Below are positions 1-64,000 of a stretch of DNA of 64,000 bases, piece after piece (position 1 is the first letter of the stretch; the number at the start of each line of letters is the position of its first letter). The stretch is from a candidate division KSB1 bacterium (GTDB lineage: Bacteria > Zhuqueibacterota > Zhuqueibacteria > Residuimicrobiales > Krinioviventaceae), in the NCBI GenBank assembly GCA_034521575.1, contig JAXHMJ010000002.1, positions 342,706 to 406,705 of the forward strand, read 5' to 3'. The notes beneath the pieces were generated by a model. That model did not search any database. It was not told the origin of the DNA and saw only the letters and a program-made list of their open reading frames with translations. A program made the translations under genes and the position numbers.

Positions 1-2
1 TG

Positions 3-3000
3 TTCGGGTTAACCCAGTTGAAACTGAATCTTTATCCTGAACTCGAATTTCCGATGATGGTGGTGATTTCACAATATTCCGGTGTCGGACCGGAAGATAT
101 AGAGACGGTTGTGACCCGTCCGATTGAGGAGGCGGTTGCAACCTCGGAAAATATTAAAGAGGTCAGTTCTGAATCCAAACAGGGTCTCTCCCTGGTGTAT
201 CTTGAATTTGCCTGGGGCACGGATATGGACCAGGCGGAAATGGATGTCCGGAATAATCTCGATTATATCCGCGATTATCTGCCCGCTGATATGAGCGATC
301 CTCTTTTGTTTAAATTTGATATTTCGCAAATGCCGATCATGTACATTATGGTGAATTCGGACCAGCATGGACCTGCCGAATTGCGGCAGATTGCATTGGA
401 TGAAGTTGAACCGCGTCTGGAACGTATTCCCGGTGTGGCAACGGCCAATACATCGGGCGGACTGACTCGTGAAATTCGGGTGATGATTGATCCGGTGAGA
501 TTGCGTGCGCATCACCTTGCCATTCAGCAGGTCACCGCTGCCTTGCAGCAAAACAATCTGCAGATACCGTCCGGGTTTATCGATGATCAGCACACCGAGT
601 TTTCCATACAGACGCAGGGCGAGTATGACAATGTTGAGCAGATTCGAAATACGGCTGTCACAACCATGAACGGTTCTGTGATCCGCGTTCGCGATGTGGC
701 GGATGTCATTGACGGATTCAAGGAGGTCCGACAGCAAGTCTGGACCAATGGCCGACCGGCGGTGATGGTGTTTTTACAGAAACAATCGGATGCCAACATT
801 GTCAACACATCGGATCGGATCAATGCGCAAATGGCTGATCTCCAGAGCGCCATGCCTGAAGGGGTAAGCCTGGATATTTTCTGGGATCAGGCGGATTTTA
901 TCAATCAATCCATGTCCAATCTGGGCAGTACAGCGGTTCAGGCCATTGTCCTGGCGTTTCTTGTCCTGTTGTTCTTTTTACGCAATTTCCGCAGTTCACT
1001 CATTGTTGCCGTGTCTATTCCGATTTCAATATTACTCAGCTTTGCTGTCATGATGCTGGCTGATCTTACATTGAATGTGATTTCTATGGCCGGATTGGCG
1101 CTGGCGGTCGGGTTGCTTGTGGATAACGCGATTGTGGTGTTGGAGAGTATTTACCGGCTGCATGAGGAAGAAGGTCAGCCGGCTGATAAAGCCGCCGACC
1201 AGGGCGCCTCTGAAGTGGGGATGGCCATTACAGCTTCGACATTGACCACAATTTCGGTATTTGTCCCCATTCTCTTTGTCCCGGGTCTATCCGGACAATT
1301 GTTCCGGGACATGGGCTTGACCATTTGTTTTTCGTTGATTGTTTCCCTGCTGGTGGCGCTGACCCTGATTCCGTTGCTGGCATCACGCTTTTTGCGCGTT
1401 CGCCAGGTGCATAAACAAAAAGGCATGCTCGGGAACTGGGCGCGCCGCATCGAAACCATGATGAATCGGTTGTACGCCCGTTACGGCAAATGGCTGGACT
1501 GGAGTCTTTTGCATCGCAAAATTGTTATTCTGCTATCCATGGGTGCGTTTGTCGTCTCTGTCATCATATTGGTTATGCTCGGCGCCGAGTTTCTTCCGGA
1601 AAATGATATGGGATTCATTGAAATGCAGGTGGAGCGCTCTCCGGGTATCAGTCTGAATGAAATGGCGAAAACCATGCGAACCATGGAAGATATTGTACGT
1701 GAAGAAGTACCGGAAGCCAAATTGACTTATGTGGATTTCGGCCAGGGTGAAGGAATCATGGCGCTGTTTGGGTCACAGGGATCGAACCGGGGTTCCATGC
1801 AAATTACGCTGCCGGATCAAAGCGAGCGCGAGCGCAGCCAGTTTGAAATTCAGGATGTGTTGCGGGACCGCTTTAATGAATTGCCGGATACTGAAGTGAA
1901 ATTTATTCAAGGCGGATTTAACCAAATGTTCGGCGAAGGTGATATTGTGATACAAATATTCGGTTTTGATCTGGAGGTTGCGCGTGCGCTTTCTGAGGAG
2001 ATCAAGACCAAAGTAAGCGAAATTGAAGGCGTAGATTTTGTTCAAAGCACGCTTGAAGATGCTTCACCCGAACTGGCTATCAATCTGGACCGCGATCGCA
2101 TTGCCGATCTTGGTTTGAGTACCGCACAGGTTGGCGGCACCCTGCAGAACAGTCTGCTGGGGAATGTGGCGACCCGGTACCGCGAAGGCGGGGATGAATA
2201 TGATGTTCGGGTGCGTCTGGCAGAAGAATACCGAACCAGCAAGCAGTATCTGGATAATATTTTGTTCGTCACACCACAGGGCCGACAAGTGCCGTTACGC
2301 GCTATATCCAATATTGAATACAGCAATGCTCCTCAAACCATCAACCGGGAAGACCAGGAACGTCAGGTCAGTGTGAATATTGATATCGCCGGACGGGATT
2401 TGAAAAGCGTAACAAAAGATGTCAGAAACGTCGTTGATGATATCGCAGTTCCCACTAATTTCCGACTGGAAATCGGCGGTGCGGCTGAAGAACAGCAGGA
2501 ATCATTCTTTTATCTGCTGCTGGCGATGTTTATCGCGGTTATTTTAACGTATATGGTTATGGCTTCACAGTTTGAATCCTTTATCGATCCGTTTGTCATT
2601 TTGTTCACAGTTCCCCTGTCCTTTATCGGGGTCGCGTTGGGCCTTTTACTGACCGGTACCATATTCAGCGCAATCGTCTTTATCGGCGTTATTATGCTGG
2701 TGGGGATCGTGGTCAATAACGGTATTGTGCTAATTGATTATATCAATCAACTCAGAGATCGCAATTATGAACTGTTTGATGCCATACGTGAAGCTGGACG
2801 GGTGCGTATCCGACCGGTGCTGATGACGGCTTTGACAACCATTCTGGCGATGTTTCCACTGGCGCTGGGACTGGGCGCCAGCGGTGAATCCTGGGCTCCC
2901 ATGGCCCGCGCCGTGATGGGAGGTCTGATTGTGGCCACCGGTCTGACCTTAATTGTGGTGCCGACCATCTATGCAACGCTCGAGGTGCGAAGCAGACGCC

Positions 3001-3047
3001 GAAAAGAAAAAAAAGCTGCAAAACAGGCGCGGATAGAGAACGCCTGA
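3..3047 (+). CDS. RND efflux permease (AcrB/HAE1-type), 5' truncated by window edge
   Basis: Inner-membrane proton-driven exporter subunit of a tripartite pump. The frame is open from base 3, reading FGLTQLKLNLYPELEFP, which is the end of the first transmembrane helix and the start of the first porter domain. About 25 N-terminal residues therefore lie outside the window and the TTG at 18 is not the true start. The order is porter domain, helices 2-6 with the conserved VGLLVDNAIVVLE segment (equivalent of the AcrB proton-relay helix 4), second porter domain, and helices 8-12 containing VGIVVNNGIVLIDY. The 1015 visible codons fit a family length near 1040. A strong terminator follows at once, so this is the last gene of an operon that starts upstream. 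Substrate cannot be told; the related pump at 5-10 kb is a separate operon. Confidence 0.93.
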   Translation, partial: FGLTQLKLNLYPELEFPMMVVISQYSGVGPEDIETVVTRPIEEAVATSENIKEVSSESKQGLSLVYLEFAWGTDMDQAEMDVRNNLDYIRDYLPADMSDPLLFKFDISQMPIMYIMVNSDQHGPAELRQIALDEVEPRLERIPGVATANTSGGLTREIRVMIDPVRLRAHHLAIQQVTAALQQNNLQIPSGFIDDQHTEFSIQTQGEYDNVEQIRNTAVTTMNGSVIRVRDVADVIDGFKEVRQQVWTNGRPAVMVFLQKQSDANIVNTSDRINAQMADLQSAMPEGVSLDIFWDQADFINQSMSNLGSTAVQAIVLAFLVLLFFLRNFRSSLIVAVSIPISILLSFAVMMLADLTLNVISMAGLALAVGLLVDNAIVVLESIYRLHEEEGQPADKAADQGASEVGMAITASTLTTISVFVPILFVPGLSGQLFRDMGLTICFSLIVSLLVALTLIPLLASRFLRVRQVHKQKGMLGNWARRIETMMNRLYARYGKWLDWSLLHRKIVILLSMGAFVVSVIILVMLGAEFLPENDMGFIEMQVERSPGISLNEMAKTMRTMEDIVREEVPEAKLTYVDFGQGEGIMALFGSQGSNRGSMQITLPDQSERERSQFEIQDVLRDRFNELPDTEVKFIQGGFNQMFGEGDIVIQIFGFDLEVARALSEEIKTKVSEIEGVDFVQSTLEDASPELAINLDRDRIADLGLSTAQVGGTLQNSLLGNVATRYREGGDEYDVRVRLAEEYRTSKQYLDNILFVTPQGRQVPLRAISNIEYSNAPQTINREDQERQVSVNIDIAGRDLKSVTKDVRNVVDDIAVPTNFRLEIGGAAEEQQESFFYLLLAMFIAVILTYMVMASQFESFIDPFVILFTVPLSFIGVALGLLLTGTIFSAIVFIGVIMLVGIVVNNGIVLIDYINQLRDRNYELFDAIREAGRVRIRPVLMTALTTILAMFPLALGLGASGESWAPMARAVMGGLIVATGLTLIVVPTIYATLEVRSRRRKEKKAAKQARIENA

Positions 3048-3058
3048 TCAAAAAAAAA

Positions 3059-3086
3059 GGCGTCCCGACGCGGGGACGCCTTTTTT
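3059..3086 (+). terminator. Rho-independent terminator after the RND permease
   Basis: An 8 bp perfect stem, GGCGTCCC with GGGACGCC (3059-3066 and 3073-3080), is followed by six T. It begins 12 bases after the permease stop codon. Confidence 0.88.
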
Positions 3087-3089
3087 GTT

Positions 3090-3117
3090 CTTGCATTTAC
3101 CTTTGATTTTTTATAAT
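3090..3117 (+). promoter_or_regulatory. Possible sigma-70 type promoter for the Cys-rich small gene
   Basis: A perfect TATAAT lies at 3112-3117 with TTGCAT at 3091-3096, a spacer of 15 bases, or 16 if CTTGCA at 3090 is used. It sits between the terminator and the next gene, where a promoter is needed. The short spacer and imperfect -35 keep the confidence moderate. Confidence 0.4.
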
Positions 3118-3139
3118 TTTAGACCAAAGGAGGTGCGCT

Positions 3140-3433
3140 ATGAAATGTTACAAATGCGGACATGAAATTGAATATGCACCCAGTCAGCGTATCGGATCAA
3201 CGGATACGTGCCCAAAGTGCAAGACTTGTTTACATTGTTGTTTGAATTGCAAGTTTTATGATCCGGCCAGCTGGAATGAATGCCGGGAGGCCATGGCGGA
3301 ATGGGTGAAAATCAAGGACAAACCGAACAAGTGTACCTATTTTCAAGCCTGTGAACACGAGACGGTTTATTCCGAAAGCCGGGCCCAAGAGGCGCGAAAA
3401 AATCTGGACTCGCTGTTTAAAAAAAGCAAATAA
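3140..3433 (+). CDS. Small Cys-rich zinc-ribbon-like protein, function unknown
   Basis: A 97-residue protein with no signal peptide. The first 45 residues carry a dense cysteine set: CYKCG near residues 3-7, then CPKCKTCLHCCLNC at about 24-37, with further Cys at about 48, 65 and 71. CxxC pairs of this kind usually bind zinc, or sometimes an iron-sulphur cluster. The C-terminal 25 residues are charged and probably helical. An excellent ribosome site, AAAGGAGG, lies 6 bases before the ATG. It stands alone between a terminator and lysA. I do not recognise a named family; a regulatory or metal-binding role is a guess. Confidence 0.8.
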   Translation: MKCYKCGHEIEYAPSQRIGSTDTCPKCKTCLHCCLNCKFYDPASWNECREAMAEWVKIKDKPNKCTYFQACEHETVYSESRAQEARKNLDSLFKKSK

Positions 3434-3582
3434 TACCGCTTGGGGGCCATTTAAAAAAGCGGCATGACATCCGCATACCTTCCATTTCAGGTATACAACC
3501 AAATCGCCGACGATTTATTTGTAGATTTGCATTAAAAATATTAAATTACGTCTTTAATATCATGAATAAAATTGAGGACTCT

Positions 3583-4896
3583 ATGACTTTGGGTAATACT
3601 ACTATAGAACCGTCTGTGGTTCAGAATGCTGCAAAAAAATTCGGCACGCCGTTTTATTTATATGATGAACAGACGATATTGAACAAGTGTCACAAAGTAT
3701 TAAAAATGCCGCATGCCTATGGACTGAGTGTCAGTTATGCCATGAAAGCCAACTCGAACCGGGCTCTGCTGCAGTTAATCACAAATCTGGGAATTGATCT
3801 GGATACCAGCTCGCTGAATGAGGCGCTGCGTGCCCATATGGCGGGCATTCCTTTCTCTCGTATGGAATTAACCTCTCAGCAGGTCCCGCTTGGAAAAGAA
3901 CGCGAAACACTTGAATCATGCTTGCTGGACGGGCTGAAATATAATGTCTGTTCCCTGCGGCAGCTCAAATTGATTTCAGAGTTTGCCCGGACGCATAACC
4001 TGAAATTATCCATGCGCGTTCATCCGGGAGTCGGTTCAGGCGAATCCGTGACCCGAAATACGGGTGACAAGTATTCCTGTTTTGGCGTGCATCTGGAGGA
4101 TTTACCCAAAGCCGTTAAATTTGCACGGGAACAAGAATTAACCATTGATCAAATCCATATCCATATTGGTTCCGGCGGGGATCCCAAACTCTGGCGCGAA
4201 AATATTGACCGCGAACTGCAGTTGGTTGAAACTTTTTTCCCTGATGTCAAGACCGTGAACCTGGGAGGCGGGTTCAAGGAAGCCCGCATGCCGGATGAAA
4301 CACAGGCTGATATCAAGGCATTGGGTCAGTATGCAAAAGATCGTTTCAAAGCGTTTGCAAAACGCACCGGCCGCAAGTTGAACATGCAAATCGAGCCCGG
4401 AACCTATCTGGTGGCCAATGCCGGTTTTCTGGTGACCCGGGTGATGGATAAAAAGTCGACCGGAGAAGATGGTTTTAACTTTCTGATCACCGACGGCGGG
4501 ATGGAAGCCAATACCCGGCCGTTGCTCTACGGGTCCCGCCATCCTTTTTATGTCATCTCAAAAGAGGGCGATCTCTATTCTTCGGAATATGATCTCGGTC
4601 ATTTGATGGAAGAAGCCGATTATCGGGTTGTGGTGGGACGTTGCTGCGAAAGCGGTGATTCCCAGAGCCTGGATTCCCGCGGACATATTATTCCGCGACT
4701 CTTGTCTGAACCGGACCTCGAGGATTATCTGGTGGTGGGCGGCACCGGCGCCTATACCTCGGCAATGAGTTTGAAAAATTATAATTCCTATGTAACCCCA
4801 CCCGAGGTTCTGCTGCGCACACACGGTGAATTGAAATTGATACGCTCCGAAGAAACTCTGGAACAGATGATACAAAATGAACATTCATTAGACTGA
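3583..4896 (+). CDS. lysA: Diaminopimelate decarboxylase
   Basis: PLP enzyme that decarboxylates meso-diaminopimelate to L-lysine, the last step of lysine synthesis, in the cytosol. The fold-type III barrel is recognisable. The PLP lysine is in SYAMKANSN (about residue 55 from this start), followed by HIHIGSGG, the phosphate-binding NLGGGF, IEPGTYLVANAG, the active-site GRCCESGD, and the C-terminal GTGAYTSAMS that completes the dimer site. An in-frame ATG at 3562 would add 7 residues, but GAGGA at 3574-3578 fits the ATG at 3583 better. Carboxynorspermidine decarboxylase is a related alternative; the motifs and 437-residue length favour LysA. No lysine riboswitch was recognised in the 128 bases upstream. 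Confidence 0.9.
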   Translation: MTLGNTTIEPSVVQNAAKKFGTPFYLYDEQTILNKCHKVLKMPHAYGLSVSYAMKANSNRALLQLITNLGIDLDTSSLNEALRAHMAGIPFSRMELTSQQVPLGKERETLESCLLDGLKYNVCSLRQLKLISEFARTHNLKLSMRVHPGVGSGESVTRNTGDKYSCFGVHLEDLPKAVKFAREQELTIDQIHIHIGSGGDPKLWRENIDRELQLVETFFPDVKTVNLGGGFKEARMPDETQADIKALGQYAKDRFKAFAKRTGRKLNMQIEPGTYLVANAGFLVTRVMDKKSTGEDGFNFLITDGGMEANTRPLLYGSRHPFYVISKEGDLYSSEYDLGHLMEEADYRVVVGRCCESGDSQSLDSRGHIIPRLLSEPDLEDYLVVGGTGAYTSAMSLKNYNSYVTPPEVLLRTHGELKLIRSEETLEQMIQNEHSLD

Positions 4897-4987
4897 TCAA
4901 TAGGTGAAAAAATATTAGCCGAACCGGGAATAAAAGACCAGGTTTGATTGTCAAAACAGGGCATATTTAACTAAAACGAGATGGACG

Positions 4988-6265
4988 ATGAAAAAAAGAA
5001 GATTTATAATTGTTGCTTCTTTACTTGGACTTTTACTGGCAAGTTTCTTACTGATGCGTTTTTTAATTGCTCAGAAAAAAGATTTTGTCAAAACGCCGAC
5101 AAAGCCCGGCGACCGATATGTGAAAGCAGAGCCTGTAAAATACACCACTTTGAAATCGATCGTAAACGGAGAGGGCCGGGTGCTCTCAAGCGCCGAGCTG
5201 GATTTGATAGCCGAAGCCTCCGGTAAAATAGAGCGAGGGGATGTGCCGTTGAAAACCGGTCAATCCTTTCAGCGAGGGGATGTTCTTTTAACCGTCTACA
5301 AAGACGAGGTGGAACTGGCTCTCAAAGCGCAGAAAAGCAGTTTTCTGAATCGGCTGGCCAATGTCCTGCCTGATCTGCAGATTGATTTTCCGGATCGTTA
5401 TCCGGAATTCAAAGAGTTTTTCAACGCTGTCAATCTGGATGACGATATGCCGCCGCTGCCCGATTATACATCTGAAAAATTGAAAATATTTCTTGCCGGA
5501 CAAAATATATTGAATGACTATTATTCGATTGTAAAAAATGAAAAACAATTGAAACGCCATACATTGTACGCTCCGTTTAACGGTACATTTCTGAGTGTCA
5601 GTTTGGAAGTGGGCGCCTATACAAATGTCGGGGGAAGAATAGCACGCATCATTCATACTGATACCGTTGAAGTGCAGGTGCCGATCGAGAATGGATTTGC
5701 AAAATGGATTCGAGTGGGAGCCCCGGTTACACTGCAGGCGTCCGAAACAGGCCAGACCTGGCAGGGTAATGTGATTCGCATTGCGGAATTTGTAGACAAA
5801 ACGACTCAGTCGCGTCCCGTGTTCGTTCAAGTCCCGTTGATGAACCAGACGCAGCTGTATGCCGGCCAATATCTCTCTGCATCTTTCAAAGGCGGTCAGA
5901 TCCATGATGTCATGGAAATTCCACGCAACGCAATTTTTAATTTTAATACGGTGTTTGTGGTGCGGGAGGGACGTCTGAAAAAAGAGACCATCGATATTGT
6001 CAAAGTGAATGATCAAACTGTCTTTTTCCGGGGTGTAGAACCGGGTACATTTATTGTTGTGCAGCCCTTGATCAACGTGTCTGAAAATATTCCCGTTAAA
6101 ATTCTCGGCCGCGATGAACCCGCGAACAGACTTGAGCCAGCTGAACTATTTGAGGATTATGATGTTTCGTCGAATCGTATCAACCTTTGTAAAGTTTCCG
6201 TTTTATGCCAATCTGTTGATCGCCTTTATACTGATCGCAGGTCTGGTGTCCTTTTCAAATCTTAA
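4988..6265 (+). CDS. RND periplasmic adaptor (membrane fusion protein, HlyD family)
   Basis: Links the inner-membrane permease to the outer-membrane channel of a tripartite efflux pump. An N-terminal membrane anchor spans residues 5-27, followed by a biotinyl-lipoyl-like half (ASGKIERGDVPLKTGQSFQRGD, about 72-93), a helical hairpin (about 95-185), the second lipoyl half with LYAPFNGTFLSVSLEVGAY, and a beta-barrel region to about residue 350. It is first of three consecutive pump genes. The last 35 residues overlap the start of the permease gene by 104 bases in another frame and look unlike an adaptor C-terminus. Either the genes truly overlap or a one-base indel has removed the normal stop. 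Confidence 0.88.
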   Translation: MKKRRFIIVASLLGLLLASFLLMRFLIAQKKDFVKTPTKPGDRYVKAEPVKYTTLKSIVNGEGRVLSSAELDLIAEASGKIERGDVPLKTGQSFQRGDVLLTVYKDEVELALKAQKSSFLNRLANVLPDLQIDFPDRYPEFKEFFNAVNLDDDMPPLPDYTSEKLKIFLAGQNILNDYYSIVKNEKQLKRHTLYAPFNGTFLSVSLEVGAYTNVGGRIARIIHTDTVEVQVPIENGFAKWIRVGAPVTLQASETGQTWQGNVIRIAEFVDKTTQSRPVFVQVPLMNQTQLYAGQYLSASFKGGQIHDVMEIPRNAIFNFNTVFVVREGRLKKETIDIVKVNDQTVFFRGVEPGTFIVVQPLINVSENIPVKILGRDEPANRLEPAELFEDYDVSSNRINLCKVSVLCQSVDRLYTDRRSGVLFKS

Positions 6266-9200
6266 AAAATCGTTTTTTCCGGAAACCACATCGCGCATCA
6301 TTACCATTTCGGTGTTCTATCCGGGCGCCTCGCCGATTGAAATGGAAGAAGGAATTACCACTCGTATCGAAGCGGCTGTTCGCGGAATTGTCGGTATTAA
6401 AGAAATTACATCAACCTCGTCTGAGAACAGTTCCCGGGTCACCATCGAAACCACCGGCGAATATGATATTGATGAAGTATTGATGGAAGTCAAAAACGCC
6501 GTGGACGGTATATCCGCGATGCCCAGCGCTGCGGAACGGCCCGTTATTTACAAACAGCGGAACACGTCAAGAGCCGCGTTTGTCACTTTGTCCGGACCGG
6601 ATGATATTTTTACGCTGCATGATTATGCGTATCGCATCGAGGACGATCTTTTAAATTCCGGTGTGATCAGTCAGGTGAATTTATGGGGACTTCCTACGCC
6701 GGAAATATCGGTCGAGGTCAGCGAATCTGATCTGATTCGATATGATCTGACTTTGAGTGAAATCGCTTCCGCTGTTTTAAATAACAATCGTGATTTTTCC
6801 GGCGGTCAAATTAAATCTAAAAATGAAGAGATGCTCATCCGCTTGCGCTCGCGCAGCGCAGATCCGGATAAAATCGGCAATATCGTCCTCCGGGGCAGTG
6901 AATCCGGCGCTCAGCTGCGTATTCGTGATGTCGCTGTGGTTAAAAAACAGACACCGCAAAATTTTTATCCCACCTTTGGAAACGGGAAAAAATCCATCAC
7001 GTTTTCGATTGATAAATTACCGGAAGAAGACCTCGAGGCCATTACAGATTATATGAATAATTATGTGGAAGAGTTTAACAGCACCCATTCCGGTGTCGAA
7101 ATGCGTCTCATCTTTAGTTTTTTTGAGGTTCTTTCCAGTCGGTTGAATGTACTGCTCAACAACGGATTGATCGGCTTTTGTCTGGTGCTCCTGACGTTAA
7201 CCCTGTTCCTGAATTTTCGCGTTTCTGCCTGGGTGGCCTGGGGCATTCCGGCGTTTTTTCTGGCCATGTTTATCCTGGCCAATGCCTATGGGATCACCAT
7301 CAATATGATGTCCTTGTTCGGAATGATTCTGGTGATCGGTATTCTGGTGGATGATGGAATTGTGATTGGAGAAAATATTTTTCATCATTTCGAACAGGGA
7401 AAGAATCCGCGTCTGGCCGCTGTGGAGGGAACCATGGAAGTGGCGCCTGCGGTTGTGACGTCTGTCTTGACCACGGTCGTTGCCTTTGCGCCCCTGCTTT
7501 TTATGCAAGGCACCCAGTTCGAGGCGCAATGGGAAATGGCCTTTATCGTGATTGTATCTCTTTTGTTATCTTTGGTTGAAGCCTTTTTTATTCTCCCGGC
7601 TCATTTGGGAAATGAACACGTATTGCGGCGCCGCAAGCCGGCGAGCGGGTTTAGCGTCCGCAAATACACGGAACGCGGTTTCAGTTGGCTGCGCGAACAT
7701 GTTTATGTGGGATTGCTGAAATTCATGCTGAAATGGCGCTGGGTGATGATCGGTGTGCCGGCCGCGCTGCTCATGATCACAATGGGTCTGTTCCTGGGCG
7801 GATTTATCAACAGCACGTTTTTCCCGGTGGTGGACTTTGACAGTTTTGAGATTAATATTGCTTTTGTTCCCGGGTCCGGTGAAGAACAAACCTACGATTA
7901 TTTGCATCAGTTTGAGGCTGCCGTGAAACGGGTGGATCAGCAATTGATGGATGAACTGGGTATGGATGAACCGGTCATCGATGATACCCGTTTGAGGGTC
8001 GGCAGCGCTTTTTCCGGTCGCGAACAGGGCGCGCATGCCGGACGGCTGATGGTGTGGCCGCGTGATCTGACCAATATGGAATTGACCGGAATGGAAATCG
8101 CCGAACGCGTGCGGCGTGAGATCGGACCGGTTCCGGAAGCGGAAAAATATACCGTCGGCGGCCGCAACCGCTGGGGGTCTCCGGTTTCCATCAGTCTTTT
8201 AAGCCGCAATCTGGAAGCGCTGGATTCCGCTAAAATCATGCTGATGGCAGAGCTGGAAGAAATGCCGATTCTCAAGGATATCGTGGATAACAATGCCCAG
8301 GGCAAACAGGAAATTCGTCTGCACCTGAAACCCAGGGCTTATTTTCTCGGACTGAATCAGAGCGATATTGCCCGACAGGTGCGCGAAGGCTTTTTCGGGG
8401 GACAGGCTCAACGCCTTCAGGAAGGCCGGGAGGAACTGCGGGTATGGGTACGCTATCCGCCTGAAGATCGGCGCTTTATGGGACAATTGGAACGCATGAA
8501 AATTAAAACACGCGATGGCGAGTATCCCCTCATCGAATTGGCCGATTATAGCATCGAACGTGGTCCGGTCAGTATTCAGCGTTACAACGGACAACGCGAG
8601 GTGCGGGTCGATGCTGATCTTGTGGATCCGTACGCGTCTGTGCCGGATATCCTGTCACAGATCACGCGCGATATCGTCCCCGATATTCAGGCCCAATATC
8701 CCGGCATACGCGTGTTGTACCAGGGTCAGCAAAAAGAAAGCATGATTGCCGCCAATAAATTAAGATCTCTGTTTATCATTGCCTTTGCTGTTATCATTTT
8801 GATTATCATGATCCATTTTAAATCCTTTGAACAGGCGGCTATTGTCCTGCTGATGATTCCCCTGTCGCTTTTGGGGGCCTTCTGGGGCCACTGGCTGCAT
8901 GGAAAGCCGGTATCGATGCTGAGTATCCTGGGTATGGTGGCCCTGACCGGCGTGATTGTCAATGATGCGGTGATCTTTTTGTCAAAATACAATAATTACA
9001 TTGCTTCCGGCGCCAAAATCAAACAGGCCATCATTGAAACCGGCAAAAACCGTTTGCGCCCGATTGTCTTGACAACCTTGACCACAACCATCGGACTGTA
9101 TCCCCTGATCCTGGAAAAAAGTTTTCAGGCGCAGTTTCTCATCCCCATGGCCATTTCTCTGGCTTATGGTGTGGCATTCGGCACTTTGTTCATTCTCATC

Positions 9201-9329
9201 TTTTTTCCGGTGCTCATCCACATCTTGAACGATATTCGCCGGCTGGCCTATGGGTTGTGGAACAAAAAAACATATGAACCCGAACAAGTTGAAGTCGCCG
9301 TGCTTTACAGCGAGCGTCATATAGAATAG
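6162..9329 (+). CDS. RND efflux permease (AcrB/HAE1-type)
   Basis: Inner-membrane proton antiporter of the pump encoded here. The protein has about 1055 residues, the usual family length. It has the first helix near residues 9-30, a porter region starting SFFPETTSRIITISV, the proton-relay segment GILVDDGIVIGENIF, and a second helix bundle with GVIVNDAVIFLSKYN. The ATG at 6162 is preferred because GAGGA lies 5 bases before it; ATG 6159 and an upstream in-frame ATG at 6114 are alternatives. The next gene encodes the outer-membrane channel 9 bases downstream. The permease is only distantly like the one ending at 3047, so the two pumps are not a recent duplication. Confidence 0.93.
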   Translation: MFRRIVSTFVKFPFYANLLIAFILIAGLVSFSNLKKSFFPETTSRIITISVFYPGASPIEMEEGITTRIEAAVRGIVGIKEITSTSSENSSRVTIETTGEYDIDEVLMEVKNAVDGISAMPSAAERPVIYKQRNTSRAAFVTLSGPDDIFTLHDYAYRIEDDLLNSGVISQVNLWGLPTPEISVEVSESDLIRYDLTLSEIASAVLNNNRDFSGGQIKSKNEEMLIRLRSRSADPDKIGNIVLRGSESGAQLRIRDVAVVKKQTPQNFYPTFGNGKKSITFSIDKLPEEDLEAITDYMNNYVEEFNSTHSGVEMRLIFSFFEVLSSRLNVLLNNGLIGFCLVLLTLTLFLNFRVSAWVAWGIPAFFLAMFILANAYGITINMMSLFGMILVIGILVDDGIVIGENIFHHFEQGKNPRLAAVEGTMEVAPAVVTSVLTTVVAFAPLLFMQGTQFEAQWEMAFIVIVSLLLSLVEAFFILPAHLGNEHVLRRRKPASGFSVRKYTERGFSWLREHVYVGLLKFMLKWRWVMIGVPAALLMITMGLFLGGFINSTFFPVVDFDSFEINIAFVPGSGEEQTYDYLHQFEAAVKRVDQQLMDELGMDEPVIDDTRLRVGSAFSGREQGAHAGRLMVWPRDLTNMELTGMEIAERVRREIGPVPEAEKYTVGGRNRWGSPVSISLLSRNLEALDSAKIMLMAELEEMPILKDIVDNNAQGKQEIRLHLKPRAYFLGLNQSDIARQVREGFFGGQAQRLQEGREELRVWVRYPPEDRRFMGQLERMKIKTRDGEYPLIELADYSIERGPVSIQRYNGQREVRVDADLVDPYASVPDILSQITRDIVPDIQAQYPGIRVLYQGQQKESMIAANKLRSLFIIAFAVIILIIMIHFKSFEQAAIVLLMIPLSLLGAFWGHWLHGKPVSMLSILGMVALTGVIVNDAVIFLSKYNNYIASGAKIKQAIIETGKNRLRPIVLTTLTTTIGLYPLILEKSFQAQFLIPMAISLAYGVAFGTLFILIFFPVLIHILNDIRRLAYGLWNKKTYEPEQVEVAVLYSERHIE

Positions 9330-9338
9330 GAGTTTAGT

Positions 9339-10628
9339 ATGCACCATCGAATTTTTATTTGTTTTTTAATCCTGTTTTCTACTGTATCGGCTCAGGATCT
9401 CGGTTTATCCGATGCCATTCATCAGGCGCTTGAAACGAATTATGATATTCAGATTCAACAGGCGGATGAACGTATCGCCGGCATCCAAAACTCATGGGGC
9501 GGGGCAGGACGTTTTCCGACTTTGAGTGTATCTCTGACCGGGACCGAGCGTGAAAACGATGATCCATCCGGGGCATATTCTCAGAATGCCGTGACCGGCT
9601 CTGTGACCCTGAACTGGCTGCTGTTCGACGGCTTTGCGGTCAATATCCGCAAAAGCCGACTAGGTGAACTGGAAAATCTATCAGAGGGCAACACAGCCCT
9701 GTTGGTTGAAAATACGATTCAATCTGTAATCATGGCCTATTACCATTGCCTGCTGCAGCAGGAACGCATGCAGGTCTTGGAAGAGGTGATGCAGTTATCC
9801 CGGGATCGCTACAGCTACGAGCAGCAGCGTCACGAACTGGGCAGTCAGACCCGGTATAATCTGTTGCAGGCCCAGAATGCTTATCTGGAAGACCATACCA
9901 ATTACCTGCGTCAACGCACGGTATTCCGCAATTCCGTGCGCGATTTGAATTATCTGATGGGCATTCAAAATCGAACGATCTATACGTTTACAGACTCGTT
10001 TTATGTACAGCCGGAATCGTTCGATCTTGAAGCGTTGCAGAATAAACTTGAAACGAACAATACAACCCTGAAGAATCAGTACATCAATCTGGAATTGTTG
10101 AAAAAGCAATTGGCCCTAAAACGCAGCAACTGGTACCCGGAACTTTCCATGCGCGCCGGCTATGATCAATCGGATAGCCGCATGCAGTTTTCCGGTCAAC
10201 CGCAATCACAGAGCAGCGCCGAAAATCAATACGCATCCCTGACCTTGAGCTGGAACCTGTTCACCGGCGGAAGCCGCAGACGCGCTACCGAAATCGCCAA
10301 AGTGGACTTGGCCAACGGCGAGGTCGGCATTGAACAGATGAAACACAATCTGGTCAATCGACTTTATAATATCTACGAATTGTACGAGGTGCGCAAAGAA
10401 CTGCTGAATCTGGCGGACGAATCCCTGCAGGCCGCGCAGATCAATCTGGATATTTCCGAGGAAAAGTTCAAAACCGGCGCCATCAACTCGTTCAATTACC
10501 GGGATGTGCAGTTGATTTATCTGAACGCCGCACTGAATCGACTGAATTCGATCTATGATTTAATCGATTCGCATTATTCGTTGATCAAATTGACGGGCGG
10601 GATTGTGTCGGAATTAGGACAGTTTTAA
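9339..10628 (+). CDS. Outer-membrane efflux channel, TolC family
   Basis: Exit duct of the efflux pump. There is a signal peptide at residues 1-18 (hydrophobic IFICFLILFSTVSAQ), then two OEP repeats rich in coiled-coil helix. The first contains LSDAIHQALETNYDIQIQQ and the beta-strand turn around SVTLNWLLFDGF; the second contains LTLSWNLFTGG and EEKFKTGAINSFNYRDVQ. Length 429 matches the family. AGGAG stands 6 bases before the ATG, 9 bases after the permease stop, so the three genes form one transcription unit. Confidence 0.92.
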   Translation: MHHRIFICFLILFSTVSAQDLGLSDAIHQALETNYDIQIQQADERIAGIQNSWGGAGRFPTLSVSLTGTERENDDPSGAYSQNAVTGSVTLNWLLFDGFAVNIRKSRLGELENLSEGNTALLVENTIQSVIMAYYHCLLQQERMQVLEEVMQLSRDRYSYEQQRHELGSQTRYNLLQAQNAYLEDHTNYLRQRTVFRNSVRDLNYLMGIQNRTIYTFTDSFYVQPESFDLEALQNKLETNNTTLKNQYINLELLKKQLALKRSNWYPELSMRAGYDQSDSRMQFSGQPQSQSSAENQYASLTLSWNLFTGGSRRRATEIAKVDLANGEVGIEQMKHNLVNRLYNIYELYEVRKELLNLADESLQAAQINLDISEEKFKTGAINSFNYRDVQLIYLNAALNRLNSIYDLIDSHYSLIKLTGGIVSELGQF

Positions 10629-10810
10629 GTGGCAGGTTTTAAGTGTTAAGGGGGGTGTGTGGTGTGTGGTTTGAGGTGCGGGGTTAAGGGGATAAAAAAT
10701 CGAGTCAGAACTCTATAAACGGCAAGGTCTCGTAAAGACAATTAAAAATCCAGTGCTATTCTTTGGTTTTCAATTGCTTTTTTTTTAGCAATCCAGGAAG
10801 CAAAGATCAA
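10629..10810. other. Intergenic stretch with a G-rich tract
   Basis: After the TolC stop, bases 10647-10692 on the + strand are almost only G and T with several GGG or GGGG runs, so a G-quadruplex could form in RNA or DNA. The rest, to 10810, leads into the repeat array. I see no gene and no clear terminator here. Confidence 0.4.
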
Positions 10811-11230
10811 GAAAAGCGCGAAAGACATTCCGGTTTTTTTTCCTTTGCGGCTTTGCGCCTCTGCGTGCATCTTTTTAAAAAACAATGCACGCAAAGCAGC
10901 AGAGATCGCCGAGAAAAGCGAAAAAGACATTCCGGTTTTCTTTTTCTCTCTTTGCGGCGTTGCGCCTCTGCGTGCATTTCTTTCAAGAACCAATGCACGC
11001 AAAGCAGCAAAGGTCGCCGAGAAAAGCGAAAAAGACATTCCGGTTTTTATTCCTCTGCGGCTTTGCGCCTCTGCGTGCATTGTTTCAAGAACCAATTCAC
11101 GCAAAGCAGCAAAGGTCGCCGAGAAAAGCGAAAAAGATATTCCGGTTTTCTTTTTCTTTCTTTGCGGCTTTGCGCCTCTGCGTGCATTTCTTTCAAGACC
11201 CAATTCACGCAAAGCAGCAAAGGTCGCTGA
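10811..11230 (+). repeat. Array A: four tandem copies of a ~105 bp repeat
   Basis: Copies begin near 10811, 10911, 11019 and 11121. Each carries GAGAAAAGCGAAAAAGA, then TTCCGGTTTT, a pyrimidine tract, TGCGCCTCTGCGTGCAT, and a spacer leading to AATGCACGCAAAGCAGC. The TGCGTGCATT and AATGCACGCA parts form an inverted repeat. The unit is the reverse complement of the units at 18.5-20.3 kb, so this is the same repeat family in the opposite orientation. Frames open on both strands here are by-products of the repeat, not genes. Confidence 0.9.
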
Positions 11231-11438
11231 GAAAAAGCGTTGGCCTCTATTTGACTATTTGTACGTTAGGCGTGTTTTTGGATTTCCCCGCTGCGACCTC
11301 TCGCCTCTGCGTGACATGTTTCGATACTCAATTCACACAACGCCAGGATAAAAAATAAACGATACAGTTTTCTCTTTGAATTATTTTGTATCTTAATTTC
11401 TGCGTTTAATATTTACCCATTCTGACCGTTATAGAGCC

Positions 11439-11473
11439 AAAAAAGGCTCATGATTGTTTAATGAGCCTTTTTT
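11439..11473 (-). terminator. Terminator for the sorting-domain protein gene
   Basis: A 13 bp inverted repeat, AAAAAAGGCTCAT and ATGAGCCTTTTTT, separated by 9 bases. It ends in T runs on either strand, so it can work in both directions. It lies 13 bases beyond the stop of the leftward gene. Confidence 0.8.
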
Positions 11474-11486
11474 AAATGTTTGATTC

Positions 11487-13112
11487 TTATCGCAATAACG
11501 TCATTTTTTGTTGAAAGGTTTGCGATCCGGCTCTGAGGATTAACAGATAAACACCGCTGGAAACACTTTGCCCTGATTCATTGACGCCATTCCATTGGCT
11601 CTGATATTGCCCTGGAGGCTGCATTCCCTCTGTGATGGATTGGACAAGTCGGCCGTTTAAATCATAAACCTGCAAATGTACCATTTCCGAATTGGCCAAT
11701 TCGTAGCGGATGGTTGTGCTGGGGTTAAACGGATTCGGAAACACTTTGTGCAGTCTGTTTTCGCGTGGCAGGGCCGATGTGTTGTTCACGTCTGACGTGA
11801 CATTGACAGCAACCGGTCCATGAAATGTGGACTGCCCGTCAAGGCTCACATCTTCTAATTTATAATACAGTGTTCCGGCAATGGCATCGGGATCACAGTA
11901 TTTGTAGTATTTGACGCCATTGTTTACAGATTGGCATTCAGTGACGAGTTGGCTGTTAATTTTTGAGAATGGTCCATTTTGATACATCGAGCGGTGTATA
12001 TTATAGCCGGCATGATTGATTTCGGATTCGGACCTCCAGCGGAGTACCGTTGACTGGTTTTCAAATTTTGCATGAAATGAAGAAAGAGAAATGGCAATCG
12101 GTTCATCGCATAGGATTGGAAATCCTGTGGAAGATTTTGTTGCAGGATCGGTTACGGTTATTTCATTTACACTATAAATCTGCAAACCAATTTCGTCTCC
12201 TGCTTCAGCTCCAGAGCTAATGTCAACGAGCACTTTAAATGTTTGCGAGGTTTCTTCTATTAGCTGGTCTGTGATATCTATTGTCTGTCCCCGAAATATC
12301 CCATCTTCAGTCGTTTCATATATGTAATCGCCAGGGCTCCATGCTACCGGACCACCAATTGATATGCCACCTGATGTTTGAATTTCAACGGCATCAATAT
12401 TAGCATCATCAACACCAGGAGCTCGACAAAGTGTAACGGACTCCCACCATCCATCGCCGCCGTCTCCTGTGTCCAAAGTAAATTCGAGAATATTTACATC
12501 CTGATTACCGGGACCCACTTGAGAACCGCCGGGCGGGCAGCCGCCGGAACACTCTAACTGTCCCCAACAGATGGTTTGTACATCAACGTAATAATTAATT
12601 TTACTGTCAGCGCTAATTGAAAATTTTAAATATATCCGTTCACATCCTGGCTGCCCTACGATTTGATACGAAAATTCAGTCCCATTATCAAAAGTGTTTC
12701 CTGTTTCTACTTCATGCTCTGGAGAGAAAGTTCCTTCATAATCCATAAAATCAGCGTCTACTATATTAGTCAAATCTTCCAGTGGATCAGCAGGACAGCC
12801 ATCATACGTCCATTCTATGGTATGAGCAGAAACTCCTGTTAAAAGGTTACCTGATCCTCTTGTTACTTCCCATTCTACCTGCATCCATATATCTTTGGTA
12901 TTTGCTGGAATAGCGAGGTTTGGAACATCTAAAATAGCTTCAGCGTTAATTCCTTGATCCCCTGTGTTTTCGAGATGGCCTGTGAAAATGGATTGATGGT
13001 GTGATGAAGCCCCATCCGGATTATCCCACCAGGCTGGTGTTGCATGCAAAGAGCTTATTAAAAAAATACTAATCAAAAAGAAAATGTAAAGCCGCGATTT
13101 TAACGTAAACAT
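11487..13112 (-). CDS. Secreted protein with C-terminal Por/T9SS-type sorting domain
   Basis: A 541-residue exported protein. The signal peptide is residues 1-24 (SRLYIFFLISIFLISSLHA). The central 300 residues look like beta-sandwich domains and include a Cys cluster ECSGGCPPGG near residue 193. From about 345 a fibronectin-like stretch (LSSFHAKFENQSTVLRW, then NHAGYNIHRS) precedes the end domain. The last 80 residues, starting FPNPFNPSTTIRYELA and ending GVYLLILRAGSQTFQQKM, are the classical FCB sorting or FlgD-like domain, which directs export and surface attachment through type IX-like machinery in lineages that have it. No such machinery is in the window. The substrate-facing domain is not recognised. 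The gene stands alone with its own terminator. Confidence 0.82.
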   Translation of the reverse strand: MFTLKSRLYIFFLISIFLISSLHATPAWWDNPDGASSHHQSIFTGHLENTGDQGINAEAILDVPNLAIPANTKDIWMQVEWEVTRGSGNLLTGVSAHTIEWTYDGCPADPLEDLTNIVDADFMDYEGTFSPEHEVETGNTFDNGTEFSYQIVGQPGCERIYLKFSISADSKINYYVDVQTICWGQLECSGGCPPGGSQVGPGNQDVNILEFTLDTGDGGDGWWESVTLCRAPGVDDANIDAVEIQTSGGISIGGPVAWSPGDYIYETTEDGIFRGQTIDITDQLIEETSQTFKVLVDISSGAEAGDEIGLQIYSVNEITVTDPATKSSTGFPILCDEPIAISLSSFHAKFENQSTVLRWRSESEINHAGYNIHRSMYQNGPFSKINSQLVTECQSVNNGVKYYKYCDPDAIAGTLYYKLEDVSLDGQSTFHGPVAVNVTSDVNNTSALPRENRLHKVFPNPFNPSTTIRYELANSEMVHLQVYDLNGRLVQSITEGMQPPGQYQSQWNGVNESGQSVSSGVYLLILRAGSQTFQQKMTLLR

Positions 13113-13570
13113 GGTAAGTTACTCCCTCTATTCTCCAAGTGATTTATTCTGTTTCTTGATAGCAAAGCATCAGATACAATATTCAACCATGATATTTTAA
13201 TCAACGATTGAATGAAATCTCCTAATCCGGTAAAAACAGCCCTCTTAAACTGTCTATGCGGAATCCGGTTTTTTCCGAATTTGCTATCCGTTTGAGAGAT
13301 AACCCAACGACCACAAAACTTTTTACTGCTCTTGATAAAATGACCGAAATGCGTGAGGCGCCATAGAGTACGGTCAGGAAGGAAACTTTTTTTACACCAA
13401 GCTCAAAGTATACTTTTATTTAAAAAAAATCAAGAGAAAAATGAACGGAGAAAAAATTATTTTCTCTTGCCTGATACGTAAAAAAATATTAAATTGAATA
13501 TTATTTATTCAATAAACAAGGCCATAGCGTAAAGTTTCGGCCTTTTTTTTATATCAAACAGGAGAAAACG
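13113..13570. other. Intergenic region before the threonine operon
   Basis: 458 bases with no convincing gene. A 36-codon ATG frame at 13256-13366 is too short to support. Two weak hairpins are visible: AAGAGAAAA with TTTTCTCTT (13432-13440 and 13460-13468), and AAGGCC with GGCCTT (13518-13523 and 13539-13544) followed by eight T. The second resembles a terminator just before thrH and could act as an attenuator, but no leader peptide rich in Thr or Ile codons was found. Confidence 0.35.
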
Positions 13571-14188
13571 GTGCATCTGGCGTGTCTGGATTTGGAAGGT
13601 GTTCTAATTCCCGAGATTTGGATCAATGTGGCAAAGACAACGGGTATCGATGAACTCAAAGCAACCACCCGGGATATCCCGGATTATGATCAGTTGATGC
13701 GGCAGCGTTTGGCTGTTCTGGATCAGCACGGCCTGGGTATCCATGATATTCAGGACGTGATCGCCTCCATGGGGCCGCTCGACGGCGCTTTAGCGTTCCT
13801 GAATCAGTTGCGGCAATCCTTTCAGGTGATCATTCTGTCGGATACATTCTATGACTTTGCCATGCCCTTAATGCAGCAGCTCGGATATCCGGCCTTGTTC
13901 TGTCATCAATTGGAAATCGATGCAAACGGACGCATTGCGGATTATCATCTGCGCATGCCGGACCAAAAACGCCATTCCGTGATGGCCTTTCATGGTTTGA
14001 ATTTCAAGGTCATTGCCGCCGGTGATTCCTATAATGATACCAGCATGCTGGCCGAAGCGGACGCCGGTATCTTGTTCAAACCGCCTCGGAATGTTATTGA
14101 TGAATTCCCGCAGTTTCCCGTGGCAACCGATTACACTCGGCTGTATCGGGAATTTGAAACCGCATCTGCTGCGATTGATCAGCAGTAA
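13571..14188 (+). CDS. thrH: ThrH: phosphoserine phosphatase / homoserine phosphotransferase
   Basis: HAD-superfamily enzyme. The known ThrH of Pseudomonas moves phosphate from phosphoserine to homoserine, giving homoserine phosphate for threonine synthase. The N-terminus CLDLEGVLIPEIW carries the HAD nucleophile Asp7. ILSDTF supplies motif II, the conserved Lys follows (PDQKRHSVM), and AAGDSYNDTSML is motif IV. Length 205 is that of ThrH and the sequence runs closely parallel to it (KATTRDIPDYDQLM). The GTG start is supported by AGGAG 6 bases upstream. It leads a thrH-thrA-thrC group with no thrB, which supports a role in threonine synthesis. Confidence 0.9.
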   Translation: MHLACLDLEGVLIPEIWINVAKTTGIDELKATTRDIPDYDQLMRQRLAVLDQHGLGIHDIQDVIASMGPLDGALAFLNQLRQSFQVIILSDTFYDFAMPLMQQLGYPALFCHQLEIDANGRIADYHLRMPDQKRHSVMAFHGLNFKVIAAGDSYNDTSMLAEADAGILFKPPRNVIDEFPQFPVATDYTRLYREFETASAAIDQQ

Positions 14189-14266
14189 CGTTTGAAAATC
14201 TCTGTTTTCTAATCGATCAAAACGATTCGTGAATGATTGGCAACCCAAACACATACAGGTTATTCT

Positions 14267-16705
14267 ATGAAAGTGATTAAATTTGGTGGAAGTTCGCTCG
14301 CGACGGCTGAACGCGTGAATAATGTGGCGCGTATTATTAAAGACATTGCCGCCCGCAGTGAATCCGTAATCGCGGTGCTCTCTGCGGTGGGCGGCGTGAC
14401 CGATCAGCTGCTAAGCGCCGCAAAAACGGCTGAAAAGGACGGTCCCCTGGCCATGCAGAAACTGGAAGACATTCGCAATCGGCATTTTGAGGTGTATCCC
14501 GATGAACTCACGGATCCGGATGTAGAACGCGTCTTGCGGGAATCTGTTGATGAACTCAAGGATATTCTGCGCGCCGTGAGTATGGTGCGGGAATGTTCAG
14601 ACCGGACCCTGGATCATATTCTCAGTTTCGGGGAGCGGCTGAACTGTCAATTGATGACCCGGCTTTTGAAAAACAGCGGTTCGCTGGCGTCTTACGTCGA
14701 TGCCCGGGACCTGATCATTACTGAAAAACGCCGCGAAAACGCACGAGTGCTGCGCGACAAGACCATTGCCAATATTCAGAATTATTTCACAGACAATCAA
14801 ATTTATGTCGTCACCGGATTTATCAGTTCGACCGAAGACGGCATCACCACCACCCTGGGACGCGGCGGCTCCGATTACACAGCGGCATTGATGGGAGCGG
14901 CTCTCAATGTGCAAGAGATTGAGATCTGGACGGATGTGGATGGATTCATGTCCGCGGATCCGCGCAAAGTCGGCGACGCGTTTGTGCTGCCGACGGTCAG
15001 CTATGAAGAAGCCATGGAGTTGTCCTATTTTGGCGCCAAGGTCATTCATCCCAAAACCTTGACTCCGGTCATTCGAAAAGGCATTCCCGTGCGCATTAAA
15101 AACAGTTTTTCGCCTGAAAAAGAGGGCACGGTTATCTCTGCCGAGAGCGGCGATCCCGAGCATCCGGTCAAAGGCATTGCTTCCTTTCATGGTATTTCTC
15201 TGATCAATGTGCAGGGGAGCGGTATGGTCGGGGTGCCTGGAATTGCAAGCCGGCTGTTCGGCGCACTGGCGCATCAGGGGATCAATATTATCATGATCGT
15301 TCAGGCGTCTTCAGAGCACAGCATTTGTTTTGTTATCCGCTCTGTCGAGGTCGAAACCGCCCTCGAGGCTCTCAAAGAAGAATTTAAAGCGGAACGTGTC
15401 TCCGGACAAATTGACGAAATTCTGGTGCAGGATAATCTGGCGATTATTGCGGCGGTGGGCGAGAATATGGCCGGCATTCCCGGTATTTCCGGGAAACTGT
15501 TCGAAGCGCTGGGTCAGAATTCAATCAATGTGGTGGCCATCGCCCAGGGCGCGTCCGAGCGCAATGTGTCTCTGGTGGTCCATCAAGATGACGCCGAACT
15601 GGCGGTGAATGTGATCCATACCGCGTTTTATCTGTCCCGGCGCGTGGTGAATCTCTTTGTGGTCGGCACCGGCAATATCGGCGGAACGCTGTTAAGACAG
15701 ATTCAGGAAAAACAGAATATTCTGGCGTATAAAAACGGATTGCATATCCAGGTGTGCGGCATTGCCAACGTTGACGGCATGGTGATCAACAAGGACGGGA
15801 TTGATCTGGATCACTGGAAAACGCTATTGGATCAATCCGATAAAAAACCGGACATGAACGAACTGATCAGCATCATTCATGATCTGCGCCTGCAAAACAG
15901 TATTCTGGTGGATGTGACCGCCAGTGATCAGGTCGCTTCTACTTATGCTGATTTCCTCAGCGCCGGCATTCACATCGTCACGCCCAACAAACGCGCCAAC
16001 ACCATGGGGCAGGATTATTATGACGAGCTGGCGGACCTGACTCAGGATCATCGTCTGCATTATTATTATGAAACCACCGTCGGCGCAGGTTTGCCGCTGA
16101 TCAGCACCATCAAAGACCTGCTGCAGAGCGGTGATCAGGTGCTGAAAATTGAAGGTATTTTTTCCGGTACTCTGGGATTTATTTTCAGCAAATTGTCCGC
16201 GGATCAGCCGTTCAGCCGCATTGTCAGGGAGGCCTTTGAAAAAGGATACACCGAGCCCGATCCCCGCGATGATCTGTCCGGCATGGATGTGGCGCGTAAA
16301 ATCCTGATTCTTGCGCGTGAAATAGGCCTGCAGATGGAGTTGAGTCAGGTGCAGATCGATCCGCCGCTTCCGGATGAATTTAATCAGGGCAGCCTGGACG
16401 AATTCTGGAAAAAGCTCCCGGAAATGGATGCCAAATTCGAAGAGCTGCGGCGTAAATCCGAGAGTGAAAACAAAGCGCTGCGCTATATGGCTTCGCTCGA
16501 AGACGGAAATCCCAAAGTCGGTATCCAGGCCGTGAACCGTCAGCACGTGTTGTCGCGCGCGGACGGCACCGACAATATCATTCAAATTGTCACCAATCGT
16601 TATTATGACAATCCCATGACCGTGCAGGGTCCGGGCGCCGGACTTGAAGTTACGGCCGGCGGCATTTTTGCCAATATAATCAATTTAGGCTTTCATCTTC
16701 CATAA
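14267..16705 (+). CDS. thrA: Bifunctional aspartate kinase / homoserine dehydrogenase
   Basis: Catalyses the first and third steps of the aspartate pathway: aspartate to aspartyl phosphate, and aspartate semialdehyde to homoserine. About 812 residues. The kinase spans 1-290 (KFGGSSLATAE at the start, then TLGRGGSDYTAALMG). Two ACT regulatory domains lie at about 310-455 (MVGVPGIASRLFGAL and MAGIPGISGKLFEALG), where threonine feedback is expected. The dehydrogenase begins near 463 with the Rossmann motif VVGTGNIGGTLL and contains TPNKRANT and GIFSGTLGFI. The ATG at 14267 is chosen because homologues start MKVIKFGG; an in-frame TTG lies at 14237. Confidence 0.93.
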   Translation: MKVIKFGGSSLATAERVNNVARIIKDIAARSESVIAVLSAVGGVTDQLLSAAKTAEKDGPLAMQKLEDIRNRHFEVYPDELTDPDVERVLRESVDELKDILRAVSMVRECSDRTLDHILSFGERLNCQLMTRLLKNSGSLASYVDARDLIITEKRRENARVLRDKTIANIQNYFTDNQIYVVTGFISSTEDGITTTLGRGGSDYTAALMGAALNVQEIEIWTDVDGFMSADPRKVGDAFVLPTVSYEEAMELSYFGAKVIHPKTLTPVIRKGIPVRIKNSFSPEKEGTVISAESGDPEHPVKGIASFHGISLINVQGSGMVGVPGIASRLFGALAHQGINIIMIVQASSEHSICFVIRSVEVETALEALKEEFKAERVSGQIDEILVQDNLAIIAAVGENMAGIPGISGKLFEALGQNSINVVAIAQGASERNVSLVVHQDDAELAVNVIHTAFYLSRRVVNLFVVGTGNIGGTLLRQIQEKQNILAYKNGLHIQVCGIANVDGMVINKDGIDLDHWKTLLDQSDKKPDMNELISIIHDLRLQNSILVDVTASDQVASTYADFLSAGIHIVTPNKRANTMGQDYYDELADLTQDHRLHYYYETTVGAGLPLISTIKDLLQSGDQVLKIEGIFSGTLGFIFSKLSADQPFSRIVREAFEKGYTEPDPRDDLSGMDVARKILILAREIGLQMELSQVQIDPPLPDEFNQGSLDEFWKKLPEMDAKFEELRRKSESENKALRYMASLEDGNPKVGIQAVNRQHVLSRADGTDNIIQIVTNRYYDNPMTVQGPGAGLEVTAGGIFANIINLGFHLP

Positions 16706-16719
16706 CGGATTGTACACTT

Positions 16720-18033
16720 ATGCAATGTAAAAGCACTCGAGATCAATCCCCTGTCGTTTCTTTTCGCAAAGCCCTGTTCAACGGACAAGCGCCGGATGGC
16801 GGTTTGTATATGCCGGTGATGTTTCCCCGGTTTGACGCAGGTGATCTGCGGGATTTTGCGAGTTTGGATTATCGCGACCTGGTGTTCCGCGTCCTGACCC
16901 CCTGGTTAAAAGACGAGTTGCAAGCGCAAGAGTTGCAGCAAATTATTGAAAAAGCGTATTCTTTTGCCCCGAATGTGGAACCCCTGAATGATCGCACCTC
17001 TATTCTGGAATTGTTTCACGGTCCCACCTTGTCGTTCAAAGATTTCGGCGCCCAGTTTATGGCAAAGTCCATGGGATTCTTTATGCAGCGCGAAAATCAG
17101 GAACTGACGATTTTGACGGCAACGTCGGGCGATACCGGAAGCGCTGTGGCGCATGCCTATCACAACGTTAAAGGCATCCGGATCGTACTGCTGTATCCTT
17201 CCGGCCAGGTGAGCAAGCTGCAGGAAAAGCAGTTTACCACACTCGGTGATAATATTGTCGCTCTGGAGGTGGACGGTACGTTTGATGATTGTCAGGCGCT
17301 GGTCAAGACAGCGTTCCGGGACCCTGACTTGAATGCAAAAAAATCCCTGTCCTCGGCAAATTCCATCAATATCGGCAGATTACTGCCGCAATCGATTTAT
17401 TATTTCAAAGGTGTTCTCGAGCTTTATGATGCTGAACATTCGGACGCTATCGATGTCTGTGTGCCCAGCGGCAATTTCGGTAATCTTTGCGCCGGATTGT
17501 TTGCGGCGCAGATGGGATGTCCGGTCAACCGGTTCATTGCTGCGGTGAATGCCAATGCCGTGGTGCCCGAATACCTAAAGAGCGGAGAATACAAACCGCG
17601 CGCTTCTGTTCGCACGCTTTCCAATGCCATGGATGTCGGGAATCCCTCCAACTGGGAACGCATTCGTTATCTGTTCAATGGAGAGGTTGAACAGATTGCG
17701 TCCCGTATTGGATCGACCTCGGTGAACGATGCGTCTACGCTGCAAACCATGCAGCAGATTTATGCGGATTATGGTTATATCGCGGACCCGCATACATCGG
17801 TCGCATTGGAAGCGCTGCAGCGCTCTCGAAGTTCCGGTTTATCAGGGATTGCTGATCGCGCCATCGTATTGTCGACAGCGCATCCCGGAAAATTTCGGCA
17901 AACCGTGAGCCGGGCGCTGGAATTCGAACCGCAGCTGCCGCCGGCGCTTGAACGCTGTCTGAACATGGATAAAAAAGCGCAACCGTTGGATAACCGCTTT
18001 GATGCGTTTAAAGACTTTTTATGGACGTTATAG
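16720..18033 (+). CDS. thrC: Threonine synthase
   Basis: PLP enzyme that turns O-phosphohomoserine into threonine. GPTLSFKDFGAQF contains the PLP lysine (Lys107); TATSGDTGSAVAHA binds cofactor phosphate; PSGNFGNLCAG is the conserved second loop. Length 437 fits the long bacterial form. It starts 14 bases after thrA, so the two are co-transcribed and the operon carries the aspartate-kinase, homoserine-dehydrogenase, phosphorylation and synthase steps. Aspartate-semialdehyde dehydrogenase is not in the window. Confidence 0.94.
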   Translation: MQCKSTRDQSPVVSFRKALFNGQAPDGGLYMPVMFPRFDAGDLRDFASLDYRDLVFRVLTPWLKDELQAQELQQIIEKAYSFAPNVEPLNDRTSILELFHGPTLSFKDFGAQFMAKSMGFFMQRENQELTILTATSGDTGSAVAHAYHNVKGIRIVLLYPSGQVSKLQEKQFTTLGDNIVALEVDGTFDDCQALVKTAFRDPDLNAKKSLSSANSINIGRLLPQSIYYFKGVLELYDAEHSDAIDVCVPSGNFGNLCAGLFAAQMGCPVNRFIAAVNANAVVPEYLKSGEYKPRASVRTLSNAMDVGNPSNWERIRYLFNGEVEQIASRIGSTSVNDASTLQTMQQIYADYGYIADPHTSVALEALQRSRSSGLSGIADRAIVLSTAHPGKFRQTVSRALEFEPQLPPALERCLNMDKKAQPLDNRFDAFKDFLWTL

Positions 18034-18428
18034 CCCGGATGCCTCGTATTCTTTTCGGTGATCAGGGGCGCGGTGTTTTTTTGTTTCTTTTCTGGGGATG
18101 TGCGGCCGCGATTCTTTTTTTCAGCGTAACGCCGGGTACGGTGCAGCAATCGGTCACCGGGGATGAGGGCCTTTTGACCGCCGATCAGGGATTCTATATA
18201 CATAGTTTGGCCTATTCGGTTTTGTTGTTGCTCGGCGTGTTGGCGTTTCAAAAGCTTTTTGGGGTATCGATTGCGGTGCTGGCATACAGCTGTTTTTGTG
18301 AATGTCTGCAAATATTCATCCCTTTTCGCAAATTCAATCCGGACGATATGATGGCGAATGGGTTTGGAATCTTGTTTGCTTTGGTTTTATTTGGGTTCGT
18401 AAAGTTTTTGGCTAAAGAAAAAACATAA
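18021..18428 (+). CDS. VanZ-like integral membrane protein
   Basis: 135 residues with about four hydrophobic segments. VanZ-family hallmarks are present: a histidine before the second helix (YIHSLAYSVLLLLG), then CECLQIFIPFRKFNPDDMMAN, and a final helix with a glycine. The family is linked to low-level teicoplanin resistance in one case, but most members have no known role. It overlaps the end of thrC by 13 bases and is translationally coupled, which does not imply a role in threonine synthesis. Confidence 0.8.
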   Translation: MDVIARMPRILFGDQGRGVFLFLFWGCAAAILFFSVTPGTVQQSVTGDEGLLTADQGFYIHSLAYSVLLLLGVLAFQKLFGVSIAVLAYSCFCECLQIFIPFRKFNPDDMMANGFGILFALVLFGFVKFLAKEKT

Positions 18429-18473
18429 GAACAAAGCCCCGGAGGGAGAAGAAGAGAACCAAACTATCATTTT

Positions 18474-19515
18474 TTTTCTTTGCGACCTTTGCTTCTTTGC
18501 GTGCATTGGTTCTTGAAACAATGCACGCCGAGGCGCAACGCCGCAGAGGGAGAGAAAGAAAACCGGAATATCTTTTTCGCTTTTCTTTGCGACCTTTGTT
18601 TCTTTGCGTGAATTGGTTTTTAAAAAGATGCACGCCGAGGCGCAACGCCGCAGAGGGAGAGAAAGAAAACCGGAATATCTTTTTCGCTTTTCTCGGCGAC
18701 CTTTGCTTCTTTGCGTGAATTGGTTTTTAAAAAGATGCACGCCGAGGCGCAAAGCCGCAGAGGGAGAAAAAGAAAACCGGAATATCTTTTTTGCTTTTCT
18801 TTGCGACCTTTGCTTCTTTGCGTGAATTGGTTCTTGAAACAATGCACGCCGAGGCGCAACGCCGCAGAGAGAGAAAGAAGAAAACCGGAATATCTTTTTT
18901 GCTTTCTCAGCGACCTTTGCTTCTTTGCGTGAATTGGTTCTTAAACAATGCACGCAGAGGCGCAAAGCCGCAGAGGGAGAGAAAGAAAACCGGAATATCT
19001 TTTGCACTTTTCTCAGCGACCTTTGCTTCTTTGCGTGAATTGGTTTTTGAAACAATGCACGCCGAGGCGCAAAGCCGCAGAGAGAGAGAAAGAAAACCGG
19101 AATATCTTTTTCGCTTTTCTCGGCGACCTTTGCTTCTTTGCGTGAATTGGTTTTTAAAAAGATGCACGCCGAGGCGCAACGCCGCAGAGAAAGAAAACCG
19201 GAATATCTTTTGCACTTTTCTCAGCGACCTTTGCTGCTTTGCGTGAATTGGTTTTTGAAACAATGCACGCCGAGGCGCAAAGCCAGCAGAAAGAAGAAGA
19301 CCGGAATATCTTTTTTGCTTTTCTCGGCGACCTTTGCTTCTTTGCGTGAATTGGTTTTTAAAAAGATGCACGCCGAGGCGCAAAGCCGCAGAGGGAGAAA
19401 AAGAAAACCGGAATATCTTTTTCGCTTTTCTCGGCGACCTTTGCTTCTTTGCGTGAATTGGTTTTTAAAACAATGCACGCCGAGGCGCAAAGCCGCAGAG
19501 GGAAAAAATCCGAAT
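18474..19515 (-). repeat. Array B1: about ten ~105 bp repeats upstream of the GxxExxY gene
   Basis: The landmark GCGACCTTTG recurs near 18482, 18589, 18695, 18804, 18909, 19015, 19122, 19224, 19327 and 19432, a period of 102-109. Each unit reads CTTTGCGTGAATTGG, spacer, ATGCACGCCGAGGCGCAA, GCCGCAGAG, purine tract, ACCGGAATATCTTTT, CTTTTCTCGGCGACC. Copies differ by point changes and by small length changes in the purine tract. The unit is the reverse complement of array A. The many frames open here on both strands, 60-150 codons long, all translate the same repeat and are not genes. Confidence 0.93.
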
Positions 19516-19563
19516 ATATTTTTTGTTGTCTGTATTTTATTCATTAAAAGAGGGGAGGTTTCT

Positions 19564-19974
19564 ATGCTTTACGAAAATGAATTATCCTATCAGATCATTG
19601 GAGCGGCTATTGAGGTGCACCGGGAACTTGGACCGGGATTGTTGGAATCGGCGTATGAAGAGTGTCTGTGTTATGAATTAAAACAGCGAGGCATTGCCTT
19701 TCAAAGACAGTTGTTGCTGCCCATGAATTATAAAGATGCGGTGATCAAGGAAGGGATGTATCGACTGGACGTCATCGTTGAAGAGACGGTAGTCGTAGAT
19801 GTCAAATCCTGTGAACGGCTGCATCCTGTTTACAAAAAACAGGTATTCACCTATTTACAGCAAACCCGGACGAAGTTAGGTCTGTTGTTGAATTTCAATG
19901 TGCCGGTGATGCGGGATGGTATTGTGCGAGTGGTGCGAGGGTTGGAGGAAGAGGTGGAGGAGAATTTAAAATAA
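19564..19974 (+). CDS. GxxExxY protein, PD-(D/E)XK nuclease-like, embedded in repeats
   Basis: 136 residues. The family signature is clear near the start: IIGAAIEVHRELGPGLLESAYEECL contains G-x2-E-x2-Y type spacing. RLDVIVEETVVVDVKSC supplies the D...(D/E)xK arrangement of the PD-(D/E)XK nuclease fold, with Lys in VDVKS. It ends with the typical GLLLNFNVP. GGGGAGG lies 6 bases before the ATG. The gene sits inside the repeat array with ten copies before and three after it and no other gene between. Activity of this family is not established to my knowledge; repair, or mobilising its own repeats, are possible roles. Confidence 0.88.
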   Translation: MLYENELSYQIIGAAIEVHRELGPGLLESAYEECLCYELKQRGIAFQRQLLLPMNYKDAVIKEGMYRLDVIVEETVVVDVKSCERLHPVYKKQVFTYLQQTRTKLGLLLNFNVPVMRDGIVRVVRGLEEEVEENLK

Positions 19975-20275
19975 GGATTCGCAGAGAAAGAAGAAAACCG
20001 GGATATCTTTCGCGCTTTTCTCGGCGACCTTTGCGTCTTTGCGTGCATTGGTTTTTGAAACAATGCACGCCGAGGCGCAACGCCGCAGAGAAAGAAAACC
20101 GGGATATCTTTCGCGCTTTTCTCGGCGACCTTTGCGTCTTTGCGTGCATTGGTTTTTGAAACAATGCACGCCGAGGCGCAACGCCGCAGAGAAAGAAAAC
20201 CGGAATATCTTTTGCACTTTTCTCGGCGACCTTTGCTTCTTTGCGTGAATTGGTTTTTAAAAGATATACACGCAA
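19975..20275 (-). repeat. Array B2: three repeats downstream of the GxxExxY gene
   Basis: The same unit and orientation as array B1, with GCGACCTTTG near 20024, 20124 and 20225. These copies show the inverted repeat best: GCGTGCATTG and CAATGCACGC are perfect 10-base arms separated by 10 bases (for example 20040-20069). The array abuts the GxxExxY stop codon and ends just before the pgk terminator. Confidence 0.9.
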
Positions 20276-20291
20276 AAGAAAAAACAATCAT

Positions 20292-20318
20292 AAAAAAAGC
20301 CGGAACAAATCCGGCCTT
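20292..20318 (-). terminator. Terminator for pgk
   Basis: The stem GCCGGA with TCCGGC (20299-20304 and 20310-20315) has a 5-base loop. On the minus strand it is followed by seven T (A run at 20292-20298). It lies just beyond the pgk stop codon. Confidence 0.82.
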
Positions 20319-20324
20319 TGTAAT

Positions 20325-21548
20325 TTACTTTTCTGTTAAAGCGGTTACACCCGGAAGTTCCTTGCCTTCCATGAGTTCCAGACTGGCGCCGCCGCCGGTG
20401 GAAATGTGACTGAATTGATCAGCCAGACCGGATTTTTTGGCTGCACTCGCCGAATCACCGCCGCCGACCACGGATGTGGCGGAAGATTCAGCGATGGCCT
20501 TTGCCAGATCAAACGTGCCCTTGTCAAAACCCTTGACTTCAAAAACACCCATGGGACCGTTCCAGACAATGGTTTTGGATTGACTGACCAGATCGGTATA
20601 GGCTTTGATGGTTTTGGGACCGATGTCGAGGCCCATGCAATCGGACGCAATGCTCGCATCAGACGTAATGTCACCCTGGCCCGTATCCCCGCTCGGAAAT
20701 TCTTTTGCCACCACATGATCCACAGGCAGCAGCAGGGTGACGCCTTTGTTGTTTGCCTTTTTCAAATATTCTTTTGCGGTTTCGATATAATCCTCTTCCA
20801 CCCGCGATTTGCCCACATCGATTCCCTTGGCCTTTAAAAAGGTATACGCCATGGCGCCGCCGATCATGAGACTGTCGACTTTGTCCAGCAAATTGTCAAT
20901 AACCTGAATCTTGTCGGAAACTTTGGCGCCGCCGAGAATGGCCAGAAACGGTTTTTCCGGCTTTTCAAACACTTTGGAAAAATAATCGAGTTCTTTTTGC
21001 AGCAGGTAACCGGCCGCGCCCTGACCGAGCTTGCGCGGGACGCCGGCCATGGAGGCGTGATTGCGGTGCGCTGTGCCGAATGCATCGTCAATATAAACAT
21101 CAGCATGCGACACAAGTCCGTCTATAAACCATTGTCGGTCCTGCTCGGATATTTTTTCACCGTCTTTTTTTCCTTCTTCTTCCGGATGAAAGCGCAGATT
21201 TTCAAGCAAAACCACATCGCCTTCTTTCATATCAGCCACAATGTTATCAGCTTTTTCACCGACGCAATCCGGTGCAAAGGTGACCGGCTGATTGAGCAAC
21301 TCGCTCAGTTTTTTGCTGACCGGTTCCAGTGAAAATTCCGGTTTGACTTTGCCTTTCGGACGTCCCAAATGCGACATCAATATGGCTTTTCCACCGTCTT
21401 GAATGACTTTTTTAATGGTGGGCAGAGCCGCGACAATTCGTTTGTCATCCCCCACTTTTTTGTCTTCGGTCAACGGAACATTGAAATCAACTCTTACGAG
21501 TACACGTTTACCTTTCAGACTGAGATCATCAATGGTTTGTTTGTTCAT
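20325..21548 (-). CDS. pgk: Phosphoglycerate kinase
   Basis: Glycolytic enzyme that transfers phosphate between 1,3-bisphosphoglycerate and ADP in the cytosol. 407 residues, the usual length. N-terminal signature VLVRVDFNVPL, substrate motifs LMSHLGRPKG and LLENLRFHPEEE, hinge region LAILGGAKVSDKI, nucleotide motifs WNGPMGVFE and VVGGGDSA, and C-terminal HISTGGGASLELM. GGAGG stands 7 bases before the ATG. It is transcribed alone, with its own terminator, in the opposite direction to the neighbouring sigma-factor module. Confidence 0.97.
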   Translation of the reverse strand: MNKQTIDDLSLKGKRVLVRVDFNVPLTEDKKVGDDKRIVAALPTIKKVIQDGGKAILMSHLGRPKGKVKPEFSLEPVSKKLSELLNQPVTFAPDCVGEKADNIVADMKEGDVVLLENLRFHPEEEGKKDGEKISEQDRQWFIDGLVSHADVYIDDAFGTAHRNHASMAGVPRKLGQGAAGYLLQKELDYFSKVFEKPEKPFLAILGGAKVSDKIQVIDNLLDKVDSLMIGGAMAYTFLKAKGIDVGKSRVEEDYIETAKEYLKKANNKGVTLLLPVDHVVAKEFPSGDTGQGDITSDASIASDCMGLDIGPKTIKAYTDLVSQSKTIVWNGPMGVFEVKGFDKGTFDLAKAIAESSATSVVGGGDSASAAKKSGLADQFSHISTGGGASLELMEGKELPGVTALTEK

Positions 21549-21870
21549 ATTTATCCTCCATGCGTTTATACAACATGTTCAGTTTATTATCAGTCTATAA
21601 ATTTAGAGTTTTTATATCCAAAATCAAGAAAAATAAAATGTCTCTATTTGATAATACCCCGATAGAGAAGGCATAGACTCTATGACAAGGGCTGAATTTA
21701 GGATTTGGATACTATTTGCATGGCCCGTTGAAAAATCAATGCATTGGAAAATATTATTTGAATTTCAAGCTAATTTTCATTATGTTGCATAGACCAATTG
21801 ATTGAACGGGCTGCAGCGAACAAACCGCATCAAAACAGGAATCAATCCTCGGCAAACGGGAGGTTGCAGG
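21549..21870. other. Divergent promoter region between pgk and the sigma factor gene
   Basis: About 320 AT-rich bases between genes pointing away from each other, so promoters for both must lie here. No convincing -35/-10 pair or operator was pinned down. The frame that is open before the sigma-factor ATG (from 21802) has no ribosome site of its own. Confidence 0.4.
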
Positions 21871-22509
21871 ATGAGAGAGTTTACAATTGAAGACATGCTA
21901 AAGATTTGTACAAACCAGGAATCCGAGCAATTTGATGAGGGATGGCGGTTTTTTGTCGAAAAATACAAAAAATACATGTACAAGATCGCGCATAAAGCCT
22001 GCAGTTTATGGCATGCAAAGCGATTGGGGATGCAAAAGCACGAGGTTGTGCATGATATTGTACTTGATATTCTTGCCGAGTTGTGCAAAGACGATTTTTT
22101 ATTGTTGAAACGCTTTGACAAGCGAACGAATGAGGATGCGTTTCGCGCCTATATCGGGGTTATTTCCAGACGTATCGCCAATAGAAAACTCGGCAAGCAG
22201 TTTCCCGGATTCTTTGATTCCACTTCTCCTCATGACCGGCCTGATTGGCTGCAACATGTATCTCCTCCGCAAAAGCGTGAGATTTACGAGTGCATTGTGG
22301 ATCAACTGCGTTCAATGAGCAGCAGCAAAAAAAATGAACGCGATATTTTATTGTTCAATTTGTATGTTTTTGCGGACTTGAATCCCGATCAAATCAAGAG
22401 TCAGCCTTTGTTTCATGATCTGGGAGACCGGGTCGTCGACGTCGTCGTTCATCGCACACGCCGGGAATTGGCGCAGGCACGCGAAAAAAATGTAAGTTTT
22501 TGGCAATAA
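21871..22509 (+). CDS. Sigma-70 family (ECF-like) RNA polymerase sigma factor
   Basis: 212 residues. Region 2 spans roughly residues 25-115: FVEKYKKYMYKIAHKAC, then EVVHDIVLDILAELC, which resembles the core-binding and -10 recognition helices, then FRAYIGVISRRIANRKL. Region 4 is near the C-terminus (NERDILLFNLYVFADLNPDQ, then VDVVVHRTRRELAQ), an HTH that would read the -35 element. The ATG at 21871 is chosen for GGGAGG 7 bases upstream. It is the first gene of a five-gene group ending in a CHAT protease, with each gene abutting the next, so it probably drives or responds to that group. Family membership is inferred from motif layout; the sequence is divergent. Confidence 0.78.
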   Translation: MREFTIEDMLKICTNQESEQFDEGWRFFVEKYKKYMYKIAHKACSLWHAKRLGMQKHEVVHDIVLDILAELCKDDFLLLKRFDKRTNEDAFRAYIGVISRRIANRKLGKQFPGFFDSTSPHDRPDWLQHVSPPQKREIYECIVDQLRSMSSSKKNERDILLFNLYVFADLNPDQIKSQPLFHDLGDRVVDVVVHRTRRELAQAREKNVSFWQ

Positions 22510-22538
22510 TTTGTCACTATTACTGTGAAAGGACATTC

Positions 22539-23033
22539 GTGCAGGATTCTGTCAGGAAAATCGCTCACTGCATTGCAACATTGAGTCATTATTTACAGCG
22601 CCGTCAGGGGCTTGTTAAGGATGATGATGCTTCCGAGTACGATGCGAAATCTGATCGGCTCTCTGAATCAGCGGAAAAGGATGACGGTTGTCCTGAATCC
22701 ATTCATGCTTTGTACCAGCGATATAAAGGATTATCTGATGTGAATTCCTGTTTTGAAACATTACCCCGTTATTCGTGTCAAAGTTATGATTTTTTTCTTA
22801 AAGATAATCTGGATTTTTTTATCGGCTATCTTGTGAAAAGTCCGAATGATAAATTTTCAACTCGCCAAATTCAGGCATTTATTAAGCATTTGAATGATTG
22901 TTATTGGTGTTTTGCTTATTATTCTGCGTTTTTTAAATACTATGAAATTGAACGCAGGGCAATCGAAGAAAGATATCACACCCGAATGAACGGGGATGAG
23001 AAAAACGGGGGAGGCCATGATGAATCACTTTAA
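22539..23033 (+). CDS. Putative zinc-type anti-sigma factor or regulator with HxxxCxxC motif
   Basis: 164 residues from a GTG with AAAGGA 5 bases upstream, 29 bases after the sigma stop. The C-terminal third has KHLNDCYWCFAYY, an exact H-x3-C-x2-C, the motif of zinc-binding anti-sigma (ZAS) domains that hold ECF sigma factors. The N-terminal half is charged and low in complexity (DDDASEYDAKSDRLSESAEK). There is no signal peptide or membrane helix, so it is predicted cytosolic. In ZAS proteins the motif is usually near the N-terminus; here it is late, so the fit is partial. Position right after the sigma gene supports an anti-sigma role. Confidence 0.6.
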   Translation: MQDSVRKIAHCIATLSHYLQRRQGLVKDDDASEYDAKSDRLSESAEKDDGCPESIHALYQRYKGLSDVNSCFETLPRYSCQSYDFFLKDNLDFFIGYLVKSPNDKFSTRQIQAFIKHLNDCYWCFAYYSAFFKYYEIERRAIEERYHTRMNGDEKNGGGHDESL

Positions 23034-24016
23034 AGAATGTCTAAGACGGTTCATTCGACAGCGGGGTAAACTGCCGCGATCCTGCTCTATCCCGGCTTGT
23101 TGCCAAAACGCAGTGCGCGATTGTTTGAAAATAGCCGAACCTCGCTCCGGCGCCGCAGAGGAACTGCATCCTCTAAACATCAGACAATCCCAGGAACTGA
23201 TCACGCAAATTCTGTCCGGTTCGTTCACAAAATGGCAAGCGCAACGGTTTTTGCAGCATGCCCTTTATGATTCGGATTTTGTTGATTTTCTGCAGCAGGT
23301 TTTGCAGGATATCGAGGTACCCTCAGGTCCGGATAAAGTGAGGGATGAATCGGAACCGTATGGTCTGCAAATGCTTTCCAATGAATCTTTGCTTCACTTT
23401 ATCAAAACCGGAAAGACCGATAACAGCGAACCCAACGTCCGTAAAGGTCACTTTTTCAAGACAAAACCGGCCGCTGCCGGGTCTTGCACTGGCCGCCGCA
23501 GCCGTTGCTGTGTTTATGCTGATCATGCGGCCGGCATCGAGTGAAAAGCTGCTGAATGATTACTTTTCAAAATGTAAACCCTATTATTCGCCTGTACACA
23601 CCTTGCGCAGCGCAGATTCTGAGGTCAATCAAGAGGCCGCCGAATTATTTCGAATCGGATTTGCCGACTATTTAACGGGTGAGTATCAGAAAGCCTTGAA
23701 TCAATTTTCAAACGCAGAATCCGTGCTGACAGGAAAAAATCCTTCTCTATCGCGATCTGTACATTTTTATTCCGCTTTATCCAATCTTGCCCTTTACAGG
23801 CGGCACAAATCAAAAGAATATATCGATAACGCGATACACTCTATCATCCAGGCGGAACAGGCGGCCCGAACATCAAAAGACGAGTTGTACTTTTTCAAAG
23901 GATTGATTTACACCATAGCCGATCAAAAAGAAAAAGCGGCGCAAGCCTTTCAGTTGATATCGGAACAAAGCCGATTCTATAAAGACGGTGCGAGGATGCT
24001 GAAAACCTTAAATTAA
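23020..24016 (+). CDS. Membrane-spanning regulator: cytosolic domain, one helix, periplasmic TPR (frame broken)
   Basis: Two frames read as one protein of about 331 residues. The first frame runs from ATG 23020 (GGAGG 5 bases upstream, overlapping the previous gene by 14 bases) to about 23450. A +1 shift at the five-T run 23449-23454 restores GHFSRQNRPLPGLALAAAA, and the second frame continues to 24016. The cytosolic part (1-148) has helical text such as SQELITQILSGSFTKWQAQRFLQHA, similar in style to anti-sigma N-terminal domains. A single membrane helix follows (PGLALAAAAVAVFMLIM), then about 160 residues with TPR-like helices (FRIGFADYLTGEYQKALNQF). The topology is that of a transmembrane anti-sigma factor or sensor. 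The break may be a sequencing indel. Confidence 0.62.
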
Positions 24017-24032
24017 TTTATCGGAGGTATGT

Positions 24033-24215
24033 ATGCAAACTGTCATGCTGGTTATCGCGGTTGCAGGTGTTGGATTATTGCTGTGGATCGTAGCATTGCT
24101 GAAAAAAATCAAAGAAAAACAGAGCGAAATGGCTCTAAAGATAACTGCAATTGCTAAAAGTCAAACCGGGGAAGATGATAACGGCGACGACAAACCGGAC
24201 CCGGCTGCACGATGA
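24033..24215 (+). CDS. Small single-helix membrane protein
   Basis: 60 residues: an N-terminal hydrophobic helix (VMLVIAVAGVGLLLWIVALL) followed by a charged tail ending in acidic and Pro residues (GEDDNGDDKPDPAAR). GGAGG lies 5 bases before the ATG, 17 bases after the preceding stop. It lies between the membrane TPR gene and the CHAT gene, so it may be a small accessory subunit. No family was recognised. Confidence 0.65.
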   Translation: MQTVMLVIAVAGVGLLLWIVALLKKIKEKQSEMALKITAIAKSQTGEDDNGDDKPDPAAR

Positions 24216-24315
24216 AAAGCTTGCCCAAAACAGGCCGTACATGTTACTGCCTGTTTCGTTTTATCTGAGCGCAACCATATTTATCTTGACTTTTACCAAA
24301 GGTGTTGTTTATTTT

Positions 24316-27300
24316 ATGAATAATATCAACGGAAAGTCAATGAAAATGCAACGTTTTTTGTCTTCAAGCATCATTTGTATCCTGTTGTCCGCATCTCTGC
24401 AGTCCGCCACGGTCAAACAGGAATTAAAGTTTTATGATTCACTCCGGGATATTGTACAACTGCCTGAAAATGAGCAGGTTTCCCGGCTTGAAGAAAACAT
24501 ACTCAACCTGCCTGATTTTCACCCGGCCTATTTAAAATATCTTGAGCGGCTGTATAAATTTGATCAAATACAGCGCGGCCTGCAGTTTTTTAACAAACCG
24601 CATCATTTTAATCCATGTTTTCAAAACTGGATGCTTGGCCGTTTGTATGATTATGTCGGTCAGACAGACGCGGCCGCTGTACATTTTCAGGATGCTCTGA
24701 CATGCAGCGAACCGCCCTACGAGATGTTGCGCGATATTGTAAAGTTTGCTGATAGAGAGAATGAAAAAGAGCTGCATCATCTGTTAAACCACAACACCCT
24801 GCCGGACCCTCTTAAATTTTCCCTTTTCGCCTTTCAGGCTCAAAATAAAGGCCGTTTTCAAAAAGCCGTCCGTTATTTCAATCGGGTCGGGATGTCGCAT
24901 CTCTCATCTACGGCTCTCTATGATTACGGAGCTGCGCTATTCAAGGTCAATGATATGCAGGCCGCAAAAAATGCTTTTCTGCGAATGAAGCAATGCTCGG
25001 AACAAGTGGGTGACAGTTATCATCTTTCTGAAGCGTTTATAGGCTTGTCTTGTATCGCCTTTGAAGAATCCGGCCCTATCGGATTCCTTGAACTCAATGA
25101 AAAGGCCGTAAAAGCGGGCGAACAAACGGATGCAATGTTTCCTTTATGTATGGCTCAGAATAATCTGGGAATTGTCTATTTGAATCAGGATAAATATAAT
25201 CTCGCAAAGCCTTATCTCGAAAAAGCCGCCACAGGGTTCGTTGCCTTGCATGAATATAGACGTGCATTAAAAACCTACACAAAGCTGGGAAATGTTCAAA
25301 GCGGGTTATATAATTATACAAAATGTCTTGCATACTATGAAAAAGCCCGGGAAATAGCCGGGAAACAGAATGATGCTCTCGAGTACGCAAAGCTGATTTT
25401 AGAAAAAGCAGAACTGTTTGACAGAATGCACGCCTTTCATTTGGCCTATAAATACTATTCAGAAGCGCTGAACATAGCCCGCGAAAATCAATATGCCGAT
25501 CTGACCCTGCAACTGAACATTGTCCCTGCTGGGTCTGGAAATGAGTCAGGGCAATTGTGAACAAACCCGGCCCGAACTAGAGCATATATTAAAAACATCC
25601 AGTGATACGAGTCCGAAATTGAGAGCTTTTTGGCTATCGGAAATAGCGGACAGCTATAAAGCAGAGGGGGATCTGGAGCATGCCGAATTGTACTATAAAA
25701 AAGCTATTGATGCTTGCCTAAAGTGTGGCTCCAAATATAAAAAAGATTTCAACCGGCTGGAATTGGCGGATACCTTTATAAAAAAAGGACAGGTCATTAA
25801 AGGTCTCGCGATCTGCAGGGAGATCCTTTCCCGGGTGAACGAGCAGACCAGCAATCTCATACCGATGAACGCTGAATCATTTTTAGCGTCCGGGCTTGTG
25901 GCTCTGGACAGTTGTGAACAGGCTATTGTGCATTTTAAGCGCAGCAACCGGATTTTTATAAAGTCCGCCGCCGGGTTTTCTGCCGACGATTTGCGTATCG
26001 GGTTTGTTGATATTAACCTGAACAATCTGAGAGGAATCTCTGAGTGTTATCAGCGACTCTACCAGCAGACAGGAAGGTCTGTCTATCTCGATTCACTGCT
26101 GCGGTTCGAAGAACAACAACGGGCTCTGGTGTTAAGAGACCGGGTTAGAAATCGCCAGTCATTTAACGAGCGTGTTCGGGTCCTGCGACAGGATACACTT
26201 TATCAACAATCCTGCATGGAAATCAGCCGAATCCAGAGCCAACTCAGACAAACCGCAAAACAGGATACGGCTTTAATAGATTCTCTTTTGAAAGAACTGG
26301 AAAATGAAAAATTGACATTGCTCATGCGCAAAGCCGAAGCGGAAAGCGGGATTGATTCGGATTACACAAGCACACCCGAGTTTCATCATTGATCCTGTAG
26401 GATCTGCAATCGCGTTTGCAGGATTTAAACAGCGCCTTGTTGTATTATCATATTTCCACAGACGGGAGCTATGTCCTGGCGATCACTAACAACACTATGG
26501 ATGTGATACGGCTGCCGGTGGACGCGCCGGAGATCGGAAATGCAGTCGATTCGCTGCTGGTGCCCTTTCATACTATTCAAAACCTTGGCATGGACAGTCC
26601 GGCCTTTCGTTCTCATATTGCCTACCAGCTTTATCAGTGGTTGATTCAGCCGGTTGTTGATCAAATGCCGTTACCTGAAAATCTGGTTATTATCCGGGAC
26701 GCGCCGCTCTATAATCTGCCTTTTGATATGTTGCTGACCCGGAAAACCTCGCGCGCCTGTTATTATCCGCCGGATATCCCGGATTATTCCGATGATTTTC
26801 TGCTTCACACATATTCAATCTCTTATTCTCCGTCTGCTTACTTTTTGATTGTGGGGCCTGAGAAAACCCGCAACAACTCGATTCTTGTGCTGGCCAATCC
26901 CACGGCTGACGAACATCAAAATTCAGCCGCCCGACAGCGGCTGCGCAGTCAGTTCGACTGGGTGTTCGGCAGTCTGCCGTTTCTCGGAACTGGAATCACA
27001 GTCAATCGGGATTTGTTTTCCAGGCAGCGTGTTTTGAAACGCGAATCGGCTACTGAAAACGCGGTTAACAAAAGAGCGCCGCATGCCGATATTCTGCATT
27101 TTGCCACCCACGCATTTGCCGATACCGTGTATGAAGCCTTTTCAGGGGTGCTCCTGGCTCGCACTGATTCAACCTCAGACGACGGGATCTTGATGGGCTA
27201 CGAAATCGAAACCCTGCCTCTGAATTGCGATCTGGTGACACTGAGCGCCTGTGAAACCGGCAGTGGGCAAAGTGGTGCGCGGTGAAGGGATTATGAGCTT

Positions 27301-27649
27301 GCCGCGTGAGTTTTTATATGCCGGCGCAAAATCAGTGCTCATGTCGTTTTGGAAGGTTGATGACGAGTTTACATCCAGATTGATGCCGCAGTTTTACCGG
27401 TTTTATCTGAAAAAGAATATCCCGACGGCAAAAGCTCTGACTTTTGCAAAGCGGCAGGTTTTGACCAATGAAAGAGAACCCTCTAAATACCATGCTCAGC
27501 ATCCGTTTTTCTGGGCGTCTTTTGCGCTGTACGGGCATCCGGGGAGCAGTCGGGCCGCCGCAGCTAAAGCGTGGTTGTACCTGCTTGCTGCGGCAGTGAT
27601 GCTCACATTAGCCGGGGTCGTCCTGCATAAACGGCGAAATGTACGTTGA
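24316..27649 (+). CDS. TPR-CHAT protease, exported and C-terminally anchored (gene in four frame segments)
   Basis: Four frame pieces assemble into one protein of about 1105 residues. Breaks: near 25515-25525, where one extra base lies before the LSLLGLEMSQGN segment; near 26388-26400, where a TGA and a TAG flank a shift and the sense frame resumes as DLQSRLQDLNSALLYYHIS; and near 27270, where a GGG read as GG restores CETGSGKVVRGEGIMSLP. Start choice is uncertain (ATG 24316, 24340 or 24346). A signal peptide follows (RFLSSSIICILLSASLQS), then some 600 residues of TPR helices (FPLCMAQNNLGIVYLNQDKY), a coiled region, and a caspase-like CHAT domain with His in LHFATHAFAD and Cys in LVTLSACETG. 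It ends with a membrane helix (AWLYLLAAAVMLTLAGVVL) and a basic tail, so the protease should face the periplasm. CHAT proteases cut partner proteins when activated. It is last in the sigma-factor group. Confidence 0.75.
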
Positions 27650-27786
27650 TCGCTGTTCCCTGAAAAATGTGGGGCCGTTTCTGAGGATGTATCGTTTGTA
27701 TTTTATTTATAAATGCATGGGTTCGATTATCAATACTGTTCCGCACTTGATTGTTTCTGATTAAACAGCTTTTGGAGGTCGTTTAT

Positions 27787-28704
27787 TTGAGACATGTGGA
27801 AAACCCTGATATTACAGTGGTGATACCTGCGTTTAATGAGCAGGAGAGCATCCGCAACACAATCGAAAAGTTGCAGATCATGATGGATTCCGATCCGCGT
27901 GTTTGGGAATGTATTGTAGTGGACGACGGGTCACTGGATGACACCGCAAAGATCGCATCTTCCTGTCGTGTCAAACTCATCAGGCATTCCCGGCAAAAAG
28001 GGTATGGCGCGGCGCTAAAGACAGCAATTTTAGCCAGTTCTTCCGAAATAATCTGCATAACAGATGCGGATGAGACCTATCCGAATGATAAATTGCCTGT
28101 AATGGTCAATGAGCTTGCCGACGGGGTTTATGATATGGTCGTAGGGGATAGACAGGGGAAATACATCAAATCTCAAAAAGCCCGCGGACTGACCAAATGG
28201 ACGCTAAAAAAGATTGCCAATTGGCTTGTCAGTGAAAAAATTCCGGATCTGAATTCCGGGCTTCGGGTCTTTCGCCGACAGGCTCTGGTCGGTTTTCTGA
28301 GCATCCTGCCGGACGGATTTTCTTTTACGACAACCATTACCTTGGCAATGCTCACCAATGATTATTCGGTCCGATATTATCCTATTGATTATTTTGAGCG
28401 CAAAGGCCGCTCAAAAATACGCCCTGTACATGATACCCTGGGATTTGTTAATCTGATTTTAAAGATCGGATTGTATTTTAAACCGCTGAAAATATTTTTT
28501 TCTCTGAGCTTGGTTCTCGTGCTTGTCGCTGTTTTTTGGGCGCTGTTTAGTGTGTTTGTTATGGGCCAATTCGCTGATGCCAGCACCATGGCTATTCTGA
28601 TGGCCGCCTTTCAGATTGGTGCACTCGGATTACTGGCGGAATTGATCAATACCCGTATTCATGCAAGTTTCAGAAAAAAAAGTGAAACAATTGAAAACAA
28701 ATAA
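27787..28704 (+). CDS. Family 2 glycosyltransferase, dolichol-phosphate-mannose-synthase type
   Basis: Transfers a sugar from a nucleotide donor, probably to a polyprenyl phosphate carrier, at the inner membrane. The GT-A fold is evident: VVIPAFNEQESIRNTI, the VVDDGSLDDT nucleotide site, ITDADETYPNDKLP carrying the DxD-like metal site, and LNSGLRVFRR. Two C-terminal helices (about 232-255 and 265-285) anchor it. The TTG at 27787 is preferred because GGAGG lies 8 bases upstream; an in-frame ATG at 27751 has no ribosome site. It opens the glycan locus and overlaps the next gene by 44 bases. Confidence 0.88.
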   Translation: MRHVENPDITVVIPAFNEQESIRNTIEKLQIMMDSDPRVWECIVVDDGSLDDTAKIASSCRVKLIRHSRQKGYGAALKTAILASSSEIICITDADETYPNDKLPVMVNELADGVYDMVVGDRQGKYIKSQKARGLTKWTLKKIANWLVSEKIPDLNSGLRVFRRQALVGFLSILPDGFSFTTTITLAMLTNDYSVRYYPIDYFERKGRSKIRPVHDTLGFVNLILKIGLYFKPLKIFFSLSLVLVLVAVFWALFSVFVMGQFADASTMAILMAAFQIGALGLLAELINTRIHASFRKKSETIENK

Positions 28705-30079
28705 AGCAGATATGGTCTATTGCGATCAATTCGAGTACCTGAAGAACAATGTGATTAATCATGGACTCTGTACTCATTGCGGAACCTGTGCAGGGCTTGC
28801 CGGCGGCGCTCTGAACATGATAGAGACCGCATCAGGACCATTGCCGGTTTTAAACCGGGGGAATGAGACATTAAAAGATCCGCTGATTTACGATGCCTGT
28901 CCCGGAAAAGGATTGTCCTATCCGGAACTGAACCGCTATGTATTCGGCAAAACACCTGAAAATATGCTGCTGGGAACCTGTCGGGCATTGTATGTCGGTT
29001 ATTCCAGAGACCGCGTGATTCGAAAAAACTCGGCCTCCGGAGGCATTGTCTCACAGGTGCTGATTTACCTGTTACAGCAAAAAATGATCGACGGCGCTGT
29101 TATAGTGCAAATGTGCAACGACACACCCTGGCTGGCACGACCTGTGATTGCGCATACCCCCGCGGACATCCTTGACGGCGGGCAGAGTGTCTATACACCG
29201 GTGCCGGTGAACACGATTCTGGCGCAAATCCAGGCATTTGACGGCAGGCTGGCTTTTGTGGGCACACCGGATCAGGTGGCGTCAATTCGCTACCTGCAAA
29301 TGCGACGCTACGAACCCGCCCTGAAAATAAAATACATCATCGGCCTGTATGTGGGCACATTGATGTATATTGGCGCGGTCGAGAGCTTTTTGAAAAGCAA
29401 CCGGGTTCAGTCTCTTTCAGAAATCCGTTCGCTAAAGTACAGAGACGGCGAGTGGCCCGGCTATCTGAAAATAGAGTTAAAAGATGGAAACGTTTTAACC
29501 GCTAAAAAATTTTATTACAATTATTTGATTCCTTTTTACATCACGCAAAGTTCGCTGCTTTCTGTTGATTTTACCAATGAGCTGACTGATATTTCTGTCG
29601 GCGACGCCTGGTCGCCCCGCTATATCCGGCAGGGAATGGGATTCTCAGTGGCGGCAGCGCGCTCGGAAAAGGGAGTGGAACTTTTGCGCGCTATGCAGAC
29701 TGAAAAATGCATTGAATTGAGCGCAATATCGCCTGACCATGCTATGGCCATGCACGCGCATATGCTGGATTTCAAGAAAAGAGGCGCGTTCATCCGTTTT
29801 AAAATCCGTAAAGCACTGGGAATGAAACATCCGGATTTCGGTTATTCACCTGTCAGGATTCCGAAAAAAAGAATACTGATCGAAATACTGATATATTGTC
29901 TGTTTGCACTCGGCAAACGCCCGGTTTTCCGCAAACTGGTGCAACATATACCGCCGCGAATTTTAGGTCCAAAGTTTGATGTTTTGCGCTATAAATGGAA
30001 GAGCCTGTCCCGAAGAACAAAACGCAGCGGACTTGAACAGCAGCGTTTTAAAGAACAGGGGATACCCCATGACCCATAA
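28661..30079 (+). CDS. FrhB/FdhB-like coenzyme F420 hydrogenase beta-subunit family protein
   Basis: 472 residues from this start; an ATG at 28712 is also possible. The N-terminal CTHCGTC with a later DACPGKG suggests an Fe-S cluster, and KNSASGGIVSQVLIYLLQ and LAFVGTPDQVASIRYLQ are typical family blocks (flavin or F420 site region). Family members occur both in F420 redox enzymes and, as here, in exopolysaccharide gene clusters, where they are thought to act as oxidoreductases on sugars or as partners of pyruvyl-transfer enzymes. The basic C-terminal 90 residues (KKRILIEILIYCLFALGKRP, then RRTKRSG) look like an added membrane-associating tail. The exact reaction is unknown. Confidence 0.78.
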   Translation: MQVSEKKVKQLKTNKADMVYCDQFEYLKNNVINHGLCTHCGTCAGLAGGALNMIETASGPLPVLNRGNETLKDPLIYDACPGKGLSYPELNRYVFGKTPENMLLGTCRALYVGYSRDRVIRKNSASGGIVSQVLIYLLQQKMIDGAVIVQMCNDTPWLARPVIAHTPADILDGGQSVYTPVPVNTILAQIQAFDGRLAFVGTPDQVASIRYLQMRRYEPALKIKYIIGLYVGTLMYIGAVESFLKSNRVQSLSEIRSLKYRDGEWPGYLKIELKDGNVLTAKKFYYNYLIPFYITQSSLLSVDFTNELTDISVGDAWSPRYIRQGMGFSVAAARSEKGVELLRAMQTEKCIELSAISPDHAMAMHAHMLDFKKRGAFIRFKIRKALGMKHPDFGYSPVRIPKKRILIEILIYCLFALGKRPVFRKLVQHIPPRILGPKFDVLRYKWKSLSRRTKRSGLEQQRFKEQGIPHDP

Positions 30080-30875
30080 TGAGTATCACTTTACATTCAG
30101 AGGGGTCTGGTCCCGGCTCTGCGATGAATATCGATACTATACACAACGCCCCTGGACACTGACCCAGGTTGGAAAATTCTGGGATACCGTGACAGCCTAT
30201 GACGAGGTTAACAGTCGATTGTATACCTATGATAAACGCTTTACAGAATCCTGGAAACTTGCGGCGCCGTATCTGGAGAATAAAACCTATGTGGCGCTCG
30301 ATATTCAGGCCCGAAGCGGGAATGGAACGGAATACTGGAGTCGCAAGATTGATATGTCTTTCGTAACACTTGTGGACTTTTCTGATTTCCTGCAAAAGTG
30401 TGCGGAAAAAAAATTAACAGGCACAGAGATTTGTTATAACACTGTAAAGATCACTGATTTCCCGCTGCCGTTTGATGATGATTCGTTCAATCTTGTATTA
30501 TCCTATGAAACGATAGAACACGTTTATCAATATGATCAGTTTGTGTCTGAATTGAGCCGCGTCTTGACGCGAGACGGAGTATGTATCCTGACCTGTCCGA
30601 ACGTCGGCTGGGAGATTGTGCACTGGATCGCCGCGATTGTCAATATTAACCATAGCGAAGGGCCGCATCGGTTCATCGCCAGAAAAAAGCTGCTGCACAG
30701 TTTTCGTAAACACAGGCTGCGCATTCTGGCGGAAAATTCCACGGTCATCCTGCCGTTTAAAAACAGATTTTCCATTACACTGAACGAAAAACTGGAACAA
30801 TATCTCCCCGAATCAATAAAACAAAAAATAGCGCTGCGTCGCACATTTATTCTCCGTAAACAAACCCGGATATAA
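30069..30875 (+). CDS. Class I SAM-dependent methyltransferase
   Basis: 268 residues. The motif order fits a Methyltransf_11 fold, although motif I is unusual (VALDIQARSGNGTEYW in place of the normal DxGxGxG). Then FVTLVDFSDFLQKCAEKK provides the acidic second strand, FPLPFDDDSFNLVLSYETIEHV is the strong motif-IV block, and LSRVLTRDGVCILTCPN follows. The ATG at 30069 overlaps the stop of the preceding gene by 11 bases, giving coupled translation. It probably modifies a sugar or lipid-linked glycan. The weak SAM glycine loop makes activity less certain. Confidence 0.75.
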   Translation: MTHNEYHFTFRGVWSRLCDEYRYYTQRPWTLTQVGKFWDTVTAYDEVNSRLYTYDKRFTESWKLAAPYLENKTYVALDIQARSGNGTEYWSRKIDMSFVTLVDFSDFLQKCAEKKLTGTEICYNTVKITDFPLPFDDDSFNLVLSYETIEHVYQYDQFVSELSRVLTRDGVCILTCPNVGWEIVHWIAAIVNINHSEGPHRFIARKKLLHSFRKHRLRILAENSTVILPFKNRFSITLNEKLEQYLPESIKQKIALRRTFILRKQTRI

Positions 30876-30879
30876 GCAT

Positions 30880-31596
30880 ATGTCGCTGCAAAAAGGTGTG
30901 TTGGATAAAAACTATGCATGGGCAAGAAAGCGCAAGCCTGAACTGATATTCCGTTACAGGGTCAGGGCGGCATTGATCAAAACGATCATGGATCGCTACC
31001 TGTCCGGTCACCGGGACCTGCAGATCCTTGATTTCGGATCAGCCGAAGGACTGACGCTGCTGCAATTGTGTAAATATTTTCCCAATGCTCATTTTACAGG
31101 TGTCGAATATTCCCGCGAGTTGCTGCAAACGGCTCCTCCGTTACCCTCGAATATACACCTTTGTCAGGGGGATATTTCTAATCTTGATGACAAGATCCGG
31201 AGTAAAAAGTATGATTTGGTCACGGCCCTGGCTGTGCTTGAACACCTCGAAACACCGGAAAAAGCACTGCAGACTGCACATTCTGTATTAAAACCGGGCG
31301 GCTTGTTTGTGGCGACCGTCCCCAGTCCGTTGTGGGATCAGATTGCCACTCGTCTGGGTCTGCTTCAGGACCACCACGAAAGCAGCCTGAATAAAAAATC
31401 GCTACGTGAACTTTTCATTCGGTCGGGATATAAGGGTGCGGAATACGGCAGATTTATGTGGGCGCCCGTCTCGGCCCTGCCGTATTTGCATATTTCTGTT
31501 TCGCCTGTTGCATCATTGAAAATTGATGCCTTTATTTACAAACTCTGGGTGTTGAACTGGCTTTATGTGAATCAGTTTATTATCGCCAAACGATAA
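30880..31596 (+). CDS. Class I SAM-dependent methyltransferase
   Basis: 238 residues. SAM site LQILDFGSAEGLTLLQL, acidic strand FTGVEYSREL, YDLVTALAVLEHLETPEKAL and LKPGGLFVATVPSP are standard Methyltransf_11/23 blocks. The basic N-terminus (WARKRKPELIFRYRVRA) may touch membrane or glycan lipid. It starts 5 bases after the previous methyltransferase and belongs to the same operon, consistent with decoration of the glycan. The two methyltransferases are not close copies of each other. Confidence 0.82.
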   Translation: MSLQKGVLDKNYAWARKRKPELIFRYRVRAALIKTIMDRYLSGHRDLQILDFGSAEGLTLLQLCKYFPNAHFTGVEYSRELLQTAPPLPSNIHLCQGDISNLDDKIRSKKYDLVTALAVLEHLETPEKALQTAHSVLKPGGLFVATVPSPLWDQIATRLGLLQDHHESSLNKKSLRELFIRSGYKGAEYGRFMWAPVSALPYLHISVSPVASLKIDAFIYKLWVLNWLYVNQFIIAKR

Positions 31597-31703
31597 CTTT
31601 GGGTTTCCAGTACAAAACACAAAAATGCTCTTTTCTTTTTTAATTTTTCTCTTTACATTAACGTGGAATAAAAACTGATTTTAATTTATAACGAGGAAAA
31701 ATA

Positions 31704-31919
31704 ATGCAGGTACTTTTAACATTTGTTGCACTTTTACTAACCGGACAGATTGCCACACTGGTTGCTTATATTGGACCGGGATCCGGGTTGAGCGCCATAG
31801 GCACATTGATTGCCTTTGTTGCGGCTTTATTATTGGCGATTATCGGATTCGTTTGGTATCCCGTAAAACGGTTAATGGCAAAACGACGTGAGAAAAAACA
31901 GGATACCTCCGAAATATGA
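31704..31919 (+). CDS. Small membrane protein with YIGPGSG motif
   Basis: 71 residues, two hydrophobic helices (residues 3-22 and 33-52) joined by AYIGPGSGLSAIG, then WYPVKRLMAKRREKK, a basic cytosolic tail. Small proteins with this PGxG turn occur next to enzymes working on surface polymers, but the role is unknown. GAGGA stands 6 bases before the ATG. Its stop overlaps the start of the sulfotransferase gene (ATGA), so the two are tightly coupled and may form a complex. Confidence 0.72.
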   Translation: MQVLLTFVALLLTGQIATLVAYIGPGSGLSAIGTLIAFVAALLLAIIGFVWYPVKRLMAKRREKKQDTSEI

Positions 31920-33379
31920 TCATTGCCATTTCGACGCTGTCTATTGTATTATTTGTTGTCATGTTGAAAAAATCAGGGGTCATTCAAAAAGGCAGAGACA
32001 TTCTCAGTGCGCTCAAGGATGTTCTGGGCGTCTTTGGGGATGAGGATCTGGATGATCTCATGCGCGAAAAAGAGATCCAGAAAGCCTCTTTGAGGATGTT
32101 TGGCTACTTTTTTTCCATCTTGCTGCGCAGTTTGTTTGTTCTTGCATTGGCGTTTGTACCCATAGGGCTCGCCGGTCTGTTATTCTCAGCGCCGATTGAC
32201 GCCTATCTTGACTTTCTCGCCCAATGGCAGGTGATCCTTGTTTCAGCTGTACTGATCACCGTGTGGTTCTATATCACTGAAAAACAAAAGAAAACCGGGG
32301 ATGATCAGACAAATAATTATTCGGTTTCCGATCAGCTGCTGCACACGATGGCGTTCAGCGCCATCGGATTGCAAAAATCTGCGACCCGGTTGGAATCGTT
32401 GATGTACGGCAGACGTTTCCAAAACATTGAAATAAAATCTCCCATTTTTATCACCTCATTACCGCGTGCCGGCACCACCTTGATGCTGGAAGTGCTAAGC
32501 CGTTTCCCGTCACTGGCTTCGCATACCTACCGGGATATGCCGTTTCTGTTGACACCCTACCTGTGGGCCAAAATGAGCAGGGTGTTTCAGAAAAAATCAG
32601 AACTGCGGGAACGCGCGCACGGGGACGGTATGCAGGTGGGATTTGACAGTCCCGAGGCGTTTGAAGAAATTCTCTGGCGCAGTTTCTGGCCGGAAAAATA
32701 CAGCTCATCCGGCATTGAACTGTGGACCGCTGACGATGAAAAAGATGCAGCCGATTCTTTCTTTACGCAGCACATGAAAAAAATTATTGCCCTGAGATGC
32801 CCCGATCACCGGGATACGGCGCGTTATGTCTCTAAAAACAATGCCAATATTTCACGACTGCAACTCATTGCGCAGATGTTCCCCGATGCTGTCATCCTCC
32901 TTATTTTGCGCCACCCGCTTGAACAGGCGACCTCGCTGCTGCGCCAGCACAGGCATTTCCTGGAATTGCATGAAAAAGATCCCTTTGTCCGCCAGTATAT
33001 GCGCGATATCGGCCATTATGAATTCGGTGATCTGCACCGGCCGATTCGGTTTCCCGCGTTTGCTGAATATTGTGGTCGGCGAAATCCGTTGACTCTAAAT
33101 TACTGGCTGGGTTACTGGATTTCCGCGTTCGAATTTGTGAGTCAATTCATGGATAATCTGTATATCATTCCCTATGAACAAACCTGCAGACAGGGAGCGG
33201 CTGCTCTTGAACGGATTTGTACGACTCTGGATATCCCGACTGAAGGTCAACTTGATGCGATTGCCGGTCTGTTTGGGGAACCGTCTATGAGAGGGGAGCG
33301 GGGTGGATGCGATAAGCATGTATTGGAAAAAGCAGAGCGAGTGTACAATACACTCTTGCAAGCAAAGTCTATTCTATAA
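31916..33379 (+). CDS. Membrane-anchored sulfotransferase (PAPS-dependent)
   Basis: 487 residues. N-terminal helices lie at about 2-17, 66-92 and 103-120, then a Sulfotransferase_3-type domain: the 5'-phosphosulfate loop FITSLPRAGTTLMLEVLS (about 177-194) and the 3'-phosphate block LLILRHPLEQATSLLRQHR (about 323-341) with the key RHP and Ser. Such enzymes move sulfate from PAPS to a hydroxyl of a sugar or lipid. Placement among glycosyl- and methyltransferase genes suggests a sulfated surface glycan. PAPS synthesis genes are not in the window. The three N-terminal helices are more than usual for bacterial members. Confidence 0.84.
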   Translation: MIIAISTLSIVLFVVMLKKSGVIQKGRDILSALKDVLGVFGDEDLDDLMREKEIQKASLRMFGYFFSILLRSLFVLALAFVPIGLAGLLFSAPIDAYLDFLAQWQVILVSAVLITVWFYITEKQKKTGDDQTNNYSVSDQLLHTMAFSAIGLQKSATRLESLMYGRRFQNIEIKSPIFITSLPRAGTTLMLEVLSRFPSLASHTYRDMPFLLTPYLWAKMSRVFQKKSELRERAHGDGMQVGFDSPEAFEEILWRSFWPEKYSSSGIELWTADDEKDAADSFFTQHMKKIIALRCPDHRDTARYVSKNNANISRLQLIAQMFPDAVILLILRHPLEQATSLLRQHRHFLELHEKDPFVRQYMRDIGHYEFGDLHRPIRFPAFAEYCGRRNPLTLNYWLGYWISAFEFVSQFMDNLYIIPYEQTCRQGAAALERICTTLDIPTEGQLDAIAGLFGEPSMRGERGGCDKHVLEKAERVYNTLLQAKSIL

Positions 33380-33493
33380 AATTACAGTTGATGCACTTTG
33401 ATTCGTATGAAAGAATAGAGTGTCCTGTCCACGGAATTTATTGATTAAATTGAACCCGTTTGTTTGTGAACCAGGATTTTGCTCTGGTACAAA

Positions 33494-34219
33494 CTAGGCC
33501 CCGTGCTCCGCTAACTGGTTTCTCAATGCTTTGATCCATATAGCATTTCCATTTGAATTCAGATGTATACCGTCCGCATCATAGTATTGTTTATTAACCC
33601 GGCCTTGCTCATCAAGCAGTGAATCATAAATATCGATAAAACTTCCAGTGCAATATTCATGGCATAATTTTACCATTTCTTGATTAAACAATCTCGCTTT
33701 TTTATTTCTGTCTCCAAGAGTGTCATATGTGGGAAACAGACCGCAGCAAATAAAGGGCACTTTTTCCGGAAGATGTTTTATCAGTATAGTCATTTCTTCG
33801 ATCATTTGAATGATGGATTGGCGATTCAAATCATTGCTTCCGATTGAGAGAATAATACATTTTGCCTTTGAGAGATTTTGGTATTGGTCGATTCGTGCAA
33901 TCGAACCTGCAATAGTATCTTTACCTATGCCCAGATTGACAGCGGGATTGGCGACAGCCGAACCACAAAGCCCTTCAATATGACTGTCGCCAATAAATAT
34001 GAAACTTCCATCCGGCCAGTTACCGGTTGCTCTCAGATGATATTTGACGTGACGGTGGTAATATAGTGATGTTCTATCAATAGTTTTTTCGATCGATGGT
34101 CTGCGAAACAGCACACAACTATAAAGCAGACCGATGAGTAAAAGGTGAATACTCAAGAGATAAATGATGTATAGTTTTTTCCTGACAGCCGGGTCGGGTT
34201 TGAAAAATTCTTTACGCAA
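33494..34219 (-). CDS. SGNH/GDSL hydrolase, membrane-anchored
   Basis: 241 residues. A signal-anchor helix at about 16-38 puts the enzyme in the periplasm. All four SGNH blocks are visible: IFIGDSHIEG (nucleophile Ser), NLGIGKDTIAGS (Gly), ILSIGSNDLNR (Asn), and YDADGIHLNSNG (Asp and His). It probably acts as an esterase or acetyltransfer-type hydrolase on a glycan. It runs against the direction of its neighbours and lies alone. Confidence 0.86.
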   Translation of the reverse strand: MRKEFFKPDPAVRKKLYIIYLLSIHLLLIGLLYSCVLFRRPSIEKTIDRTSLYYHRHVKYHLRATGNWPDGSFIFIGDSHIEGLCGSAVANPAVNLGIGKDTIAGSIARIDQYQNLSKAKCIILSIGSNDLNRQSIIQMIEEMTILIKHLPEKVPFICCGLFPTYDTLGDRNKKARLFNQEMVKLCHEYCTGSFIDIYDSLLDEQGRVNKQYYDADGIHLNSNGNAIWIKALRNQLAEHGA

Positions 34220-34542
34220 AATATGATACTCCGGTTTTTAACTAAAAAAATAACGCTTGAAATCAATTATAACAATTACTGGATAATATAGCAAATGAAA
34301 TTTAACTGATACGGGTGTGTTCTTTTACATGCAAATTGTAAAGAGGACTGTTTCAGGACGGTTCTATTGCTTTTTCCGTTCAAAAAAATCCTCCTTGCAT
34401 CTAATTCAAATTCCATATATATTTTATCGGAAATTCTACGGGCTTGCTCTTTTTGATTTGGGTTCAGATGTTTGTGGTCGTGTTTTATCAGGGCTCAATG
34501 TCAACAAATTTCAAGGGCTTGTTATTTTCTGTTGAATATAGG
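34220..34542. other. Intergenic region between divergent genes
   Basis: AT-rich 320 bases. The frames open rightward here carry no family motif and no ribosome site and look like leader or decayed sequence. No terminator or operator was seen. Confidence 0.35.
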
Positions 34543-35151
34543 ATGGGAGGCTCGGTTATTAAAACAAACTTTACCCGAGGCAGTGGTTTATTTGAAAATT
34601 TACTTTCAAAGAAAAGAGCAGCTTTGGCCGCCCATTATATTAGAAAACATAATGGCCCGCAAACCAGCATTCTGGATATCGGTTGCGGCACTTTTCCATT
34701 TTTCCTTTCAAGAGTCAATTTTACGAACAAATACGCTTTAGACCGGATTCCTGTCTATACCCCGTCTCTGAATATCCATTTCACAAACCAGGATTTACAA
34801 GTCAATGTCCAGCTGCCATTTGAAGACAACACCTTTGATGTGATCACGGCCCTGGCTTTTGTCGAGCATGTTAATGATGCAAACAGGAAAAAATTGTTTC
34901 TCGAGATTTACAGGGTTTTAAAAAGGGGCGGGATGTTTTTTTTAACAACACCCTGCAAATGGACAGAATCCATTTTGATTATTCTGGCAAAGCTTAATAT
35001 GGTCAGCCGGGAGGAGCTCCGGGAACACAAAGATTTGTTAACCCGTGATGAACTCAAAGAATTGCTCATTTTATCCGGATTCGATCGCCACACTATCCAA
35101 AGCGGCCGCTTTGAGGCCGGATTAAATTTATATGAAATGGCTGTAAAATAA
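34543..35151 (+). CDS. Class I SAM-dependent methyltransferase
   Basis: 202 residues from ATG 34543; the frame is open further upstream (to 34444) but that part is hydrophobic text without a match. SAM loop SILDIGCGTFPFFLS is canonical. Next come LPFEDNTFDVITALAFVEHV and YRVLKRGGMFFLTTPC, then a C-terminal DELKELLILSGFD typical of glycan-modifying methyltransferases. The ribosome site is poor for every candidate start, so the N-terminus is uncertain. It is a third methyltransferase in this glycan region. Confidence 0.78.
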   Translation: MGGSVIKTNFTRGSGLFENLLSKKRAALAAHYIRKHNGPQTSILDIGCGTFPFFLSRVNFTNKYALDRIPVYTPSLNIHFTNQDLQVNVQLPFEDNTFDVITALAFVEHVNDANRKKLFLEIYRVLKRGGMFFLTTPCKWTESILIILAKLNMVSREELREHKDLLTRDELKELLILSGFDRHTIQSGRFEAGLNLYEMAVK

Positions 35152-35605
35152 ACCGGCAACAGGATTGACCACCCAGGTTCTGAAACAACCTGATATCATG
35201 TTTGATTCTGATTTTATAGATAAACGCAGTGACTGATTATAGTTTTATTGGATTATGAATCTATTCGTTGAAAAAAGAGGTCCCGGTGAAAACAAAATTC
35301 ATGAAAACAGGATTTCTGGACAAGCCGAATCCTTACATCATACTGCAAGTTTTTATCATCCTTTGGGGGCTGTATATCAGAACGCGCCAGTATTTATGGA
35401 ACCGCAGTTTATGGCTCGACGAAGCTTGTGTGGCCTGGAATATTTTAAAGCATTCTTATTCCGGTTTGACCGGCCCCCTGGAGTATGGTCAGGCTGTGCC
35501 TTTGTTTTTCCTTTATACAACAAAATTGTTTGCAGAACTGTTTGGATATTCGGATTTTATTTACAGACTGCTTCCTTTCTATTGCAGGTGTTTTGTCAGT
35601 ATTCC

Positions 35606-36793
35606 TCAGTAACGTCCGGTTAGGTTTTTGCACGTAGAGTAATTTCGTCGATTTTTTCTATGAGATTTTCTACGATTTTTCTTGTCGGAATCTCGCACTT
35701 CATTTTGAATTTGAATACGGAGTTCTCGCACTCTTTCGATGTTAACTTTTTCGTTATAATTTTCATGACAATAGATTGCCAGCAGCAAATATGTAATGAG
35801 GCCGCCGAGAATTTGAACCATAAGTCCGTACTGACTTCGAGCTATGAGATGATAGACTTTGAGATGCGTGCGTTTCCACCAAGCGAAGAAATTTTCAATT
35901 TCCCAACGAAGTTTGTATGCCTGAGCAACATCTTCTGCAGAGAGGTCATAACGATTTGTCGCGATCCAGTATTTTACATTGCCGATTTTAATAACCGACA
36001 AGTCGTATCGACTTTTTTGTTTGATTGGTGCCCGGCGTCCCCAATAAAACTATAGCATCATAAAAAACAGATGCTTTCTGGTTTTATGTCATGTGCATAA
36101 AGACATATTTTCTCGTCGATGCTTTGATGCGGCAGAAAAATTGACGACCGTCCTCCTGCCATTGGTCAAAGCGTTTATGGCATTGATAGCCCCGATCAAG
36201 AACGCCGGACTGGTCAGAAGAGAGTATTTGATCGACAAATGGTCGTTCACCGGCTAAACCGCCTGTGAGATATAGTTTTGTTGGAATGGACCGATTGATA
36301 TCAAAACCGAGATGAACTTTTGCCTTTTTTAGAGCCGTTTCTATAATCAGCCCAAGTCATTGAAAGAACAGCATCAATCAAAGAACCATCGATGGCAACA
36401 AGCTTCCCAAATGTTCAAATTGATTTGGGATAGTGGCCGCAGCTTTGGCTTGAAGTTCATTAAAAACAACGAGCTAGTTGTTCGAAGGCCGCGATTGTTG
36501 ATAGCCTCAAAAAAGCTACTTTTTTTGATTCCATCTTTCGGGGCAATATGCTCCCGAGCAAATGTATCTTCTTGAAGAACCTGGACAAGATGAGTCCCTG
36601 ATTCATGCTCTTCAAGATGATAAAACACGAGGGCATTGAGTTGATCTTCAAATGTCATTTGCAGAGGTCGATCTCCTCGTGAAACTAATGGTGGTACCTT
36701 GGACAAGATAGCCTTGATCGGTTCCATTAGTCTTTTGAATGTTTTAGATTTTTGTCGAGGCTTAAACTTTTTGAATTTACGTCGCATTTCCAT
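35606..36793 (-). pseudogene. IS4-family transposase, frame broken
   Basis: The N-terminal part (36793-36374) is a basic DNA-binding region ending near the first catalytic block. Another frame then reads VAIDGSLIDAVLSM with the first catalytic Asp. The C-terminal part (36001-35606) holds YKLRWEIENFFAWWK, an exact Y-x2-R-x3-E-x6-K, the IS4 signature with the catalytic Glu. A TAA near 36103 and at least two frame changes separate the parts. The stop codon of the last part is completed by the first flanking base, the end of the target duplication. With intact ends and target copies, the breaks may be sequencing indels rather than old decay. Confidence 0.8.
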
Positions 36794-36924
36794 AACACCT
36801 TATATTTATTAATGTTATGAAAGTCGACTTTGAAATTTTTGACGTAATGTCAAGTGTTTTTTTGTGTTATGTCATATTTTTTTGTAGAATCTGAGCGTTG
36901 CAATTACCTAACCGGACGTTACTG
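35607..36924 (-). mobile_element. IS4-family insertion sequence, 1318 bp, with 9 bp target duplication
   Basis: The ends are perfect inverted repeats of 19 bases, CAGTAACGTCCGGTTAGGT at 35607 and its complement ending at 36924, with partial matching beyond (TTGCA). The 9 bp AGTATTCCT occurs directly before (35598-35606) and after (36925-36933), so the target duplication is intact and the insertion is recent. It carries one leftward transposase gene. Confidence 0.93.
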
Positions 36925-38152
36925 AGTATTCCTGGTTTATTTTTTACTGCGTGAAATATTTGACGAAAAGATCACATCGATCGCATTGTTTTTCTTTATA
37001 TGTTCCCGGCAGCTGATTTATTATAGTCAGGAGCTAAAGCCCTATTCACTGGATGTGTTTTGGACGGTTGTGCTGCTTTTGCTCTTTTTTCAGGTACAAA
37101 AAAAAGATAACGTCCGCCTGGCAGATGCAGTTATTATGGGGGTCCTGGGGAGTCTGGCACTATGGTTTTCATTTGCCACACTTTTTTTGATTGCAGCGGG
37201 TTCGATTTATTTTGTGGTTTTATATTTTCATAAGAAAACAGCCATGCTTCTTTTCCCCATTTTGTTTTGGCTGTTCAATACGATTGCTTTTGCTCTTGTA
37301 CAGCGGCAGGGTATTCAAATGGGTGATTTAACGGCTTATTGGAATTTTGCGTTTATACCTCTTCCGTCAGATACTCTATCCTTACAGCGCATCGGGCATA
37401 TGTTTCAGAATTTCATTCACTATGCCGGTATTCCCTATGTTTCAGTATCCGCTGCTGTTATTGTTTTTTTGCTGGGCCTTTATCACTTTTTTAAAACAAT
37501 GCCTGTCAAGGCGTTTATACTTGTATTGATATTTGTGATGCCGGTTTTTGCTTCGATGATTCAAAAATATCCGTTTTCAGGACGTATGGTTTTATTTCTT
37601 CTGCCAATATTTTATATTGTCATAGCGTCTGGTATGATACCCCTTTTCTCTTGTCAACGATTGGCTGGTTGGATTTTTGTTTTATTTCTTTGCATGCCCT
37701 TTCTTAAAACCGGAATTGAATTATCATATAAACCTATCAAAATGGAAGAGATAAAACCGCTCCTTGAAATTTTTACAGAAAACAGACAAGCGTCGGATGC
37801 TCTATATGTGTATCCGAATGCGTTTCCGGCATTTCGGGTTTATCAACCAAACTACAATATTGATAACAGCGAGTTTACAGTAGGAATACCGGATTCTATT
37901 ACATTGCTGACTGGTAAAAATATCTGGATTCTCTATTCTCATTTAACGAAACATACAGACTATCCAAAAGCCCCAGAGTACCAAAAGACGGTTTATAAAG
38001 AAACCGGTGCCAAATTGGTACATTATGAGAAAAGCAGTACATCTGATGATGTTTATAACAACAAAAATAGCGCTTGCCCGGAGACAAGTGTCATTTCTGA
38101 TTAATTTTAATACCCTGTTCAGGTTGGATACTGGATATAGCTGAAGCTGCAT

Positions 38153-38676
38153 TCAGGATTCTGCTTTGAATAAGCATCTATATTCAATTATATTGAACAG
38201 CTTTTTGATCAGATGCTGTGAAGCGATATAATACCAGATAATTGGAATAAAAAAGTCCGCGCCGATAAAAAGCTGTGATAATGTTTTGTCTTTAATCCCA
38301 TAAATCACGACTGTCAGGATAAAAACACAGGCAAAAATAACAGAATCGGATCGCGCCCATACGGCCAGGAAGATAAAAAGTCCTGATACATCGCAGAACT
38401 GTCCGGTATGAGAATAACCGCATTGTCCGGGGTGTGTGTGTTGATAGGATGAACATCGGTGTAATCAAAGCCCGGTTTGAGCACCAGTTTCTGCTCGCGG
38501 CTAAAATGCGGGTGATACACGATGGTGGACAAGGGGCCGAAAATAAACTGTGTTGCCGCATTCCGGTAAGCGGGAATAAACACAAATATGAACGATCAGA
38601 GCAAACGAGAAAAAAAGCCGGGCATAAATCGTCTTGAGGGTCCGGGTGTTTTATCAATATGATCCGTTTCCTGCAT
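38153..38676 (-). pseudogene. Decayed small membrane protein gene
   Basis: Reading leftward from ATG 38676: MQETDHIDKTPGPSRRF, an in-frame TGA after FFSRLL, then SFIFVFIPAYRNAATQF, a soluble stretch with KPGFDYTDVHPINTHT and NAVILIPDSSAMY. A frame change near 38345 leads to two hydrophobic segments (SVIFACVFILTVVIYG and FFIPIIWYYIA) and a TGA at 38153. The total is about 175 residues with helix, loop, helices topology. One stop and one frame change make it a pseudogene or a twice-misread gene. The family is not recognised; it lies in the glycan locus. Confidence 0.5.
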
Positions 38677-38771
38677 AACAACCTTTTTTTCAGATTCCGC
38701 TCAAACATGACAGATCACACACCCGGTTCCGAACCTGTGTTCAACGGCAGGTTGAGTGTCCCCGTCCCGGA

Positions 38772-39818
38772 TTATCCGATAGAAATCATCCGCTCGACGG
38801 CCTGATAGGCGCGTTTGCGGATATCCTCAGGCACATGTATTTCATACTGTTCTTTCAGTAACGCGTCGCGTGTCTGCTCCAGTGTGATTTCCTGCATGTG
38901 CGGACAGCGGATACTGCACAGTCTTAGCAGGTCTTTGTCCGGATTTTCCGCAATAATATTATCGGCCATGCTGCATTCCGTCAGCAACAGATATTGCCCG
39001 GCCTCACTGTCCCGGATCATGCGGATCATTTGCGAGGTGCTCCCGCTATAGTCCGCCGCCTTGACCACGTCAGGCGGGCATTCCGGATGCGCGAGAACAA
39101 TGGCCTCCGGATGCTGTTTGCGCACCTGTTTGATATCATCAACCGTGAACTGTTCATGCACCTCACAGCGGCCTCCCCAGCCTATAATCGTATAGTCCAG
39201 GTCTTTGTTGCGTTTGTCCAGATCCTGCGGATTTTTGGTGGGAAAGATCACCCGCATTCCCGTTTCCCGGGCGATATTTTCGGCCATAAATTCATCCGGT
39301 AAAAAAATGACCGTGTCTGTATTCAAAGACTCGACCACCGCGTTCGCATTGCCGGAGGTGCAGCAGATATCACTCTCGGCTTTGACATCGGCGTATGTGT
39401 TGACATAGGTGACGACCGGCACCCCGGGATACTGTTTGCGCAGCTTACGCACATCCGCTGCGGTGATACTTTCCGCCAGAGAACAACCTGCCCTGGGAGA
39501 GGGAACCAGAACTTTTTTATCCGGACTCAGGATTTTCGCGGTTTCGCCCATGAACCGCACCCCGCAAAACACAATGATATCCTTGTCCGTGGTCGCGGCT
39601 TTGCGGGCCAATGCCAGTGAATCCCCGACGTGGTCGGGAATGGTATGATATAAAGCCGGTTCCATGTAATTATGTCCCAGGATGACCGCATTCTTTTCGT
39701 GTTTTAAAATATTAATTTCGTCTACCAGTTCCGCTTTCAGGCGCAATTCAACCTCCGGGACAACGGAATGCAGCTTTTCATGCATTTTTTCATATATTGA
39801 TTGTACGCTGGAATCCAT
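38772..39818 (-). CDS. nadA: Quinolinate synthase A
   Basis: Condenses iminoaspartate with dihydroxyacetone phosphate to give quinolinate for NAD synthesis; carries a [4Fe-4S] cluster. 348 residues. Conserved blocks: AVILGHNYMEPALYH, FCGVRFMGETAKILSP, a Cys in SDICCTSGNA, GWGGRCEVHEQFT, HPECPPDVV, and the C-terminal CSIRCPHMQEITLEQ. The three cluster cysteines expected in the family can be placed. GAGGA lies 6 bases before the ATG. NadB and NadC are not adjacent. The gene is flanked by glycan genes and seems to be a lone housekeeping insert there. Confidence 0.95.
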   Translation of the reverse strand: MDSSVQSIYEKMHEKLHSVVPEVELRLKAELVDEINILKHEKNAVILGHNYMEPALYHTIPDHVGDSLALARKAATTDKDIIVFCGVRFMGETAKILSPDKKVLVPSPRAGCSLAESITAADVRKLRKQYPGVPVVTYVNTYADVKAESDICCTSGNANAVVESLNTDTVIFLPDEFMAENIARETGMRVIFPTKNPQDLDKRNKDLDYTIIGWGGRCEVHEQFTVDDIKQVRKQHPEAIVLAHPECPPDVVKAADYSGSTSQMIRMIRDSEAGQYLLLTECSMADNIIAENPDKDLLRLCSIRCPHMQEITLEQTRDALLKEQYEIHVPEDIRKRAYQAVERMISIG

Positions 39819-39944
39819 AACATCCTCAATTAAAGTTCAACGTGTAAAGTAAGCAAAGAAAGTAAAAAAATCAATCTTTTCGTTTTCATTACTGCTGGAT
39901 TTATTTTATATTAGAATAATATTTTCATAAAAAAGGATTTAGAG

Positions 39945-41983
39945 ATGGGGAAAATTAAAAATTTCGAAAATATGTTATCAGTCCTGATTATTCTGTCTCT
40001 TTGTTTTATCGGTGTTCTTTTATTTGTGTTTGCGGTGCAGTCATACCAATATGATGGACATATGTCTATCATGAATACGGATACATTAATCTATGCTCAA
40101 TATGCCCGCGCTATGGCAGACGGGCATGCCTATCAGTTTAATGCAGGCGATGGCCCCACGACAGGCTCGACGAGTCATTCCATATCTGGCTGCTCGCTTT
40201 ATGTTACAGGCTCGGCTTTACCGGCTATCAACTATTTGATGCCATGTTGGTTCTCAATATACTGCTCCTTATGGGATCTGTCCTTTTTTTCTGGTTCATT
40301 TTAAAAAAGGTTGCACGTTCTCTTGTATGGCCGGGTATTCTTTTGCTGGTTTTCAGCGGTCACTTTGCTCTTGTCTTTATGGGGTTTAGTGATATGGGTT
40401 GGTTTGTTTTTCTTCTTTACGGGGTATTTTGCTTATTACTTTACGGTAAGCGCAAATGGGGCGGCGGCTTGCTTTTTCTTTTGGCTTTAACGCGCCCGGA
40501 AGGTATGATCATCGCTGCTTTTTTCGCTGTTCTGACCGTAATTGAGAAACAAATTTCAAAACCAGAGTCTCCCGGATGGGGTGTAGTGGCTGCCGGTATT
40601 GCCGGTGTAATCCTGGCTCTGGGTATCAACTTTGATATGACCAGTATGCTGACCTTTGATTCCACAGCAAGCAAAGGGTATTTTAATTTTTATGATACAT
40701 TGACAGCCCTCACCTTTTTCGCCCGTGATTTTGTGATTTTGATACGCGAGATCGTATTTGCCGTATCCGGCGGATTCCGCCAGCATTTTTTTCCTGCTGT
40801 GATTGCCGGTCTGCTTTTTTTCTGGGGCTTGATGCAACGCACATGGGACAAACCTGATTTTGAAAAAACCGGAAAAATTGAAACCTGGTGGATACTATCT
40901 GCTGTTTCATCACTTGCCGTGGTGGCGGCAAGCAGCTGGCAGGGGGTTCATCTTGACCGATACCTGGTCTGGATCTTTCCGCTGATTGGATTGTATCTGC
41001 TTCGTGGTATTCAGGCTTTGCCGCTTCACAAGCCGGTTACTCGTATTCTGTTTGCCATTTTTATTGGGTTTCAAATACTGAATTACCCGTTTTTTCTCAA
41101 TCAATACAAACAAGCCTGCGCCAAAACACGTTCAGAATTAACCGAGTATGAACAATTTGGAGCAGAGATTAGTATGGATTTGACACTTGGCCTGCAAGGC
41201 GGCAGTGGTGTCAAATATCTTTTGCCTGAAAATCGGGTAATCAACATAGTTGGAGTTACAAACCCGTTTTTTCGTGGTGTGTTTGAACAAATCTCTCGTT
41301 TAAAACAGATACAGTATGTCCCTGATGCCCAATTTGATCTTTTCTTATCCAGTGACTCTAGTCATGGTTTTCCCGGGCCTCTGGTTTCCGATGCACATTT
41401 TGTGGATGTTCCCTCTATTTTTGATGATATTCTCTATGTTTTCCCAATGGATTGGTCACCACTCCGGCAAAGTGCAGCGCCATTGACCCTACATGCAGTT
41501 GATACACTGCTTTTGACTGACAAGCTGGACATCGGATTTGCAGATGATGAAGAACGCTGTGATTATCGGCTCGACAGCCAGTATCATGTTCAAAAGGTGC
41601 TGCCGTTTGCGTTCTCCTTTCATGCTGATACCATCTCCTGTGTTGATGTGGCCCGGCCTGTTATGGGATCTGATTATTTTACCCTGAAAACCAGACCTGA
41701 AACACAACACTGGCTGGCGGTACGTTTTGTTAATTCGGATACAGTCGAATATCAGGCATTCGGCTCTGTGCATAATGTTGCAACGGATACAAAAACCGTT
41801 AAAGAGTTATTGCTGAAAACCACAACAGGGTTTCAAACCATTCTGGAGCTCGATCCGGGCGAGGAAAAAGTCAATGAATACCTTTTTGCCTTGCCCCCTG
41901 AAGCCATTGCTGGCCCTTTTACCCGGTTTGCGATTCATGGTGATCATCTGCCCGCTCACTATTGGATATTTACAACGCAGTAA
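39945..41983 (+). CDS. Polytopic membrane protein, GT-C-like, copy 1 (one frame break)
   Basis: About 680 residues in two frame pieces. The first (39945 to about 40172) holds a membrane helix and the block IMNTDTLIYAQYARAMADG. One base is missing at about 40172-40176; restoring it gives TSHSYIWLLALCYRLGFTGYQ, matching copy 2. The second piece has eight or so helices, a WQGVHLDRYLVWIFPLIGLY block, then a soluble domain of 270 residues with LDIGFADDEERCDYRL near the end. The layout, an acidic motif after helix 1, many helices, and a C-terminal extracellular domain, resembles lipid-linked sugar transferases. GAAAGGA-like sequence precedes the ATG. Function is inferred only. Confidence 0.72.
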
Positions 41984-42004
41984 ATCTGACAATTGGAAAA
42001 AAGA

Positions 42005-44041
42005 ATGCTGAATCCGCAACACACAAATAATTTCTTATCCCTGTTTTTCATCATTGTTCTGCTATTTCTCTCTATCCTTTTATTTTTAGCACCTGCCAAA
42101 CCCTTTGGGCTGATGGGCCACGCCCCGGTATTGAATATGGATTCAATGATTTATGCCCAGTTTGCAAAGACCATAGCGAATGGACATGCCTATGAGTTCA
42201 ATGCAGGAGAACAGCCCGTAACGGGGTCATCCAGCCATTTATATGTCTGGATATTAGCAGGTCTGCATAAAACAGGCATACGCGGTCTTGAACTTTTAGA
42301 TGCTGATGCTGATCCTGAATATTGTATTGAGTGCTGTTTTTTTCTTTTTCTATTGGCGCATCCTCAGTGTCATTGCACCTGAAATCAAATGGCCGGCTGT
42401 ATTGACTGTTCTTTTTAACGGGCAGCTGATTTTAATTTATCTGGGCGCCAGTGATATGGGGCTGTTTGTAACCTTGCTTTTTGCGCTGTGGTTTGCGGTG
42501 CTTTATAAAAAGCCGATCTTACAGGCTGTGCTGCTCTTTCTGGTCGCAATCGCCAGACCTGAGGGTATTATTATCGTCGCTCTTTTTCTGCTCTTCTCTG
42601 CTAAAAAGGTTTCAAGGCGACTCACAGTCAACAATATGATACCTGTTGCTGCGGGTCTGACCGGAATCGGTTTTATCATGATGTTGAATTACAGTCTGAC
42701 CGGAATGATCGCATTTGATTCGGGCATCGGGAAAAATTATTTTTTTCGTCATGACATCCTGACGGCACTGAGTTTTTTCGTAAAAGATATTCTTGCTCTT
42801 TTTCGGGAGATATTATTTCTTGGACGGACTGGATCCCGTGAATTTTATTTCCCGGCTGTGGTAGCCGGTGTACTGATCATGTGGGGACTTTTAAGGCGGT
42901 TTTCACGCAGAGACAAAGAGCCGATTCATGTGTTTGTGGAATATTGGTGGCTGGGGGCTGTTCTGCTTCAGTTCGCACTGGTGGCATGGAGCGGCTATCA
43001 GGGCATTCATACAGACCGATATTTTACATGGATATTTCCGATACTCACAATCTACTTGTTTGATTCAGTGCGAGATCTGTTCAAATCAAAAAATAAAATA
43101 ATTCTGTTTTATAGTCTGATCATCGGTTTTCAGATCATGTCATTTTCCGTTTTTATCAATTTGTACGCCGAGTCCTGTGCCCGCACTCAAACCCGGATTG
43201 ATATATTAACCACTGCTTTGGCGTCTGTCAATGAACAGACTACAATCGGAACAATCAATAATGCCGGAATAAAATATGTTAACGAGAGTCATAATGTCGT
43301 TAATATGGGGGGGATTGCACCTTATTTCCGGGGAATGCCATTTATGGTGCATCGATTAAAAACTGCACAATATAATCCGGAACTACAGTTTGAATATCTC
43401 CTGGATAAAAATGAAAAGCATCTTATTCCGAATCTGCTGTTCAAAAGTGAAAAAGAGATTAGAGTTGCCACTATTTTTGATATTTCTTCCTCGTTAAAAA
43501 AGATGAATTGGCAGCCTCTTCTCAGGTCTTCGAGTCCCGTTTTTGCCTCACGCTTAAACGACTCTCTTACTTGTATAGATAGTCTGGACATCGGTTTTGT
43601 TTGTGACGAGGAGCGTTGTGATTATTCCTATCAGCTTGATTATGATGTCCATTACGCCAGACCTTTTAGTATGTCTTTTCAACGGGATTCTCTCGAGTAT
43701 TTGGATGTCGCCAGACCCGTTTTGGGACAGGACCGTTTTCACTTCCGCTCATATTCGGATCGTGATCATTGGCTGGTTGTTCGCTGTTTCGTCCCCAAGT
43801 TTGTTCAGCTTCAGGCCTTTGGCAAATTAATCGATATTGAATTGGATGACTATAATTCGTTTTCATTGCAGCTTGCTTCGGGATTTACAGGTGCTGTTGC
43901 AGATACTTTAGGATCGATACCCGGAAAAATGAATGAATTTTTGATCCATATCCCGAAAACACCGTTAAAGATCGGAACATGGTTATCAACTTGAACGGTT
44001 ATCATATCCCGGCAGCCTATTGGCTGTATGTCAAGAAATGA
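42005..44041 (+). CDS. Polytopic membrane protein, GT-C-like, copy 2 (two frame breaks)
   Basis: Paralogue of the gene before it, 21 bases downstream and the same in length and layout. VLNMDSMIYAQFAKTIANG parallels copy 1, as do GYQGIHTDRYFTWIFPIL and LDIGFVCDEERCDYSY. Breaks: one extra base near 42306 in GATGCTGATGCTGAT, after which DAMLILNIVLS continues as in copy 1; and a shift near 43978 that lets the frame run on as VINLNGYHIPAAYWLYVKK to the TGA at 44039, matching the end of copy 1 (HLPAHYWIFTTQ). Both copies are broken at a similar point after helix 1. Same inferred role. Confidence 0.72.
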
Positions 44042-44069
44042 GTGTAGATAACGTTAAGGAATTAATTTT

Positions 44070-45611
44070 ATGCCATCTGCTGCAAAAGTAAAGCTTTCGA
44101 AAAAGGAATTACTTGTTGCTTTCTGTCTGACCACTCTGGTTTATTTGATTTTCAGTTATGGGGCAATTCGTTCTCCTGACAGTGAAATTATGTTCAGAAC
44201 AAGTTTGGCACTGGCTGATTCAGGGCATTTTTACGCTTCCGAACAATTACAGTGGAAAGAGTTTGGATTACCCAAAGGCAAAGATGGAAACCGCTATTCG
44301 ATTTTTGGCCCGGCTCAGGCAATAGCTGCCGTGCCGCTGATCAAGTTATCGCAGATTATCAACAAGTCAAAATGGTATCAAAGCTACCTCAACATAGTCC
44401 CAACCTCTCATTATGTACCGGGAGGTATCATGTCATTTCTACGAGGAGAAACTGCAACGCCTGCAAAAGAGCATGCCTTGCGATTCTGGGTCTGTTTGTT
44501 TTATGTTTTTGTCAGTTCAGCGTCAGTGATCGTGTTTTTAAAGATCATGATATTTTTTACGGCATCCAGACTCATTCTCTATTTAATAGGTAACATGTTT
44601 GCGTTTGGAACTTTGGTATTCGCTTACGCTCTCACATTTTTCAGTGAACCGTTGGCCTTGTTGTTTGTGCTTTTGTCTTTTTTGCAGCTTTTGCGATACA
44701 GCACGGCTTTTAAACCAAACCGAACACTTTTAGCAGCTGGATTGTTTTTGGGACTGGCTGTCGCAACTCATATTAGCGCAATTTTATTTGCCCCCTTTTT
44801 TTTAGTTATCCCGCTTATCAAGCAAGAAAAAGAACTTCAAAGGTACGAGTGGATCAAAAAATTATTCCTATTTTCAAGTTTATTTCTCCTGGTCATTGCC
44901 TGTATTGGCCTGTATAATTACCTGAGATTTGGATCATTTCTAGAGACTGGTCGTACAGCAGATCCTCATCTGCGCTATGCTTTTTTTACATTACCATTTG
45001 AAGGTTTGCTCGGGCTTTTATTAAGCCCGGGCAAAGGGGTTATCTGGTTTTGTCCGGCTGTGATTCTGGGATTGGCGTTTTGGCGTTCCTTCCATGATCA
45101 ATACAAGTCTCTGTCGATCCTGATTTTGTTCATGATCGCGTTCCGTATAATATTCATTTCATGCAGAACCGACTGGCATGGCGGATTTTGTCTGGGACCC
45201 AGGTATCTGGTTATGGCTATTCCTTTCTTTCTTATTCCACTGGGTCCGGCATTTGAAAAGATGAAAAGAAAGAAAGCAGAGATCATTCTTTTTCTGGTAA
45301 CATCTGTCTGTGTGCTGCAGGAATTGTACTTTAACACCGGTGAGGTGTTTTCATTTCTTCATTTTCAAAAGTTCAAATACAGCCAAATGGGGATTAATGT
45401 CTTTGAAAATAATCTTCTTTATTTCAACCTTCACCTGTCTCCCGTGCTGCATATATTAGAAGGGAAAACAGGACCGTTTTTAATGCAAAATACGGAATTA
45501 ACCAATCTCAACATTTGGCTGTTTGGTTCCGCAGTTTTTTTGACATTATTTGCCGGCCTGTTTATTATTTTAAAATACAAGTATAAAGACAACTTGAATA
45601 AAAAGACATGA
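44070..45611 (+). CDS. Polytopic membrane protein, probable GT-C type glycosyltransferase
   Basis: 513 residues, intact, about eleven helices. After helix 1 comes SPDSEIMFRTSLALADSG, an acidic motif in the place where GT-C enzymes hold the catalytic residue. Later blocks are GLFLGLAVATHISAILFAPF and DWHGGFCLGPRYLVMAIPF, the latter common in bacterial PMT or ArnT-like proteins. AAGGA precedes the ATG by 9 bases. It follows the two duplicated genes by 28 bases but differs from them in sequence. It probably adds a sugar to a glycan on the periplasmic face. Confidence 0.76.
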   Translation: MPSAAKVKLSKKELLVAFCLTTLVYLIFSYGAIRSPDSEIMFRTSLALADSGHFYASEQLQWKEFGLPKGKDGNRYSIFGPAQAIAAVPLIKLSQIINKSKWYQSYLNIVPTSHYVPGGIMSFLRGETATPAKEHALRFWVCLFYVFVSSASVIVFLKIMIFFTASRLILYLIGNMFAFGTLVFAYALTFFSEPLALLFVLLSFLQLLRYSTAFKPNRTLLAAGLFLGLAVATHISAILFAPFFLVIPLIKQEKELQRYEWIKKLFLFSSLFLLVIACIGLYNYLRFGSFLETGRTADPHLRYAFFTLPFEGLLGLLLSPGKGVIWFCPAVILGLAFWRSFHDQYKSLSILILFMIAFRIIFISCRTDWHGGFCLGPRYLVMAIPFFLIPLGPAFEKMKRKKAEIILFLVTSVCVLQELYFNTGEVFSFLHFQKFKYSQMGINVFENNLLYFNLHLSPVLHILEGKTGPFLMQNTELTNLNIWLFGSAVFLTLFAGLFIILKYKYKDNLNKKT

Positions 45612-45775
45612 AGAATTTTCTTAATTTTTGTTGTGTGGAAAGATTTCCCAAAATTATTTTGAGAAATTCTGTTATTTGGGGGGGTATTTATCACACATCT
45701 GAATCATTTTACCTGTTCTGAAACGCAATTAAAGTAAGATTAAAAATCAAGGTTTTATTTTGGGATTCTCAATTC

Positions 45776-46150
45776 ATGTCTAAACGCGCTGCCATTATTA
45801 TCGGCGCCAAACCTGTGGGCCTTACGACAGCTTATGAACTCTGCAAGCAGACCCGTACCAAACCCGTTGTCTTTAAGAAATCATCCGTGATCGGCGGCCT
45901 TTCACGAACCGTCAATTATCGGGGGAATCGAATAGATATTGGAGGGCTCCTGTTTTTTCCCAAATCCGGACGGGTCATGGACTGGTGGTTAAATAGTTTA
46001 CCTGTTGAAAAGGGTTCCTCAAGCGTTCAGGGCGTACCGCTTTCGCAACCAATCCTGGACGGAGAAAAAAATCCTGTGGAAACGGATGTGGTGATGCTGG
46101 TGCGCGCGCGTCTTTCAAGAATATGCGATAACTATCACGAGGAGCGTTGA
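45776..46150 (+). pseudogene. Truncated NAD(P)/FAD-dependent amine-oxidase-like gene
   Basis: 124 residues matching only the N-terminal quarter of a long FAD protein. [16 protein letters not shown] replaces the normal GxGxxG with GAKPVG, which would weaken FAD binding. [21 protein letters not shown] is well kept, but the following residues differ from the usual GGHRFF. The match stops after [10 protein letters not shown], then runs into unrelated text and a TGA. Related full-length proteins sit in glycan loci as flavin sugar or isoprenoid oxidoreductases. No continuation was found in other frames downstream, so this is a remnant. Confidence 0.7.
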
Positions 46151-46235
46151 GCTTCGGCGCCGGGGTACCGGGAATATATATTGTGATTCAGGCTCTATTT
46201 TTTTATATTCAATTGAATAGAGAGAGGTAGCTTGC

Positions 46236-48128
46236 ATGAACGGATCCGAGACATCAAAAACCGTATCTTTTATCAGTCTGAAAACCAGGCTGATTATTTA
46301 CACGGTGATTATTATTCTGTCCTTTTCGCTCTGTGTCGGCGGCTTTTTTTATATCATCAGTGAAAAAGCCATGCTGCAGAATCTGCAGCACTGGGCGGAT
46401 TCCTATACTGATAATTTTGCCTTTTATCTCCGGGATGTGGTGACGCAGCGCGATACAGAGAAAATAAATGACTTTATCAGAACCGCCCGCAATGATTCCC
46501 GTATTTTATATGTGGTCGTTCTGAATAAATTTGGCACGCCGATTGCAGAATACGACCCTGGAGATATGTACCAGGACATGTTCTTTGACAGGGATGAGGT
46601 CAGATCCCAGCAGATGCTCGAAATCGAGCATGAAAACAGAGGCAAGCATTTCCGGTTCATACGCGCGATCGAGGGGCCGGAAGGGGATGATCGGGCCGGA
46701 ACAGTCGCTTCGCCGGGCTTTTTGGAGAATCCCATGTTGCTGCTCGGCATTTCTCCGGTTTCCATGCAGCAGCGTATGGATTCCTGGATCAAACAGGCCA
46801 TTCTGATCATCGGCGCCTTGTTGTTGATATTTATCACCATCAGTGTGATCTTGATGGACCGCGCCAGTCTGCCTTTGAAAGAATTGACGACAGCGGCGCG
46901 CGCCATCGGGCAGGGTAATCTGTCAATCCATGTCAAGCATCAGTCTCACGATGAAATTGGCCTCGTTGCCGCATCCTTCAACTCGATGATTGAGCAATTA
47001 AAAGAATCGCGGGAACAGCTCAGGCGCTACACCGATAATCTGGAACATGAAATTGAAAAGCGCACAGCCGATCTCAAACAGTCCGAGTTAAAGTACAGAA
47101 CGTTGTTCGAACACTCGGGGACGGCTCTGGCTTTGATTGCTCCGGATAACTCTCTGATCATGGTCAATCATCAGTTCAGGCGCTTGAGCGGGTTGTCCGG
47201 CAACGAGATTGAACGTATCAATGATTTTAGCGAATTGTTCGATAACGCGGATCAAAAAGATATCGAACAGATCATGGTCACCGCGCGCAGTTCAGAATAT
47301 ATGGACGAGCCGCTGAATTGTGAATCTGTTTTGAAAACCGGCGATGATGTATTCCAGCGGGTGAATCTGAATGTCAGTTTGCTGCCCAATACGTTGATCG
47401 TATTGGCCAATATGACGGATGTTACGCAGATTCGTGAACTGCAAAATCAACTAAATCGTACCCAACACCTGGCCGAGGTGGGTGAAATGTCGGCTTCGCT
47501 GGCGCACGAGATCCGAAACCCTCTCGGCGCCATTAACGCATCGATCGATGTGCTGGAACAGTCTCTTGAGCTCGACGGCGACGAACACATATTGTTCAAA
47601 ATAATCGGTGAAGAAACCATGCGTGTGAACCGGATCATTACCGATTTTTTACAGTTTGCCAGGATTCAAAAAGCGGAACTGGAACCGGTTCATGTGAATG
47701 ATCTGTTGATAAAGGAAATCAACGCTGTAAAAGCAGATTTTGGCGAGGTCTATAAAATTGAAACCGTTCTTGAAACCGATGTGGATACGATCGAGGCGGA
47801 CTCGCGTCAGATTGCTTATGTGATTAAAAGCATATTGGAAAATGCCGTCGAGGCCATGCCCGAAGGCGGCAAGATTGAAATTACTTCATCCATGCAGCAG
47901 GACTATATCGGCAGAGACCAGGTACAATTTACAATAAAGGATAATGGCCCCGGATTTGATCAGGATAAATTACAAAAGATCGTTCAGCCCTTTTACACCA
48001 CAAAGGACAAAGGTATTGGAATGGGCATGGCGATCAGCGAACGAATTGTACAACATCACAACGGGTTCATCCGCTTCAAGAGCAGCGCCGGCAATGGATT
48101 GCAGGTAAGCATTTCACTGCCGGTTTAA
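46236..48128 (+). CDS. Sensor histidine kinase, NtrB/ZraS type
   Basis: 630 residues. Helix 1 (18-42) and helix 2 (187-207) enclose a periplasmic sensor domain of about 145 residues (double-Cache or ZraS-like style). Then come HAMP (about 208-262), a coiled stretch, PAS (about 285-400), HisKA with SLAHEIRNPLGA (His424), and an ATP-binding domain with NAVEAMPEGG, DNGPGFD and DKGIGMGMAIS. It would sense an envelope or periplasmic signal and phosphorylate the response regulator encoded 18 bases downstream. AGAGAGG lies 8 bases before the ATG. The signal is not deducible. Confidence 0.93.
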   Translation: MNGSETSKTVSFISLKTRLIIYTVIIILSFSLCVGGFFYIISEKAMLQNLQHWADSYTDNFAFYLRDVVTQRDTEKINDFIRTARNDSRILYVVVLNKFGTPIAEYDPGDMYQDMFFDRDEVRSQQMLEIEHENRGKHFRFIRAIEGPEGDDRAGTVASPGFLENPMLLLGISPVSMQQRMDSWIKQAILIIGALLLIFITISVILMDRASLPLKELTTAARAIGQGNLSIHVKHQSHDEIGLVAASFNSMIEQLKESREQLRRYTDNLEHEIEKRTADLKQSELKYRTLFEHSGTALALIAPDNSLIMVNHQFRRLSGLSGNEIERINDFSELFDNADQKDIEQIMVTARSSEYMDEPLNCESVLKTGDDVFQRVNLNVSLLPNTLIVLANMTDVTQIRELQNQLNRTQHLAEVGEMSASLAHEIRNPLGAINASIDVLEQSLELDGDEHILFKIIGEETMRVNRIITDFLQFARIQKAELEPVHVNDLLIKEINAVKADFGEVYKIETVLETDVDTIEADSRQIAYVIKSILENAVEAMPEGGKIEITSSMQQDYIGRDQVQFTIKDNGPGFDQDKLQKIVQPFYTTKDKGIGMGMAISERIVQHHNGFIRFKSSAGNGLQVSISLPV

Positions 48129-48146
48129 TATTGTGGAGATGATGAT

Positions 48147-49517
48147 ATGTCAGACATTTTAGTTGTTGAGGATATGGATAATCCCAGACAGGTACTCACC
48201 ATTTTGCTTCGCAAAGAAGGCTATAATGTGGAAGAAGCCCGAAATGGGATGGAAGCGCTGGGAAAAATGCGCGAAAAGGCTTATGATCTGATTGTAACGG
48301 ATCTCAAAATGGAACCGATTGACGGTCTCGAAATTTTGCGCAAAACAAAAAAATTCTGTCCCAGCACCGAAGTGATTCTTTTGACAGCATTTGGCACCAT
48401 TGAAAACAGTGTCGATGCCATGAAGCTGGGCGCCTATGATTATTTCAAAAAGCCGTATCATGTAGAAGAACTCTTGTCTGCGATCCGCCGCGCCCTCAAC
48501 AAGAGCAAGTATTACGAAGAAAAAGTAGACCGTGAAACCCGGAACAAGTTCCCTGATATTATTTATCAATCAGAGATCATGAACGGGGTCTTGACTCTGA
48601 TTGACAAGATATCCAATACAGACTCGACGGTTTTGATATCCGGGGAAAGCGGTACGGGCAAAGAACTCATTGCCCGCGCCATTCACTCGACCAGCCGGCG
48701 CCAGCAGGGAAGCATTGTCTCGATTAACTGCGGCGCCCTGCCGGATACGCTGCTGGAAACCGAGTTGTTCGGGCATATCAAGGGCTCTTTTACCGGAGCT
48801 GTAAAAGAACGCAAAGGACTGTTTTCCGAGGCCCATGGCGGAACCATTTTACTGGATGAAATCGGTGATATCTCTCCGCAAATGCAGGTTAAACTGTTGA
48901 GAGTGCTGCAGGAAGGGGAAATCCGTCCCGTGGGATCGGATAAGCAAATACAAGTGGATGTGCGTGTGATTGCCGCCAGCAATAAAAGCCTGGCGCATCA
49001 GGTAGAAAGCGGACTCTTTCGCGAAGATCTGTTCTATCGGTTAAATGTGATTCCCATACAGATCCCCAGTCTGCGTGAACGCAGTGAGGATGTACCGCTG
49101 CTGGCAAGGCATTTTGTCGATGCGCATGCCCGCCAAATGAATAAAAATGTGCCTGAAATCTCCGACGCGGCCATGGATATCCTGATCAAATATCGATGGC
49201 CCGGCAATGTACGTGAACTGGAAAATCTCGTTGAACGCACCATCGCACTAACCGATCATACCGTTATTCGGCCGGAAGACCTGTCTCCTTCTTTTCCTAA
49301 AAAAGTACTGATCGATGATATCAATTTCGAGGAATGTACGCTGGAGGAAATGGAAAAATATCTAATTATGAAGCATTTAACCAAATACGGCAACAATCCC
49401 AAACTGATTGCCAAAAAACTGGGGATATCTCCAACTACATTGTGGCGAAAAATCAAAAGCTATGACCTGTCCACAGATCAGCCCGCTCAAACGATAGAAG
49501 AAGAAGGGGGGAAATAG
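48147..49517 (+). CDS. NtrC-family sigma-54-dependent response regulator
   Basis: 456 residues. The receiver domain (1-120) has phospho-acceptor Asp52 in VTDLKM and Lys103 in FKKPY. The AAA+ domain (about 140-375) has Walker A GESGTGKELIARAIH, the sigma-54 contact loop GSFTGAVKERKG, Walker B ILLDEIGD, and the arginine-finger region. The Fis-type HTH at the end is NPKLIAKKLGISPTTLWRKI. The GSFTGA loop is a common variant of GAFTGA, so sigma-54 activation should be intact. Its likely partner is the kinase before it. A -24/-12 promoter 3.4 kb downstream, in front of the pilus operon, is a candidate target. Confidence 0.95.
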   Translation: MSDILVVEDMDNPRQVLTILLRKEGYNVEEARNGMEALGKMREKAYDLIVTDLKMEPIDGLEILRKTKKFCPSTEVILLTAFGTIENSVDAMKLGAYDYFKKPYHVEELLSAIRRALNKSKYYEEKVDRETRNKFPDIIYQSEIMNGVLTLIDKISNTDSTVLISGESGTGKELIARAIHSTSRRQQGSIVSINCGALPDTLLETELFGHIKGSFTGAVKERKGLFSEAHGGTILLDEIGDISPQMQVKLLRVLQEGEIRPVGSDKQIQVDVRVIAASNKSLAHQVESGLFREDLFYRLNVIPIQIPSLRERSEDVPLLARHFVDAHARQMNKNVPEISDAAMDILIKYRWPGNVRELENLVERTIALTDHTVIRPEDLSPSFPKKVLIDDINFEECTLEEMEKYLIMKHLTKYGNNPKLIAKKLGISPTTLWRKIKSYDLSTDQPAQTIEEEGGK

Positions 49518-51556
49518 AGTAGGGACAAAATATCTATAGAACCCATGCGAACCCAAAAAAGCGCCCCGTCAGGGGTGCCATAGGCCGGAACCGGCAGTCA
49601 ACGCTGCGAACAATTGATTCCGGGATGTTCTGGAAAGGGTTTTTCACACCCTGATTAAAATTGGTCCCATTGCGTCCCTATGGGACGCCTGTTTTCGTTT
49701 GATGGATATTGCTATACGATATACCGTCCCTACCGGGACGGGGATTGTGCAGCATTGAAGATTCAGCATATCGAGTGTTTCCCGGATTTGAATATTCCAG
49801 TTTTTGTAACCTCGATATTTCATTGTAAGGGTAATTTGAACTTTACATGCCCTTTATTCATGACACCTCACAAACCTGTCCCGATAATCGGGCCTGTCCC
49901 GATAATCGGGGGCCTGTCCCGAGCATCGGGGGCCTGTCCCGTAGGGACAAAATATCTATAGAACCCATGCGAAGCCAAAAAAGCGCCCCGTCAGGGGCGC
50001 CATAGGCCGGAACCGTCAGTCAATGCTGCGAACGATTGATTCCGGGATGTTCTGGAAAGGATTTTTCACACCCTGATTAAAATTGGTCCTATTGCGTCCC
50101 TACGGGACGCCTGTTTTCGTTTGATGGATATTGCTATAGATATGCCGTCCCTTCCGGGACGGGGATTGTGCAAAATTGAAGAATCAGCATATCGAGTGTT
50201 TCTCAGATTTGAATATTCCAGTTTTTGTAAACTCGATATTTCATTGCAAGGGTAATTTGAACTTTACATGCCCTTTATTCATGACACCTCACAAACCTGT
50301 CCCGATAATCGGGAGCCTGTCCCGAGCATCGGGGCCTGTCCCGATAATCGGGAGCCTGTCCCGAGCATCGGGAGCCTGTCCCGTAGGGACAAAATATCTA
50401 TAGAACCCATGCGAACCCAAAAAAGCGCCCCGTCAGGGGCGCCATAGGCCGGAACCGTCAGTCAATGCTGCGAACGATTGATTCCGGGATGTTCTGGAAA
50501 GGGTTTTTCACACCCTGATTAAAATTGGTCCTATTGCGTCCCTATGGGACGCCTGTTTTCGTTTGATGGATATTGCTATAGATATACCGTCCCTGCCGGG
50601 ACGGGGATTGTGCAGCATTGAAGATTCAGCATATCGAGTGTTTCCCGGATTTGAATATTCCAGTTTTTGTAACCTCGATATTTCATTGTAAGGGTAATTT
50701 GAACTTTACATGCCCTTTATTCATGACACCTCACAAACCTGTCCCGACTATCGGGCTTGTCCCGAGCATCGGGAGCCTGTCCCGTAGGGACAAAATATCT
50801 ATAGAACCCATGCGAACCCAACAAAGCGCCCCGTCAGGGGTGCCATAGGCCGGAACCGGCAGTCAACGCTGCGAACAATTGATTCCGGGATGTTCTGGAA
50901 AGGGTTTTTCACACCCTGATTAAAATTGGTCCCATTGCGTCCCTATGGGACGCCTGTTTCACGTTTGATGGATATTGCTATAGATATACCGTCCCTACCG
51001 GGACGGGGACTGTGCAAAATTTCATCAGACCGGGTGTTTCGCGGATTTGAAAATGCCTGGTGTTGTAAACTCGATATTTCATTGCAAGGGTAATTTGAAC
51101 TTTATATGCCCTTCATTCATGACACCTCACAAACCTGTCCCGACTATCGGGCTTGTCCCGAGCATCGGGAGCCTGTCCCGAGCATCGGGAGCCTGTCCCG
51201 TAGGGACAAAATATCTATAGAACCCATGCGAACCCAAAAAAGCGCCCCGTCAGGGGCGCCATAGGCGGGAACCGTCAGTCAATGCTGCGAATGATTGATT
51301 CCGGGATGTTCTGGAAAGGGTTTTTCACACCCTGATCAAAATTGGTCCTATTGCGTCCCTATGGGACGCCTGTTTTCGTTTGATGGATATTGCTATAGAT
51401 ATACCGTCCCTGCCGGGACGGGGATTGTGCAGCATTGAAGATTCAGCATATCGAGTGTTTCCCGGATTTGAATATTCCAGTTTTTGTAAACTCGATATTT
51501 CATTGCAAGGGTGATTTGAACTTTACATGCCCTTCATTCATGACACCTCACAAACC

Positions 51557-51855
51557 TGTCCCGAGAATCGGGCCTGTCCCGACTATCGGGGCCTGTCCCG
51601 ACTATCGGGGCCTGTCCCGAGCATCGGGGGCCTGTCCCGAGCATCGGGGCCTGTCCCGAGCATCGGGGGCCTGTCCCGACTATCGGGGGCCTGTCCCGAC
51701 TATCGGGGGCCTGTCCCGACTATCGGGCCTGTCCCGAGCATCGGGGGCCTGTCCCGAGCATCGGGAGCCTGTCCCGACTATCGGGGGCCTGTCCCGACTA
51801 TCGGGGGCCTGTCCCGAGCATCGGGAGCCTGTCCCGAGCATCGGGAGCCTGTCCC
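51557..51855. repeat. Expanded tandem tract of an 18-20 bp palindromic unit
   Basis: About 15 head-to-tail copies of CCTGTCCCGA-NN-ATCGGG with 0-2 extra G or an AG between them. The variable core is AGC, ACT, or once AGA. Each copy is a 5 bp stem palindrome (CCCGA and TCGGG). Other units of the satellite have 3, 4, 2 and 3 copies at this place, so copy number varies strongly, as in minisatellites changed by slippage or recombination. Confidence 0.92.
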
Positions 51856-52100
51856 GTAGGGACAAAATATCTATAGAACCCATGCAAAGCCAAAAAAGCG
51901 CCCCGTCAGGGGCGCCATATGCCGGAAACGGCAGGCAACGCGGCAAACGATTGATTCCGGACTATGCTGAAAGGGATTTCCCGCACCTTGATCAATATGG
52001 CGCCTATCGCGTCCCTGACGGGACGCCTGTTTTCGTTTGATGGATATTGCTATAGATATACCGTCCCTATCGGGACGGGGATTGTGCAAAATTTCATCAG

Positions 52101-52410
52101 TACATCCTAGAGTACGTACTTTTTAAATATTAATTTATATTAATGATATACAATAACTTATAAATGGCTTTATCACACCTTGTTTGCAACTTGTTTACGA
52201 AATCAATATCGACCGGCGAAACCGGACGGGCGGCTACGGGCAGTTATTTTTCGATTTAGAATCAAAGCCGCTGGAGAGAGCAAAAATGTATTTAAAAGGG
52301 TGGGAGACATTTTTTAATCTCGTCATGATCCTTCGGCTCGTGATGCCTGACAAATGGCAATCAGCCCATCCATAGCTCCATTGTTGCATTCAATTCCGGC
52401 ATCACCCAAC
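52101..52410. other. Non-repeat DNA between satellite units 6 and 7
   Basis: Unit 6 breaks off after TTTCATCAG and is followed by 310 bases of different sequence, starting with the palindrome AGTACGTACT and an AT-rich stretch. A 63-codon frame at 52184-52375 has no recognisable motif. It may be an inserted fragment or what remains of older sequence. Confidence 0.45.
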
Positions 52411-52705
52411 CTGTCCCGTAGGGACAAAATATTTATAGAACCCATGCGAAGCCAAAAAAGCGCCCCGTCAGGGGCGCCATAGGCCGGAACCGTCCGTCAA
52501 TGCTGCGAACGATTGATTCCGGGATGTTCTGGAAAGGGTTTTCCACACCCTGATTAAAATTGGTCCTATTGCGTCCCTATGGGACGCCTGTTTTCGTTTG
52601 ATGGATATTGCTATAGATATACCGTCCCTTCCGGGACGGGGACTGTGCAAAATTTCATCAGACCGGGTGTTTCGCGGATTTGAAAATGCCTGGTGTTGCA
52701 AATAG

Positions 52706-52945
52706 CGGCGCGTGATTGAACGACGGTCTGCGCTGCTGCCACAAATTGATACATTAATGATTCAGTCACACAACGTTGTCTTTTTGCTGTAAACCTCCCC
52801 TTTTCATTTCTTTTTCAAATTGAAACAAAGCGAATTTCAATTTGAAATCGGTTCAATAGTTACCAGTTCCACCGATAGAGTGACAGTAAGATATAAGGGT
52901 AAAATTAACAAGTGCTTGCAAGGTGTTATAACATCGACCCATTGT
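52706..52945. other. Leader region between the satellite and the pilus promoter
   Basis: 240 AT-rich bases after the last satellite unit. CAAATTGAAA and TTTCAATTTGAAA (near 52816-52846) form a nested inverted repeat of AAATTGAAA type that could bind a regulator such as the upstream NtrC protein. Enhancer sites for such proteins are expected 80-200 bases before a -24/-12 promoter, which fits this place. No gene was seen. Confidence 0.4.
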
Positions 52946-52963
52946 TTGGCACGGGATTTGTTG
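52946..52963 (+). promoter_or_regulatory. Sigma-54 (-24/-12) promoter of the pilus operon
   Basis: TTGGCACGGGATTTGTTG matches the consensus YTGGCACG-N4-TTGCW. The -24 half is perfect, the GG to G(C/T) spacing is exactly 12, and only the -12 C is a T. It lies 50 bases before the first gene of the pilus operon, so transcription would start near 52973. Confidence 0.7.
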
Positions 52964-52995
52964 TTAAGTAAATCAGAATAACAAATGAGGATGGA

Positions 52996-53430
52996 TTGAA
53001 AGAACACCTGAAAATATTGTTTGTTGATGATAACAAAAATCTGGTCCACAGTATGGCGATTGGCCTGAGCAAGCAGGGTATTGAGACGCAAGGTGTGTCC
53101 GATTCCGTAGAAGCTCTGGAGCTGTTAACCCGGGACGAGTACAGCATTCTGATTTCCGATATAAGCATGCCCAAAATGAACGGGGCGCTGCTTGCTCAGG
53201 TTGCCAAACGCATATCGCCGGAACTCAAAATTATTCTGGTGACGGCTTATGATTTTGATGATTATGAAAAAGACTATCCGGAAATCAAGCCGTTTGTGAA
53301 ACTGAACAAGCCGTTTGATGTCAAACAACTCTTGGCGTTGATAAACCATTCTCCACATAATATATTCAAATCAATTGAAAGGAGTCTCTCATGGGACAAC
53401 AGCAACTTTTACTCATCGTTTTATCTGTGA
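52996..53430 (+). CDS. Single-domain response regulator (REC)
   Basis: 144 residues: a CheY-like receiver with ILFVDDNKN (acidic pocket), Asp55 in LISDISMPKMNG, Thr in LVTAYD and Lys in LNKPF. There is no output domain. The TTG start is supported by GAGG 5 bases upstream and follows the -24/-12 promoter. The last 13 residues overlap the pilin gene by 40 bases in another frame and look like run-on sequence, so the natural stop may have been lost or the overlap is real. As first gene of the pilus operon it may relay a phosphate signal to the pilus motor, as PilG or PilH do in twitching systems. Confidence 0.87.
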   Translation: MKEHLKILFVDDNKNLVHSMAIGLSKQGIETQGVSDSVEALELLTRDEYSILISDISMPKMNGALLAQVAKRISPELKIILVTAYDFDDYEKDYPEIKPFVKLNKPFDVKQLLALINHSPHNIFKSIERSLSWDNSNFYSSFYL

Positions 53431-53786
53431 TTATTGTCGGTATCGCCGTGGTGGTCGGTATCAACATGTTCAACAGCCAGGCCGCGTCTTCGAACCTGGA
53501 AGCGGTCACCAATGACCTGCTGAATCTGGCGGCGCGCGCCCAGCAATACTATGTGAAACCCACGGGTATGGGCGGCGGCGGTAATTCATTCGCAGACCTG
53601 ACCATTCAGCATTTGACAGCCAAAACTTCCAATGATAATGGAACCTATTCTTTGGGAACTGTAGCCTCTGATCAGGTTCAGATTATTGGTATAGGTACAA
53701 TGGACGGTGACGATGTTGCCGGTAATTGTGAAGCGACGGTCACTGTTTACGAAGACAGCGTAAGAACGGCTGTAGGCAACCGTTAA
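53391..53786 (+). CDS. Type IV pilin-like protein with atypical N-terminus
   Basis: 131 residues. The N-terminal helix GQQQLLLIVLSVIIVGIAVV is as long and hydrophobic as a pilin core helix, then INMFNSQAASSNLEAVTNDL continues it as an amphipathic helix, the usual pilin alpha-1 layout. It lacks the basic leader, the G-(F/M) cleavage site and Glu5 of standard pilins. If Gly2 is the processing site, the leader is two residues long. The rest is a small globular domain with GMGGGGNSF and a paired stretch around GNCEATVTVYED (a single Cys, so no disulfide loop). AAAGGAG lies 6 bases upstream and a strong hairpin follows. It is flanked by pilus motor and platform genes, supporting a role as major subunit. 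Confidence 0.74.
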   Translation: MGQQQLLLIVLSVIIVGIAVVVGINMFNSQAASSNLEAVTNDLLNLAARAQQYYVKPTGMGGGGNSFADLTIQHLTAKTSNDNGTYSLGTVASDQVQIIGIGTMDGDDVAGNCEATVTVYEDSVRTAVGNR

Positions 53787-53815
53787 GTTTAAAATTACAT
53801 TAACAGCTTTCAAAT

Positions 53816-53852
53816 CCAGCTTTACAGAGCTTGCTCTGTAAAGCTGGTTTTT
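53816..53852 (+). terminator. Strong hairpin terminator between pilin-like gene and pilC
   Basis: CCAGCTTTACAGAG with CTCTGTAAAGCTGG is a 14 bp perfect stem around a 4-base loop, followed by five T. It lies inside the operon. Partial read-through would give much more pilin-like mRNA than motor mRNA. Confidence 0.86.
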
Positions 53853-53877
53853 GCGTTTATAAAAGAGATGGATCCTC

Positions 53878-55218
53878 ATGGCGGAATATCGATACAACGG
53901 TCTCAATTCGAGAAAAAAACGCATCGTCGGTTATTTGACTGCGGCCACTAAAAAGGAAGCGCGGGTGCGGGTGGACAGTCTGGCCCGGCAATACCGCTTT
54001 GAACTGATCTCTTTGCAGAAAAAGACCATTTTTTTGTATCGGTACCGCAAACGCGACGGCACGCTGGTTCGCGGCGAGCAGCAGGCCTACGCCAGGGAAG
54101 ACCTTGAACTGGCGTTGCAGCAGATGGGATACAAGGAGATCAAAGTTGAAAAATCCTTGTTGAATTTGAATTTCAAACCCCCCTATTCCGACGTGATTTC
54201 CTTTATTCGGCTGACCGCCGATCTCCTGCACGAAAAACTACCGTTTGATGAGATTATGCAGCTGATGCAGATCGACGCCTCAAACAAATCCATGAAAAAA
54301 ATGATCAAAGAAGTCATTTCCGATCTCAAGGACGGCATGGACGGGGAGGAAGTGTTCCGCAAGCAGGCCTGGGCTCTGGGCGAATTCCCGTCGAAAATGC
54401 TGGGCGTGGCCTCTAAAAGCGGTAATATGGCGGAGATCTATGAAAATACCGCCAAATTCCTGGAACGCGACTATGAATTTAAAAAGAGTATTCGCAGCGC
54501 CTTGCTCATGCCCACTATAACCTTGCTGGTTTTATTCGGCGCTGTGGTGTTTTACGTGGGATATATTTTCCCCAAGACCGCGGAAATGTTTGCCCGGGTG
54601 GGCGCCACATTGCCGCCCATGACCGCGTTTACCCTGGAAGCCAGTTACTTTATTACCGATAATTTGGTATGGATTTTGCTGGCTGTTATTGTGCCGCCGA
54701 TTATTCTCTGGCAGCTTGCCAAAACCGAAAAAGGCAAGGTGGTCACCGGTAAATATATGATTCGTATGCCGGTTATGGGTTCTTTGATGCACAAAAGTTC
54801 AATTGAAATTTTCTGCCGGGTCTTTTATTCCATGTATTCGGGTTCCGGAGAGAACATTGAAGTGATCCGGACCGCAGCCGAGGCATGCCGGAACAAGTAT
54901 ATGGAAAAACAGATCAAGGAAATCACGATTCCCATGATGGTGCGTCGCGGTCAGGGATTTGTGGAAAGTTTAAAGGCATCCGATGTGTTTACTGTAAATG
55001 CGATTACGCGTTTTAATACCGGCGCTGAATCCGGTACCTTGAAAAAGGTCGCCCTTCAGATCGCCAAATATTATGAAAAGGAAACGTCTTACCGCATGAA
55101 AGCGATCACCGAGTGGATCCAGGTCGTTATTGGGCTTGTGATTATGCTTGTCATGACAGCGCTCACCATTGTGTCGAGCGAAACCGCAGTTGTACAACCA
55201 GAGTTACCGGGGATGTAA
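53878..55218 (+). CDS. pilC: PilC/GspF-type inner-membrane platform protein
   Basis: 446 residues. An N-terminal extension of about 100 residues (ATKKEARVRVDSLARQY, ARTC-like) is followed by two T2SSF domains. The first begins near 103 (SDVISFIRLTADLLHEKLPFDE), then ASKSGNMAEIYENTAKFLERD and helices at about 205-230 and 260-285. The second repeats the theme (EIFCRVFYSMYSGSGENIEV, TGAESGTLKKVALQIAKYYE) and ends in a helix (WIQVVIGLVIMLVMTAL). Family members couple motor ATPase rotation to pilin insertion. It starts 25 bases after the terminator hairpin, so it depends on read-through or on a local promoter. Confidence 0.9.
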   Translation: MAEYRYNGLNSRKKRIVGYLTAATKKEARVRVDSLARQYRFELISLQKKTIFLYRYRKRDGTLVRGEQQAYAREDLELALQQMGYKEIKVEKSLLNLNFKPPYSDVISFIRLTADLLHEKLPFDEIMQLMQIDASNKSMKKMIKEVISDLKDGMDGEEVFRKQAWALGEFPSKMLGVASKSGNMAEIYENTAKFLERDYEFKKSIRSALLMPTITLLVLFGAVVFYVGYIFPKTAEMFARVGATLPPMTAFTLEASYFITDNLVWILLAVIVPPIILWQLAKTEKGKVVTGKYMIRMPVMGSLMHKSSIEIFCRVFYSMYSGSGENIEVIRTAAEACRNKYMEKQIKEITIPMMVRRGQGFVESLKASDVFTVNAITRFNTGAESGTLKKVALQIAKYYEKETSYRMKAITEWIQVVIGLVIMLVMTALTIVSSETAVVQPELPGM

Positions 55219-55220
55219 TT

Positions 55221-57007
55221 ATGGCTATAAACACATTATCGAATGCGATCATTGAAAAGATCGCCAAGCACGGCGCGCTGGAAGTTAGTGTGCTCGAAAA
55301 AGCGCGCGAAAAAATGAACGCCTCTTCCGGGGAACGCAAGCTTGAAGATGTATTGATCGAGGATATGGGATTTGACCGGCATGAATTGTATCAAAAATTC
55401 TGCAAGGTCTATTCTTTTCGTGAGATCAAGCTGGATCCGGGAGAGATTTCGGAATATTTCATGAAATTCATCAAGGAATTTTATGAAAATCTGCCCTCCA
55501 AAGCGCAAACCCAGTTTCTCAAGCGCAAAATTATTCCGTTCGGGTACAGCGACAAGAGCGATGATATTATGCTCTTTATCACCCCTTATCCGCTCGACAA
55601 TGTTCTGACGGATGTTTTTCTGAACGGCGGCATTAAAAAATTTGAAATCGCCTATTCCCGCCTGGAAGATGTAGAGCAGGTCCTGGAAAAAGCCGTCGCC
55701 GCCGGTATGAAGAACGAATTTCTGCAGGTTCTTGAAGACGCCGAAGAGGAAATTCTGGATCAGGCAGAGGAACCCAAGGAAGAGAACATTGACGAGGAAG
55801 AACTGGCCGCCGCGGTCAACAAAAGCGTGCTGGTTAATCTGTTCGAAGGCTGTCTGTTAGAGGCGGTGCGTCAGGATGCCAGTGATATTCATATCATTCC
55901 GGACAAGGACAATAATATCAGTATTCGATTCCGCAAAGACGGCAAACTAAAGAACTGGATCACGCAACCCGGTTACCGGCCGGAGGCTTTTTTGCTGTCG
56001 TCAAGGACCGGTCCAAAAATGTCGACCGCTTTGAATGGGATTCCGCCCAGGACGGATTTATCCAGCGTGAAATCGACGGCACCATTATTCGTTTCCGTGT
56101 GTCTATTCTGCCGATTGTGTCCGGTTCTCTCGGCCGCAAGTATGAGAGTGTGGTCATTCGTGTGCTCGATGACCGCAAGGTGATCACGGATCTGAGCAAG
56201 CTGGGACTTGATGATTACGCCCAAAAAGAGTTTGTCAACGCCATCAACAAGCCGCAAGGTATGGTAATCCTGACTGGACCGACCGGAAGTGGCAAGAGTA
56301 CCACATTGGTTGCTGCATTGCACCATGTGTTGACGCCTGAGGTCAATGTCCTGACGGTGGAAGACCCGGTGGAGTATAATATTGTCGGCGCCCGTCAGCT
56401 CAAGATCAGCCATAAAATGGGCTTTGAAAAAGCAATCCGCGCGATTTTGCGGCACGATCCGGATATCGTCATGGTGGGTGAGATTCGTGACAAGGAAACA
56501 GCGGAAGTGGCGATCAAACTCTCGAATACCGGTCACTTGACGTTCTCAACCCTGCATACCAATGATGCCGTGGGTGTGGTTTCGCGGTTGTTCAAGATGG
56601 GAATCGAGCCGTTCCTGATCGGTTATGCGATTAACCTGGTCGTCGCGCAGCGATTGATCCGAAAGCTCTGTCCGCATTGTAAGCAAGTGGAAACAAAACT
56701 TGATCCGGCTGTTGCCTATGCGCTGGATATGAAAGAGTCTGATTTCCAGAAAGCAACCTTTCACAAGCCGGTGGGATGTGAAAATTGCACCAATGGTTAC
56801 AAAGGCCGAATGGGTATCCATGAAGTATTGACTTTTACACCTGAAATCCGTAATATAATACTGGATTCAAAAGGTGATTTGGATGAATACGCCATTCGCG
56901 CCTCAGCCCGCAAACGCGGTATGAAAACGTTGCGGGAAGCAGCCCTGATGCGCGCGCTCCAGGGCGTTACATCCTTACAGGAAGTGGCTGCTGTAACCCT
57001 GGAGTAA
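55221..57007 (+). CDS. pilB: PilB/GspE-type assembly ATPase (one frame break)
   Basis: About 595 residues in two frames. Residues 1-250 form the GspE N-terminal domain (FDRHELYQKFCKVYSF) with an acidic linker. ASDIHIIPDKDNNISIRFR starts the catalytic part. At 55988-55993 a run of six T shifts the frame; with seven T the text reads EAFFAVVKDRSKNVDRFEW and continues. Walker A is ILTGPTGSGKSTTL, the Asp box ILRHDPDIVMVGEIRD, the His box STLHTND, and a zinc site CPHCK with CENC lies near the end. It powers pilus extension. A homopolymer indel in an otherwise perfect gene suggests a sequencing error. Confidence 0.88.
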
Positions 57008-57015
57008 AATAGCGC

Positions 57016-57915
57016 ATGGCAGAGAATAGAAAGATTTTAATCGTTGATGATGAAAAGGAGATTCGTAAAAGTTCAGCAGAGATATTAACGTCGGAGGGAT
57101 ACGAGGCGGAAACCGCCGCAGATGGGACGGAGGCTCTGGCAAAGGCCGGTGACAGCGAATATGCTCTGGCATTTGTTGATTTGGTGCTCCCCGGACCTAT
57201 GAATGGGTTTGATACGATTGTCAAGATCCGGAAAGCTTTAAAAGATTCGTATATCATTGCCTTTACCGGATTTAATGGTCAACATTTGCGCAAAAAAGCG
57301 ATTTCAGCCGGCGCGGATGATTTTATGACAAAGCCCATGTTCTCCGAAAAGCTGCTGCAAAAAGTTCAGGATGTGATCGGAAAACCCGAGGGGCAGCCAC
57401 AGAAGCAAAAGAAAGCCGAGCCTGAAAAAACAAAGGCCGCTCCCGCAGACAAATCGGCTGCTAAAAAACAAACTGAAAAGCAAAAATGGCCTCTCATTTT
57501 TCTCAACATGCCGAAAGAAAAAATAGAGGAACTGCTTAAACAATCTCGCCGGGTAGAGCTTCAAAAAGGGGAAACCATAGAGGTAGACATTCTCAAAGAG
57601 ATGCTCGTGGTGTATGACGGCGCCCTGTCCCTTACATACGGACCACTTGCATTGGGACAACTCAAGACCGGAGACTCTATAGGAGAATCCTGCCTGTTCG
57701 ATCTTCAAGGCGTAAAAAGTCAGTATCTTTTAAAAGCGAGTGAAAAGAGCCGCTTGTTTGTTGTTTCACAGAAACTTTTGCAAGCGTTTCTGGCAAAACA
57801 TCAATTGTACAATCAATATTACAAAAACGCCGCACTCGGCCTTTCAAAAAAATATTGCACTGCCGCGGACAATATGGCGCGATTATTGAACAAGAATATT
57901 GTTCCGTTGAATTAA
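57016..57915 (+). CDS. Receiver domain fused to a cyclic-nucleotide-binding-like domain
   Basis: 299 residues. REC at 1-118 with IVDDEKE, Asp55 in FVDLVLPG, Thr in AFTGFNG and Lys in MTKPM. A Lys/Ala/Pro-rich linker (about 122-160) is followed by a Crp-like beta-roll of about 135 residues (ILKEMLVVYDGALSLTYG, GDSIGESCLFDLQG). The roll lacks a clear R-x-A-A phosphate cassette, so nucleotide binding is doubtful. There is no HTH, so it is unlikely to be a transcription factor. It sits 8 bases after pilB and probably controls the motor by phosphorylation or a second messenger. Confidence 0.82.
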   Translation: MAENRKILIVDDEKEIRKSSAEILTSEGYEAETAADGTEALAKAGDSEYALAFVDLVLPGPMNGFDTIVKIRKALKDSYIIAFTGFNGQHLRKKAISAGADDFMTKPMFSEKLLQKVQDVIGKPEGQPQKQKKAEPEKTKAAPADKSAAKKQTEKQKWPLIFLNMPKEKIEELLKQSRRVELQKGETIEVDILKEMLVVYDGALSLTYGPLALGQLKTGDSIGESCLFDLQGVKSQYLLKASEKSRLFVVSQKLLQAFLAKHQLYNQYYKNAALGLSKKYCTAADNMARLLNKNIVPLN

Positions 57916-57934
57916 AAAATCCATGAGGATCGCT

Positions 57935-58906
57935 ATGATCATGTCCAAATCTTCTCACCAGCCGGTGTCAGAAGTCAATCGCGAAATCGAAACCAGTTTT
58001 CATCAAAATCTTCAATGGTGGAATTATGTGCGCTGGCTGTCCACCATTATTTTCCTTTCGATCGGCATTTTGCAGATGGCTGTGAACCGGGTCGAGTTTC
58101 CGCGATACAGTTTCATTCTTATCCTGATGAGCATCATTTTTCTGAATTTCTGCTACAGTTTCTGGATCGATAATTTCTCAAAACGGAAAATATATCCGGT
58201 GTTTCATAACTTGCTGGATATTATCATATTTTCGCTGGGGATATACATGACAGGCGGACTCGAGAGCCCGTTGATTTGGCTGTATATTATCCCCATTCTC
58301 ACGTCCAGCATCACGATTGACCGCAAAACCGGATTTTTTGCAACGGTATTCAGTGTCATTGGCCTGGTGTTTATGTTGTTTTTCTCGGAAATCGGGTTTG
58401 GAATGGATCTTGTCTTTTCCTCCGAGTTTGCTGTTTTTCTCACAGATCATTTGCAAATCCTGTTGTCTTATACGGTATTGTTTTTTCTGGCTTATTTTGT
58501 CTCATCCTATCTGGCAAAATCGCTCTGGGATCAAAATCAGGCCTTTCAGGACCTCTCTTTAACCCTGGAGGAAAAAAACAAAGAGTTTGAATCTTCTCTG
58601 GAAGAACAGCTTTCCAATGAACGCCAGAGTGTGATCTCTCGGTTATCCCGCACCTTTCGTCATGCCATGAATAATCCGCTTGCCATTCTGACATTTCATT
58701 TTGAAATGCTGATCAAGGACAAGGGCAAAAATCTGGACAAGCGCGGCAAAGTCATCCGGGACACCCTGATGCGGATGAAAGTGATCATGAATGAAATTGA
58801 GAATTTCTATAAAGAAAAACCCGACAACGATATCGACATGTATGACCTGGGGGAGAGTACGAATCCCGATGCAAACAATGCAAAAGCAGAAACCTGGCAG
58901 GAATAA
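57935..58906 (+). CDS. PilS-like six-helix membrane protein with HisKA but no ATPase domain
   Basis: 323 residues from ATG 57935 (GAGGA 5 bases upstream). Six hydrophobic helices lie within residues 26-220 (WLSTIIFLSIGILQMAV, LLDIIIFSLGIYMTGGLESP, LLSYTVLFFLAYFVSSYL), the layout and GGLESP motif of PilS. A coiled coil follows (EEKNKEFESSLEEQL), then a dimerisation helix with RHAMNNPLAIL (phospho-His candidate) and a second helix to residue 300. The gene then stops; no N, G1 or G2 box exists in any frame before the next gene. It may be a phosphotransfer scaffold used by a kinase encoded elsewhere, or a partner of the two REC proteins in the operon. Confidence 0.78.
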   Translation: MIMSKSSHQPVSEVNREIETSFHQNLQWWNYVRWLSTIIFLSIGILQMAVNRVEFPRYSFILILMSIIFLNFCYSFWIDNFSKRKIYPVFHNLLDIIIFSLGIYMTGGLESPLIWLYIIPILTSSITIDRKTGFFATVFSVIGLVFMLFFSEIGFGMDLVFSSEFAVFLTDHLQILLSYTVLFFLAYFVSSYLAKSLWDQNQAFQDLSLTLEEKNKEFESSLEEQLSNERQSVISRLSRTFRHAMNNPLAILTFHFEMLIKDKGKNLDKRGKVIRDTLMRMKVIMNEIENFYKEKPDNDIDMYDLGESTNPDANNAKAETWQE

Positions 58907-58916
58907 ACGGAATATC

Positions 58917-60132
58917 ATGATTGAAAACATTTTTAAAAACATTATTGAACAGATCCCGGTTCATATAGAAGGTGTTGAGCGTCAGAGACAAATGAGTCAA
59001 ATTGTCCAGCAACTGCCACAAAATGAACTGGAAGCCATTCGGGAGCATTTTCAAAAGATAACGCTGTTTATGCGTCAACAGGAAGCCTCGGATATCGAGG
59101 TCGGCGGACCCATGTCCAAAGATGCCATATGGTTCCGAATACATGGCCGAAAGACGCCGCAGGCAAAATTGGGCAAATGGTCTCTGGATCACAGCGATAT
59201 TTTATGCCATGCCATGCTGGATAAAATGCAGATCAACCGGCTTTTGGACCGGGGAGCCGTTGATTTTTCCTATTCCATCACTCAAAATGAACATTTACTG
59301 CGCTGGAGAGCAACGGTTTATTTCGACCTCGGCCACCTTGCATTGAATATGCGTGCTATCGAGGCCACTGTCTATCCGTTTTCACAGTTGGGATTTCACA
59401 AGAATGTGGCACGATCTTTGTCGCTTTTACATGAAAAGCAAGGTTTGATTTTAATAACCGGCATTACCGGCAGCGGTAAAAGCACCACAATGGACAGCAT
59501 TGTGGATGCGAACAATCAAAGCGTTGACGGCCATATCGTGATCATCGGTGATCCGATCGAATACGTGCACACGTCCAAACGCTGTCTGGTTCGTCATCGC
59601 GAGGTCGGTCGGGATGTGATTGATTTCAAGCAGGGCGCGGTGCAGGCCCTGCGCCAGGACCCGGATATCATCATTGTCGGTGAGATGCGGGATCCTGAAA
59701 CGATCCTGAGTTGTCTGGAAATTTCAGATACCGGTCATAAAGTGTTTTCAACCTTGCATACCGGGTCGGCTGTCGAGACCATTGACCGTATCGTTGCTGA
59801 ATGTCAGCCCGAAGAACAGGATCGCGTTCGTGTTCGTCTGGCAGATCAGTTAAGAGTGGCGGTTTCCCAGAAACTGGTACCGAATCGCAAAGGCAAACGC
59901 ACCCTGGCCAAAGAAGTGCTTCTGGTTAACAGTTCGGTCAAGGCGGCGATCCGAAATAAAAATGTACACGAGATTTATCAGATGATCAGTGAAAGCGGAA
60001 AAAACGGAATGATTACGATGGAACAGGATTTGTTCAGGCTCTATCAGGCGCGGAGAAATCGACGAAGATGTGGCCCTGGACTATTCAAATAATAAAATGC
60101 GAATCAAGGAACTCTTGTCAAAGTTGTACTGA
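58917..60132 (+). CDS. PilT-like retraction ATPase (frame break near the end)
   Basis: About 404 residues. It starts at ATG 58917, not the longer upstream frame. Walker A ITGITGSGKSTTMDS, Asp box LRQDPDIIIVGEMRDPET, His box STLHTGSAVET, and a PilT-type C-terminus (RTLAKEVLLVNSSVKAAIRN, then YQMISESGKNGMITMEQ). Near 60051 one extra base breaks the frame; removing it gives GEIDEDVALDYSN and a TGA at 60130-60132 that overlaps the next ATG, so the corrected frame is surely the real one. The N-terminal 100 residues differ from canonical PilT. Retraction or a second extension motor are both possible. Confidence 0.86.
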
Positions 60133-61715
60133 TGAAACGAACACTTGGACTATATGTCGAGGAAACCAAAGTTAAGGCCGCTCTGCTTGCCCGGGAGAAA
60201 GATGTTCTGTTGATAGAGCAGCTGGACGAGTTTGATCTCTTTGATGTACTGGAACGTTCGGATAAGGGAGAAACGGAGGATTTCAGCGACGTCATTCAAG
60301 ACGGCGGAAAAAATCCGTTCGGAGTGGACCTGTCGGATGAGGAAAACGCCAGTATTGAAAGCGAAAGAGGGCACACCAATGTTGATGTGATTCTGGATAT
60401 CATGACGAAAATGTGTCCCAAAGGCACGGGTGTCAGCATTCAATCTGGCTGATACCAATGTTTACAACAAAACCTTTGAATCCATCCGCGACAAACGCCC
60501 GCAAAAAGCCAAACAGCAAATGTGGTCTCAGCTCATTGAGGAAGAAGAAGAGCTTGATATCACGGTTGAGAATATCCAATATCTCGAACGCGGCGACGGA
60601 ACCTTTCTGACGTTTGTACACGATGATCCGCTCATCTCTTGCCGGTTTGTTGACGGATTCTCTGCGCAGTATTCACCGGCAGTCTCCCAAAATAAAATCG
60701 ATTGATACCATGAGACCTGGCGCTTGCCAACGAACTGGTGCAAACCCTGCCTCCCGAAGATCTGGAAAATGCATGTGTGATCTTTTTCTCGACAAACTTT
60801 ATAAAAGTGTTTTTTATGAAAAACAGCGAGATCACCCTGATCCTCAGCACAATCCATGAAGGCGTGGATATTCAAACCGCTTCAGAAACAGCCTATTCAA
60901 AACTGCTGTTTTCAATCGATTCGGGGCAGGTTGAGCAAATCAATACCGTTATATTATGCGGTGAGGCGGATCAACACAACGCATACCAATATTTTACCGA
61001 AGCCTTTGATCAAGTCGATATTCGCACCTGGGAGCCGCAGCGCGAACATGTGCCGGCTGATCTGCATTTGCGCAAGGGCACCGTGCCCAGCTATATTCTG
61101 CCGATCGCTCTGGCCGCGAAAGCGCTCGAATCGAATCCTTGTCCGCTCTATGATGTAAATTTTATCCCCGCAAGAATCAAAGACAAACAGGCTGTTTACA
61201 AGATCAGCATGCCCGGTCTTGTTATGCTGGGGGTTTTGGGTATCAGCGTTTCCTTTTTTACGTTCAAATCCATGCAGAAAAATGCGCAAATACGCACGGA
61301 ACAATCACGCACAAATATGCTGGACAGCCAGCTGGAATTGTTGAAAAACACCGCGGATAAAGTGGACAGTCTGCAGATGCAGATTCAGCAAATGGAGCAG
61401 GGAACCGCCATTATTGACTCCTTGACGAAAACCACGGTCGAGTGGGCGCCCGTGCTCGAGGCGCTGTCTTCGGCCTATCAGAATATTGGGCCGTTTTCCA
61501 TTGCCGAATTCCAAAACAGCGGTAATGGTCAGGTGAGACTGGACCTTAATCTCACCGACCGGGAGCAGGTGGTTCAGCTGGAGCGGTTTATGCGCAACAG
61601 TATGATTTATCGGGTGATGAAAGAAACGCCGACGATGAATTACTATGATGTCCAATTGCAGTGCTCTGTGAGACCCGGGACCGAACAAGAGTATCGAAAT
61701 GAACTACGCGACTAG
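60132..61715 (+). CDS. PilM-like / PilN-like fused pilus assembly protein (three frame breaks)
   Basis: About 527 residues. It starts TLGLYVEETKVKAALLA, the first strand of a PilM-type actin fold. Three single extra bases explain all breaks: GGG at 60437-60439 (then VSAFNLADTNVYNK), TT near 60703 (KIDDTMR), and CC near 60716 (RLALANELVQTLPPEDLE). The actin-like part goes on to about residue 340 with NTVILCGEAD and YILPIALAAKAL. Then YDVNFIPARIKDK and a membrane helix (PGLVMLGVLGISVSFF), a coiled coil (LDSQLELLKNTADKV) and a small alpha-beta domain form a PilN-like half. PilM binds the cytosolic tail of PilN, so a fusion is logical. The actin fold looks degenerate. Confidence 0.75.
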
Positions 61716-62676
61716 AAATACGATTATCATAGCCGTTATTGTCTTGACTGTGCTGATTGCCGGTTATTATTATACATTTATCCATATTGATAAACAATTG
61801 GCCAGACAAGTTGTGATCAATGCGGAAAAACAGGAGCGTCTGAATGAATTGCGCAGACTGGAAAGCGACAAGTCGGATATGCTTCAGTATCTTGAACATT
61901 TGAAAGAGTTGAGCCTGGGAAAAATCGGCACGCTGGTGAGCGGTGAAACCCCGGGAGAAACCTTTGATTATATTCTTCGCGAAATACAAAAGGCGCCGAT
62001 GGACGTGGAGATTAATCTGATCTTTAAACAGGATGTCCCGTTTGTCACGATTCAGGCGCGTGAATATGAGATATCGGGTATGGCGGATTTTGAAAATGTG
62101 TATAAACTGATCTGGTTTCTGGAAAACGGGCCGGTGTTTTACGATATTCCCAATATCCAATTTGAGCGTGTATTGTTCGAGGAGGAAGGCGCTGTCGTTT
62201 CCCAAGCCCGGGAACTCACGGAATTTTCATTAACGGTCCGGGCGTTTATTCGCGAAGAAGGTCCGGACATTGAAGACATTACCCGAACAGAAGGAGAACC
62301 CTATCAAATTGCGGATCTGGTGTCCAATTCGGTTTCCCGGCTGGTGCTGGAAGAAGAGGAGCGGGTTGCGCGTACCAAATCCACAGGCTCAGGGTCCGGC
62401 GACGGAGAGGGTGACGCCACTGCTGACGGCAGCGCCCCGGCGGCGGAGAGCCAGGGACCGCAGTTGCCGTCGTTTGCGGACAAAGTTCAATTGCTGGCAT
62501 TGACATCAAATGCTGTTCTGGTCAGTCGGAACGGTGGAGCGGCTGTCAAGGTGCGCAAAGGTGAGGATTTTTTTGGCGCCATGCTACAGGATATTAGAAT
62601 TATGCAGGGAGAAGCCGTTTTTGTGGCCAATAGCGGACAGGGAAAACGAATTGTGCTAACAACAAAGAGAAATTAA
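61699..62676 (+). CDS. PilO-like protein with PilP/GspC-like C-terminal domain
   Basis: 325 residues. A short cytosolic tail, one membrane helix (IIIAVIVLTVLIAGYYY), a coiled coil (about 32-75), a ferredoxin-like domain typical of PilO (about 85-190), a Gly/Ser/Asp/Ala-rich linker (STGSGSGDGEGDATADG), and a C-terminal beta domain (LALTSNAVLVSRNGGAAVKVRKGEDFF) resembling the homology region of PilP or GspC that touches the secretin. The start overlaps the previous gene by 17 bases. The protein would bridge inner-membrane platform and secretin. The PilP assignment is weaker than the PilO one. Confidence 0.74.
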   Translation: MNYATRNTIIIAVIVLTVLIAGYYYTFIHIDKQLARQVVINAEKQERLNELRRLESDKSDMLQYLEHLKELSLGKIGTLVSGETPGETFDYILREIQKAPMDVEINLIFKQDVPFVTIQAREYEISGMADFENVYKLIWFLENGPVFYDIPNIQFERVLFEEEGAVVSQARELTEFSLTVRAFIREEGPDIEDITRTEGEPYQIADLVSNSVSRLVLEEEERVARTKSTGSGSGDGEGDATADGSAPAAESQGPQLPSFADKVQLLALTSNAVLVSRNGGAAVKVRKGEDFFGAMLQDIRIMQGEAVFVANSGQGKRIVLTTKRN

Positions 62677-64000
62677 ATGAGACATCGATTCTATCAAAAA
62701 TACGTCTTATTGCTGCTCGTGATCATCACGGCCGCAGGATACGCACAGATGGAAATGCCCCGGGAATATGTACCCGAGGGGGAGATTGTCTCCATAAACA
62801 GCGATGTCAATTTCTCAATGGCGATTGAATTGTTGAGCGAATATTCGGTGGATTATGTGGGTAAACCCATTTACGATCCCACTCGTCAGAGTGGCGCCAT
62901 TGGTATAGATGTTCAGCAGATGCCCTGGCGTCAGGCGCTGGAGGCCATTCTCAGTCGTCGCGGATTGTGGTATCAGGAACAGGAACATTATTTCCAGATT
63001 ATAGAATCCCCGGATGCCCAGGAAACAGAGCAGGAACGCTTGATGGAAGAGTTGAAAATCCGTCCGGGACAGCGGGAAATTAAAATCGAAACCATTTTTT
63101 TTCAGGGAGACCGCAACAAACTGGCTGAGATCGGAGTCGACTGGACTACATTGTATAACGGACAGGTCTCTATGACCGCGGAACAGCTCGGTGCGTTTAA
63201 GGCGACGGAAGATATGCTGAATTTAACGGTGCGGGTGCCCAATTCCCTGTTTGGAGTGGATGTGGAAGCGCTGCTGAAAGCGTTTGATTCCAATGAAATC
63301 GGCACCGTTCTCGCACAGCCTCAGGTCACTGTGACTGAAGGCCATGAAGGCATGGTCCAGGTCGGTCAGGATTTTTCCATCAAGACACGCGATTTTGCCG
63401 GTAATATCACGGACCGGTTTTTCAGCACAGGTACCATATTGCGGGTAACTCCCTATATCCTCGAGGATGAGCAGGGGCGAATCGCAATTATTTTAAACGC
63501 GCATATAGAAAAGAGTCAGGCCAGTCCGAGTACGGTCAGCACCATTATTGATAAATCCGAGGCCAACTCGCTGGTGCAATTGTATGATGGAGAAGAAACG
63601 ATTATCGCCGGTCTGTATTCAAATGAAAACAAACAGATGCGCTCCGGTATCCCCATTCTAAAGGATTTGCCGTGGTGGTTCTTTGGCCTGCGTTATTTAT
63701 TCGGATACGATCGAACCTCTGTCGATCAGCAGGAATTGATCATTGTCATGCGCGCGTCATTGCTGCCGACTGTTCATGACCGGGCGGCTTCAGGATTTGT
63801 CACCAGAGCCAGGCATCGCAATCCGGTGCGCGTTTTGGGCCGCTATCGATCGCAGGATTATTCCAAAGAGCTGCGTTCAATGTGGAATGCGAGTGTAAAA
63901 TCCAGACCGAATGCCGATCAGGATTACTTTAACTATGAAACATCACAGGAATCCGTTCAGCCCAGGCGCAGAGTCAGGGGCGGAAGCAAAAACCGGCGGT
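62677..64000 (+). CDS. Type IV pilus-type secretin (PilQ/GspD), 3' end outside window
   Basis: Open from ATG 62677 to the window end, 441 codons. The signal peptide is residues 1-24 (VLLLLVIITAAGYAQ). An STN-like N domain (about 40-110, QMPWRQALEAILSRRGLWY) precedes one further domain and the secretin core: FDSNEIGTVLAQPQVTVTEG, then VQVGQDFSIKT, ILRVTPYILEDEQGRIAI, and the closing signature RSGIPILKDLPWWFFGLRYLFG with QELIIVMRASLLP. It is shorter at the N-terminus than PilQ. A basic C-terminal extension (about 375-441, ending RRRVRGGSKNRR) is odd and may bind a pilot protein. It forms the outer-membrane gate of the pilus machine and is last of the operon in view. Confidence 0.9.
   Translation, partial: MRHRFYQKYVLLLLVIITAAGYAQMEMPREYVPEGEIVSINSDVNFSMAIELLSEYSVDYVGKPIYDPTRQSGAIGIDVQQMPWRQALEAILSRRGLWYQEQEHYFQIIESPDAQETEQERLMEELKIRPGQREIKIETIFFQGDRNKLAEIGVDWTTLYNGQVSMTAEQLGAFKATEDMLNLTVRVPNSLFGVDVEALLKAFDSNEIGTVLAQPQVTVTEGHEGMVQVGQDFSIKTRDFAGNITDRFFSTGTILRVTPYILEDEQGRIAIILNAHIEKSQASPSTVSTIIDKSEANSLVQLYDGEETIIAGLYSNENKQMRSGIPILKDLPWWFFGLRYLFGYDRTSVDQQELIIVMRASLLPTVHDRAASGFVTRARHRNPVRVLGRYRSQDYSKELRSMWNASVKSRPNADQDYFNYETSQESVQPRRRVRGGSKNRR

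Follow-up and report, generated by a model that had tools for sequence, protein, structure and literature searches.

Inverted arms around GxxExxY nuclease genes of bacteria and archaea suggest a very small mobile element

Genes of the GxxExxY family, which encode a PD-(D/E)XK nuclease, lie between inverted arms built of short tandem words, and it is near certain that gene and arms form one evolutionary unit. The layout, a word that changes with the branch of the protein, and the alternation of gene, bare arms and empty sites suggest a very small mobile element; i.e. the unit of gene and arms is probably mobile. The best explanation as a whole, which we hold to be reasonably likely, is a ~450-bp mobile unit whose nuclease would recognise the arms and support copying in trans, resembling REP sequences and their RAYT transposases with an unrelated nuclease. 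We know of no function that has been assigned to this very widespread family.

The gene that gave rise to the analysis lies in a stretch of 64,000 nucleotides from a candidate division KSB1 bacterium, the whole of which is referred to here as the window. Its relevant features are as follows, the two arms having been read in the sequence and the left-arm rule set over 138 loci.

18474-19512, plus strand: about ten tandem units before the gene, word CTTTGCG, period 101-112 bp
19471-19502, plus strand: CAATGCACGCCGAGGCGCAAAGCCGCAGAGGG, the left arm of the unit that carries the gene
~19552-19558: GGGGAGG, resembling a ribosome-binding site, before the gene
19564-19974, plus strand: GxxExxY gene, 136 aa, PD-(D/E)XK nuclease with residues E28, D69, D79-x-K81 and Q93
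20020-20050, plus strand: CTCGGCGACCTTTGCGTCTTTGCGTGCATTG, the right arm of that unit
19975-20275 (about), plus strand: two complete units past the gene, followed by a degraded third
10810-11234, minus strand: four reversed gene-less units
11288-11343, minus strand: degenerate fifth reversed unit

The ~105-bp repeats that the preliminary description had placed around the gene are thus borne out, about ten before it and about three after, as are the reversed gene-less copies at 10.8-11.2 kb, to which the degenerate fifth is added. The perfect inverted repeat that had been ascribed to every unit, GCGTGCATTG with CAATGCACGC, is confined to 3 of the 13 units (at 18499, 20041 and 20142), the majority reading GCGTGAATTG, and this palindrome is the junction at which the outer ends of adjacent units meet; it does not mark the centre of the unit that bears the gene. 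A search of Rfam gave no match, and on the downstream side of pgk, the single gene by which the locus was anchored, no comparable array is seen in 16 relatives of the order.

With one repeat unit as query the 5.26-Mb genome of the bacterium yields 37 matches, 17 of them in the two window arrays, together with a 40-bp fragment beside the gene; the remaining 19 are short and lie elsewhere, three of them surrounding a second GxxExxY fragment. The gene is not the lone one that it had been taken for: the genome has five GxxExxY loci, all with repeats of like architecture and differing words. One of these, a fragment close to the window gene, is flanked by the window repeat, and the other three, one of which is frameshifted, have the words CTTCGTG and CTCTGTG and an unrelated type, GTTCGTTGCT. 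A frameshifted gene of this genome (L004/L005, C5:692375-692714) is accompanied by repeats with the very different word GTTCGTTGCTGAAAATCAGGAGCAACGAAC. Solitary copies of the repeat have their arms in right-left order in this genome and in left-right order in Flavobacterium.

The window's phylum carries the family in 73 of 82 genomes, with as many as 22 copies per genome. Lack of a statistical link between gene family and repeat across genomes had been named at the outset as the finding that would speak against a relation between them, and such a link is strongly present. When the 200 bp upstream of a gene are matched against the 200 bp downstream, an inverted-flank score of at least 20 is reached in this phylum by 36 of 58 distinct GxxExxY genes and by 1 of 139 other genes in the same loci that have intergenic flanks (Fisher 5e-23); the background is 5% when flanks of different loci are paired and 0.2% at randomly chosen positions. 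The word CTYYGYG was written down after 29 loci, and 80 further loci from more than 20 bacterial and archaeal phyla were fetched afterwards, these being the best-scoring 80 of 582 candidates; the locus search used a tight family alignment. In this prospective set 60 of 78 GxxExxY genes score at least 18, as against 6 of 165 other genes, and CTYYGYG occurs no farther than 150 bp from the gene at 78 of the 80 loci, on one side or both (on both at 65), compared with 4 of 61 in a far control at 1.25-1.4 kb. Over 138 genes the word in its expected orientation is dense close to the gene, at 22 per kb in the nearest 50 bp, and has fallen to ~0.5 per kb at distances above 600 bp. Double-word arms stand on both sides of 24 of 96 GxxExxY ORFs and of 2 of 1126 others, and these two exceptions are a GxxExxY gene missed by the pattern and a nuclease-like ORF adjoining a GxxExxY gene. 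The linkage holds for a class of repeats with a common word pattern and not for the particular ~105-bp sequence of the window. At L116:716-1181 a left and a right arm enclose an ORF with a nuclease-like ExK pattern, and a GxxExxY gene follows immediately.

The arms are inverted copies of two to four tandem words, most often three; the gene-bearing unit has a median length of ~454 bp, and its two outer ends are symmetric and read approximately TTnACC. In 20 solitary copies inspected by eye no target-site duplication is seen, the TTAA ends being palindromic. A tree of 138 proteins comprises a canonical clade of 113 and a second clade of 25 that was sampled in the window's phylum only. Inverted flanks are found in the second clade as well (score of at least 18 in 80% vs 6% in the far control), but with another word, often one that differs by a single letter: CTYYGYG accompanies 110 of 113 canonical genes and 1 of 25 second-clade genes, and ATYYGYG, a pattern formed after the second-clade arms had been read, accompanies 13 of 25 second-clade and 6 of 113 canonical genes. 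Scored by dominant word, the canonical clade has 110 genes with C and none with A, and the second clade 13 with A, none with C and 12 without an assignment. Among canonical genes the sub-type of the word tracks the protein only above ~65% identity, i.e. among close relatives, so that plain linkage could also give this finer correspondence.

Within a genus, repeats and gene occur together. Among 121 Flavobacterium genomes, kinship being ignored, there are 0.58 repeats per Mb in the 23 without the gene and 7.8 in the 98 with it, a ~13-fold lower density in the gene-less genomes; five or more matches are found in 2 of the 23 and in 74 of the 98. A partial rank correlation of 0.35, likewise with kinship ignored, is left after removal of the measured own arms (0.67 per gene), and the correlation is gone when two own-arm matches are removed per gene. 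In the window's phylum the correlation of gene number with repeat number is weak (0.17 per Mb). One 85% complete genome, G065, has 234 CTYYGYG double-word matches, and no GxxExxY gene was found in it.

Different states are met at one and the same site, the spacer from hemW to the following gene, which was read in 90 Flavobacterium genomes. It holds the GxxExxY gene in 18, a class set by motif search without a one-by-one check, and among the gene-less classes, which were assigned by eye, it holds left-right hairpins with like arms in 24, repeats of the ATCCGCG type in 14, a GIY-YIG gene in 4, and in 9 nothing but 36-57 bp of spacer. The other 21 genomes are in different states or were left unscored. 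On a weakly resolved hemW tree, which gives no direction, a minimum of 16 changes between the states gene, hairpin and empty is required (shuffled mean 21). Three species of one fully supported clade have a hairpin (L216), an empty spacer (L197) and the gene (L243). The GIY-YIG-like gene (L194, L221, L235 and L265; 94 aa), so read from its translation MEKGFTYIL..LYVG, is flanked by another palindrome, TTTCAGGATCT before it and GATGCTGAAA..TTCAGCATAA after it; this may perhaps be a parallel system built on another nuclease.

The strongest rival explanation, to which we give a minor though real chance, is that replication slippage or another enzyme spreads the hairpins, and that the GxxExxY gene has settled in them as a passenger or homing gene, whose nuclease would cut hairpins only to copy its own gene into the loop and would have no part in their spread. 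Such a division of labour would suit the excess of repeat matches over genes, the genome G065 and the presence of a GIY-YIG gene with its own palindrome in the same Flavobacterium spacer, but it accords poorly with the few repeats of the gene-less Flavobacterium genomes, with a word that differs by protein clade, and with the finding that hardly any other gene family lies between such arms. It is improbable that gene and flanks are simply passed on together, by vertical descent and by gene transfer, and that the arms are ordinary regulatory or terminator hairpins of the gene in a unit that does not move: many gene-less copies occur within the same genomes, presence, absence and hairpin-only states are found at one site, and the word is common to archaea and bacteria, where neutral flanks would not keep one, although the position of the arms near start and stop and the tracking of protein similarity by word sub-type are what this explanation would give.

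The protein itself is a clear member of its family, scoring 141.4 bits against TIGR04256 (curated cut-off 35) and 138.1 bits against PF13366 (PDDEXK_3; cut-off 22), the latter being the only domain found in it; no DDE, HUH, serine or tyrosine transposase domain was detected. Residues G23, G25, E28, Y31, D69, K81 and Q93 are invariant, the complete motif of GxGxxExxY, D, [ED]xK and QxxxY is present in 127 of 138 proteins, and an HUH-like HxH motif is present in 1 of 138 only. The predicted model (pLDDT 92.5) has as its best Foldseek matches Cas4 SSO0001 and alkaline and lambda exonucleases, with weak E-values of 5e-3 at best, and a sequence search against solved structures gave no close one. 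With Cas4, RecB and lambda exonuclease the protein has in common the PD-(D/E)XK core, QxxxY and a similar predicted fold, and it differs from them in being a lone domain of 120-140 residues. Copies at the Flavobacterium hemW site have a median dN/dS of 0.076, a rough value with synonymous sites near saturation; the protein is under purifying selection and has thus been kept functional. That GxxExxY is a defence or housekeeping nuclease whose arms are a self-marking signal, in the way that restriction or exonuclease systems use sites, with repeats that protect or regulate and do not move, is the least probable of the rival explanations. The Cas4/lambda-exonuclease-like fold with its QxxxY motif and the strong purifying selection would suit it; against it speak the presence of as many as 22 copies in a genome, the symmetry of the terminal arms with their similar outer ends, and searches that gave no phage matches and few plasmid matches.

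Among known systems the closest in layout are the REP/RAYT elements (REPtrons), in which a small gene lies in inverted palindromic repeats, gene-less intergenic copies and clusters occur, and the repeat tracks the protein (PMC2817692). The likeness drawn in the preliminary description is upheld as far as layout is concerned, including gene-less copies, arrays and empty sites: the GxxExxY unit too has its gene in inverted palindromic repeats, with many gene-less intergenic copies and clusters. However, RAYT is an HUH tyrosine transposase of the IS200/IS605 family, whereas GxxExxY is a PD-(D/E)XK nuclease without the HUH motif; the REP repeat has a GTAG head, whereas the arms are tandem 7-bp CTYYGYG words that lack GTAG and end in approximately TTnACC; and the GxxExxY link, unlike that of REP and RAYT, spans archaea and bacteria. 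Because the HUH transposase is absent, the unit is one that would work alike but is no member of REP/RAYT (PMC2817692, PMC3733652). It also resembles MITEs and the TIRYT elements (TIRtrons), in which a gene lies between terminal inverted repeats and gene-less derivatives exist (PMC3733652), but their chemistry is of the tyrosine or DDE type, in contrast to a hydrolytic nuclease fold for which no target duplication is seen. Of the features that define a classical TIR transposon or IS, terminal inverted repeats are present and a known transposase domain is absent.

A different comparison is with free-standing homing endonucleases, small nuclease genes sited where their products would cut. Here too a small nuclease gene lies in its would-be target, and the GIY-YIG gene of Flavobacterium is similarly placed; the candidate target is, however, a palindrome present in many copies rather than a single conserved gene, and gene-less hairpins are abundant.

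From the linkage, the clade-specific word and the within-genus co-occurrence we infer that the protein spreads the repeat; on the same grounds the nuclease probably acts on its own arms by binding and cutting them. In the favoured explanation of a mobile unit, the ~450 bp that move would consist of left arm, nuclease gene and right arm. The RecB/Cas4/lambda-exonuclease-like PD-(D/E)XK enzyme would most likely recognise the arms, which would probably take the form of a hairpin or cruciform, and would cut at them, and host repair or replication would then copy the unit, or a gene-less arm pair, into new intergenic places. The solitary hairpins would thus be non-autonomous derivatives moved in trans. 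The mode of action might be that of REP with RAYT or that of a homing nuclease living in the loop of a repeated palindrome, and homing-like copying into hairpins appears to be the best fit for a pure nuclease. To our knowledge a PD-(D/E)XK nuclease alone does not transpose DNA, and this counts against the mobile-unit reading. The wider proposal is accordingly put more tentatively, as a possibility that we would not yet favour: a class of minimal mobile elements in bacteria and archaea whose only enzyme is Cas4/lambda-exonuclease-like, and which would recognise CTYYGYG or ATYYGYG hairpins according to clade and spread both itself and gene-less hairpins.

Short palindromic repeats such as these are common, and most of them lack an explanation. 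If the proposal is true, it would account for a large share of those short intergenic palindromes to which no mover has been assigned, and if the nuclease does move hairpins, this would be a type of mobile element without any known transposase. The clade-specific word makes function directly testable, as each protein predicts its DNA partner and a one-letter negative control. Literature searches by family name or accession gave passing mentions only and by repeat letters unrelated matches only, and no report of the gene-repeat link was found in a search outside which subscription journals mostly lay.

Some single loci are of additional interest. On a Sphingomonas plasmid record (L188) a GxxExxY gene lies between fabD and fabG, with CGCGAAG as its left arm; a right arm is not evident. 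Two genomes (loci L002 and L041) appear by eye to have a GxxExxY gene at the same place, between the genes of an efflux membrane-fusion protein and an RND transporter. In genome G096 a second inverted motif, CCCGATAGCTATCGGGA, stands beside or within some of the solitary hairpins (L300, L302, L304 and L312).
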